A program made the translations under genes and the position numbers. Below the pieces are notes generated by a model, which saw nothing but the letters and a program-made list of their open reading frames with translations, was not told the DNA's origin and did no database searches. 34,528 nucleotides of DNA, taken from assembly GCA_017828975.1 (NCBI GenBank), contig JAGAJN010000021.1, positions 1-34,528 of the forward strand, written 5' to 3'. Positions 1 through 34,528 of the stretch are shown piece after piece. Each line of letters begins with the position of its first letter. The stretch's first letter is position 1. Source of the stretch: Oscillospiraceae bacterium (GTDB lineage: Bacteria > Bacillota > Clostridia > Oscillospirales > Ruminococcaceae).

Positions 1-48
1 GTCGCCAAAAGAAAGCAGGACGGGAAAAAGCCAACTTACGACAGGCGA

Positions 49-228
49 CATCTCTTTAGTGACCTATGTCAGTTTGTGCAACTCCCGCAGAGGGGACAAC
101 CTTATAGGGGCGGGGGACAGAATAAACCCAACAAAGCGAGGACTTTCCCCCGCCCCTAACGGTTTTCCCCTCTGCACTCCTCTTTCCCTCTCACCCCACC
201 CTCTTTTCCTCGCTTTGCATTTTGATGA
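49..228. repeat. Structured dispersed repeat, copy 1 (predicted pseudoknot)
   Basis: This element is clearly homologous to 26869-27046. Three inverted-repeat arms are visible. Arm A is 87-101 with 161-175 (15 positions, one mismatch). Arm B is 107-117 with 146-156 (11 perfect pairs). Arm C is 132-142 with 207-217 (11 perfect pairs). The first C strand lies inside the loop of B and its partner lies outside A, so C crosses A and B as in a pseudoknot. Between the copies, arms A and C keep pairing through paired base changes. The ends carry no terminal inverted repeat, so it does not look like a transposon-derived MITE. The direction of transcription is unknown. Small open frames inside it are not convincing. 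Confidence 0.8.
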
Positions 229-445
229 GGTATATAGCTTAGATTTCTATTGTAAGCTTGTGTTTGTTTGATTTTTTTACTATTTGTTTGTGATTTTCGT
301 AAGTTTGAAATGTTGCTGAGAAAGCAAAAGCCGAAAAATAGTGTGCCTATACGGAATTTGTTTGGTTTAACGGAAAATTCTACTTTCCACATTAACTCAA
401 ATTGTAAACATTTATATTTCAAACGATTAACCTGCAAAAGGGGGC
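229..445. other. AT-rich intergenic stretch, no gene seen
   Basis: Between the structured repeat and the GH94 promoter the sequence is AT-rich. It has only short open frames with no ribosome site and no recognisable product. I see no RNA gene in it. Confidence 0.5.
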
Positions 446-474
446 TTGAAAAATTCTGAGGAAAGTGTTACAAT
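446..474 (+). promoter_or_regulatory. Probable sigma-A promoter of the GH94 gene
   Basis: TTGAAA at 446-451 and TACAAT at 469-474 are separated by 17 bases. Transcription would start near 481, leaving a leader of about 68 nt that holds the ribosome site AGGAAG at 534-539. Confidence 0.65.
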
Positions 475-548
475 AAATGTATCGTGTGCAGATGTGAAAT
501 TTCTGCAAATATTATCTCAAAATACGTCGAGAAAGGAAGTATACTTCA

Positions 549-2945
549 ATGAATTTCGGACATTTCGATCTGAAAAACAAGGAATACGTTATCACCAATC
601 CCGCAACTCCCTCTCCCTGGGCTAACTATCTCGGTTCTCCCGAGTACGGTGCGATCATCTCCAACAACGCAGGCGGTTACAGCTTCGTAAAGAGCGGCGC
701 AAACGGTCGTGTAATCCGTTACCGCTTCAACTCCGTTGCTATGGACCAGCCCGGACGCTATGTTTATATCAAGGATAATGAGTCGGGCGAGTACTGGTCA
801 GGCTCATGGGCTCCCGTCTGCAAGCCCCTTGACGAGTATAAGAGCGAATGCCGTCACGGTACAGCTTACACCGTTATCTCCTCCGAGTATAAGAAGATAA
901 AGTCTGAGGTCACATACTACGTTCCCAAGGACGCTACATATGAGGTTTGGGCTGCTAAGATCACCAACACCGACGATAAGCCCAGAAAGCTTTCCGTTAC
1001 AGGCTACTGCGAATTCGTAAACGATAACAACTATGAGCAGGACCAGGTAAATCTCCAGTACACCCTGTTCATCACACGCACATATTTCAAGGGCAACTTC
1101 ATTCTCCAGAAGCAGAACGAGGTATTCAAGAACCCCGATAATGAGCGTTTCCTCGGTCTTGCAAGAGCAGAGGTTTCCGCTTACTGCGGCGACAGAGATG
1201 CTTTCGTTGGTTCTTACAGAAGCTATGCTAACCCCAAGGGCATCGAAGAGGGTCTGAAGGGCGACCTGAACTACAACACCAACTCCTGCGGCGCACTGCA
1301 GAGCGACATCGTTCTCCAGCCCGGCGAAACTAAGGAGCTTACCTACATTCTCGGTCAGAAGCCCGAGCCTGTTGCTGCCGAACTGATCGCTAAGTATCAG
1401 GAAGCAGGCGTTGTTGAGAAGGAAGTTGAGGAGCTTAAGAACTACTGGCACGACAAGCTGGATAACTTCCAGGTTGAAACTCCCGACGACGATTTCAACA
1501 ATATGATTAACGTTTGGAACGCTTACAACTGCTTTATCACATTCATTTGGTCCAGAGCCGCTTCATTCCAGTACTGCGGTCTGAGAAACGGCTTCGGTTA
1601 CAGAGATACCGTTCAGGATATTCAGGGTATTATCCACCTTGCTCCCGAAATGGCTAAGAAGCAGATAGTGTTCATGCTTTCCGCTCAGGTAACAAACGGC
1701 GCAGGTCTGCCCCTGGTTAAGTATACTCACAAGGCAGGTCAGGAAAATCACCCCGACGAGAACGACCCCAACACAGCATACGCAAAGGAAACAGGTCACC
1801 CCTCTTACCGTGCGGACGACGCTCTCTGGCTGTTCCCCACAATTCATAAGTACATCTCCGAAAGCGGCGATATTGCATTCCTGGACGAGGAGATCTTCTA
1901 CGCTAACGACGGCGAAAAGGGCACTGTTTACGACCACCTCAAGAGAGCTATCATGTTCTCCATGAACAACCTCGGCAACCACGGTATGCCCGCAGGACTT
2001 CACGCTGACTGGAACGACTGTCTGCGCCTTGGCAAGAAGGGCGAGTCCACATTCGTTGCATTCCAGCTGGTTTATGCCGTTAAGATTCTGAGAATGTACG
2101 CTGAAAAGAAGAACGACGCCGAGTATATCAAGTATCTCGACGAGATAAAGGCTAAGCTTGACGAAATTCTCGCAGCTTGCTGGAACGAGGACAGATGGAT
2201 AAGAGGCTACAAGGAGGACGGCACCGTTATCGGTCAGAGAACCGACCCCGAAGCAAATATGTGGCTGAATCCTCAGTCCTGGTCGGTCATCTCCGGCTTT
2301 GCAAGCAAGGAGCAGGCTGAAAAGGCTATGGACAGCGTTGAGAGAGAGCTTAACACTCCCTACGGTGCAATGGTTATGTATCCTCCCTACGTTGATCACG
2401 GCTTTGACGGCGCTCTGATGCAGTGCTTCAACAAGTGCACAAAGGAAAACGCAGGTATCTTCTCTCAGCCTCAGGGCTGGCTGATCCTTGCAGAGTCCCT
2501 GATCGGTCACGGAAACAGAGCATACAAATACTGGAAGGAAGCCGCTCCCGCAACCTACAACGACAACGCTGAGCATCGCTGCCTTGAGCCGTACGTTTAC
2601 GGTCAGTTCGTTGAGGGTAAGGACAGCCCCTTCGCAGGACGTGCACACGTTCATTGGCTGACAGGTACAGCGTCCACCGTTATGGTCGGCACTGTTGAGG
2701 GTATCCTCGGTATGCGTCCCAACGCTGACGGTCTGAACATTTGCCCCTCTATCCCCTCCGAGTGGGACGGTCTGAAAATTCACAAGAGCTTCAGAGGAAA
2801 GAAGCTGGAGATCACCGTTGACAACTCCGCTCACGTTGAAAGCGGAACAAAGGAGATTATCCTCAACGGCGAAAAGCTGGAAGGCTGCTTCGTTCCCGCA
2901 GATAAGCTGAAAGATGTTAACGACATCAAGGTAATTCTCGGCTGA
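549..2945 (+). CDS. GH94 disaccharide phosphorylase (cellobiose/chitobiose phosphorylase type)
   Basis: This is a glycoside phosphorylase that splits a beta-linked disaccharide with inorganic phosphate, giving a sugar 1-phosphate plus a free sugar in the cytoplasm. At 798 aa it has the usual family length and no signal peptide. It opens with the family signature GHFDLKNKEYVIT, followed by an N-terminal beta-sandwich (about 1-275), a helical linker, an alpha/alpha-barrel catalytic domain (about 310-715) and a C-terminal beta domain. The motif ADWNDC (486-491) holds the catalytic general-acid aspartate of the family. The start has a well-spaced AGGAAG site. The sequence resembles both cellobiose phosphorylase and N,N'-diacetylchitobiose phosphorylase, so the substrate is left open. 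It is a single-gene unit with its own promoter and terminator. Codon use is strongly biased, suggesting high expression. Confidence 0.92.
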   Translation: MNFGHFDLKNKEYVITNPATPSPWANYLGSPEYGAIISNNAGGYSFVKSGANGRVIRYRFNSVAMDQPGRYVYIKDNESGEYWSGSWAPVCKPLDEYKSECRHGTAYTVISSEYKKIKSEVTYYVPKDATYEVWAAKITNTDDKPRKLSVTGYCEFVNDNNYEQDQVNLQYTLFITRTYFKGNFILQKQNEVFKNPDNERFLGLARAEVSAYCGDRDAFVGSYRSYANPKGIEEGLKGDLNYNTNSCGALQSDIVLQPGETKELTYILGQKPEPVAAELIAKYQEAGVVEKEVEELKNYWHDKLDNFQVETPDDDFNNMINVWNAYNCFITFIWSRAASFQYCGLRNGFGYRDTVQDIQGIIHLAPEMAKKQIVFMLSAQVTNGAGLPLVKYTHKAGQENHPDENDPNTAYAKETGHPSYRADDALWLFPTIHKYISESGDIAFLDEEIFYANDGEKGTVYDHLKRAIMFSMNNLGNHGMPAGLHADWNDCLRLGKKGESTFVAFQLVYAVKILRMYAEKKNDAEYIKYLDEIKAKLDEILAACWNEDRWIRGYKEDGTVIGQRTDPEANMWLNPQSWSVISGFASKEQAEKAMDSVERELNTPYGAMVMYPPYVDHGFDGALMQCFNKCTKENAGIFSQPQGWLILAESLIGHGNRAYKYWKEAAPATYNDNAEHRCLEPYVYGQFVEGKDSPFAGRAHVHWLTGTASTVMVGTVEGILGMRPNADGLNICPSIPSEWDGLKIHKSFRGKKLEITVDNSAHVESGTKEIILNGEKLEGCFVPADKLKDVNDIKVILG

Positions 2946-2966
2946 TAAAATCGAATAAATTCCGCG

Positions 2967-3007
2967 GCCGCCGCACTGTAAAAGGTGCGGCGGCTTTTTT
3001 CTTTTTC
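2967..3007 (+). terminator. Rho-independent terminator after the GH94 gene
   Basis: A perfect 10-bp GC-rich stem (2967-2976 with 2985-2994) closes an 8-nt loop and is followed at once by a T-rich tract. Confidence 0.92.
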
Positions 3008-3041
3008 ACGGCAATTTTGAAGCAATGTGCGGGATAAAATG

Positions 3042-3050
3042 TGCTACAAT
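3042..3050 (+). promoter_or_regulatory. Possible extended -10 promoter element
   Basis: TGCTACAAT at 3042-3050 fits an extended -10 (TGN before TACAAT). No good -35 lies at 16-18 bases; TTGAAG at 3017 is 22 bases away. The leader to the start at 3074 would be very short. Confidence 0.35.
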
Positions 3051-3073
3051 AACAGAGAAAGGAAGTGCTGATA

Positions 3074-4327
3074 ATGGCAGATTACATGGGAAAGTATGAG
3101 TATCATAAGATCTATTGCGATCATGACATTGCTATGCGGGCGGCGTTTGACGGAGATACGGAAAAATTCAGGGAAGCCGCAAATAAGATAACTCAGGACC
3201 GTTGGTATGAAGAAACGTTTTTATACTATCATGAAGGCGATATAATGAAGTCGATCTTTTTTCAGATATTTTCAGTACGTTCGGACAATGAAGGTATGAA
3301 GGCGTTTGCGGAGGTCTATAAATCCTTCACCGACGGCAGCAAACCGGAGAGCAGTTCAAGATCATGCCTGATGGCAGATGTGATTGCAGCGTGTATCTGC
3401 GGCAATGACAGCATCATTGAGCAGGTCGTGAAGGATTGCGGAGATAATATGTCTGATATTGTCATATATTTCCTGATGCTGGGCAAAAAATATGACCTTA
3501 TGCGCAGGCTCATTCCCGAATTGGACAAAAATAATATCTGTCGGAAAATCTCTCCCGATTTTTCCATATTTGATTCTCAGAGGTATATAGATATTGTTGT
3601 TTCCGCAGCCATATACAGGGACAGGGAAGCTCTCAGAGCGTTTTTTGATGCAGGCTGCCGCCCGAATGTCAATTACTATTGTATGCTGTGTCCGTACATA
3701 GATACCATGGATTTTCTTGCGGATACTTACTATGAATATCTCGGATATGACAGTACGCCCTCTTTCAAGGAGCTTTTCAGCGGTGATGATGACGGCGATA
3801 TGCTGATGATAATGTACGGTATTCTCAACTGCAACAGTATTGATGTATTTGACAGGTATGCAAAGGAAATTCCTCTTATAGAAAAGATACCCGACGATCG
3901 GCTGTTCTTGCTCAAAAGCGGTATCAGGGACGAAAACGGTGCGGCTTTTCGCAGAATTATTTCGGACGAGCTGACTATTATTTTTAGCTCATGGGGCACG
4001 CTCGGCGATATATTCGTATTTGCGGAAGAATTTGACGGGAATGTGAAGGCAGACCTGTCAAAAGCAGGGGAAATAGACCCCTATCATACAGTCACAGTCG
4101 CTGAGCTGATAAAGCTGCTGAATATGAGTATTGAACCGGAAAAGACGGATAAACTGAGTGATTTTGTACTCTTTTTGCTTAGACAAAACAGCCGTCGGCT
4201 TACTTTGAAGATGATCTCAAAGGGGCTGATATGCGCTGCGAATTTTGCTGCGGCAGTTCGGTTTGCTTCGGAAAATCAGCTGCTTAATTCGCTGAATGCT
4301 TTAAACGGTTCAAGGGGGCAGGGATAA
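3074..4327 (+). CDS. Unknown protein with ankyrin-like helical repeats (paralog 1)
   Basis: I do not recognise a named family. The 417-aa protein is soluble with no signal peptide or membrane segment. It is mostly helical, with repeated helix pairs of the style A.-.GN-.I.-.V that recall diverged ankyrin repeats (for example residues about 16-30, 108-125 and 176-195). The frame is also open from a GTG at 3065, but AAAGGAAG at 3058-3065 overlaps that codon and is correctly spaced for the ATG at 3074. The next gene is a paralog starting one base after this stop. Shared blocks include MRAA near the N terminus, GKKYDL versus CKKYDI in the middle, and SRRLT.-.SKG near the C terminus. Codon choice is more mixed than in the GH94 gene, so lower expression or later acquisition is possible. 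Confidence 0.75.
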   Translation: MADYMGKYEYHKIYCDHDIAMRAAFDGDTEKFREAANKITQDRWYEETFLYYHEGDIMKSIFFQIFSVRSDNEGMKAFAEVYKSFTDGSKPESSSRSCLMADVIAACICGNDSIIEQVVKDCGDNMSDIVIYFLMLGKKYDLMRRLIPELDKNNICRKISPDFSIFDSQRYIDIVVSAAIYRDREALRAFFDAGCRPNVNYYCMLCPYIDTMDFLADTYYEYLGYDSTPSFKELFSGDDDGDMLMIMYGILNCNSIDVFDRYAKEIPLIEKIPDDRLFLLKSGIRDENGAAFRRIISDELTIIFSSWGTLGDIFVFAEEFDGNVKADLSKAGEIDPYHTVTVAELIKLLNMSIEPEKTDKLSDFVLFLLRQNSRRLTLKMISKGLICAANFAAAVRFASENQLLNSLNALNGSRGQG

Positions 4328-4328
4328 T

Positions 4329-5564
4329 ATGTATTATAAGGAGTATTATTATATTGACAAATTAATGCGGGCAGCCTTATACGGAACAACGGAGGAGATG
4401 GTGAAGGCGTTTGGGCTGCTGAACGCTTTAGAGAGCGAAACGGCTGAATCGGACAATTACCGCATAACTGCAATACATCAGGTCCGTCAGATACTTATAA
4501 GGCGGGGCGACAGCGAATCATTGACGGAATTCAGCGGGCTGTGCGGCGAAGATATAAAAACAGAAGGTTTTCTTTCGGATAATGTGGAAAAATATCCTTT
4601 CCGAATCCTGTCAGCCTGCCTTTACGGTAATGATGACATTTTAAGGCATGTACTTGTCCGATGCAGCACGTGTCACGATCTTTTGTGGTACAGATTTTTC
4701 CATAATCCACTTTATATCCTTATGATATGCAAAAAATATGACATCATTGCAGAAGTACTGGAAAAAATCAATAGGGCAGATTACGATCCGTCCTGCTACG
4801 GAGGATATGCGGCAAGGTCGCTGTTTGTCATGGCGGCTGTGTTTCGGGAGGAACGAATGCTCAGAATGTTGCTTGAAGCATTTTCATGGGAGAATTTATA
4901 TGATATTATACCCGAGCTTGCCCTGTTCCCCGAAAGTATTGAGTATATTGCGGAAAATTTTTATACATATACGGGATTTGAAAAGAGAGATGAGCCGCCG
5001 ACTCTCTCGGAATTTTTAAACGCCGAGCATATGTGCGGGACAAAGCTTAAGCTTCTTCATAATATCTATTGTAAAAATGAGCCGGAGCTGCTTGACTATT
5101 ACCTTGAAAGGCTCTCACCCGTATCGGTGCTGACAAGCGTTGATAATACCTGTTGGGAAATTTATAAATTGGTGCCAAGGGATGACGAGATCGGGCGGAT
5201 ATTCGCCGATGAGGTGAAAATATTGTACCGCAGCGGGAATAATTGTTTATCCATAGACAGTTACAGAAGGCTGTTTAAGGTGCATAAGCTAAGCTTTGAC
5301 CTGTCTAAGGCTGATGCTTCCGATATTCGTTATAACACCGCTGAGGAGCTGAGATATTTGCTGACACACAGCGCTGATTTCCCCGTTTCCGACGGAATTT
5401 CTCCCATGACCGAACTGTTTCTTTCCTGCGGCAGCCGCAGACTTACTGCGCTGATGCTCTCAAAGGGTATCATAAACAAGGACAATTACGGGGACGCCGC
5501 CGCATTTCTTGCCCAAAACAGGAAACTTGCGGCGCTTGACGAGCTGAACAAGGCGGTTTTCTGA
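4329..5564 (+). CDS. Unknown protein with ankyrin-like helical repeats (paralog 2)
   Basis: This 411-aa protein is a diverged tandem duplicate of the preceding gene, with the same order of helical blocks: MRAALYGTTEEM at about 13-24, LSACLYGNDDILRHVL in the first third, VMAAVFREERMLRMLLEA in the middle, and GSRRLTALMLSKGI near the end. No catalytic motif, signal peptide or membrane segment is seen. It starts one base past the upstream stop, with a purine-rich GGGGGCAGGG site at 4314-4323, so the two are surely cotranscribed and perhaps translationally coupled. Ankyrin-like solenoids usually bind other proteins, so a pair of interacting scaffolds or a toxin/immunity-type role is conceivable. 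That is inference only. Confidence 0.75.
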   Translation: MYYKEYYYIDKLMRAALYGTTEEMVKAFGLLNALESETAESDNYRITAIHQVRQILIRRGDSESLTEFSGLCGEDIKTEGFLSDNVEKYPFRILSACLYGNDDILRHVLVRCSTCHDLLWYRFFHNPLYILMICKKYDIIAEVLEKINRADYDPSCYGGYAARSLFVMAAVFREERMLRMLLEAFSWENLYDIIPELALFPESIEYIAENFYTYTGFEKRDEPPTLSEFLNAEHMCGTKLKLLHNIYCKNEPELLDYYLERLSPVSVLTSVDNTCWEIYKLVPRDDEIGRIFADEVKILYRSGNNCLSIDSYRRLFKVHKLSFDLSKADASDIRYNTAEELRYLLTHSADFPVSDGISPMTELFLSCGSRRLTALMLSKGIINKDNYGDAAAFLAQNRKLAALDELNKAVF

Positions 5565-5573
5565 GATGAAAAA

Positions 5574-5605
5574 CGGCGTTTCCTACCGTCCGATAGGAAA
5601 CGCCG
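5574..5605 (-). terminator. Terminator of a minus-strand gene remnant
   Basis: A perfect 12-bp stem (5574-5585 with 5594-5605) has an 8-nt loop. Read on the minus strand it is followed by five T residues and sits just past the stop codon of the remnant at 5610-5783. On the plus strand the T tract is poor, but the hairpin may still help end the paralog operon. Confidence 0.7.
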
Positions 5606-5609
5606 ATCG

Positions 5610-5783
5610 TTATTTGAAAAATTCAATGCGCCATCTCTGATGCTCCTCAAAGAGGTTTTCCCCCTCGGTAAAGTGCATATCCTTCATTCCCAGAACGATT
5701 TCCGGAGCTTCAAGGCTGCATATACGGTACGTTCCGTCGCTGCCGTTGAAGCGGAGAAGCAGCCTGTCCGACGACCGCCTCCG
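5610..5783 (-). pseudogene. C-terminal remnant of a lost minus-strand gene
   Basis: On the minus strand an open frame of 57 codons ends at a TAA (plus-strand 5610-5612), directly before a terminator. Its translation looks like a real protein C terminus, with stretches such as LLLRFNGSDGTYRICSLE, APEIVLGMKDMHF and EEHQRWRIEFFK. The frame is closed by a stop at 5784-5786 and has no usable start codon or ribosome site. Just beyond it the DNA becomes very AT-rich and noncoding. This is what a 5' deletion of an older gene leaves behind. I do not recognise the family. A very short intact gene is less likely. Confidence 0.6.
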
Positions 5784-5786
5784 TTA

Positions 5787-6103
5787 TTATAATACTTATA
5801 TTTTAAAGCATATATCTGTGGATTGATTAAAATTGTTTTGATGAAATATAAATCTTTTGTCAACAAATGCTGTGTTTTGGAAAACTGCTCGACTACCTTT
5901 AATGGCTGACCCCGGTATTATGCAATAATCTTGTGAAATATACATAATATTCAATGATTGATGTATATATTCACTATACAAATGAATATTACTGAATGTT
6001 TTGCATAAATTCATAAAAGAAATACAGTATCTTCACGATAAATTAATATACCAACATTATAATATAATGGTATAATTATTCATTTTTAACAGGAGGAACT
6101 TTT
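5787..6103 (+). promoter_or_regulatory. arg cluster upstream region with candidate operator repeats
   Basis: This is an AT-rich gap of about 300 bases ahead of argC. Two 12-mers of the form TGNATWWATTCA lie 40 bp apart, TGTATATATTCA at 5962-5973 and TGCATAAATTCA at 6002-6013. They resemble ArgR/AhrC boxes (TGNAT-WWWW-ATNCA) but are two bases shorter in the centre. A possible promoter, TTGCAT at 6001-6006 and TACAGT at 6023-6028 (16-base spacer), overlaps the second one. TATAAT-like runs at 6058-6076 offer alternative -10 elements. The ribosome site AGGAGG is at 6091-6096. No T-box or riboswitch was recognised. Confidence 0.4.
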
Positions 6104-7051
6104 ATGCCGTTCAAAATTTTCATAGACGGTCAGGAAGGTACGACAGGACTGCGTATCGTTGAAAGACTGAAAAACCGCTCTGACATTGAGCTTCTTAAAA
6201 TAGATGAATCCCTCAGAAAGGACGTTAACGAGAGAAAGCGCCTTATCAATGCTTCGGATATTACATTCCTTTGTCTGCCCGACGCTGCGGCAATTGAAGC
6301 GGTCGCTCTGGCGGAAAACGAAAACGTCCGCATTATCGACGCTTCCACCGCCCACAGGACAAATCCCGACTGGGCTTACGGCTTCCCCGAGCTGTCCAAG
6401 GCTCACCGTGAGAGAATAAGAACGGCGAAAAGAGTGGCAAACCCCGGCTGTTACGCAAGCGGATTTATTGCCTGCGTTTATCCGTTGGTGTCTGCGGGAA
6501 TTATGCCGAAGGACTATCCTGTGACCTGCCACGCCGTTTCCGGTTACAGCGGAGCGGGTAAAAAGGGCATTGCACAGTACGAGGACGAAAACAGGGATTT
6601 TCAATTGGATTCTCCCAGACAGTACGCACTTACCCAGAACCACAAGCATATCAAGGAAATGATGACTATTTCGGGACTGTCCGAGCTGCCCGTGTTCACG
6701 CCTATCGTTGACGACTATTATAATGGTATGGTGGTTTCCGTTCCTCTGCATCTGAGAACGCTTGACAAGAAGCTGACCCTTGCGGAGCTGAGAGAGGTTT
6801 TCGCCGCACATTACGAGGGCGAGAGATTTGTCAAGGTAATGCCGATTTGCGGAGAGGGCGTTCTGTCCGACGGATTTATTGCGGCAAATACCTTGAAGGA
6901 TACAAACGATATGCAGATATTTGTTTGCGGAAACGATGACAGAGCCGTTATCTCAGCAAGATTTGACAATCTCGGAAAGGGTGCTTCGGGCGCTGCGGTG
7001 CAGTCTATGAACATTATGATGGGCGTTCCCGAGGAAACGGGACTGGAATGA
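6104..7051 (+). CDS. argC: N-acetyl-gamma-glutamyl-phosphate reductase (short, type 2)
   Basis: ArgC reduces N-acetylglutamyl-5-phosphate with NADPH to the semialdehyde, the third step of arginine synthesis. The 315-aa protein begins with a nucleotide-binding loop GQEGTTG (9-15), carries the catalytic cysteine in NPGCYASG (Cys116), and has the substrate-binding block SGYSGAGKKG. The length and this N terminus match the shorter AGPR type 2 group rather than the roughly 345-aa type common in Bacillus. A perfect AGGAGG sits 7 bases before the ATG. It is the first gene of the arginine cluster, and its stop is followed closely by argJ. Confidence 0.95.
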   Translation: MPFKIFIDGQEGTTGLRIVERLKNRSDIELLKIDESLRKDVNERKRLINASDITFLCLPDAAAIEAVALAENENVRIIDASTAHRTNPDWAYGFPELSKAHRERIRTAKRVANPGCYASGFIACVYPLVSAGIMPKDYPVTCHAVSGYSGAGKKGIAQYEDENRDFQLDSPRQYALTQNHKHIKEMMTISGLSELPVFTPIVDDYYNGMVVSVPLHLRTLDKKLTLAELREVFAAHYEGERFVKVMPICGEGVLSDGFIAANTLKDTNDMQIFVCGNDDRAVISARFDNLGKGASGAAVQSMNIMMGVPEETGLE

Positions 7052-7071
7052 TTATTCGGAGGAATTTAGAT

Positions 7072-8304
7072 ATGAAAACATTTGAAACAATAGAAGGCGG
7101 CGTATGTGCCGCAAAGGGCTTTAAAGCAAGCGGCGTTTACTGCGCTATCAAGGAAAATCCCACTAAGAAGAACGACATTGCAATGGTAGTGTCCGATGTA
7201 ATGTGCAATGCGGCGGGCGTTTACACTCAGAATAAGGTAAAGGGTGCACCCGTTATCGTTACAAAGAAAAATCTGGAAAAATCGGGCGGAAAGGCGAAGG
7301 CTGTTATTGTAAACTCCAAAAACGCCAACACCTGCAATGCTGACGGCGAGGAAAAGGCTAACGAAATGTGCCGTCTGACCGCCGACGCTTTGGGTATCAA
7401 GCCCGAGGAAGTTATCGTTGCGTCTACGGGCGTTATCGGGCAGATACTTCCCATCGAACCTATTGCAAAGGCTGTTCCCGAGCTTGTCGAAAAGCTGTCC
7501 TATACGGGAAATGTGGAAGCCGCCACCGCTATTATGACCACCGACACCGTTAAAAAGGAGTACGCCGTTAAGTTTACCGTTGGCGGAAAGGAGTGTCATC
7601 TGGGCGGTATGGCAAAGGGCAGCGGTATGATCCACCCCAATATGGCGACCACGCTGAACTTTATCACCACCGACTGCGCAATATCTCCAGAAATGCTGCA
7701 AAAGGCACTTTCGGAGATCGTCAAAATTACATACAACTGCCTGTCCGTTGACGGCGACCAGTCCACCAACGACACCTGTATGCTCATGGCAAACGGTCTT
7801 GCGGAAAATCCCGAGATCACCGAGGAAAACGCCGATTTTGCCACATTCAAGGACGCTCTCTATCAGGTAATGGCAAACCTCACCCGTATGCTTGCCAAGG
7901 ACGGCGAGGGTGCGACCAAGCTGCTGACCTGTGTTTGCAGCGGTTCGCCCGACCTTGACACCGCAATTATCGTGGCAAAGAGCGTTATCCGTTCGCCCCT
8001 GTTCAAATGCGCAATGTTCGGTGCGGACGCTAACTGGGGACGTGTCCTCTGCGCTATCGGTTATGCAGAAGCGGATTTTGACATTAACAAGGTAGATGTT
8101 GATCTCGGCTCAAAGGTCGGAAAAATAGCCGTTTGCCGCAATGGTGCGGGCGTTGAGTTCTCCGAGGAGGAGGCAAAGAAAATTCTCCTTGAAGATGAGA
8201 TAGACATTCTCATTGATCTTAATTCGGGAGATGTTTCCGCAACCGCATGGGGCTGCGACCTTACATATGATTATGTCAAGATAAACGGAGATTACCGTTC
8301 TTAA
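7072..8304 (+). CDS. argJ: Glutamate N-acetyltransferase / N-acetylglutamate synthase
   Basis: ArgJ moves the acetyl group from N-acetylornithine to glutamate and may also use acetyl-CoA, closing the cyclic arginine pathway. The proprotein cuts itself before a threonine that becomes the nucleophile. Here that site is in HPNMATTLNF (Thr193), with the GG.AKGSGMI block just before it. The second chain carries SVDGDQSTNDT and the typical C-terminal GCDL/YVKING end. The frame is open from an ATG overlapping the argC stop (7048), but GGAGGAA at 7058-7064 fits the ATG at 7072, giving 410 aa. No argA is seen nearby, consistent with ArgJ supplying N-acetylglutamate. Confidence 0.95.
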   Translation: MKTFETIEGGVCAAKGFKASGVYCAIKENPTKKNDIAMVVSDVMCNAAGVYTQNKVKGAPVIVTKKNLEKSGGKAKAVIVNSKNANTCNADGEEKANEMCRLTADALGIKPEEVIVASTGVIGQILPIEPIAKAVPELVEKLSYTGNVEAATAIMTTDTVKKEYAVKFTVGGKECHLGGMAKGSGMIHPNMATTLNFITTDCAISPEMLQKALSEIVKITYNCLSVDGDQSTNDTCMLMANGLAENPEITEENADFATFKDALYQVMANLTRMLAKDGEGATKLLTCVCSGSPDLDTAIIVAKSVIRSPLFKCAMFGADANWGRVLCAIGYAEADFDINKVDVDLGSKVGKIAVCRNGAGVEFSEEEAKKILLEDEIDILIDLNSGDVSATAWGCDLTYDYVKINGDYRS

Positions 8305-8309
8305 ACGCT

Positions 8310-8891
8310 ATGTTTGAATATAAAGAAAAAGAAACAATGGGCGTCGGTTTTGAGGACGCAGATATAGGATTTTTCGCCGATACTCCCGTAAATGTTCCCG
8401 AAAAGCTTTTGAAGGAATTTGAAGGTGTTCTTCTCTCGGACGAAAGCATTCTTGCCGCCGCAGAGGGAAAAACGGGAAAAGGGAATTTGGCACTGAAAAT
8501 GTTCGCTGTTTGCTGGACAGCCTTTGCGGTGTTCTGGACTGTGGGTGCGTCCGTGGCGGGCGGGCTGTTCGGACTTTTCGGAGTTCCGTTTATTCTTATT
8601 GGAATAGGTCAGCTTAGATCGGCAGGCTTTATCAGGCGGAAAATACAGGTCGCAGTTACGGGCAAAAGGGTAATATTTCGCTGCGGCAGACAATTTGGTG
8701 CAGTCTATCGTGAAAATTTGGGAACGGTAAAGATATTCCCATCGGCCGACCCGCAGCTGTGCGACATAATGTTTGATTGGGTAACCAAGAAAAATACAAA
8801 TCCCCTTGTAAGGGAGATAGCTTCGGGCGGGATATGTTCAATGTCCGCCGAAGATGCCGAAAATATCGCCGCAGTAATTAACAGAAATTAA
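8310..8891 (+). CDS. Unknown membrane protein within the arg cluster (x)
   Basis: This 193-aa protein starts 5 bases after argJ and ends 16 bases before argB, so it is transcribed with the arginine genes. Residues about 63-101 form a hydrophobic hairpin of two membrane segments. The part after it (VTGKRVIFRCGRQFG and onward) looks like a small beta-rich cytoplasmic domain of the bacterial PH-like kind, but this is a shape judgement. No clear ribosome site precedes the ATG, so translational coupling to argJ is likely; an ATG at 8337 is an alternative start. No arginine-related motif is visible and the function is unknown. Confidence 0.7.
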   Translation: MFEYKEKETMGVGFEDADIGFFADTPVNVPEKLLKEFEGVLLSDESILAAAEGKTGKGNLALKMFAVCWTAFAVFWTVGASVAGGLFGLFGVPFILIGIGQLRSAGFIRRKIQVAVTGKRVIFRCGRQFGAVYRENLGTVKIFPSADPQLCDIMFDWVTKKNTNPLVREIASGGICSMSAEDAENIAAVINRN

Positions 8892-8907
8892 AGGAGCATT
8901 ATATAAA

Positions 8908-9771
8908 ATGGAAAATATGATAGCTAATGAAATACGTTCAAAGGTGCTTATTGACGCACTGCCCTACATACAGAGGTATAACGGAAAAATAGTCGTTATC
9001 AAGTACGGCGGAAACGCTATGACAAACGAGGTGCTGAAAGACGCCGTAATGAGCGATATTGTCCTGCTTTCGCTGGTCGGCGTAAAGGTGGTTCTTGTTC
9101 ACGGCGGAGGTCCCGAGATAAACGATATGCTCAAAAGAGTGGGCATTGAAAGCAAGTTCATCAACGGTCTGAGATACACCGACGAAGCTACTGTTGACAT
9201 CGTAAAAATGGTGCTTGCGGGCAAGGTAAACAAGGAGCTGGTTGCATATCTCAAGCAGCATAACGGAAACGCTCTCGGACTTTGCGGAATCGACGGGGGA
9301 ATGTTAGTCGCACATAAAATGGAGTCCGACCCCGACCTCGGTTTCGTCGGCGAGATAGACAGCGTAAACACTACACCTATCTTAGACGCTCTGGACAGGG
9401 GATATGTCCCCGTTATCGCAACAGTCGCCTGCGATTCAAAGGGACAGACCCTGAACGTCAACGCCGACACCGCCGCCGCAAGAATAGCCGCCGAGCTTCG
9501 TGCGGAAAATCTTATCCTTATGACAGATATTAAGGGACTTCTCAAGGACAAGGACGACGCTGACACGCTTATCCCCACGGTACAGGTCAGCGAGGTACCG
9601 TTTATGAAGCGTCAGGGGATAATTTCGGGCGGTATGATACCGAAGATAGACTGCTGCGTTGAGGCGGTCAGACGTGGGGTTAAGAAAACCTGCATAATCG
9701 ACGGACGTGTTCCGCATTCCATACTTATCGAGCTGCTTTCAAATGAGGGCATCGGTACGCAGTTTATTTAA
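8908..9771 (+). CDS. argB: Acetylglutamate kinase
   Basis: ArgB phosphorylates N-acetylglutamate with ATP, normally the arginine-controlled step of the cyclic pathway. At 287 aa it shows the amino-acid-kinase motifs: KYGGNAM (Lys32), HGGGPEI (65-71), NVNADTAAARIA, and the C-terminal GGMIPKI. An N-terminal helix of about 25 residues precedes the kinase core. This is the feature that in arginine-sensitive ArgB enzymes builds the hexamer, so feedback inhibition is expected. The ribosome site AAAGGAG lies at 8890-8896. It follows membrane gene x by 16 bases. Confidence 0.96.
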   Translation: MENMIANEIRSKVLIDALPYIQRYNGKIVVIKYGGNAMTNEVLKDAVMSDIVLLSLVGVKVVLVHGGGPEINDMLKRVGIESKFINGLRYTDEATVDIVKMVLAGKVNKELVAYLKQHNGNALGLCGIDGGMLVAHKMESDPDLGFVGEIDSVNTTPILDALDRGYVPVIATVACDSKGQTLNVNADTAAARIAAELRAENLILMTDIKGLLKDKDDADTLIPTVQVSEVPFMKRQGIISGGMIPKIDCCVEAVRRGVKKTCIIDGRVPHSILIELLSNEGIGTQFI

Positions 9772-9774
9772 TGT

Positions 9775-9796
9775 TGAGTGTTAAGTGTTGAGTTTT
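9775..9796. repeat. Short GTGTTGA-like heptad run
   Basis: Directly after the argB stop there are near-repeats of TTGAGTG / TTAAGTG / TTGAGTT. A similar run (GTGCTGAGTTGAGTGTGG) occurs at 14772-14789. These look like simple low-complexity repeats and not coding sequence. Confidence 0.4.
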
Positions 9797-9814
9797 TTGG
9801 AAAGGACGATAAAA

Positions 9815-10990
9815 ATGTCTACTATTGAGAAATTTAATGAACATATAATGCCCACCTACGGACGTTTTGATGTTGTAATGGAAAAGGGCGAGCATGAAAC
9901 TGCCGTGGACGAAAACGGCAAGGAATACATAGATTTCGGCAGCGGAATTGGCACGAATTCCCTCGGCTTCTGCGACAGCGAATGGGCGGACGCTGTGTGT
10001 GCACAGGTGCGTTCCATTCAGCATACCTCCAACTATTATTATACAAAAACTCAGGCTGATTTAGCGGAAAAATTGTGTAATCTGACGGGATATAAGAAAA
10101 TATTTTTCGGAAATTCGGGTGCGGAAGCCAACGAGTGCGCTATCAAGCTGGCAAGGAAATATTCCTTCGACAAATACGGCAAGGACGCCGAACGCTTCAA
10201 GATAATCACCCTTGTGAACTCCTTCCACGGCAGAACGCTCTGCACTCTGTCCGCAACCGGTCAGGACGTTTTCCACAACTATTTCTTCCCCTTTGTGGAC
10301 GGCTTTGTGAACGTTACCGCAAACGATATTGACGACCTGCGTTCAAAGATAGACGACAAGGTTTGCACCGTAATGTTCGAGTGCGTTCAGGGCGAGGGCG
10401 GCGTAAATCCCCTTGATAAGGCGTTTGTCGAGGAAATTTTCAAGCTTTGCGCCGAGAAGGACATTCTCACCATTTGCGACGAGGTGCAGACGGGCATGGG
10501 CAGAACGGGCACTGTCCTTGCTTCCGAGCAGTACGGCGTGAAGCCCGATATTGTCACTCTTGCCAAGGGCATTGCAGGCGGTATTCCCATGGGTGCGTGC
10601 CTTGCAAATGAAAAGTGCGCAGACGTGCTTAACAAGGGCACTCACGGCTCCACCTTCGGCGGAAATCCCATTGCTTGCGCGGGTGCAAATGTGGTATGCG
10701 ACCGCCTTGCGTCTGACGGATTCCTTGACGAGGTAAAGAAAAAGGGCGAATATCTCCGTGAAAAGCTCACCGCAATGGACGGCGTTGAGGGCGTTGACGG
10801 AATGGGCATGATGCTCGGGATACGCTTCACCGACAAGGAGAAAAAAGCCGCCGACATCTGCAAAGCCTGTCTTGACAACGGTCTGCTGGTGCTGACGGCA
10901 AAGGAAAAGCTCCGTCTGCTGCCGCCGCTGACCATTACATATGAGGAGATCGACAGGGGACTTGCGATCCTCGCCGGGCTGTTAAAATGA
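9815..10990 (+). CDS. argD: Acetylornithine aminotransferase
   Basis: ArgD is a PLP enzyme that transfers the amino group of glutamate to N-acetylglutamate semialdehyde, giving N-acetylornithine. The 391-aa protein has the class III pattern: GNSGAEANE (99-107), the cofactor-contacting block CDEVQTGMGRTG, and the Schiff-base lysine in TLAKGIAGG (Lys251). It ends with TAKEKLRLLPPLTIT, typical of ArgD. The frame is open from a GTG at 9785, but that region is the heptad repeat; GGAAAGGA at 9799-9806 sets the ATG at 9815. Its last bases overlap gene y in an ATGA. Confidence 0.95.
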   Translation: MSTIEKFNEHIMPTYGRFDVVMEKGEHETAVDENGKEYIDFGSGIGTNSLGFCDSEWADAVCAQVRSIQHTSNYYYTKTQADLAEKLCNLTGYKKIFFGNSGAEANECAIKLARKYSFDKYGKDAERFKIITLVNSFHGRTLCTLSATGQDVFHNYFFPFVDGFVNVTANDIDDLRSKIDDKVCTVMFECVQGEGGVNPLDKAFVEEIFKLCAEKDILTICDEVQTGMGRTGTVLASEQYGVKPDIVTLAKGIAGGIPMGACLANEKCADVLNKGTHGSTFGGNPIACAGANVVCDRLASDGFLDEVKKKGEYLREKLTAMDGVEGVDGMGMMLGIRFTDKEKKAADICKACLDNGLLVLTAKEKLRLLPPLTITYEEIDRGLAILAGLLK

Positions 10991-11400
10991 TAGTCGGCAT
11001 TGTAACCGCCGCTGTTTGCGTTATACTATTTATAATGTATGAGCGGCTGAGAAGAAAACTCCACGCCAAGACCGACTATCTCCGCCGTCCCGAAATACGC
11101 TGCGAAGCCGAAATTCTGGACGTAAACAAGGTGACATTCCACGACAAGGACGGCACCGAGATCACTAAAAAAGCGGCGATAATCAGCTTCCGCAGCGGGA
11201 ACAGCACCACCGTCCACCGCTACACACGGAAATTTTTCCGACCGTACAGGCGGGGGGACAAAATAGTCCTCTATTACGACAGCGAAACGGACGAAGCCCT
11301 TATCGAACGGGACAATCCCGCCGCACTTGCCGACATTCTGCTGCTTCCTTTTATAATAGTATTGGTGATGGCGACGGTGCTGGCGTTTTCGATTTTCTAA
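10987..11400 (+). CDS. Unknown small membrane protein within the arg cluster (y), DUF3592-like
   Basis: This 137-aa protein begins inside the argD stop (ATGA overlap), which implies translational coupling. It has an N-terminal membrane segment (about 2-18), a soluble beta-rich middle (about 35-108) containing RGDKIVLYYDSE, and a C-terminal membrane segment (about 113-135). This arrangement resembles DUF3592 proteins, but the match is by eye. No arginine-related motif is seen. Its fixed place between argD and argF may mean a transport or regulatory accessory role, or only convenient insertion. Confidence 0.7.
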   Translation: MIVGIVTAAVCVILFIMYERLRRKLHAKTDYLRRPEIRCEAEILDVNKVTFHDKDGTEITKKAAIISFRSGNSTTVHRYTRKFFRPYRRGDKIVLYYDSETDEALIERDNPAALADILLLPFIIVLVMATVLAFSIF

Positions 11401-11419
11401 TTTAACGGGAGGTAAAAAT

Positions 11420-12322
11420 ATGAAGCATCTTCTGAAAATGGCAGATCTCACAAAACAAGAGATCATAGAAATATTAAATCTGGCAGATCAGCTGAAATAT
11501 GAACTGAAGCACGGAATTCCCCACAACCACTTAAAGGGCAAAACTCTGGGAATGATATTCCGCAAGGCGTCCACAAGGACCCGTGTTTCCTTTGAAACGG
11601 GCATGTATCAGCTGGGGGGATACCCGCTGTTCCTGTCGTCCGAGGATATGCAGATAGTCCGGGGCGAACCCGTCTGCGATACCGCACGCACCCTTTCCCG
11701 CTACCTGAACGGTCTGATGATACGCACCTACGATCAGCAGGAAGCCGAGGAGCTGGCGGAGTACTGCTCTATCCCCGTAATAAACGGCTTGACCGACTAC
11801 GCACACCCCTGTCAGGTGCTTGCCGATCTTATGACAGTTCGTGAGATGAAGGGCAGCTTTGACGGGCTGAAAATGTGCTATATCGGTGACGGCGATAATA
11901 TGGCAAACTCCCTTATCAGGGGCTTTTTGACCGTGGGAATGACAGTTTCCGCCGCCTGCCCCGAGAAGTACCGTCCCGCTGAGGACGTTCTGAAATTTGC
12001 CGGTGAAACAGGCAGATTTGAGCTGACCGATTCTCCCGAAAGGGCTGCCGAGGGCGCAGATGTGGTCATCACCGACGTTTGGGCGTCCATGGGCAAGGAA
12101 AGCGAGATAGAGCAGCGCAGAAAGGATTTTGCGGGCTATCAGGTGAACAGTCACATAATGTCCCTTGCAAAGCCCGATGCAATGGTTATGCACTGCCTTC
12201 CCGCACACCGTGAGGAGGAGATCACCACCGAGGTGTTCGAGGCTCATGCTGACGAGATTTTCGAGGAAACGGAAAACCGTCTGCACGCTCAGAAGGCTGT
12301 TATGGTCAAATTGATGGCGTAA
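11420..12322 (+). CDS. argF: Ornithine carbamoyltransferase
   Basis: ArgF condenses ornithine with carbamoyl phosphate to give citrulline. The 300-aa protein carries the carbamoyl-phosphate loop STRTR (51-55), HPCQ (129-132) and HCLPAHR (258-264), all diagnostic of ornithine rather than aspartate carbamoyltransferases. GGGAGG at 11407-11412 is well placed. It is the last gene of the cluster. The argG and argH functions for citrulline to arginine are not in this window. A catabolic role (arcB) is less likely given the biosynthetic neighbours. Confidence 0.95.
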   Translation: MKHLLKMADLTKQEIIEILNLADQLKYELKHGIPHNHLKGKTLGMIFRKASTRTRVSFETGMYQLGGYPLFLSSEDMQIVRGEPVCDTARTLSRYLNGLMIRTYDQQEAEELAEYCSIPVINGLTDYAHPCQVLADLMTVREMKGSFDGLKMCYIGDGDNMANSLIRGFLTVGMTVSAACPEKYRPAEDVLKFAGETGRFELTDSPERAAEGADVVITDVWASMGKESEIEQRRKDFAGYQVNSHIMSLAKPDAMVMHCLPAHREEEITTEVFEAHADEIFEETENRLHAQKAVMVKLMA

Positions 12323-12334
12323 AAATGACGAAAA

Positions 12335-12391
12335 ATTGTAGGTGGGACGGGCTTCATGCCCCGTCTATTTGCATTGTACGGTACCGTCCCA
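12335..12391. repeat. Dispersed palindromic repeat, TGGGACGGG type, copy 1
   Basis: TGGGACGG (12343-12350) pairs with CCGTCCCA (12384-12391), and an inner arm GACGGGC / GCCCCGTC is also possible. Reverse-complemented, the region at 34328-34363 shares the TGGGACGGG core and the preceding AAAAATT-TAG context. Short palindromes of this sort recur between genes in gut Clostridia. It follows argF with no clear T tract, so it may shape the 3' end of the arg transcript. Confidence 0.5.
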
Positions 12392-12536
12392 ACAGTTACA
12401 AACCGATAAAGAAAAAACGGCGTTTGTAATCAAATTGTTACTTACAGAATGAATTTTCCTGCAAAAAATTGCACAAGTTAGTGATTTATACCCTATTTAA
12501 ACAGAAAAGATATTTTAATTTTGTCATAATTGCTGA
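12392..12536. other. Intergenic stretch, no gene seen
   Basis: Between the palindromic repeat after argF and the next promoter, GTTACAAAC near 12394 can pair with GTTTGTAAT near 12423. No T-rich run follows, so I do not call a terminator. No coding signal is seen. Confidence 0.4.
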
Positions 12537-12565
12537 TTGACACTTTTGGATTTACGTGTTAGAAT
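12537..12565 (+). promoter_or_regulatory. Strong sigma-A promoter of the surface-protein gene
   Basis: A consensus TTGACA at 12537-12542 and TAGAAT at 12560-12565 have an ideal 17-base spacer. The leader is about 125 nt. It holds an AT-rich hairpin (ATTTCCA 12635-12641 with TGGAAAT 12650-12656) and a strong AAGGAGG at 12682-12688. Promoter and codon bias together suggest abundant expression. Confidence 0.85.
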
Positions 12566-12697
12566 AATAGCGTAATCTACGTAAGGCGAAAACGTATAAG
12601 TCATAGCCCGCCGCAGTTTACATATTCATTATTGATTTCCATTTAAATTTGGAAATAAATAAATAAAAACAAGAAACAAAACAAGGAGGATTTTTTC

Positions 12698-14656
12698 ATG
12701 AACATGAAAAAGACATTCGCTGGCGCAATGGCTGGCGCACTGGCCGTATCTGCAATGGCTACATCTGCTTCCGCTTCTATCCCCGGCCCCGGTGAGTACA
12801 CCGTTGACCTGACTAAGGAAGCTGAATTCTTCGCAACCGTACAGTTCACATTTGATAACACCTACATCGTAGACAAGGCTATCTACGAGAACGGCGGCGA
12901 GCTCGAGCTCACATTCGCTGACAAGTCTGGCGATTTCAACCTGAACGGCGCTAAGGAAGTTAAGGTTGAGGTTGAGGGTGCTAAGGGTACTGCTAAGCAG
13001 ACCGTTATCTACAACACCACTTGGAACGATGTAAACTTCCTCGACTGGAACCTCTTCAACTGGAGCGGCTCTACTCTCAAGGTTCCTGCACTGGCTAACT
13101 CCAACACAGCTGCTACAAAGCAGTCCATCTACCTTGACAAGTTCAACACATTTAACCAGGCTTACGCTACCACAACTTCTGCTGGCGCTAAGATCTACCC
13201 CGTAGTTGGTACTTACGATGCTAAGGATGGCGTTTGGACCACAACTACAACTGGCGACAGAGATGCTAAGCTTGATACAACTGTTATCGAGAAGATCGTT
13301 GTTACTGCTAAGTTCCCTGTATACAAGAAGTTCACACTTGATGGTCTTAACTCCATCAGCGGTTACAAGAACGTTGTAACCGCTTCTATCAAGGGTCTGA
13401 CAAACGTTGACGTTTACGCAGTAGACAACACCGAGTACATGGCTGCTGCTGCTAACCTGAAGACTGCTCTCCTTGCACAGGGCGCTATCGCTGCTGCTGA
13501 GGCTGCTGATAAGGTTGCTGCTGATGAACTCGTTAAGCTGAATGATCTGCTCACAGCTGAGGGCTTCAAGACTGTTGCTTCTGCTGCTGATGCTGCTAAG
13601 GAAATCGGTCACTCCACAGGTGCTACCGATACAGCTGGTATCAAGAAGATCGAAGAGAAGATTGCTGACGTTCTGAAGCTCGAAGAAGCTGCTGCTAAGC
13701 TCTGGAAGCAGGTTCCCACTGCATATGTTGGCAAGACTTCCAATGACATGGTTCAGATCGTTAAGGATCTCCAGGTTATCGTTGACGCTTACAAGAACTC
13801 TCTCGGCGTAAGCACTGTTGGCGTTCAGATCGCTGACACAAACACTGTTGTTGGTGAGACTCTGTTCACAAAGTTCGAGTCCAACAAGATCGGTGTTAAG
13901 TCCGGCGTTATTATCGACAACGGTACTGTTAAGACACTGGCTGGCGATATCGGAGCTTGGAAGCCCGATGCACTCAGAATCATTGCTGATGCTATCGCTG
14001 ACAATGAGGGTGTTACACTCACATTCACAGCTAAGGATAACTTTGATGATGCAACATACAGAGCTTGGAACTACGGCTGGATGGATTACGTTGACAGCGT
14101 AATCGGCGGTCTCAACGCTGACGTTGCATACATCAACCGTTACAACACTGAGTCTGTTAAGGAAGACTACGAGGTTTGGGGCGAGTCCATGTTCACCGGC
14201 GCTATCATCCTCAATAGAGACTTCTCCAAGCAGTTCTCTCAGTCCAACCTCGTTGATTGGGGCACAAACACAATCACATTTGATTGGGATGAGCTCACTG
14301 AGGGTAGATTCTACGATGCTTCTATCGTTCTCCACACTATGGAAATCCTCTCTACTCAGAATGTTGAGTGGGTATCCTGCACAGTAACAGTTCCCGAGCA
14401 GTCTGCTGAGGCTGAGGACGTTGCTCCTTCTCAGGGTGCTGACGATGACTCCACAGTTATCGACGATACTCCCGTTGAGACAGAGCCCGCTGAGGTTATC
14501 ACAGAGGCTCCTGTAACAGAGGCTCCCGTTGTAACAGAAGCTCCCGCTCCTGTTGCTCCTGTAACAAACCCCACAACCGGTAACGCTCCTGTGGCTCTCG
14601 CAGTTATCCCTGTTGCTCTGGCTGCTGCTGCAATCGTTGCTAAGAAGAGAGGCTAA
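12698..14656 (+). CDS. Abundant secreted surface protein with NPTTG sorting-like tail
   Basis: This is a 652-aa exported protein of unknown function. A signal peptide (about 1-27, ending ATSASA) precedes a beta-rich region (about 30-250), a helical alanine-rich middle (about 250-385) suggesting a coiled bundle, a second beta-rich part (about 390-565), and a Pro/Glu/Thr/Val spacer with repeated TEAPV-type units. The end is NPTTGNAP, a hydrophobic stretch, then KKRG, the layout of a sortase substrate with NPTTG in place of LPXTG. That would anchor it to the wall; sortase processing is inferred. Codon use is extremely biased (long runs of GCT and AAG), as in highly expressed genes. It could be a major surface-layer-like or adhesion protein. 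No dockerin, cohesin or enzymatic motif was seen. Confidence 0.85.
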   Translation: MNMKKTFAGAMAGALAVSAMATSASASIPGPGEYTVDLTKEAEFFATVQFTFDNTYIVDKAIYENGGELELTFADKSGDFNLNGAKEVKVEVEGAKGTAKQTVIYNTTWNDVNFLDWNLFNWSGSTLKVPALANSNTAATKQSIYLDKFNTFNQAYATTTSAGAKIYPVVGTYDAKDGVWTTTTTGDRDAKLDTTVIEKIVVTAKFPVYKKFTLDGLNSISGYKNVVTASIKGLTNVDVYAVDNTEYMAAAANLKTALLAQGAIAAAEAADKVAADELVKLNDLLTAEGFKTVASAADAAKEIGHSTGATDTAGIKKIEEKIADVLKLEEAAAKLWKQVPTAYVGKTSNDMVQIVKDLQVIVDAYKNSLGVSTVGVQIADTNTVVGETLFTKFESNKIGVKSGVIIDNGTVKTLAGDIGAWKPDALRIIADAIADNEGVTLTFTAKDNFDDATYRAWNYGWMDYVDSVIGGLNADVAYINRYNTESVKEDYEVWGESMFTGAIILNRDFSKQFSQSNLVDWGTNTITFDWDELTEGRFYDASIVLHTMEILSTQNVEWVSCTVTVPEQSAEAEDVAPSQGADDDSTVIDDTPVETEPAEVITEAPVTEAPVVTEAPAPVAPVTNPTTGNAPVALAVIPVALAAAAIVAKKRG

Positions 14657-14710
14657 TTCATAGCCCCCACTTGATTTAGATTACTTACGTTTTCTAACAT
14701 CATATAAAGG

Positions 14711-14752
14711 CCCCCGTCCGTATGCAGAGCGGACGGGGGTTTTCTTTGTTTT
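14711..14752 (+). terminator. Rho-independent terminator after the surface-protein gene
   Basis: A perfect 10-bp stem (14711-14720 with 14730-14739) is followed by a T-rich run. It closes the single-gene unit. Confidence 0.93.
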
Positions 14753-14899
14753 GTGATCAGTGGTGACTGTGAGTGCTGAGTTGAGTGTGGAAAGTGAAAT
14801 TTTATTCGCAGTTTTCATATAAATTCACTTGCCTTTTTGTTTAACGTGACGAAATCATCACAGAATGCCCATATTTCTAACTTAAACGTTTGAGTTTTC
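14753..14899. other. Intergenic stretch with heptad-like repeat
   Basis: GTGCTGAGTTGAGTGTGG at 14772-14789 echoes the heptad-like run after argB. The rest is AT-rich with no gene signal. Confidence 0.4.
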
Positions 14900-14928
14900 T
14901 TGACAAAACTTAGTGAAATTGTTATAAT
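14900..14928 (+). promoter_or_regulatory. Consensus sigma-A promoter of the eight-gene importer operon
   Basis: TTGACA at 14900-14905 and TATAAT at 14923-14928 have a 17-base spacer, a perfect consensus. Transcription would start near 14935. Confidence 0.9.
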
Positions 14929-14934
14929 GTATAT

Positions 14935-15206
14935 AAGATACTTATGCGTTATTAGTCAAAATGACGTTAAAACAGATAGTGAATTATACATTTTCAACAA
15001 AGCCATTCATATTGCTAAGCAGTCGGGGGGATCCAACGGCGTTTCTTAGTTCGGAGTGATACGCTGTTTCTCGATTATTGCCGCAGTATGGGTGCTATTT
15101 TTCCGCTTGAAATGTGTTGTTTCACGGCGTAAGGACTCTATTTTCGATTTTTTTTGATGCGTTTATCGTAAAAAATCGGTATTACGTATAGAAAGGTGGT
15201 CATTAA
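14935..15206 (+). promoter_or_regulatory. Long structured 5' leader of the importer operon
   Basis: About 270 nt lie between the predicted start of transcription and the GTG codon. AACGGCGT (15035-15042) pairs with ACGCTGTT (15061-15068), and a second ACGGCGT at 15124-15130 could take the same partner, so two exclusive pairings are possible. A further hairpin (15145-15153 with 15170-15178) lies just before the ribosome site GAAAGGTGG (15191-15199). I do not recognise a known riboswitch class and see no leader peptide of note. Confidence 0.45.
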
Positions 15207-18122
15207 GTGTCTAAAAAATCCAACCGGAAAAGATTGCTGGCTTCTGCCGCCGCACTTGCTATGATCTGCACGGCGTTCCCGCTCGCAGCGTTCGCCGATG
15301 AAACCGAATCGGACGGATCAAGCACAGCCGCCGCTGATAACAGCACCGGATCTGCCGAGGCTGAGACCGGATTTTCCAAGCAAAAGACTTACAGTGAATA
15401 CTATGACGAAATAGCTGACAAGCCCCGTCCCGCCGAAGAAGTCCCCGCGACCTTCAAGGAGGCTTCCGAGGAAACGCAGTACGAGGTCACTTCCTACGAG
15501 GGCAAGGACAATGTACTTGTCTGGTCAAATCAGGAGGGTAAGGTCACATACGAGATAGACGTAAAAACTGCGGGCGCATATAATCTGGAGGTTACCTTTA
15601 TGCCTATCACGGGCGGTAACACTACCACGGAAATGTCCGTCCTGCTTGACGGCGTATCTCCCTACGACACCGCTACCCGTGCCGCATTCCCCAGAACTTG
15701 GGTAAATGCCTATCCCATCAAGACCGACTCAAAGGATAACGAGGTCCGTCCTCCGCAGGTCGAAGCTCCGCAGTGGACAACCGTTACCCTCAGAGATGTT
15801 GACGGACTGTTCAACGACTCCCTCTACTTCTATTTCGATGAGGGCAAGCACACGATCACCTTCGATTCCTATAAGGCAAGCGTCGCAATTGCTGATGTGC
15901 GGCTGGTAAATTCCGAGGGATTTGCGGAATACACAAAGCCGTCCGACGCCGACCTTGCCAAGAACGCAGGTGCTGACGTTATCTACGTTGAAGGCGAACA
16001 TGCTATTTACAAGACCGCTCAAACACTTTATCCTACATATGACCGAAGCAGTTACCTGACTTCTCCTTCGCACCCCACCAAGCAGCGCTTCAACACCATC
16101 GGTGAGGGCACGTGGGACAGCGCAGGTCAGGCTATCACATGGGAGATCGACGTTCCCGCAGACGGCTACTATAAGCTGGGCATCAAGGCTCGTCAGAACT
16201 CCATGCGCGGAATGTACTCCAACCGCCGTATTTTCATCGACGGGGAAGTGCCCAACGAAACCTTTAGCCAGGTAAAGTTTTACTACGATGCGGATTGGTC
16301 CTGCGTATATCCCGAGGACGAAAACGGCGATCCTTCGTATGTTTACCTTACTCAGGGCAAGCATGAGCTGACTATGGAGGTAATCCCCGGCGAGATCGGT
16401 GACTCCATGCGCCGTCTGGACGCCATCGTTTACGACGTCAACCAGTATTACCGCAAAATACTGATGGTTACCGGTCCTAATCCCGATAAGTATACCGATT
16501 ATAATGTTGACAAGGAAATTCCCGAGCTTATCCCCGAGTTTACAAGACTGAGAGATGCTCTTTACGAGGAAAAGGCAAAGATCGAGTCCCTGTCCAATCA
16601 GGGCGGTTCCGAGGCTGCCGCACTTGAGCGTCTTGCTATCGTTCTGGACAGATGTATCGAGAAAAAGTCCAAGATACCGCAGCTTATCGGCTCTATCAAG
16701 GACAACGTTGCCTCCGTTTCCTCCTGGATGCGTCAGTACAGAACTCAGCCCCTTCAGGTGGATTATTTCGAGCTGGCTCCCGCAGATAAGGAGTTTAAGT
16801 CCTGCAAGGAAAATATCTTCTCGGCAATGAGCTTCAGCACGAAGTCCTTCTTCGGCTCATTCTTCGAGGATTACACCGTTCTGTCCGACCTTTCTCAGAA
16901 CTCCATCAACGTTTGGGTCGGTCTGGGACGTGACCAGACGGTCGTTGTTAAGGAGCTTGTTGACTCTCAGTTCGTTCCCGAATATAACATCGACGTTTCT
17001 ATCAACCTTGTTCAGGGAAGTATCATGGAAGCCGTTATGGCAGGCAAGGGACCCGACGTTTCCCTCTTCTGCGGCGGCGAATTCCCCATAAACCTTGCTA
17101 TCAGAGATCTTATCGTTCCTCTGAATGATATGGACGGCTTCGATGAGGTCGTTTCCAGATTCCAGGACGAGGCTATGGTGCATTACACCTTTGACGGCAC
17201 CGCTTACGGTATCCCCATTTCCAGAACATTCCCCATGATGTTCTATCGTACCGACGTTCTTGCGGGAATCGGTATCACAGAGCCTCCCGAAACGTGGGAC
17301 GACCTTATAGATATGCTCCCCGCTATCCAGAGAGCTTATCTGATGCCCGGTCTTGTTCTCCCCGTCAATGTAAACGGTAACGCCGTTGCAGCGTCCACCG
17401 AGCCGGGTCACACCTTCGCTCTGCTGACTCTCCAGAGAGGCATTACCTATTATAATGACAAGCAGACCGAAACTACCTTTGAATCTCAGGCAGCGGTAGA
17501 TGCTTTCGAGCAGTGGGTAAAGTTCTACACAACCTACAACTTCGACCAGCAGTACGACGCCTTCACACGTTTCAGAACAGGTGAGGCTCCTATCGTTATC
17601 CAGAACTACAACACATTCTACAATCAGCTGAACGTTGCTGCCCCCGAAATAAAGGGTCTGTGGGATTTCACCTCCGTTCCCGGTACAAGACAGGCGGACG
17701 GTACCGTTTCCCACGCTGCAAACTCAGGCGGATCGGGTGCGGTAATTCTCAAGGACTGCCGCAATGTTGACGCAGCTTGGGAATTCATCAAGTGGTTCAC
17801 TTCCACCGATGTTATGATCTCCTACGGTCAGAACGTTGAGGGTGTTATGGGCCCTCTCGGAAGATTTGATTCCGCTAATCTGGAGGCTCTTGAGAAGCTC
17901 AATTGGTCCAGAAAGGATCTCGAAAAGATCATGGCGCAGATGGATGAGCTTAAGGAAATTCCTATCACGCCTTCGTCCTATGTTGTAACAAGAAGTATCA
18001 TGAACGCATTCAGAACATGCGTAAACGACGCCGAGAATCCCAGAGAAACTCTCAGGCTCTACAATAAGGACATCAACGCCGAAATCACGAGAAAACGTGA
18101 AAATCTCGGACTTGAAGATTAA
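15207..18122 (+). CDS. Secreted solute-binding protein fused to two carbohydrate-binding-like modules
   Basis: This 971-aa protein captures a substrate, probably an oligosaccharide, for the ABC permeases that follow. It starts at a GTG behind GAAAGGTGG. A signal peptide (about 1-30, cut after AFA) has no lipobox cysteine, unusual for a Firmicute binding protein. Next come a Ser/Ala-rich linker, a first beta-sandwich module (about 85-235), a second one opening with VIYVEGEHA (about 258-410) that resembles CBM6/CBM35-type modules, a helical spacer (about 430-530), and a family 1 solute-binding domain (about 560-960) with GKGPDVSLFCGGEF and TAYGIPISRTFPMMFYR. Typical sugar-binding lipoproteins are about 450 aa, so the N-terminal half is extra. 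How the protein is kept at the cell surface is unclear. It opens an eight-gene operon. Confidence 0.88.
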   Translation: MSKKSNRKRLLASAAALAMICTAFPLAAFADETESDGSSTAAADNSTGSAEAETGFSKQKTYSEYYDEIADKPRPAEEVPATFKEASEETQYEVTSYEGKDNVLVWSNQEGKVTYEIDVKTAGAYNLEVTFMPITGGNTTTEMSVLLDGVSPYDTATRAAFPRTWVNAYPIKTDSKDNEVRPPQVEAPQWTTVTLRDVDGLFNDSLYFYFDEGKHTITFDSYKASVAIADVRLVNSEGFAEYTKPSDADLAKNAGADVIYVEGEHAIYKTAQTLYPTYDRSSYLTSPSHPTKQRFNTIGEGTWDSAGQAITWEIDVPADGYYKLGIKARQNSMRGMYSNRRIFIDGEVPNETFSQVKFYYDADWSCVYPEDENGDPSYVYLTQGKHELTMEVIPGEIGDSMRRLDAIVYDVNQYYRKILMVTGPNPDKYTDYNVDKEIPELIPEFTRLRDALYEEKAKIESLSNQGGSEAAALERLAIVLDRCIEKKSKIPQLIGSIKDNVASVSSWMRQYRTQPLQVDYFELAPADKEFKSCKENIFSAMSFSTKSFFGSFFEDYTVLSDLSQNSINVWVGLGRDQTVVVKELVDSQFVPEYNIDVSINLVQGSIMEAVMAGKGPDVSLFCGGEFPINLAIRDLIVPLNDMDGFDEVVSRFQDEAMVHYTFDGTAYGIPISRTFPMMFYRTDVLAGIGITEPPETWDDLIDMLPAIQRAYLMPGLVLPVNVNGNAVAASTEPGHTFALLTLQRGITYYNDKQTETTFESQAAVDAFEQWVKFYTTYNFDQQYDAFTRFRTGEAPIVIQNYNTFYNQLNVAAPEIKGLWDFTSVPGTRQADGTVSHAANSGGSGAVILKDCRNVDAAWEFIKWFTSTDVMISYGQNVEGVMGPLGRFDSANLEALEKLNWSRKDLEKIMAQMDELKEIPITPSSYVVTRSIMNAFRTCVNDAENPRETLRLYNKDINAEITRKRENLGLED

Positions 18123-18142
18123 TTTGGTCAGGAGGGGTTATT

Positions 18143-19111
18143 TTGGCATCTAATTCCCAGGCTCCGAAGAAGGAGATCTTGCTTCCTTCCGAGAGAAAAA
18201 TGGATTTCAAGGAACGCTGGGCTTACACTCGCCATGAAATGAAGCGCAACTGGCTTTGCTATGCAATGCTTGCGCCGTTTATGCTGCTGTTTTTAGTGTT
18301 CACAGTTATTCCGGTTTTAATGTCGCTGCCTATCGGCTTCACAAGCTTTGATATGGCGCATTTCCCGAAGTGGATCGGATTTCAGAATTTCTATACGCTG
18401 TTCCTGGAGGACGACGTTTTCGTAATCGCTATCAGAACCACTATCATCTTCGCTATCTTCACAGGACCGCTCAGCTATTTCCTGAGCTTCCTGCTGGCAT
18501 GGCTCATCAATGAGCTTCACCCTGCGCTGAAAACGCTGTTTACGCTGGTGTTCTACGCTCCTTCAATGGCGGGCAACATCTACTTCGTATGGCAGCTGAT
18601 CTTCAGCGGCGATACCTACGGCTACGCAAACGCCGCTCTTATGGAGCTTGGTATCACAAACACAGCTATCCAGTGGCTGACCGACGCTAACTACGTTCTT
18701 CCCTGCGTTATCATCGTTCAGCTGTGGCTCTCAATGGGCGCAGGCTTCCTGGCTCTCCGTGCGGGCTTCCAGGGCATTGACAAATCAATGTACGAGGCGG
18801 GCGCTATCGAGGGCATCAAGAACAGATGGCAGGAGCTTATCTACATAACTATCCCTTCCATGGGACCTCAGCTTATGTTCGCCGCTGTTCAGCAGATCGT
18901 TACAGCCTTCACCGCAGACTTCGTCGGCAGACAGCTGGCAGGCTTCCCGTCTACGGACTACAAGGTTCACACCATTATGACTCACGCATTCGATTACGGA
19001 TATATCCGTTATGAGATGGGCTACGCTTCCGCAATATGCTTTGTATTGTTCATCGTAATGCTCGTCTGCAACGCTCTTATCCGCCGTCTGCTCAGCAAAT
19101 ATATGGACTAA
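18143..19111 (+). CDS. Sugar ABC transporter permease A1 (MalF/LplB type)
   Basis: This 322-aa inner-membrane permease has about six membrane segments, the first at about 36-62 after a basic N terminus. The ATPase-docking EAA loop is visible as EAGAIEGIKNRW (from 218) followed by a proline-containing turn. It starts at a TTG with AGGAGGGG at 18131-18138, 20 bases after the binding-protein gene. It should pair with the next gene to form the channel. No ABC ATPase is encoded in the operon, so a shared MsmX-type ATPase from elsewhere is expected. Confidence 0.92.
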   Translation: MASNSQAPKKEILLPSERKMDFKERWAYTRHEMKRNWLCYAMLAPFMLLFLVFTVIPVLMSLPIGFTSFDMAHFPKWIGFQNFYTLFLEDDVFVIAIRTTIIFAIFTGPLSYFLSFLLAWLINELHPALKTLFTLVFYAPSMAGNIYFVWQLIFSGDTYGYANAALMELGITNTAIQWLTDANYVLPCVIIVQLWLSMGAGFLALRAGFQGIDKSMYEAGAIEGIKNRWQELIYITIPSMGPQLMFAAVQQIVTAFTADFVGRQLAGFPSTDYKVHTIMTHAFDYGYIRYEMGYASAICFVLFIVMLVCNALIRRLLSKYMD

Positions 19112-19120
19112 CGGGGGTGA

Positions 19121-20107
19121 GTGTTGAAAATGTTAAAAAGTAAGAAAAATCTGAAGCCGTCAGAGCTGGCGGCACTTCAGGAGGCTGAGAATGCCGCAGC
19201 ACTCGAAGCCCTCCGCAAACGCCGTGAAAAAGAGCACGCTAAAATGGAAAAGTCCAAGGGTACCAACAAGCGTGTCGGCAAGTCGTGGAAGAACGACATC
19301 GGCATCTTTACCGTGCTTACACTTCTCGGTCTGTTTATGATATTCCCCATCTATCTGGCTATCGTAAACTCCATCAAGCCCGTGCAGGAGATCTTCATCA
19401 TGCCTCCTAAGCTCTACGCTATGGAGCCTACGCTGGAGAACTTCTCCGACCTGTTCAAGGTCGCAAACAATTCCTGGGTACCTTTCTCAAGAAACGTATT
19501 CAACAGCGTATTCGTTACCGTAGTTGCAACGGTTTTCCATATTCTGTTCGCTTGTACAGCCGCATTCGTGCTTTCCAAGTGCAAATTCCCCGGCTATAAG
19601 TTCCTGAACGAAATGATCGTTGTGGCAATGCTCTTTACCAGTACCGTTCTGTACATCATGCAGTATATGGTAATGGCTAAGCTCGGTATGATCAACACCT
19701 ACTGGGCACTTATCCTGCCCATCATCGCAACGCCTATGGACCTTTACCTTATGCGTCAGAGTATGTCACAGCTCCCCGATGCTATGATCGAAGCCGCAAA
19801 GATCGACGGCGCAGGTCTTATCCGCATCTGCTGGGGTATCGTAATGCCGAACTCCAAGCCTGCTCTGATGACGATCATCATCTTCCAGTTCCAGGCTGCG
19901 TGGAATGCAACAGGCGGTCTTTTCATCTACAACGAGGCACTGAAAACCATGCCTACCGTTGTTCAGCAGATCGCTGCAGCAGGTCTTGCAAGACAGGGTG
20001 CTATCGCTGCATCGGCAGTTGTTCTTATGCTGCCTCCGCTGGTGATATTCATTCTTGCGCAGAGAAACGTTATGGAAACAATGGCTCATTCCGGTATTAA
20101 GGACTGA
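19121..20107 (+). CDS. Sugar ABC transporter permease A2 (MalG/UgpE type), with charged N-terminal extension
   Basis: This 328-aa permease is the partner of A1. The EAA loop reads EAAKIDGAGLIRI (from 224) ahead of a MP.SKPAL turn. Before the first membrane segment there is a charged, helix-prone cytoplasmic extension of about 60 residues rich in Lys, Glu and Ala. Ordinary MalG-type permeases have only about 10-30 residues there. It begins at a GTG, 9 bases after A1, with an ATG three codons later as an alternative. Confidence 0.92.
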   Translation: MLKMLKSKKNLKPSELAALQEAENAAALEALRKRREKEHAKMEKSKGTNKRVGKSWKNDIGIFTVLTLLGLFMIFPIYLAIVNSIKPVQEIFIMPPKLYAMEPTLENFSDLFKVANNSWVPFSRNVFNSVFVTVVATVFHILFACTAAFVLSKCKFPGYKFLNEMIVVAMLFTSTVLYIMQYMVMAKLGMINTYWALILPIIATPMDLYLMRQSMSQLPDAMIEAAKIDGAGLIRICWGIVMPNSKPALMTIIIFQFQAAWNATGGLFIYNEALKTMPTVVQQIAAAGLARQGAIAASAVVLMLPPLVIFILAQRNVMETMAHSGIKD

Positions 20108-20145
20108 TAATGAGCAATGCAACTAATAGAAAAGGGTGATGATTT

Positions 20146-21693
20146 GTGATAAATTGGAAAAAGAGTATTGCTGCATTTTCCGCAGCGATGCTTGCAGTCA
20201 CCGCTATGACTGCTTCCGTTTCAGCTCTGGAAGCTTATGACCCTTACAGCTACGACAGATGGAAGGACGCTGTTCCCTCCCAGGTCGGATATGTGGCTGC
20301 ATATAACGTCGACGGCCGTCAGATGGGCTGCGAAAAGCTCGTTGAGCCTACCGATATGTTCCTCGCTGCCGATAACCTGATGTATATCACCGATAAGGCA
20401 GGAGAGGTCGAAATAAACGGCGTTAAGGAGAAATTCCCCTCCAGACTGATAATAACAGACCTTGATTTCAAGGTACAGAGAATTATGACAGAGTTTAACT
20501 ACAACGGTCAGACTCTGACACTGAAAAATCCAAGCGGCGTTTTCGTCAGCGAGTATGACAATACCATTTATATTGCCGATACCGAAAACTCCCGTGTTAT
20601 CCACTGCGATCAGGACGGAAATGTTTTCAGCCTTTACGAAAAGCCGAATTCCGAGCTGTATCCCGCAGACCTTACCTATAACCCCAGCAAGGTGGTTGCG
20701 GACAAGGCGGGAAATGTCTACGTTGTTGTAAAGAGCGTAAACAAGGGTGCCGTTATGTTCAACAAGGCAGGCGAGTTCCTGGGCTTCTACGGCGCAAACC
20801 GTGTTGAGGCCACCGCAGAGGTGCTTTCCAGATACTTCTGGAACCTCATCTCCACCGATGAGCAGAAGGCTAACACCATCAAGACAACTCCTATCGGCTT
20901 CTCTAACTTCGATATCGACGAGGACGGCTTCATCTACACCGTTACCGAGTCCACCGATACCGACACCGATATTGTCAAGAAGCTTAATCCCAGAGGCTAT
21001 AACATCTTCAATAACGCTAACGTAAACAACGTTAAGTTCGGAGATTATCCTCCCGCTTACTACTCCATTTACACCAAGGAAACCTCTCTCGTTGACATCG
21101 ACATCGGCGAGAACGGCGAGCTTAACTGCCTTGACTTCAATCAGGGACGTATCTTCCAGTATGACAAGGAATGTAACCTGATGTTCATCTTCGGCAGCAC
21201 CGGCGAGCAGCTGGGAAGCTTCAAATCTCCCGTTGCTATCGAGTCCTACGAGGACAAGATCTACGTGCTGGATTCCAGAAAATCCAACGTTACCGTGTTC
21301 ACAAGAACAGACTTCGGCGACATCGTTACCACCGCTACCAACTACTATAACAAGGGTATGTACGAGGAAGCGCTGGAGCCCTGGAAGGAAGTCCTGAAAT
21401 ACGACGGAAACTACCGCCGTGCATACATAGGCATCGGAAACGCCCTTTACAACAGCGGCGATTACGAGGGCGCTATGAAATACTACAAGACCGCTATTGC
21501 CCGTGACAGATACGACCGTGCTTACGAGGGCTACCGTGGGGATTACCTCAGAGAGAATTTTGACACCATTATGACCGTCATAATCATCGTGGTAATTCTG
21601 CTGCTTATCCTCAGCGACAGAAAGAAAAAGGGCAAGCTGGATTTCAAGCGTATGTTTGAAAATATGAAGAGAGAGGAAGTGCGGCTGAAATGA
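20146..21693 (+). CDS. Exported NHL beta-propeller / TPR protein with membrane anchor
   Basis: This 515-aa envelope protein has a signal peptide (about 1-27, ending SVSA). NHL-like propeller blades follow (about 60-395) with repeats such as PSGVFVSEYDNTIYIADTENSRV and NPSKVVADKAGNVYVVV style strands, then a TPR pair (about 398-465, GMYEEALEPWKEVLKYD and GDYEGAMKYYKTAI). A single membrane segment (about 478-496) and a short basic cytoplasmic tail end the protein. The propeller and TPR therefore face outward. It sits between permease A2 and the YIP1 gene, so it is probably a scaffold or sensor for the importer. No catalytic residues are evident. The start is a GTG. Confidence 0.85.
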   Translation: MINWKKSIAAFSAAMLAVTAMTASVSALEAYDPYSYDRWKDAVPSQVGYVAAYNVDGRQMGCEKLVEPTDMFLAADNLMYITDKAGEVEINGVKEKFPSRLIITDLDFKVQRIMTEFNYNGQTLTLKNPSGVFVSEYDNTIYIADTENSRVIHCDQDGNVFSLYEKPNSELYPADLTYNPSKVVADKAGNVYVVVKSVNKGAVMFNKAGEFLGFYGANRVEATAEVLSRYFWNLISTDEQKANTIKTTPIGFSNFDIDEDGFIYTVTESTDTDTDIVKKLNPRGYNIFNNANVNNVKFGDYPPAYYSIYTKETSLVDIDIGENGELNCLDFNQGRIFQYDKECNLMFIFGSTGEQLGSFKSPVAIESYEDKIYVLDSRKSNVTVFTRTDFGDIVTTATNYYNKGMYEEALEPWKEVLKYDGNYRRAYIGIGNALYNSGDYEGAMKYYKTAIARDRYDRAYEGYRGDYLRENFDTIMTVIIIVVILLLILSDRKKKGKLDFKRMFENMKREEVRLK

Positions 21694-22319
21694 TGGATCT
21701 TACTAAAGGTCAGTGGGTGAAGCACGTTGTTACCCACCCCTTTGAAGGCTTTGAGGACCTCCGCTGGAAAAAGGGCGGCTCCATGAAAATATCCTGGTTT
21801 ATCGTTTTCCTGCTGTTCTTCTCCGTTCTTGCTTATAACAGAATGTACGGTTTCCAGTATTACAGCAGCTACGACAAGATATTCAACCTCGTGCCGTATA
21901 TCTTCCAGAGTATCATCATCTTCTTAACGTGGGTCGTGGCAAACTGGTCGATGTGTACGCTCTTTGACGGCGAGGGAACGATGAAAAATATCTTCATCAA
22001 CACCGCCTACGCTCTTGTTCCTTACATCGTCGGCTCGCTGTTATGTACCTTCCTGTCACACTCCCTTATTCAGGACGAGTACATTTTCATTCAGACAATA
22101 AGCATAATCACCGAATGCTGGACGGTTATCCTGCTGATCTCGGGTCAGAAGGCAGTTCATCAGTTCACCTTCGGAAAGACGCTGGCACTCATTGCACTGA
22201 CTATCGTTGCAATGGTCGCTATCCTCTTCCTTCTGGTGCTGGTGCTGACGCTCTTCCAGCAGATCGCGATATTCATTATGTCTATCTACACAGAGCTTTC
22301 GTACAGAATAAGAGTTTGA
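21690..22319 (+). CDS. YIP1-family integral membrane protein
   Basis: This 209-aa protein overlaps the NHL gene stop in an ATGA. It opens with a conserved cytoplasmic HPFEGFEDLRWKKGGS block, then five or so membrane segments. The Yip1-type signature is WVVANWSMCTLFDGEG followed by NTAYALVPYIV. The biochemical role of bacterial YIP1 proteins is not established. In this place it likely assembles or regulates the importer. An ATG at 21693 is an equally possible start. Confidence 0.82.
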   Translation: MMDLTKGQWVKHVVTHPFEGFEDLRWKKGGSMKISWFIVFLLFFSVLAYNRMYGFQYYSSYDKIFNLVPYIFQSIIIFLTWVVANWSMCTLFDGEGTMKNIFINTAYALVPYIVGSLLCTFLSHSLIQDEYIFIQTISIITECWTVILLISGQKAVHQFTFGKTLALIALTIVAMVAILFLLVLVLTLFQQIAIFIMSIYTELSYRIRV

Positions 22320-22349
22320 TTTAGTTTAGAAAAGTGGTGAACAAAGATA

Positions 22350-24650
22350 ATGCAGATAAAAATGAGAAAGCTCCTCGCAGTTCTGGCGGCGGCAGCGACT
22401 ATCGGCGGTATGACGGTTTCGGTATATTCAGACGATTCGGCAGCTCCCGAGGAAACGGCAGCCGAGGAATCCGCTGAGGAATCCTCCGGTTCCAAAAAGG
22501 AAAAGCGTACTGCCGAGGAAGTTCTCGAAAAAATGGAAAAAATGGCTGAGAATGACAAGCTCGTTCTTTGGTACTATAAAAAAGAGGACCTTATCGCTCT
22601 GGAAAATAAGGCTAACGGCTATATCTGGTGGTCAACACCCGTAAATGCCAAGGCGTCCAACGCAAAGGGCGCACAGGTGCAGGAGCTTCTTTCGGGCATG
22701 ACGCTGACCTACGGCGACCCCGAAAAAAGACGTACCGCAAAGCTTGCCAGCTCCAATAAGTCCGAAAAGGACTGCGAGAAGATCGAAAACGGTATGCGTC
22801 TTACATACACCTTTGCTTCCGAAAAGGACGCAAACGGCAATAAGACCGACCCCGGCATCACTGTCCCCGTGGAGATAACCCTTGAGGACGACCATATGAA
22901 GCTTTACGTCAATACCTCCGAGATCATCGAAACAAAGCCCTCCGCTTCAAACGGAAAGCTGACCACAGGTCTGACCTTTATGTCGACCTTCGGCGCAGGT
23001 GAGATGGACGAGGACGGCTACTTCGTTATCCCCGACGGAAGCGGCGCTGTCGTTGAATTCAACAACGGCAGAACAGGCTATTCCCCCTATGCGGGCAAGG
23101 TCTACGGCAGAAATCTTACCGCCGTTCCTACCACAAAGCCTACTGTTACACGTCAGGTTTACCTTCCCATGTACGGTATCGTCAAGGACGGAAACGGTAT
23201 GCTGGTAGTTGCCGACAAGGGCGACGGCTGTGCGACCATAAACTCCTACACCTCCCGTCAGAATTCCACCGACTATAATGCGTGCTACTTCTCCTTCGAG
23301 CTGAGGACCGCCGACGAATACCTTATGGGCGGCGAGGCTAATCCTCTGAAGGTCTTTGAAAAGAGAGGGATCCACGTTCCCGAGGTGGAGGTAAGATATT
23401 ATCCCATCGAAGGCGACGACATTGATTATGTTGACATCGCAGACGCTTACAGAGATTATCTCGTGACCGAAAAGGGCGTTGAGCAGAAAACCGACGACTC
23501 TTCTCTTTACGTTGACTTCTACGGCGGAACTCTTAAAAAGCAGTCCGTTCTGGGCTTCCCCGTTGAGATGAAGACCGAGATAACAGGCTATGAGTCCGCT
23601 CAGAAAATTCTTGAGATACTCAAGGCGGGCGAGGCAGGAAAGATAGTCGTTAATTACAGCGACTGGACAAACGACGGCATCACAGGCAAGATCGCAGACA
23701 GCGCATCTCCTTCGGGCACGCTGGGCGGCAGCAGCAAGTTCAAGGCTCTGCTTAAATATGCCGAGGGAAATGACATTATGATCTATCCCGAAACTGATAT
23801 TACCACCTTTGTGTCCGGCGGCGGATACCACACCTTTACCGATACTGCGGTAAGAGTTTCCAATGCGTTCGCAAGACTTTATGTTTACGACCTGGCTCAC
23901 GGAATTCAGTCCAAGTTCTATGACCCCCTGTCGCTCCTTTCGCCCAATTCCTACAAGGAAGCTTATTCCAAGGCGGCTAAGAGCTGGAGCAAGGCAGGTC
24001 TGGACGGTATGGCTCTCGGCGGCGGTACCACAATGCTTTACGGCGATTACAGCAGAAAGACTTCTTCAAGAGATGAATCCATCGCAAAGCTGCAGGACTG
24101 CTATCAGACTGTTAAGGACAGCGTCGGTTCTATTCTGGCAGAGGGTGCAAATGCTTACGCTATCCCGTATGCGGACCATATCACAAACGTTCCCCTTTGC
24201 TCAAGTAAGTTTGATATGTTCAACTACGACATTCCCTTCTATCAGATAGTTATGCAGGGTATTGCACCTGTGGGAACAACTCCCGTAAACGGTGACCCCG
24301 AGCCCGAAAAGCTCATTCTTCAGGCAATAGCCACAGGCGTTACTCCCGGATTTGATATGATCTTCGAGGACGCAAGTGAGCTGAAGGACACAAGATATGA
24401 CGGACTGTTCTACGCTCACTACGCTTACTGGACAGATACGGCTTCGGGCAGCGCAAAGCTCTACGAGGACGTTCTGGGCGGCGTCAAGGACAAGAAGATC
24501 ACCGCTTACTCCGAGGAAGACGGCATTATCACCACCGTTTACGAGGACGGCACAGAGATCGTTACCGACCTGAACGCACGCACTGTCAAGGCAAACGGCA
24601 AGACCTACAAGCTTGCTGACTATATCGGAAAGGGGGGTGCCGCAGAATGA
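22350..24650 (+). CDS. Secreted DUF5696-family protein, possible glycosidase-like fold
   Basis: This 766-aa protein has a signal peptide (about 1-27) and an acidic Glu/Ser linker (28-50). A large beta-sandwich region follows (about 70-385, including DGYFVIPDGSGAVVEFNNG). Then comes a part that alternates strands and helices like an alpha/beta barrel (about 390-690, with LYVDFYGGTLKK, IMIYPETDITTF and KAGLDGMALGG), and a small C-terminal beta piece (from about 715). This layout matches DUF5696 proteins that accompany multi-gene sugar importers in Paenibacillus and relatives, as I recall them. A glycoside-hydrolase-like activity or sugar binding is inferred from the fold only. It directly precedes permease pair B, overlapping B1 in an ATGA. 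Confidence 0.78.
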   Translation: MQIKMRKLLAVLAAAATIGGMTVSVYSDDSAAPEETAAEESAEESSGSKKEKRTAEEVLEKMEKMAENDKLVLWYYKKEDLIALENKANGYIWWSTPVNAKASNAKGAQVQELLSGMTLTYGDPEKRRTAKLASSNKSEKDCEKIENGMRLTYTFASEKDANGNKTDPGITVPVEITLEDDHMKLYVNTSEIIETKPSASNGKLTTGLTFMSTFGAGEMDEDGYFVIPDGSGAVVEFNNGRTGYSPYAGKVYGRNLTAVPTTKPTVTRQVYLPMYGIVKDGNGMLVVADKGDGCATINSYTSRQNSTDYNACYFSFELRTADEYLMGGEANPLKVFEKRGIHVPEVEVRYYPIEGDDIDYVDIADAYRDYLVTEKGVEQKTDDSSLYVDFYGGTLKKQSVLGFPVEMKTEITGYESAQKILEILKAGEAGKIVVNYSDWTNDGITGKIADSASPSGTLGGSSKFKALLKYAEGNDIMIYPETDITTFVSGGGYHTFTDTAVRVSNAFARLYVYDLAHGIQSKFYDPLSLLSPNSYKEAYSKAAKSWSKAGLDGMALGGGTTMLYGDYSRKTSSRDESIAKLQDCYQTVKDSVGSILAEGANAYAIPYADHITNVPLCSSKFDMFNYDIPFYQIVMQGIAPVGTTPVNGDPEPEKLILQAIATGVTPGFDMIFEDASELKDTRYDGLFYAHYAYWTDTASGSAKLYEDVLGGVKDKKITAYSEEDGIITTVYEDGTEIVTDLNARTVKANGKTYKLADYIGKGGAAE

Positions 24651-25549
24651 AAAAGATACATATGTCTTACGAAAAGAAAAAGGGACTTTACGGCTACGGC
24701 TTTATCGCCCTCTGGTTTATCGGCACGCTGGTGTTCTTCATCTCGCCCGTTATCCAGTCGATAATCTTCTCCTTTAACGAGGTAAAGGTCGAGGAGGGAG
24801 AGCTTGCACAGACCTTCGTGGGCTGGGCTAAGTATCAGTACGCCTTCGGCACAGACCCCAACTATCGTCAGTATCTGGTGGAGATGCTCCAGAATACAGC
24901 GCTTAAAACCCCTGTTATCCTGATATTCTCCCTGTTTGTTGCTATCGTTATCAATCAGAATTTCAGAGGACGTACCTTCGCAAGAGCGGTATTCTTCCTC
25001 CCCGTAATCATCGCAACAGGTCCTGTTTACGCTATCATCACAGGCGATATGTCCACAAACGGAAGCAACGAGGCTGCTCAGTTCTCCACAATGTTTGAAA
25101 CAGACATGGTTGACCAGCTTCTGGAATTCGTGGGTATTTACGGCTTCAACGACAAGTTCACCGAGATACTTACCACCCTTACCGCAGACATTCTGAACCT
25201 GGTATGGAACTGCGGTATCCAGATCCTTATCTTCCTCTCCGCTCTGCAGAATGTATCCACCTCCGCTAAGGAAGCGGCTATGATGGAGGGCGCAACGGCT
25301 TGGGAATTCTTCTGGAAGATCACTCTTCCCTGCGTATCTCCCATGATCCTTGCCTGCCTTATCTACACCATCATCGATACCTTCATCGACCCTACCAACA
25401 AGGTCATGACACTTATCGTTGCAAAGCAGACACAGTGGGATTTCGGTCTGATGTCAGCTATGGCATGGGCGTATTTCGCCATCGTTCTGGTTGCGCTGGG
25501 AATTATCTTCCTCATTATCCGCAACTGGATCTACTACGAAGTTGAATAA
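24647..25549 (+). CDS. Sugar ABC transporter permease B1 (MalF/LplB type)
   Basis: This 300-aa permease starts inside the DUF5696 stop. It has about six membrane segments, the first at about 15-40. The EAA loop reads EAAMMEGATAWEFFWKITLP (from 209). It is clearly diverged from A1, so pair B is not a recent copy of pair A. It has no solute-binding protein of its own in this window. Either it uses the large fusion protein upstream or it has a different partner. Confidence 0.92.
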   Translation: MKKIHMSYEKKKGLYGYGFIALWFIGTLVFFISPVIQSIIFSFNEVKVEEGELAQTFVGWAKYQYAFGTDPNYRQYLVEMLQNTALKTPVILIFSLFVAIVINQNFRGRTFARAVFFLPVIIATGPVYAIITGDMSTNGSNEAAQFSTMFETDMVDQLLEFVGIYGFNDKFTEILTTLTADILNLVWNCGIQILIFLSALQNVSTSAKEAAMMEGATAWEFFWKITLPCVSPMILACLIYTIIDTFIDPTNKVMTLIVAKQTQWDFGLMSAMAWAYFAIVLVALGIIFLIIRNWIYYEVE

Positions 25550-25564
25550 GGAGGCAGAACTGAA

Positions 25565-26650
25565 ATGGCTGATATGGTTAATACTTCCGGCGCTTCTGCC
25601 GTCCTCGGCAAATTCAAGAAAAAGCCGAAAATCAAAGAACCCAAGATGACAAGAAAGGAACGCAACGAGCGTTTCAAGAAGCGTCTTGAGAACCTCACTC
25701 CGGAGGAGCAGGCTTATCTCAAGAGAAAGCGTGCGCTTGAGGGCGTTTGGCCTGTTGTCAGAGCGATACTTGTTTTCTCACTCTGCTTCATTATCCTTTA
25801 TCCCCTCATCTTCATGGTATCTACGGCGTTCCGTCCAAGAGCTGAGATGAACGACCCCACTATCATGTGGATACCCAAGACATTTATAACGTCAAACATC
25901 ACCGACTGTATCAAGGCAATGGATTTCTGGAACACTCTGGGAAATACCCTTAAGCTGAACATCGGCTGCGCACTGCTCTCGGTTGTGACCTGTGCAATCA
26001 CGGGCTACGGCTTTGCGAGATTTAAGTTCAAGGGCAAGGGCATACTGTTCGGTATCGTTATCCTGATGATACTCGTTCCTGCGCAGATCATCAATATCCC
26101 GCAGTTCCTGTATTTCCGTTACTGGGATATTTTCGGAATCATCGAGGCTATCAAGGGCGAGCCTGTCAATCTCATTAACTCCCCTTGGACAATGTACCTC
26201 CCCGCACTGACCGCAAACGGTATCAGAGCAGGTCTGTTCATCTTCCTGTTCAGACAGTCCTTCAGAGGTCTGCCTAAGGAGCTGGAGGACGCCGCTTATC
26301 TGGACGGCTGCTCTCCTCTGCGTACATTCGTGCAGATAATGGTCCCCAACGCAGCTTCCGTTTTCCTGACAGTTTTCCTGTTCGCAATCGTTTGGTACTG
26401 GAATGACTACTATGTAAGTACGACCTTCTTTACCGACAACACGACCATTGCGCTGGCACTGAAAAACCTGAACGATTCGCTCAGACTCACCATCTTCGGA
26501 AACGGTAACGTTTCTGTAAGCCCCAGAGAGCTGATAGTTTGGCTGGAAGCAGGCTGTCTTATCTCCATCGCACCTATCCTTGTACTCTATGTAGTATTGC
26601 AGAAATATTTTACAGAGGGTATTGCACATTCCGGTCTTACAGGTATGTAA
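25565..26650 (+). CDS. Sugar ABC transporter permease B2 (MalG type), with basic N-terminal extension
   Basis: This 361-aa permease completes pair B. A basic, helix-prone cytoplasmic extension of about 60 residues (KKKPKIKEPKMTRKERNERF and onward) precedes the first membrane segment at about 67-90, as in A2. The EAA loop reads EDAAYLDGCSPLRTF (from 241). It lies 15 bases after B1 with an AAGGAGG-like site and is the last gene of the operon. Confidence 0.92.
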   Translation: MADMVNTSGASAVLGKFKKKPKIKEPKMTRKERNERFKKRLENLTPEEQAYLKRKRALEGVWPVVRAILVFSLCFIILYPLIFMVSTAFRPRAEMNDPTIMWIPKTFITSNITDCIKAMDFWNTLGNTLKLNIGCALLSVVTCAITGYGFARFKFKGKGILFGIVILMILVPAQIINIPQFLYFRYWDIFGIIEAIKGEPVNLINSPWTMYLPALTANGIRAGLFIFLFRQSFRGLPKELEDAAYLDGCSPLRTFVQIMVPNAASVFLTVFLFAIVWYWNDYYVSTTFFTDNTTIALALKNLNDSLRLTIFGNGNVSVSPRELIVWLEAGCLISIAPILVLYVVLQKYFTEGIAHSGLTGM

Positions 26651-26669
26651 AAGAGAGCGTTTTCTTAAC

Positions 26670-26762
26670 CGAAACAATTTATTCGGGGCAGTCAATGCCG
26701 AATGGTGTTGGCTGCCCTGTTTCGCAAGTGTTTGATTTATCTCGAATATTTGCGAAACAGGA
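26670..26762 (+). terminator. Overlapping hairpins at the importer operon 3' end
   Basis: An inner stem GGGCAGTCAA (26686-26695) with TTGGCTGCCC (26708-26717) is extended by CGAAACA (26670-26676) with TGTTTCG (26718-26724). CCTGTTTCGCAA (26716-26727) can instead pair perfectly over 12 bp with TTGCGAAACAGG (26751-26762). The two folds exclude each other. Neither has a classic T tract, so termination is only likely. Confidence 0.45.
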
Positions 26763-26868
26763 CATCAACTACACTAATCTTTTATCAGCATATAGGCTAT
26801 TTTTGCAAGTATATTTCTGTGATGAGAATAGGGTAATTTGAATTTTTGCTACACATTCTTTTCTCTCA
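26763..26868. other. Intergenic stretch, nothing recognised
   Basis: AT-rich DNA lies between the operon-end hairpins and the second structured repeat. No coding, RNA or promoter signal is convincing. Confidence 0.4.
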
Positions 26869-27046
26869 CCATCTTTGTGACCTTCGTTTCTTTTGTGGCT
26901 CTCCCGCAAAGGGGGAACCTATATGGGCGGGGGACACAACAAACCCTAACGCAAAGCAGGGAGTTTCCCCCGCCCCTAACGGTTCCCCCTTTGCAAACCC
27001 CTTCCCTTTCACCCCACCCTCTTTACCCTGCTTTACATTTTGGTGA
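26869..27046. repeat. Structured dispersed repeat, copy 2 (predicted pseudoknot)
   Basis: This is homologous to 49-228 in the same orientation. Arm A is 26906-26919 with 26981-26994 (14 perfect pairs). Arm B is 26925-26934 with 26966-26975 (10 pairs). Arm C is 26953-26961 with 27026-27034 (9 pairs), again crossing the other two. Relative to copy 1, arm C changes GA to AG on one strand and TC to CT on the other, and arm A has a G-C to A-T change. Pairing is therefore preserved despite divergence. Both copies sit upstream of a carbohydrate-enzyme gene, GH94 and GH95, on the same strand. Confidence 0.8.
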
Positions 27047-27306
27047 AACGATAAAAATTGCATTTCTGTCGGAAGATAGTTAAAAAAGCTGTCAGAACTG
27101 CTGTTTATTGGCAAATAGTAAATTGATGTCAATTTTGGCTTGATATTTTGTATATAAAGTGATTAAATATTAGCATAAAATTCTAACCGAAGTCTGGCGA
27201 TTTTACATAGATTTTACATTCAGCATAAAACAGTTTTTACTTTGCTGACGTATAATCTTTTGTAAGCTGACAGACAACGGAACTTCAAATATCGGAGGTC
27301 GTTATT
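27047..27306 (+). promoter_or_regulatory. Region upstream of the GH95 gene
   Basis: This is AT-rich DNA. TATAAT at 27251-27256 could serve as a -10, but I find no good -35 at the right distance. GGAGG at 27294-27298 is the ribosome site for the next gene. No operator palindrome is clear. Confidence 0.35.
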
Positions 27307-29577
27307 ATGAGCAGCTCAACTACACTTTGGTACACCGAGCCCGCCGCCAACTGGGACGAGGCGCTTCCTGTGGGCAACGGTCGTATCGGCGGAATGATAT
27401 TCGGCAAGGTAGGCGACGAGCTTATCCAGCTGAATGAGGATTCTGTATGGTCGGGTAATTTCCGCAGCAGAAATAATCCCAAGGCTTACCCAAATCTCGG
27501 CAGAATGAGGGAGTATATCAACAACGGTCAGTTAAAGCTTGCCGAGCAGCTTTGTCTGGACGCTTTCTGCGGCTCCAACGAAAATCAGCGTCACTATATG
27601 CCCGCAGGCGACCTGCACATCTATCAGAGTGTCAGCGACAACTGCACCGATTACAGCAGAATGTTGGAGCTGAATACCGCCGTTTCCACCACCTCCTACA
27701 CCTCCAACGGCATCAACTTTATCCGCACAATTTTCGTTTCCAAGCCCGATGAGGTAATGGTCATCTCCGTTAAGTCGGACACTCCGGGGACGGTTTCCCT
27801 GTCTGCCTGTCTTGACGGTATGGACGATTATTACGATAAAAACTGCGCTTACGATTCCAATACTATCCTGTTCACCGTTTCAAACGGGATCCCCTACGCA
27901 ATTGCAGCGTCCTGTACGGCTGTGAACGGAAAGGCGTCCGTTTACGCAAACAGGCTGATGGTGGAAAATGCGGACGAGGCTCTTATCATTCTGGGTATCC
28001 AGACCTCCTGGAGAACGGGTGACTATGAGAATCTGGCTGTCCGTCAGGTAAAGGCTGCCTGCCGAAAGGGCTATGAAAAGCTGTTAAAGCGTCATCTGGA
28101 CGATTACAGACCGCTGTTTGAACGCTGCTCGCTTAGCTTGAACGACAACAGCGAGGGCGCATGCGAAATGCCCACCGACCTGCGTATCAAGAGAATGGGA
28201 GAGGGCGGCAAGGATAACAAGCTGATGGAGCTGTACTTCAACTATTCCCGCTACCTGATGATAGCGGGCAGCCGTGAGGGTACTCTCCCGCTGAACCTTC
28301 AGGGTATCTGGAACAAGGATATGTGGCCTGCATGGGGCTGCAAGTACACCGTCAACATCAATACCGAGATGAACTACTGGGGCGCAGAGATATGCGGTCT
28401 GCCCGAATGTCATATGCCCCTTTTCGACCATATCGAGCGAATGAGAGAGCACGGCAGAGTCACCGCACGGGAAATGTACCGCTGCAGAGGTGCTGTCTGC
28501 CATCATAATACCGACATATGGGGCGATACCGCTCCGCAGGACAAGTGGCTGCCCGCTACGCTGTGGCCTATGGGACTTGCGTGGCTCTGTCTGCATATAA
28601 TGGAGCATTACCGTTTTACGCAGGATAAGGATTTCCTTGCCGAAAAGTATGATACCATGCGTGAGGCTGCGGAGTTTTTCGTGGACTTCCTTGTGGAGAA
28701 TGAGGACGGCTGTCTGGTAACAAGCCCCTCAGTATCTCCCGAAAACACCTACCGCACCGCCTCGGGTCAGGAGGGCACTATCTGCAAGGGACCGTCTATG
28801 GACAGTCAGATGCTTTACGAGCTGTTTACCGCAGTTATCGACTCTTCGGAAATTCTCGGAGAGGATAAGGCGTTTGCCGAAAAGCTCAGGGGACTTCGTG
28901 AAAGACTTCCCAAGCCGCAGATAGGCAAGCACGGTCAGATAATGGAATGGGCTGAGGACTACGACGAGGTAGAGCCGGGACACAGGCACATTTCACAGCT
29001 TTTTGCGCTCTATCCCGCAGATATTATAACTATGCGTGAAACTCCCGAGCTGGCAGCAGCCGCAAGAAAGACCATCGAAAGACGTCTGGAAAACGGCGGC
29101 GGTCACACAGGCTGGTCGAGAGCGTGGATAATCAATATGTGGGCAAGACTTTGGGATAAGGACAAGGTCTACGAGAACGTTACCGCTCTTATCGGACGCT
29201 CTACCAATCCCAATATGCTGGACAGCCACCCGCCCTTCCAGATAGACGGAAACTTCGGCGGCGGCGCAGGCATCGCAGAAGCGCTTGTTCAGAGCTGCGG
29301 CGGAGAGATAGCTATCCTGCCCGCTATCCCCGATGAATGGGAGAGCGGCACGGTGAGAAAGCTTCGTGCAAGAGGCGGCTTTGAGGTGTCGGCTGCGTGG
29401 GAAGGCGGCAAGTTCGTCAGGGGACGCATCTGCTCCACAAAGGGCGGTGTCTGCCGTCTTTACAGCAAAAATCCCTTTACCGTTTCCTGCGGCGGAAGGC
29501 TTGTTAACTTTGAATACACAGATAATGTTTATATTTTCGACACTGTTCCCGGCGGTGTTTACGAGATAATGCCGTAA
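27307..29577 (+). CDS. GH95 alpha-L-fucosidase-family enzyme, intracellular
   Basis: The 756-aa protein opens with LWYTEPAANWDEALPVGNG, the hallmark of the GH95 N-terminal domain. It continues into an alpha/alpha-barrel and a C-terminal beta part. GH95 enzymes remove alpha-1,2-linked L-fucose (some L-galactose) with inversion. The expected active-site residues are present: the asparagines in NINTEMNYW (Asn350, Asn352), the acid in SPSVSPEN (Glu479) and the aspartate in QIDGNFGG (Asp647). There is no signal peptide, so it acts in the cytoplasm on imported material. GGAGG precedes the ATG by 8 bases. Its position after the importer operon suggests it trims the imported glycan, but a 650-bp gap separates them. 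Confidence 0.92.
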   Translation: MSSSTTLWYTEPAANWDEALPVGNGRIGGMIFGKVGDELIQLNEDSVWSGNFRSRNNPKAYPNLGRMREYINNGQLKLAEQLCLDAFCGSNENQRHYMPAGDLHIYQSVSDNCTDYSRMLELNTAVSTTSYTSNGINFIRTIFVSKPDEVMVISVKSDTPGTVSLSACLDGMDDYYDKNCAYDSNTILFTVSNGIPYAIAASCTAVNGKASVYANRLMVENADEALIILGIQTSWRTGDYENLAVRQVKAACRKGYEKLLKRHLDDYRPLFERCSLSLNDNSEGACEMPTDLRIKRMGEGGKDNKLMELYFNYSRYLMIAGSREGTLPLNLQGIWNKDMWPAWGCKYTVNINTEMNYWGAEICGLPECHMPLFDHIERMREHGRVTAREMYRCRGAVCHHNTDIWGDTAPQDKWLPATLWPMGLAWLCLHIMEHYRFTQDKDFLAEKYDTMREAAEFFVDFLVENEDGCLVTSPSVSPENTYRTASGQEGTICKGPSMDSQMLYELFTAVIDSSEILGEDKAFAEKLRGLRERLPKPQIGKHGQIMEWAEDYDEVEPGHRHISQLFALYPADIITMRETPELAAAARKTIERRLENGGGHTGWSRAWIINMWARLWDKDKVYENVTALIGRSTNPNMLDSHPPFQIDGNFGGGAGIAEALVQSCGGEIAILPAIPDEWESGTVRKLRARGGFEVSAAWEGGKFVRGRICSTKGGVCRLYSKNPFTVSCGGRLVNFEYTDNVYIFDTVPGGVYEIMP

Positions 29578-29583
29578 TTTTTC

Positions 29584-29628
29584 CGGGACAATATGTCCCG
29601 CAGTTTCTCGTAAGCTGCGGGACTTTTT
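29584..29628 (+). terminator. Terminator, possibly an attenuator, between GH95 and the two-component genes
   Basis: GTCCCGCAG (29595-29603) and CTGCGGGAC (29615-29623) form a 9-bp stem followed by TTTTT, a good terminator. An upstream CGGGAC (29584-29589) can pair with GTCCCG (29595-29600) and would break the terminator stem. The next ribosome site begins six bases later, leaving no room for a promoter between. Confidence 0.75.
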
Positions 29629-29650
29629 GCAAAAAGGAGATTGATTTGAA

Positions 29651-30334
29651 ATGCCGCTTATTTATTGTGTAGAGGACGATGATGGTATCAGGGAGCTGAT
29701 AACCTGCGTTTTGCGTTCGGGAAGCTATGAAACAGAGGTCTTTGACTGTGCTGCGCCGTTTAACGAGGCGGTGAAGAAAAGAGTCCCCGACCTTATTTTG
29801 CTGGATATTATGCTGCCCGATGAGGACGGTTTCTCTATCCTCAGGCGGTTAAAGGCGGATAAGACGACTGCCGATGTCCCCGTCATAATGCTTACCGCAA
29901 AAACGGCGGAGCTTGACAAGGTGAACGGTCTGGAGTCGGGGGCTGATGACTATATCTGCAAGCCCTTCGGCGTTATGGAGCTGCTTTCGAGAATAAAAGC
30001 CGTTCTTCGTCGGACGGGCAGGAAAAGCGCCGTTTCCGACAGCGTTCTTGAAATTGACGGACTGTCCCTTGACAACGAAAAGCGCATAGTTACCTACAAC
30101 GGCACGGAGGTCACTCTGACCTACAAGGAATTCGAGCTGCTTGCATGCCTTATGCGAAACAAGGGGATAGTCCTCACAAGGGAAAAGCTGATGGAACAGG
30201 TATGGGGCTTCGATTTCGAGGGAGAAACACGCACCGTTGATGTTCACGTCAAGACACTTCGTCAGAAGCTGGAGCTTGCGGGCTGTTCGGGACTTATCCG
30301 AACGGTCAGAAGCGTCGGCTACAAGATAAATTAA
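29651..30334 (+). CDS. OmpR/PhoB-family response regulator
   Basis: This 227-aa DNA-binding regulator has a receiver domain (1-120) with the acidic pocket EDD (8-10), phospho-acceptor Asp52 in LLDIMLP, and the conserved lysine in KPFG. A winged-helix domain follows (about 128-227) with YKEFELLACLM and RTVDVHVKTLRQKL. AAGGAGA at 29634-29640 serves the ATG. It sits 4 bases before the kinase gene. The closest relatives by look are PhoB/PhoP regulators, but no phosphate genes are nearby, so the signal is unknown. It may be expressed by readthrough from GH95. Confidence 0.93.
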   Translation: MPLIYCVEDDDGIRELITCVLRSGSYETEVFDCAAPFNEAVKKRVPDLILLDIMLPDEDGFSILRRLKADKTTADVPVIMLTAKTAELDKVNGLESGADDYICKPFGVMELLSRIKAVLRRTGRKSAVSDSVLEIDGLSLDNEKRIVTYNGTEVTLTYKEFELLACLMRNKGIVLTREKLMEQVWGFDFEGETRTVDVHVKTLRQKLELAGCSGLIRTVRSVGYKIN

Positions 30335-30338
30335 GCCT

Positions 30339-32057
30339 ATGCAGAAAAGAATTTTCAATGCTATCACGGGAATGGCAGTCACGGCAGTGGTGCTGTTCAC
30401 CGTGATCGCCGCCGCTATTTCCTACAAGCTGTATATCCAAAAGGCAATGGGGGAGCTGAACACCGCCGCAAGCATAGCCGCTGCGTATCACCCCGAGCCT
30501 GAGGAGCTTTGCGCCCTTTTGGAGGATAGGCTTGACTATGCTGTCCGTGTCACCTATATCGGCGGGGACGGTACCGTTACCTTTGACAGCAGCCCGCAGG
30601 TGGGGAATGTTTCCGATATGGACAACCACGGGAACCGTCCCGAGGTGGAGCAGGCTCTTAAAGAGGGCTTCGGCAGCGATATAAGAGCGTCCCACACCAT
30701 CGGCAAACGCAGCTGCTACGCCGCCGTTTCGGACGGGAACGGGACGGTCATACGTCTTTCACGGGAGATAGAAAGCGTCTATTCGCTGATGCTTGGCACC
30801 GTTTCCATAATCATTGTTATCGCAGGGCTGGTGATAATCCTTGCGACTGTAATTTCCGTGAAGCTGTCGGAAAGCCTTATCGTCCCCGTCAGGACAATGG
30901 TGGAGAATATAGGCGTTCTTGCGGGTCAAAAGGGCGGAAAATCAGAAACGGACAGGCTCATTGCCGAGTATGAGGAGCTGGAGCCTGTTGCGGCGGCAGT
31001 GCGGAAGCTGTCTGCCCGTCTGGACAGGTACATTACACGGCTTCGTGAGGAACGGGAAACTATCAGCGTTATCACCGAAAATATGGTGGAGGGCATGATA
31101 GTCCTTGACAGCGGGGACAATATCCTGTCGGTAAACAGGAGTGCGGTCCGCCTGCTGTCCTCCGCATTTCGGGGAGGAGAGGGACGGCATATCTGCGAGC
31201 TGACGAGAAACCCCGAAATTCTGGAGCTTATCAGCCGCTCCAAGGAGGAAAAGAGCGTTTCGGGAGTTATCGGCGCAGGGGGCAGAAAGCTGCGTGCCTT
31301 CGTCAATAACACGGGGGACAATTCGGGAACCGTTCTGCTGCTGGTGGACATTACCGAAAGCTTCAACGCCGAGGAGATGCGCCGCTGCTTCTCCGCAAAC
31401 GTTTCCCACGAGCTGAAAACGCCCCTTACCACTATAAGCGGCTTCGGGGAGATGATGGAGAGCGGCGTTCTTACAGGCAAGGAGGACGTGAAGAAGTACG
31501 GCGGACTTATCCACCGTGAAAGCAGCCGCCTTTTGTCCCTGATAAACGATATAATCAGGCTTTCCGAGCTGGACGAGGGCTCAGGGGACAGCCTTGAGGT
31601 AAGGGAGCTTGATATGAATGCCGTCGCCGGAGAGGTCTGCGCAATGCTGTCGGACAAGGCGGCGAAAAACGGCATCAGTCTTGAGCATACGGGAAAAAGC
31701 GTTATGCTGACTGCCAACGAGGGTATGCTTTCCGAGATAATTTACAATCTGGCGGATAATGCTATCAAGTATAACACCGAGGGAGGGTTTGTCCGTGTCG
31801 ATGTGTCGGGGACGGAAAACACGGCGGTGCTGACGGTTTCCGACAGCGGCATCGGTATCCCCGCAGAGCATATCGAGCATATTTTTGAGAGATTTTACCG
31901 TGTTGACAAGAGCAGGTCAAAGCAGCGGGGCGGCACGGGTCTGGGACTTTCCATTGTCAAGCATATTGTGAACGTTATGGGCGGCAGCATTGACATCAGC
32001 AGCGAGGTCGGCAAGGGAACTGAGATAACAGTTGATCTTCCCAATAACATAAAATAA
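30339..32057 (+). CDS. PhoR-like sensor histidine kinase
   Basis: This is a 572-aa membrane kinase. Membrane segments at about 8-32 and 149-172 enclose an extracellular sensor of about 115 residues. Then come a HAMP-like linker, a PAS-like domain (about 246-340, ENMVEGMIVLDSGDNILSVN), and the HisKA dimerisation helix with the phosphorylated His357 in SANVSHELKTPLTTI. The ATPase domain shows NLADNAIKYN, DSGIGIP and GGTGLGLSIVKHI. The order matches PhoR/PnpS kinases. It should phosphorylate the regulator just upstream. No ribosome site is obvious, which suggests coupling to that gene. Confidence 0.93.
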   Translation: MQKRIFNAITGMAVTAVVLFTVIAAAISYKLYIQKAMGELNTAASIAAAYHPEPEELCALLEDRLDYAVRVTYIGGDGTVTFDSSPQVGNVSDMDNHGNRPEVEQALKEGFGSDIRASHTIGKRSCYAAVSDGNGTVIRLSREIESVYSLMLGTVSIIIVIAGLVIILATVISVKLSESLIVPVRTMVENIGVLAGQKGGKSETDRLIAEYEELEPVAAAVRKLSARLDRYITRLREERETISVITENMVEGMIVLDSGDNILSVNRSAVRLLSSAFRGGEGRHICELTRNPEILELISRSKEEKSVSGVIGAGGRKLRAFVNNTGDNSGTVLLLVDITESFNAEEMRRCFSANVSHELKTPLTTISGFGEMMESGVLTGKEDVKKYGGLIHRESSRLLSLINDIIRLSELDEGSGDSLEVRELDMNAVAGEVCAMLSDKAAKNGISLEHTGKSVMLTANEGMLSEIIYNLADNAIKYNTEGGFVRVDVSGTENTAVLTVSDSGIGIPAEHIEHIFERFYRVDKSRSKQRGGTGLGLSIVKHIVNVMGGSIDISSEVGKGTEITVDLPNNIK

Positions 32058-32122
32058 AAAGTTTCGCCGGTCGGCAAGGGTACTCACAAGCTAAAAAGCA
32101 TCAGTCATATCGAACCGCATCA

Positions 32123-32168
32123 AAAATTCCCGATACGCCCTTTTCGGCATATCGGGAATTTTAATAAA
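32123..32168 (+). terminator. Bidirectional-looking terminator after the kinase gene
   Basis: A perfect 13-bp stem (32123-32135 with 32150-32162) begins with A residues and ends in T residues, followed by AT-rich DNA. It ends the two-component unit. Confidence 0.85.
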
Positions 32169-32175
32169 TATATTC

Positions 32176-32204
32176 TTTACATAAAGGCAAAAATGGTGTA
32201 TAAT
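32176..32204 (+). promoter_or_regulatory. Sigma-A promoter of the membrane protein / serine hydrolase pair
   Basis: TTTACA at 32176-32181 and a perfect TATAAT at 32199-32204 have a 17-base spacer. Confidence 0.8.
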
Positions 32205-32239
32205 TATTATATACGTTTACAGCGAAAGGAAGTGAGCCG

Positions 32240-33139
32240 TTGAAAAATATCTATGTTGACCCGAAGGACCCCTTTGCCCATTACGAGGAGGCACATAAGG
32301 TCAAGCACCGCAATGATATTGTGTTCGGGGCGAATTATGCGGTGAATTCCGTTGCTGCGGTTGCCGCTTTTTCAATGTGCAAGCTGACATTCGGCGGACT
32401 GAATATAGGCGTGCTGTTGGGTGCGGCGATGATAGTCTGCACCTGTCTTGCGTCGAGAAGAAAGCGGAAATGGATAGCGGCTTCTCTGCTGCTGGATTTT
32501 GCGGCAATGGTCGTTTCGGGGATATTCTGTCCCATGGAAAATGCGCTGTTTTCGCTGTTTTTGCTGCTTTTGGGGGCGGGGTACAACTTTGCTCTGCTTT
32601 TCTGTGCAAATGAGCGGGACGAGCTGAAAAAGCTCCCCGGCTGGCCCGATTTCGTGGACACCCGTCCCATGATGTCGAAAAACCGTCAGAAGTCCATAAA
32701 GCTGCAGCCCGTCGCCCGTCCTGCGGGGGGAATGGCGGCTGCAAGGGCGCAGAATTATGTCCCGGGACAGATGGGCTCTGTGGGCATAAACAGCGTAAAT
32801 CTCCCGAATTACAACAAAACGCCGAAAAAGCAGGTCACTATGGACGGCGTGTACAGCGAACCTACTCTGTCAACGCCAATTTATCACGAAAAGCCCCCTG
32901 CATACAAAAGGACGGCAGTTCCGCTGAAAAAATCCGATATGCCGGAAGATGCGGTCAAATACACCTCGGCAGATGCGTATAATCTGGAGGCGGCAAGGGA
33001 GCTTTCCGATGTTCCCGAGGACGTTACGGAAAATATCGAGCTGTATCTGGGACATCTACTGCCAGATTATACAAATTATGACGAAGAGCCGATTTTTCGC
33101 GAGGAAAACAGAAATATGAAGATCATCGAAAGGAAGTAA
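32240..33139 (+). CDS. Unknown membrane protein with long cytoplasmic tail
   Basis: I do not recognise a family for this 299-aa protein. About four membrane segments lie between residues 28 and 120. A polar, proline- and asparagine-rich tail of about 170 residues follows, probably disordered, with basic patches (for example NKTPKKQ) and an acidic end. It starts at a TTG supported by AGGAAG at 32227-32232 with 7-base spacing. The next gene follows by 4 bases, so they are cotranscribed. A regulatory or scaffold role is possible but unsupported. Confidence 0.7.
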   Translation: MKNIYVDPKDPFAHYEEAHKVKHRNDIVFGANYAVNSVAAVAAFSMCKLTFGGLNIGVLLGAAMIVCTCLASRRKRKWIAASLLLDFAAMVVSGIFCPMENALFSLFLLLLGAGYNFALLFCANERDELKKLPGWPDFVDTRPMMSKNRQKSIKLQPVARPAGGMAAARAQNYVPGQMGSVGINSVNLPNYNKTPKKQVTMDGVYSEPTLSTPIYHEKPPAYKRTAVPLKKSDMPEDAVKYTSADAYNLEAARELSDVPEDVTENIELYLGHLLPDYTNYDEEPIFREENRNMKIIERK

Positions 33140-33143
33140 GCAA

Positions 33144-34322
33144 ATGAACGTCAAATACCTTGAAAAAATCAGAGAAGCGGGACTGAAAGAGGTTGAAAGC
33201 GGCTGGATAGCGGGCGGCGCTGCTGCTGTTATCAAGGACGGAAGGACCGTGTATTCCTGCGGCTTCGGCAAGGCTGACATTGCAAATAATATTGATATGG
33301 ACGAGAAAACCATTGTCCGCCTTTTCTCCCTGTCAAAGCCTGTGACTGCCTGTGCTGTCCTTCGGCTGGTTGAGCAGGGGAAGCTTGACCTGTATTCTCC
33401 CGTTTGCTGGTATCTGAACGGCTTCAAGGACGCTCAGGTGTGGGACGGCGAAAAGCTTGTCCCCGCTAATAGGGAGATACGCATCAAGGACCTTCTGCAT
33501 ATGACTTCGGGTATTCTCTATCCCGAGGGGGGATTTGCGGGCGAAAAGGTCGGGGAGCTGATGGGTACAAACATCAAGAATCCCGACGACGGCGTTCAGC
33601 TTTCCACCGTTGAGCTTGCAAATGCCGTGGGAAAATGTCCTCTCGGTTATCAGCCGGGGGAGATGTGGCATTACGGACTTTCGGCGGATATTCTGGGTGC
33701 GGTGGTAGAGGTCGTTTCGGGAATGAGTTACGGCGAGTTCCTGAAAAAGGAGATTTTTGACCCTATGGGAATGGAGGACACGGGCTTCTCCGTCCCCGAG
33801 GAAAAGCTTTCGAGAGCCGCAAAGATATATGACGACAAGGGGAACGGTCTGGAGGAATTCACCGAATGTTTCCTCGGTCTGGCAGACCCTATGAAGTGCA
33901 GAAAGCCTATGTTTGAATCGGGCGGAGCGGGTCTGACCTCCACCATAACCGATTACGGCAAGCTTGCTTATGCTCTGGCAAACGGCGGACTTTCGGCGGA
34001 CGGTTATCGTCTGCTGTCCGAAAAAGCCGTTGAATATATGCGTACTCCCGCATTGACGGAATCCCGGAAAAAGGGCTACAACGGCTGGGAGTCCATGTAC
34101 GGACATTCCTACGGCTGTCTTGTAAGAGTGCTTGACGACCCCGCCAATGCTATGCACCTCTGCTCAAAGGGCGAGTTCGGCTGGGACGGCTGGGCGGGTA
34201 CATATTTCTGCGCCGACCCCGAAAATAATATGGCTACTCTGCTTTTCTTACAGAGATGCAATGCGGGAACTAACCGCTTTACTCGGCTTGTGAGAAATAT
34301 TGTGTTTGGGGCGATGGAGTGA
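33144..34322 (+). CDS. Beta-lactamase-fold serine hydrolase (class C-like)
   Basis: This 392-aa protein belongs to the class C beta-lactamase / esterase / D-aminopeptidase group. The nucleophile motif SxxK is SLSK (Ser62, Lys65), and the tyrosine of the Y-x-N-type site is in WHYGLSAD (Tyr177). The third motif region is GWDGWAGTYFCADP (about 346-359). No signal peptide is seen, so it is probably cytoplasmic and acts as an esterase or peptidase rather than a resistance enzyme. The substrate cannot be told. It follows the unknown membrane protein by 4 bases. Confidence 0.88.
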   Translation: MNVKYLEKIREAGLKEVESGWIAGGAAAVIKDGRTVYSCGFGKADIANNIDMDEKTIVRLFSLSKPVTACAVLRLVEQGKLDLYSPVCWYLNGFKDAQVWDGEKLVPANREIRIKDLLHMTSGILYPEGGFAGEKVGELMGTNIKNPDDGVQLSTVELANAVGKCPLGYQPGEMWHYGLSADILGAVVEVVSGMSYGEFLKKEIFDPMGMEDTGFSVPEEKLSRAAKIYDDKGNGLEEFTECFLGLADPMKCRKPMFESGGAGLTSTITDYGKLAYALANGGLSADGYRLLSEKAVEYMRTPALTESRKKGYNGWESMYGHSYGCLVRVLDDPANAMHLCSKGEFGWDGWAGTYFCADPENNMATLLFLQRCNAGTNRFTRLVRNIVFGAME

Positions 34323-34327
34323 TTTGT

Positions 34328-34363
34328 CCATACATTGTAATGTATGGGACGCATCCCGTCCCA
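34328..34363. repeat. Dispersed palindromic repeat, TGGGACGGG type, copy 2 (inverted)
   Basis: CCATACATT (34328-34336) with AATGTATGG (34339-34347) and GGGACG (34346-34351) with CGTCCC (34357-34362) form two adjoining, overlapping palindromes. The second is, on the other strand, the same TGGGACGGG core found after argF. It follows the serine hydrolase stop and may act at the transcript end. Confidence 0.5.
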
Positions 34364-34418
34364 CAGCTACCGATAGAATTTTTGAAATCTGCGGGCGGGG
34401 AAACTGTATAGTGTGATA

Positions 34419-34454
34419 ACATAGTTTACATAATGTGCAAGGACATAGTTTACA
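34419..34454 (+). mobile_element. Probable left end of an insertion sequence (IS481-like), cut by the window
   Basis: ACATAGTTTACA occurs twice (34419-34430 and 34443-34454), 24 bp apart, just upstream of a transposase-like start. Paired terminal motifs of this kind are plausible transposase-binding sites. The exact boundary, target duplication and right end are outside view. Confidence 0.5.
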
Positions 34455-34460
34455 ACTTTA

Positions 34461-34469
34461 TGATATACT
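34461..34469 (+). promoter_or_regulatory. Extended -10 promoter element of the transposase gene
   Basis: TGATATACT at 34461-34469 fits an extended -10. The ribosome site AAAGGAG is at 34487-34493. Confidence 0.45.
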
Positions 34470-34500
34470 AAAGGCAGAAAATGTCGAAAGGAGACATAAT

Positions 34501-34528
34501 ATGCCTTGGAAAGAACAAGTGATCGAAA
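34501..34528 (+). CDS. Partial transposase, IS481-family-like N terminus
   Basis: Only nine codons are present, reading MPWKEQVIE, behind a good AAAGGAG site. Many IS481-family transposases begin MPWKE, followed by a helix-turn-helix domain, so this is probably the start of one. The fragment is too short to be certain. Confidence 0.55.

What the first reader, a model, noticed from the sequence alone, without database searches (positions are those of the whole stretch)
49..228. Pair of about 180-bp repeats with a covarying pseudoknot
Copy 1 (49-228) and copy 2 (26869-27046) share three long stems in which arm C crosses arms A and B. Between the copies, arm C changes two adjacent pairs on both strands and arm A changes one pair on both strands, so pairing is kept while sequence drifts. 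Such compensatory change argues for selection on structure, in RNA or folded DNA. There are no terminal inverted repeats and no open frame of substance. Both lie on the same strand upstream of a glycan-enzyme gene (GH94, GH95). I do not recognise a known RNA family.
Basis: partly seen in the sequence, partly recalled or inferred. Interest (0 to 1): 0.78.

Follow-up and report, generated by a model that had tools for sequence, protein, structure and literature searches.

The report
Mobile repeats encoding locked triple helices
The two repeats belong to a family of small mobile DNA elements in bacteria of one family whose core appears selected to fold on one strand into a triple helix clamped by a pseudoknot, probably as DNA rather than as a gene-control RNA.

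Summary
Both copies and their pairing are real: stems A and B, and a helix C crossing both, with compensatory changes. First, the C/T-rich tail between stem A and the second C strand mirrors the stem's pyrimidine arm. In 105 elements from 29 genomes it matches its own stem in parallel register, as a triple helix requires (p<=0.05 in 56, against 4 for the antiparallel control), and better than stems of other genomes (permutation p=0.0005). The window copies are not significant alone. Wobble asymmetry (92 against 22) and third-strand letters favour the G-rich reverse strand and a purine-motif DNA triplex. Second, the core is mobile: about 23 places in this genome; copy 2 lies in a 404-bp element with degenerate inverted repeats; 7 of 10 copies with both ends have identical 3-bp flanks. 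In another genus it rides a different element flanked by duplicated terminator-like hairpins. Orientation to genes is even, so a cis-regulatory RNA is unlikely. Closest known kind: intrastrand-triplex (PIT/BoxC/TM) repeats. This is a longer, pseudoknot-locked, transposon-borne variant. Formation in cells and function are untested; published in-vivo tests of the E. coli motif were negative.

The parts
87..175 (+). Copy 1 hairpin: stem A 87-101/161-175, stem B 107-117/146-156, read on the + strand; the proposed structured strand is the complement
   Evidence: model R1 hit
132..141 (+). Copy 1 pseudoknot strand C (CAAAGCGAGG) in the hairpin loop
176..207 (+). Copy 1 tail = proposed third strand, mirror of the 3' arm (17 of 30 ungapped matches; not significant alone)
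208..217 (+). Copy 1 pseudoknot strand C' (CCTCGCTTTG)
26772..27175 (.). Copy 2 whole MITE-like element (404 bp) with degenerate terminal inverted repeats; flanks cta/taa, so no identical duplication at this copy
26772..26797 (+). Left terminal inverted repeat
27160..27175 (+). Right terminal inverted repeat
26906..26994 (+). Copy 2 hairpin: stem A 26906-26919/26981-26994, stem B 26925-26934/26966-26975
26952..26961 (+). Copy 2 pseudoknot strand C (CAAAGCAGGG)
26995..27025 (+). Copy 2 tail = proposed third strand (16 of 28 ungapped matches; not significant alone)
27026..27035 (+). Copy 2 pseudoknot strand C' (CCCTGCTTTA)

Best explanation
The core is a structure-selected DNA motif. When that strand is single (replication, repair, supercoiling or transposition) the hairpin forms, the third strand lies antiparallel in its major groove (G*G-C, A*A-T, T*A-T triples), and the pseudoknot helix locks the far end. 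The core is spread as a module inside small non-autonomous transposable elements: in the window's genus, one with TACTAAT inverted repeats probably moved by an IS630-like transposase; in another genus, one that inserts at terminator-like hairpins. Shown: pairing, pseudoknot, in-register mirror covariation, dispersal and insertion. Inferred: formation in the cell, DNA rather than RNA, and the role, most likely a polymerase or fork block that helps the element persist or amplify rather than control of neighbouring genes.
For: Triple helix (105 unique elements, 29 genomes): parallel score above antiparallel in 87, equal 11, below 7; p<=0.05 against shuffled tails 56 parallel, 4 antiparallel; p<=0.01 31 and 0; at least one p<=0.05 element in 21 of 29 genomes against 3; own arm 7.77 against other genomes' arms 4.95, permutation p=0.0005 in each of 8 draws (the floor of 2000 permutations); within genomes, arms differing at 6 or more sites, own beats other in 161 of 256 ordered pairs, equal 30, loses 65. 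Triple covariation in the genus (the 25 copies caught by the pattern): stem C-G with tail A 18, A-T with tail T 6, A-T with A 1, C-G with T 0. Strand: reverse-strand G.T 92, A.C 22; tail A at 63 of 542 A-T pairs and 20 of 722 G-C pairs, first six positions left out, as expected if T*A-T is allowed. Pseudoknot: 33 of 83 own against 50 of 6398 swapped. Mobility: identical 3-bp flanks in 7 of the 10 copies that I judged to show both ends; orthologous places without the element for the 2 copies tested; duplicated terminator-like hairpins at both ends in G132 5 of 7, G512 3 of 3, G507 1 of 5, other-copy controls in these genomes at most score 10; a transposase beside a similar terminal repeat.
Against: Neither window copy is significant alone (p=0.79 and 0.27). 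Elements are related, so counts are not independent and shuffles keep only base composition. 7 of 105 elements fit antiparallel better, and the antiparallel own-versus-other test reached p=0.0115 in one of 8 draws (median 0.11). An earlier, cruder base definition gave a weaker wobble asymmetry (97 against 65). No pseudoknot run of 9 or more was found in G064, G118, G132, G239, G291, G507, G512, G003, G027, G113, G117 and G433. Replication-strand bias was inconsistent. For the E. coli motif, in-vivo footprints did not support stable triplex formation and in-vivo tests of polymerase block showed no effect (PMC4666352). 11 of 57 elements lie inside a mechanical open frame of 100-135 aa. The G001 place that lacks the L011 element holds another small inverted-repeat sequence. 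No right end was found near the own-genome transposase.
Confidence: 0.62

Rival explanations
1. A pyrimidine-motif triplex on the strand the reader described, as RNA (U*A-U, C+*G-C), with the C/U-rich loop in the major groove of a long H-type pseudoknot: a mobile structured RNA.
For: The same parallel covariation and the same pseudoknot; pyrimidine-motif triplexes can form in RNA while purine-motif ones cannot (stated in PMC4666352, introduction).
Against: Most triples would be C+*G-C, needing protonation (established chemistry); tail A is enriched at A-T pairs and stem mismatches are mostly A.C rather than G.T on this strand; even orientation to genes. Transcription itself was not examined.
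Confidence: 0.22
2. A G-quadruplex or plain hairpin repeat, the mirror tail being low-complexity drift of a purine/pyrimidine tract.
For: A G4 pattern lies on the minus strand of copy 2; the tails are C/T-rich; each window copy alone is not significant.
Against: Own-versus-swapped tests use real tails and still separate; stem changes are followed by the tail within one genus; helix C has no place in a quadruplex.
Confidence: 0.1
3. A cis-regulatory RNA or attenuator upstream of glycan-enzyme genes.
For: Both window copies precede GH94 and GH95 genes.
Against: Orientation classes are even over 57 loci and the element is mobile.
Confidence: 0.04

Closest known systems
Intrastrand triplex motifs: PIT elements / BoxC / TM_ECO (Holder et al. 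2015, PMC4666352; abstract, most of the introduction, several sections read)
   Same: Intergenic dispersed repeats with third strand, purine arm and pyrimidine arm on one strand; purine motif; no strand bias; sometimes in inverted pairs (as in G093 here). On its G-rich strand ours has the order of their class I.
   Different: TM_ECO is class II with 9-nt stems and short loops; their finder allows stems 6-15 and loops 1-6, so by reading its rules (I did not run it) the window copies with loops near 30 nt would be missed. Ours has a third strand of about 30 nt, a pseudoknot clamp, cross-genus covariation and transposon carriage; they report no mobility association. The word pseudoknot does not occur in their main text.
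Recurrent G-rich repeats of Methanomicrobiaceae that switch between triplex and G4 (PMC8044849; passages seen)
   Same: G-rich third strand, GCA loop, GC hairpin, antiparallel triplex shown for oligonucleotides.
   Different: Archaea, short; 'transpos' occurs 0 times in the main text; no pseudoknot in the passages seen.
MITEs of the IS630 family (name recalled)
   Same: Copy-2 type: terminal inverted repeats, about 400 bp, a similar repeat beside a transposase with HTH domains and a sub-threshold DDE_3 match.
   Different: Carries a large internal structured core that also rides elements with other ends.
IS1272/TnSha1 of the IS1182 family (PMC4923244; passages seen)
   Same: Enters terminator hairpins without a sequence consensus.
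   Different: Deletes part of the hairpin without target duplication; the g16 elements are flanked by duplicated hairpins.

Membership tests
Intrastrand triplex motif (class I, purine) | Order third strand - purine arm - pyrimidine arm on one strand | tested here: met
   Reverse strand of the core; class definition read
Intrastrand triplex motif (class I, purine) | Third strand matches its own duplex by triplet rules above chance | tested here: met
   For the family: 56 of 105 elements and own-versus-swapped p=0.0005; not for the window copies alone
   By reading: hairpin loop about 30 nt in both window copies; ITxF was not run; hence filed as a variant, not a member
Intrastrand triplex motif (class I, purine) | Triplex forms in the isolated strand | not testable with these tools
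   needs CD, NMR or footprinting
IS630-type MITE (copy 2 and sisters) | Terminal inverted repeats shared with a transposase-bearing element | tested here: inconclusive
   Left-end match with 2 mismatches upstream of the own-genome transposase and in G001; no matching right end found in the fetched stretch
IS630-type MITE (copy 2 and sisters) | Target duplication | tested here: inconclusive
   Identical 3-bp TNA flanks in 7 of 10 copies but not at copy 2, L015 or L021; a TA duplication is expected for IS630 from recall
Known structured RNA family | Rfam match at gathering score | tested here: not met
   0 matches in the window and in 12 chosen loci

The most novel reading that the evidence does not exclude
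A pseudoknot-locked intrastrand DNA triplex has been maintained by triple covariation across many genera and has been recruited by unrelated transposable elements because the folded single strand itself does something for them, such as stalling the replication fork or being recognised as DNA. That would be a functional folded-DNA module of mobile elements for which I found no described counterpart.
Probability: 0.35. Interest if true: 0.88.

Novelty: new variant of a known kind. Interest (0 to 1): 0.72.

Why it matters
Bacterial triplex repeats have been known since around 2000 without evidence, in what I read, that the triplex is what selection sees. Here the third strand follows its own stem across genera, which is comparative evidence that triplex geometry is kept, and it sits in elements that move. 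That makes the question of whether triplexes form and act in cells testable with natural variants and compensatory mutants.

Tried and rejected
Antiparallel pairing of the tail with the 5' arm (strand exchange): not supported. Cis-regulation: not supported. Replication-strand bias: G132, 37 copies, 23 against 14 tallied by hand from the list and the GC skew of 20 sampled stretches of 20 kb, with a post hoc 15 of 15 near the presumed origin; G000 and G001 25 of 34 one way, G006 7 of 20 the same way; no consistent rule. Rfam at permissive threshold. An exact 22-base core pattern had no match in viral contigs. Range: at E<=0.001 the model is in 20 of 146 family genomes, 23 of 394 order genomes and 5 of 398 phylum genomes; these are sampled genomes with strict filters and only the best 23 or 8 candidates per genome scored, so they are lower bounds; every genome whose best E is below 1e-8 is in the window's family. 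The first wobble count used a poor definition of the hairpin base and was replaced; both are told. Rows dropped: L081 (tail cut by a contig end); L006 and L010 (coordinate errors of mine); duplicates; and one of the two elements of L133, lost by a name clash in my script. The 105 elements come from the loci given by the searches plus 60 regions fetched, not from every hit listed. Short hairpins without pseudoknot (G153, G177, G238, G095, G036 and others) were kept in the counts although their kinship with the long form is uncertain. Literature searches; no paper describing this family appeared among the rows listed; subscription journals are mostly not held. On re-checking, confidence in the best explanation was lowered from 0.66 to 0.62 because the negative in-vivo results for the E. 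coli motif and the missing right end had been left out.

Full report
WHAT IS THERE. The two repeats are as described in their pairing. Copy 1 has a hairpin at 87-175 and copy 2 at 26906-26994, each with an outer stem A and an inner stem B, and a helix C between the loop and a strand beyond the hairpin. The statement that there are no terminal inverted repeats is wrong for copy 2.

COPIES. The window is a whole contig of a 2.57-Mb genome in 39 contigs. The core occurs at about 23 places there (22 after setting aside three reverse-strand self matches, one more); several lie at contig ends, so a few may be halves of one copy. The one other genome held of the same genus, G001, has 14 places among 15 matches, one of only 34 bases. 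An exact core pattern was found in five stretches of an uncultured Ruminococcus sp. MAG, CAMCRP01, whose contig lengths equal those of G001. A covariance model of 14 sequences with stems A and B only finds the family at E<=0.001 in 20 of 146 sampled genomes of the taxonomic family, 23 of 394 of the order and 5 of 398 of the phylum; only the best candidates per genome were scored, and weak short hits are uncertain.

THE THIRD STRAND. In the long elements a C/T-rich tail of about 30 bases separates the hairpin from the second pseudoknot strand. In G093 it is by eye an almost ungapped parallel complement of the purine arm, which antiparallel pairing does not explain. I tested this on 105 unique elements of 29 genomes. 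Aligned from the hairpin base, the parallel match beats the antiparallel control in 87, ties in 11 and loses in 7. Against shuffled tails (base composition kept) p<=0.05 in 56 parallel and 4 antiparallel; p<=0.01 in 31 and 0. The stronger test uses real tails: a tail matches its own arm (mean 7.77) better than arms of other genomes (4.95), permutation p=0.0005 in all 8 draws of one element per genome; antiparallel 3.78 against 3.39, median p 0.11, lowest 0.0115. Within genomes, among 256 ordered pairs whose arms differ at 6 or more sites, own beats other in 161, ties 30, loses 65. Both window copies are unremarkable on their own (p=0.79, 0.27), so the claim rests on the family.

COVARIATION OF THREE BASES. 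In the genus, one stem-B pair is C-G or A-T. The tail base opposite is A with C-G (18) and T with A-T (6), with one A-T/A exception and no C-G/T (25 copies caught by the pattern). Read on the reverse strand these are T*C-G and A*A-T.

WHICH STRAND, WHICH MOLECULE. Wobble-type mismatches in the stems are 92 A.C and 22 G.T on the forward strand, that is mostly G.T on the reverse strand. A cruder definition gave 97 and 65. Beyond the first six positions the tail carries A at 63 of 542 A-T pairs and at 20 of 722 G-C pairs; swapped tails in an earlier version showed no such difference (6 of 174, 7 of 221). Both fit a purine-motif triplex on the G-rich strand, where T*A-T is allowed. Purine-motif triplexes do not form in RNA according to work cited in PMC4666352, which is why I favour DNA. 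These counts are over related sequences and are supportive, not conclusive.

PSEUDOKNOT. Exact complementarity of 9 or more between loop and post-tail strand occurs in 33 of 83 elements with a long hairpin, against 50 of 6398 swapped combinations. It is seen in G000, G001, G006, G020, G093, G097 and G441, with quite different sequences, for instance AAAAGTACGACA, AAAAATCGGCA, AAAGCCGCC and AAAAGTGCGGC. Twelve other genomes with long hairpins gave no such run.

MOBILITY. Copy 2 spans 26772-27175. Of 37 copies of the genus examined, I judged 10 to show both ends; 7 of these have identical 3-bp flanks (TAA six times, TTA once), while copy 2, L015 and L021 do not. AT-rich sites make some agreement likely by chance. 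For two copies, L011 and L027, the orthologous place in the other genome lacks the element: the flanking match pieces are 582 bases apart against 155, and 574 against 75. The spacers have diverged, so the junction is not resolved to the base, and the first place holds another small inverted-repeat sequence. A transposase with HTH domains and a sub-threshold DDE_3 match lies beside a similar left terminal repeat in both genomes; I call it IS630-like from recall, and found no matching right end. In genus g16 the core sits in a different element of about 510 bp flanked by direct duplications of a hairpin that looks like the target's terminator (by eye): 5 of 7 in G132, 3 of 3 in G512, 1 of 5 in G507, none in the other-copy controls of these genomes. 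In other genomes long flank matches were absent or not above the control, or were single cases that I did not count. In G097 the repeated unit is only about 190 bp and begins at the hairpin base. The same core thus rides elements with different ends, so I read it as a module and not a transposase end.

CONTEXT. Of 57 loci, flanking genes are ++ 17, -+ 14, +- 13, -- 12, with one lacking a left gene; 11 lie inside a mechanical open frame of 100-135 aa. Position upstream of GH94 and GH95 is therefore not informative.

COMPARISON. The kind is known: potential intrastrand triplex elements, BoxC or TM_ECO (PMC4666352; abstract, introduction part 1, and sections 10, 15, 16, 18 and 20 part 1 read, plus passages), and archaeal G-rich repeats that fold into an antiparallel triplex in vitro (PMC8044849, passages). 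What differs is length, the long loop, the pseudoknot clamp, the covariation and the transposon carriage. IS1272 of the IS1182 family also enters terminator hairpins but deletes part of them (PMC4923244, passages). I therefore rate this a new variant of a known kind. The role of the fold is inference: such motifs are reported to block DNA polymerase in vitro, without promoter or terminator activity, but with no effect found in vivo, and footprints of TM_ECO did not show a stable triplex in cells. A fork or polymerase block that favours the element is my best guess, not a result.

Noticed in passing
L015, L017, L018, L019, L020, L021, L022, L031, L037, L043, L051 and g16 copies L190, L193, L197, L199, L203, L204: Small hairpins are inserted at a few fixed places inside the stem arms, in the window's genus and in g16, with different sequences; branching hairpins would leave the main stem intact.
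   Followed up: partly
G093:C5:110131/110383, C7:45331/45581, C17:35668/35918: Elements occur as inverted pairs about 250 bp apart, like the inverted TM_ECO pairs reported in E. coli.
   Followed up: no
L194, L200, L205, L209, L211, L213: Left ends of the g16 element continue into other sequence instead of an intact core.
   Followed up: no
G132, 37 places: Orientation of copies along the chromosome is clumped in long runs; inversions or a strand preference could cause this.
   Followed up: partly
window 49-52/224-227 and 26867-26870/27042-27045: A possible outer 4-bp stem (CATC/GATG in copy 1, CACC/GGTG in copy 2) also keeps pairing; seen by eye only.
   Followed up: no
[quoted passage not shown]
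   Followed up: no
G001 contigs C33, C32, C23, C50, C55, C94, C3: Contigs end inside copies of the terminal repeats, so these elements break assemblies and copy numbers are probably underestimates.
   Followed up: partly
L027 flanks, L316, L317, L318: A second small palindromic repeat (GGGTGTTCCCCCGCC...GGCGGGGGAACACCC or close variants) lies next to element ends in the genus.
   Followed up: no
G001:C40, about 27340-27445 (L320): The place orthologous to the L011 insertion holds a different small inverted repeat (TACTAAACAC...GTGTTTAGTA), perhaps another miniature element.
   Followed up: no
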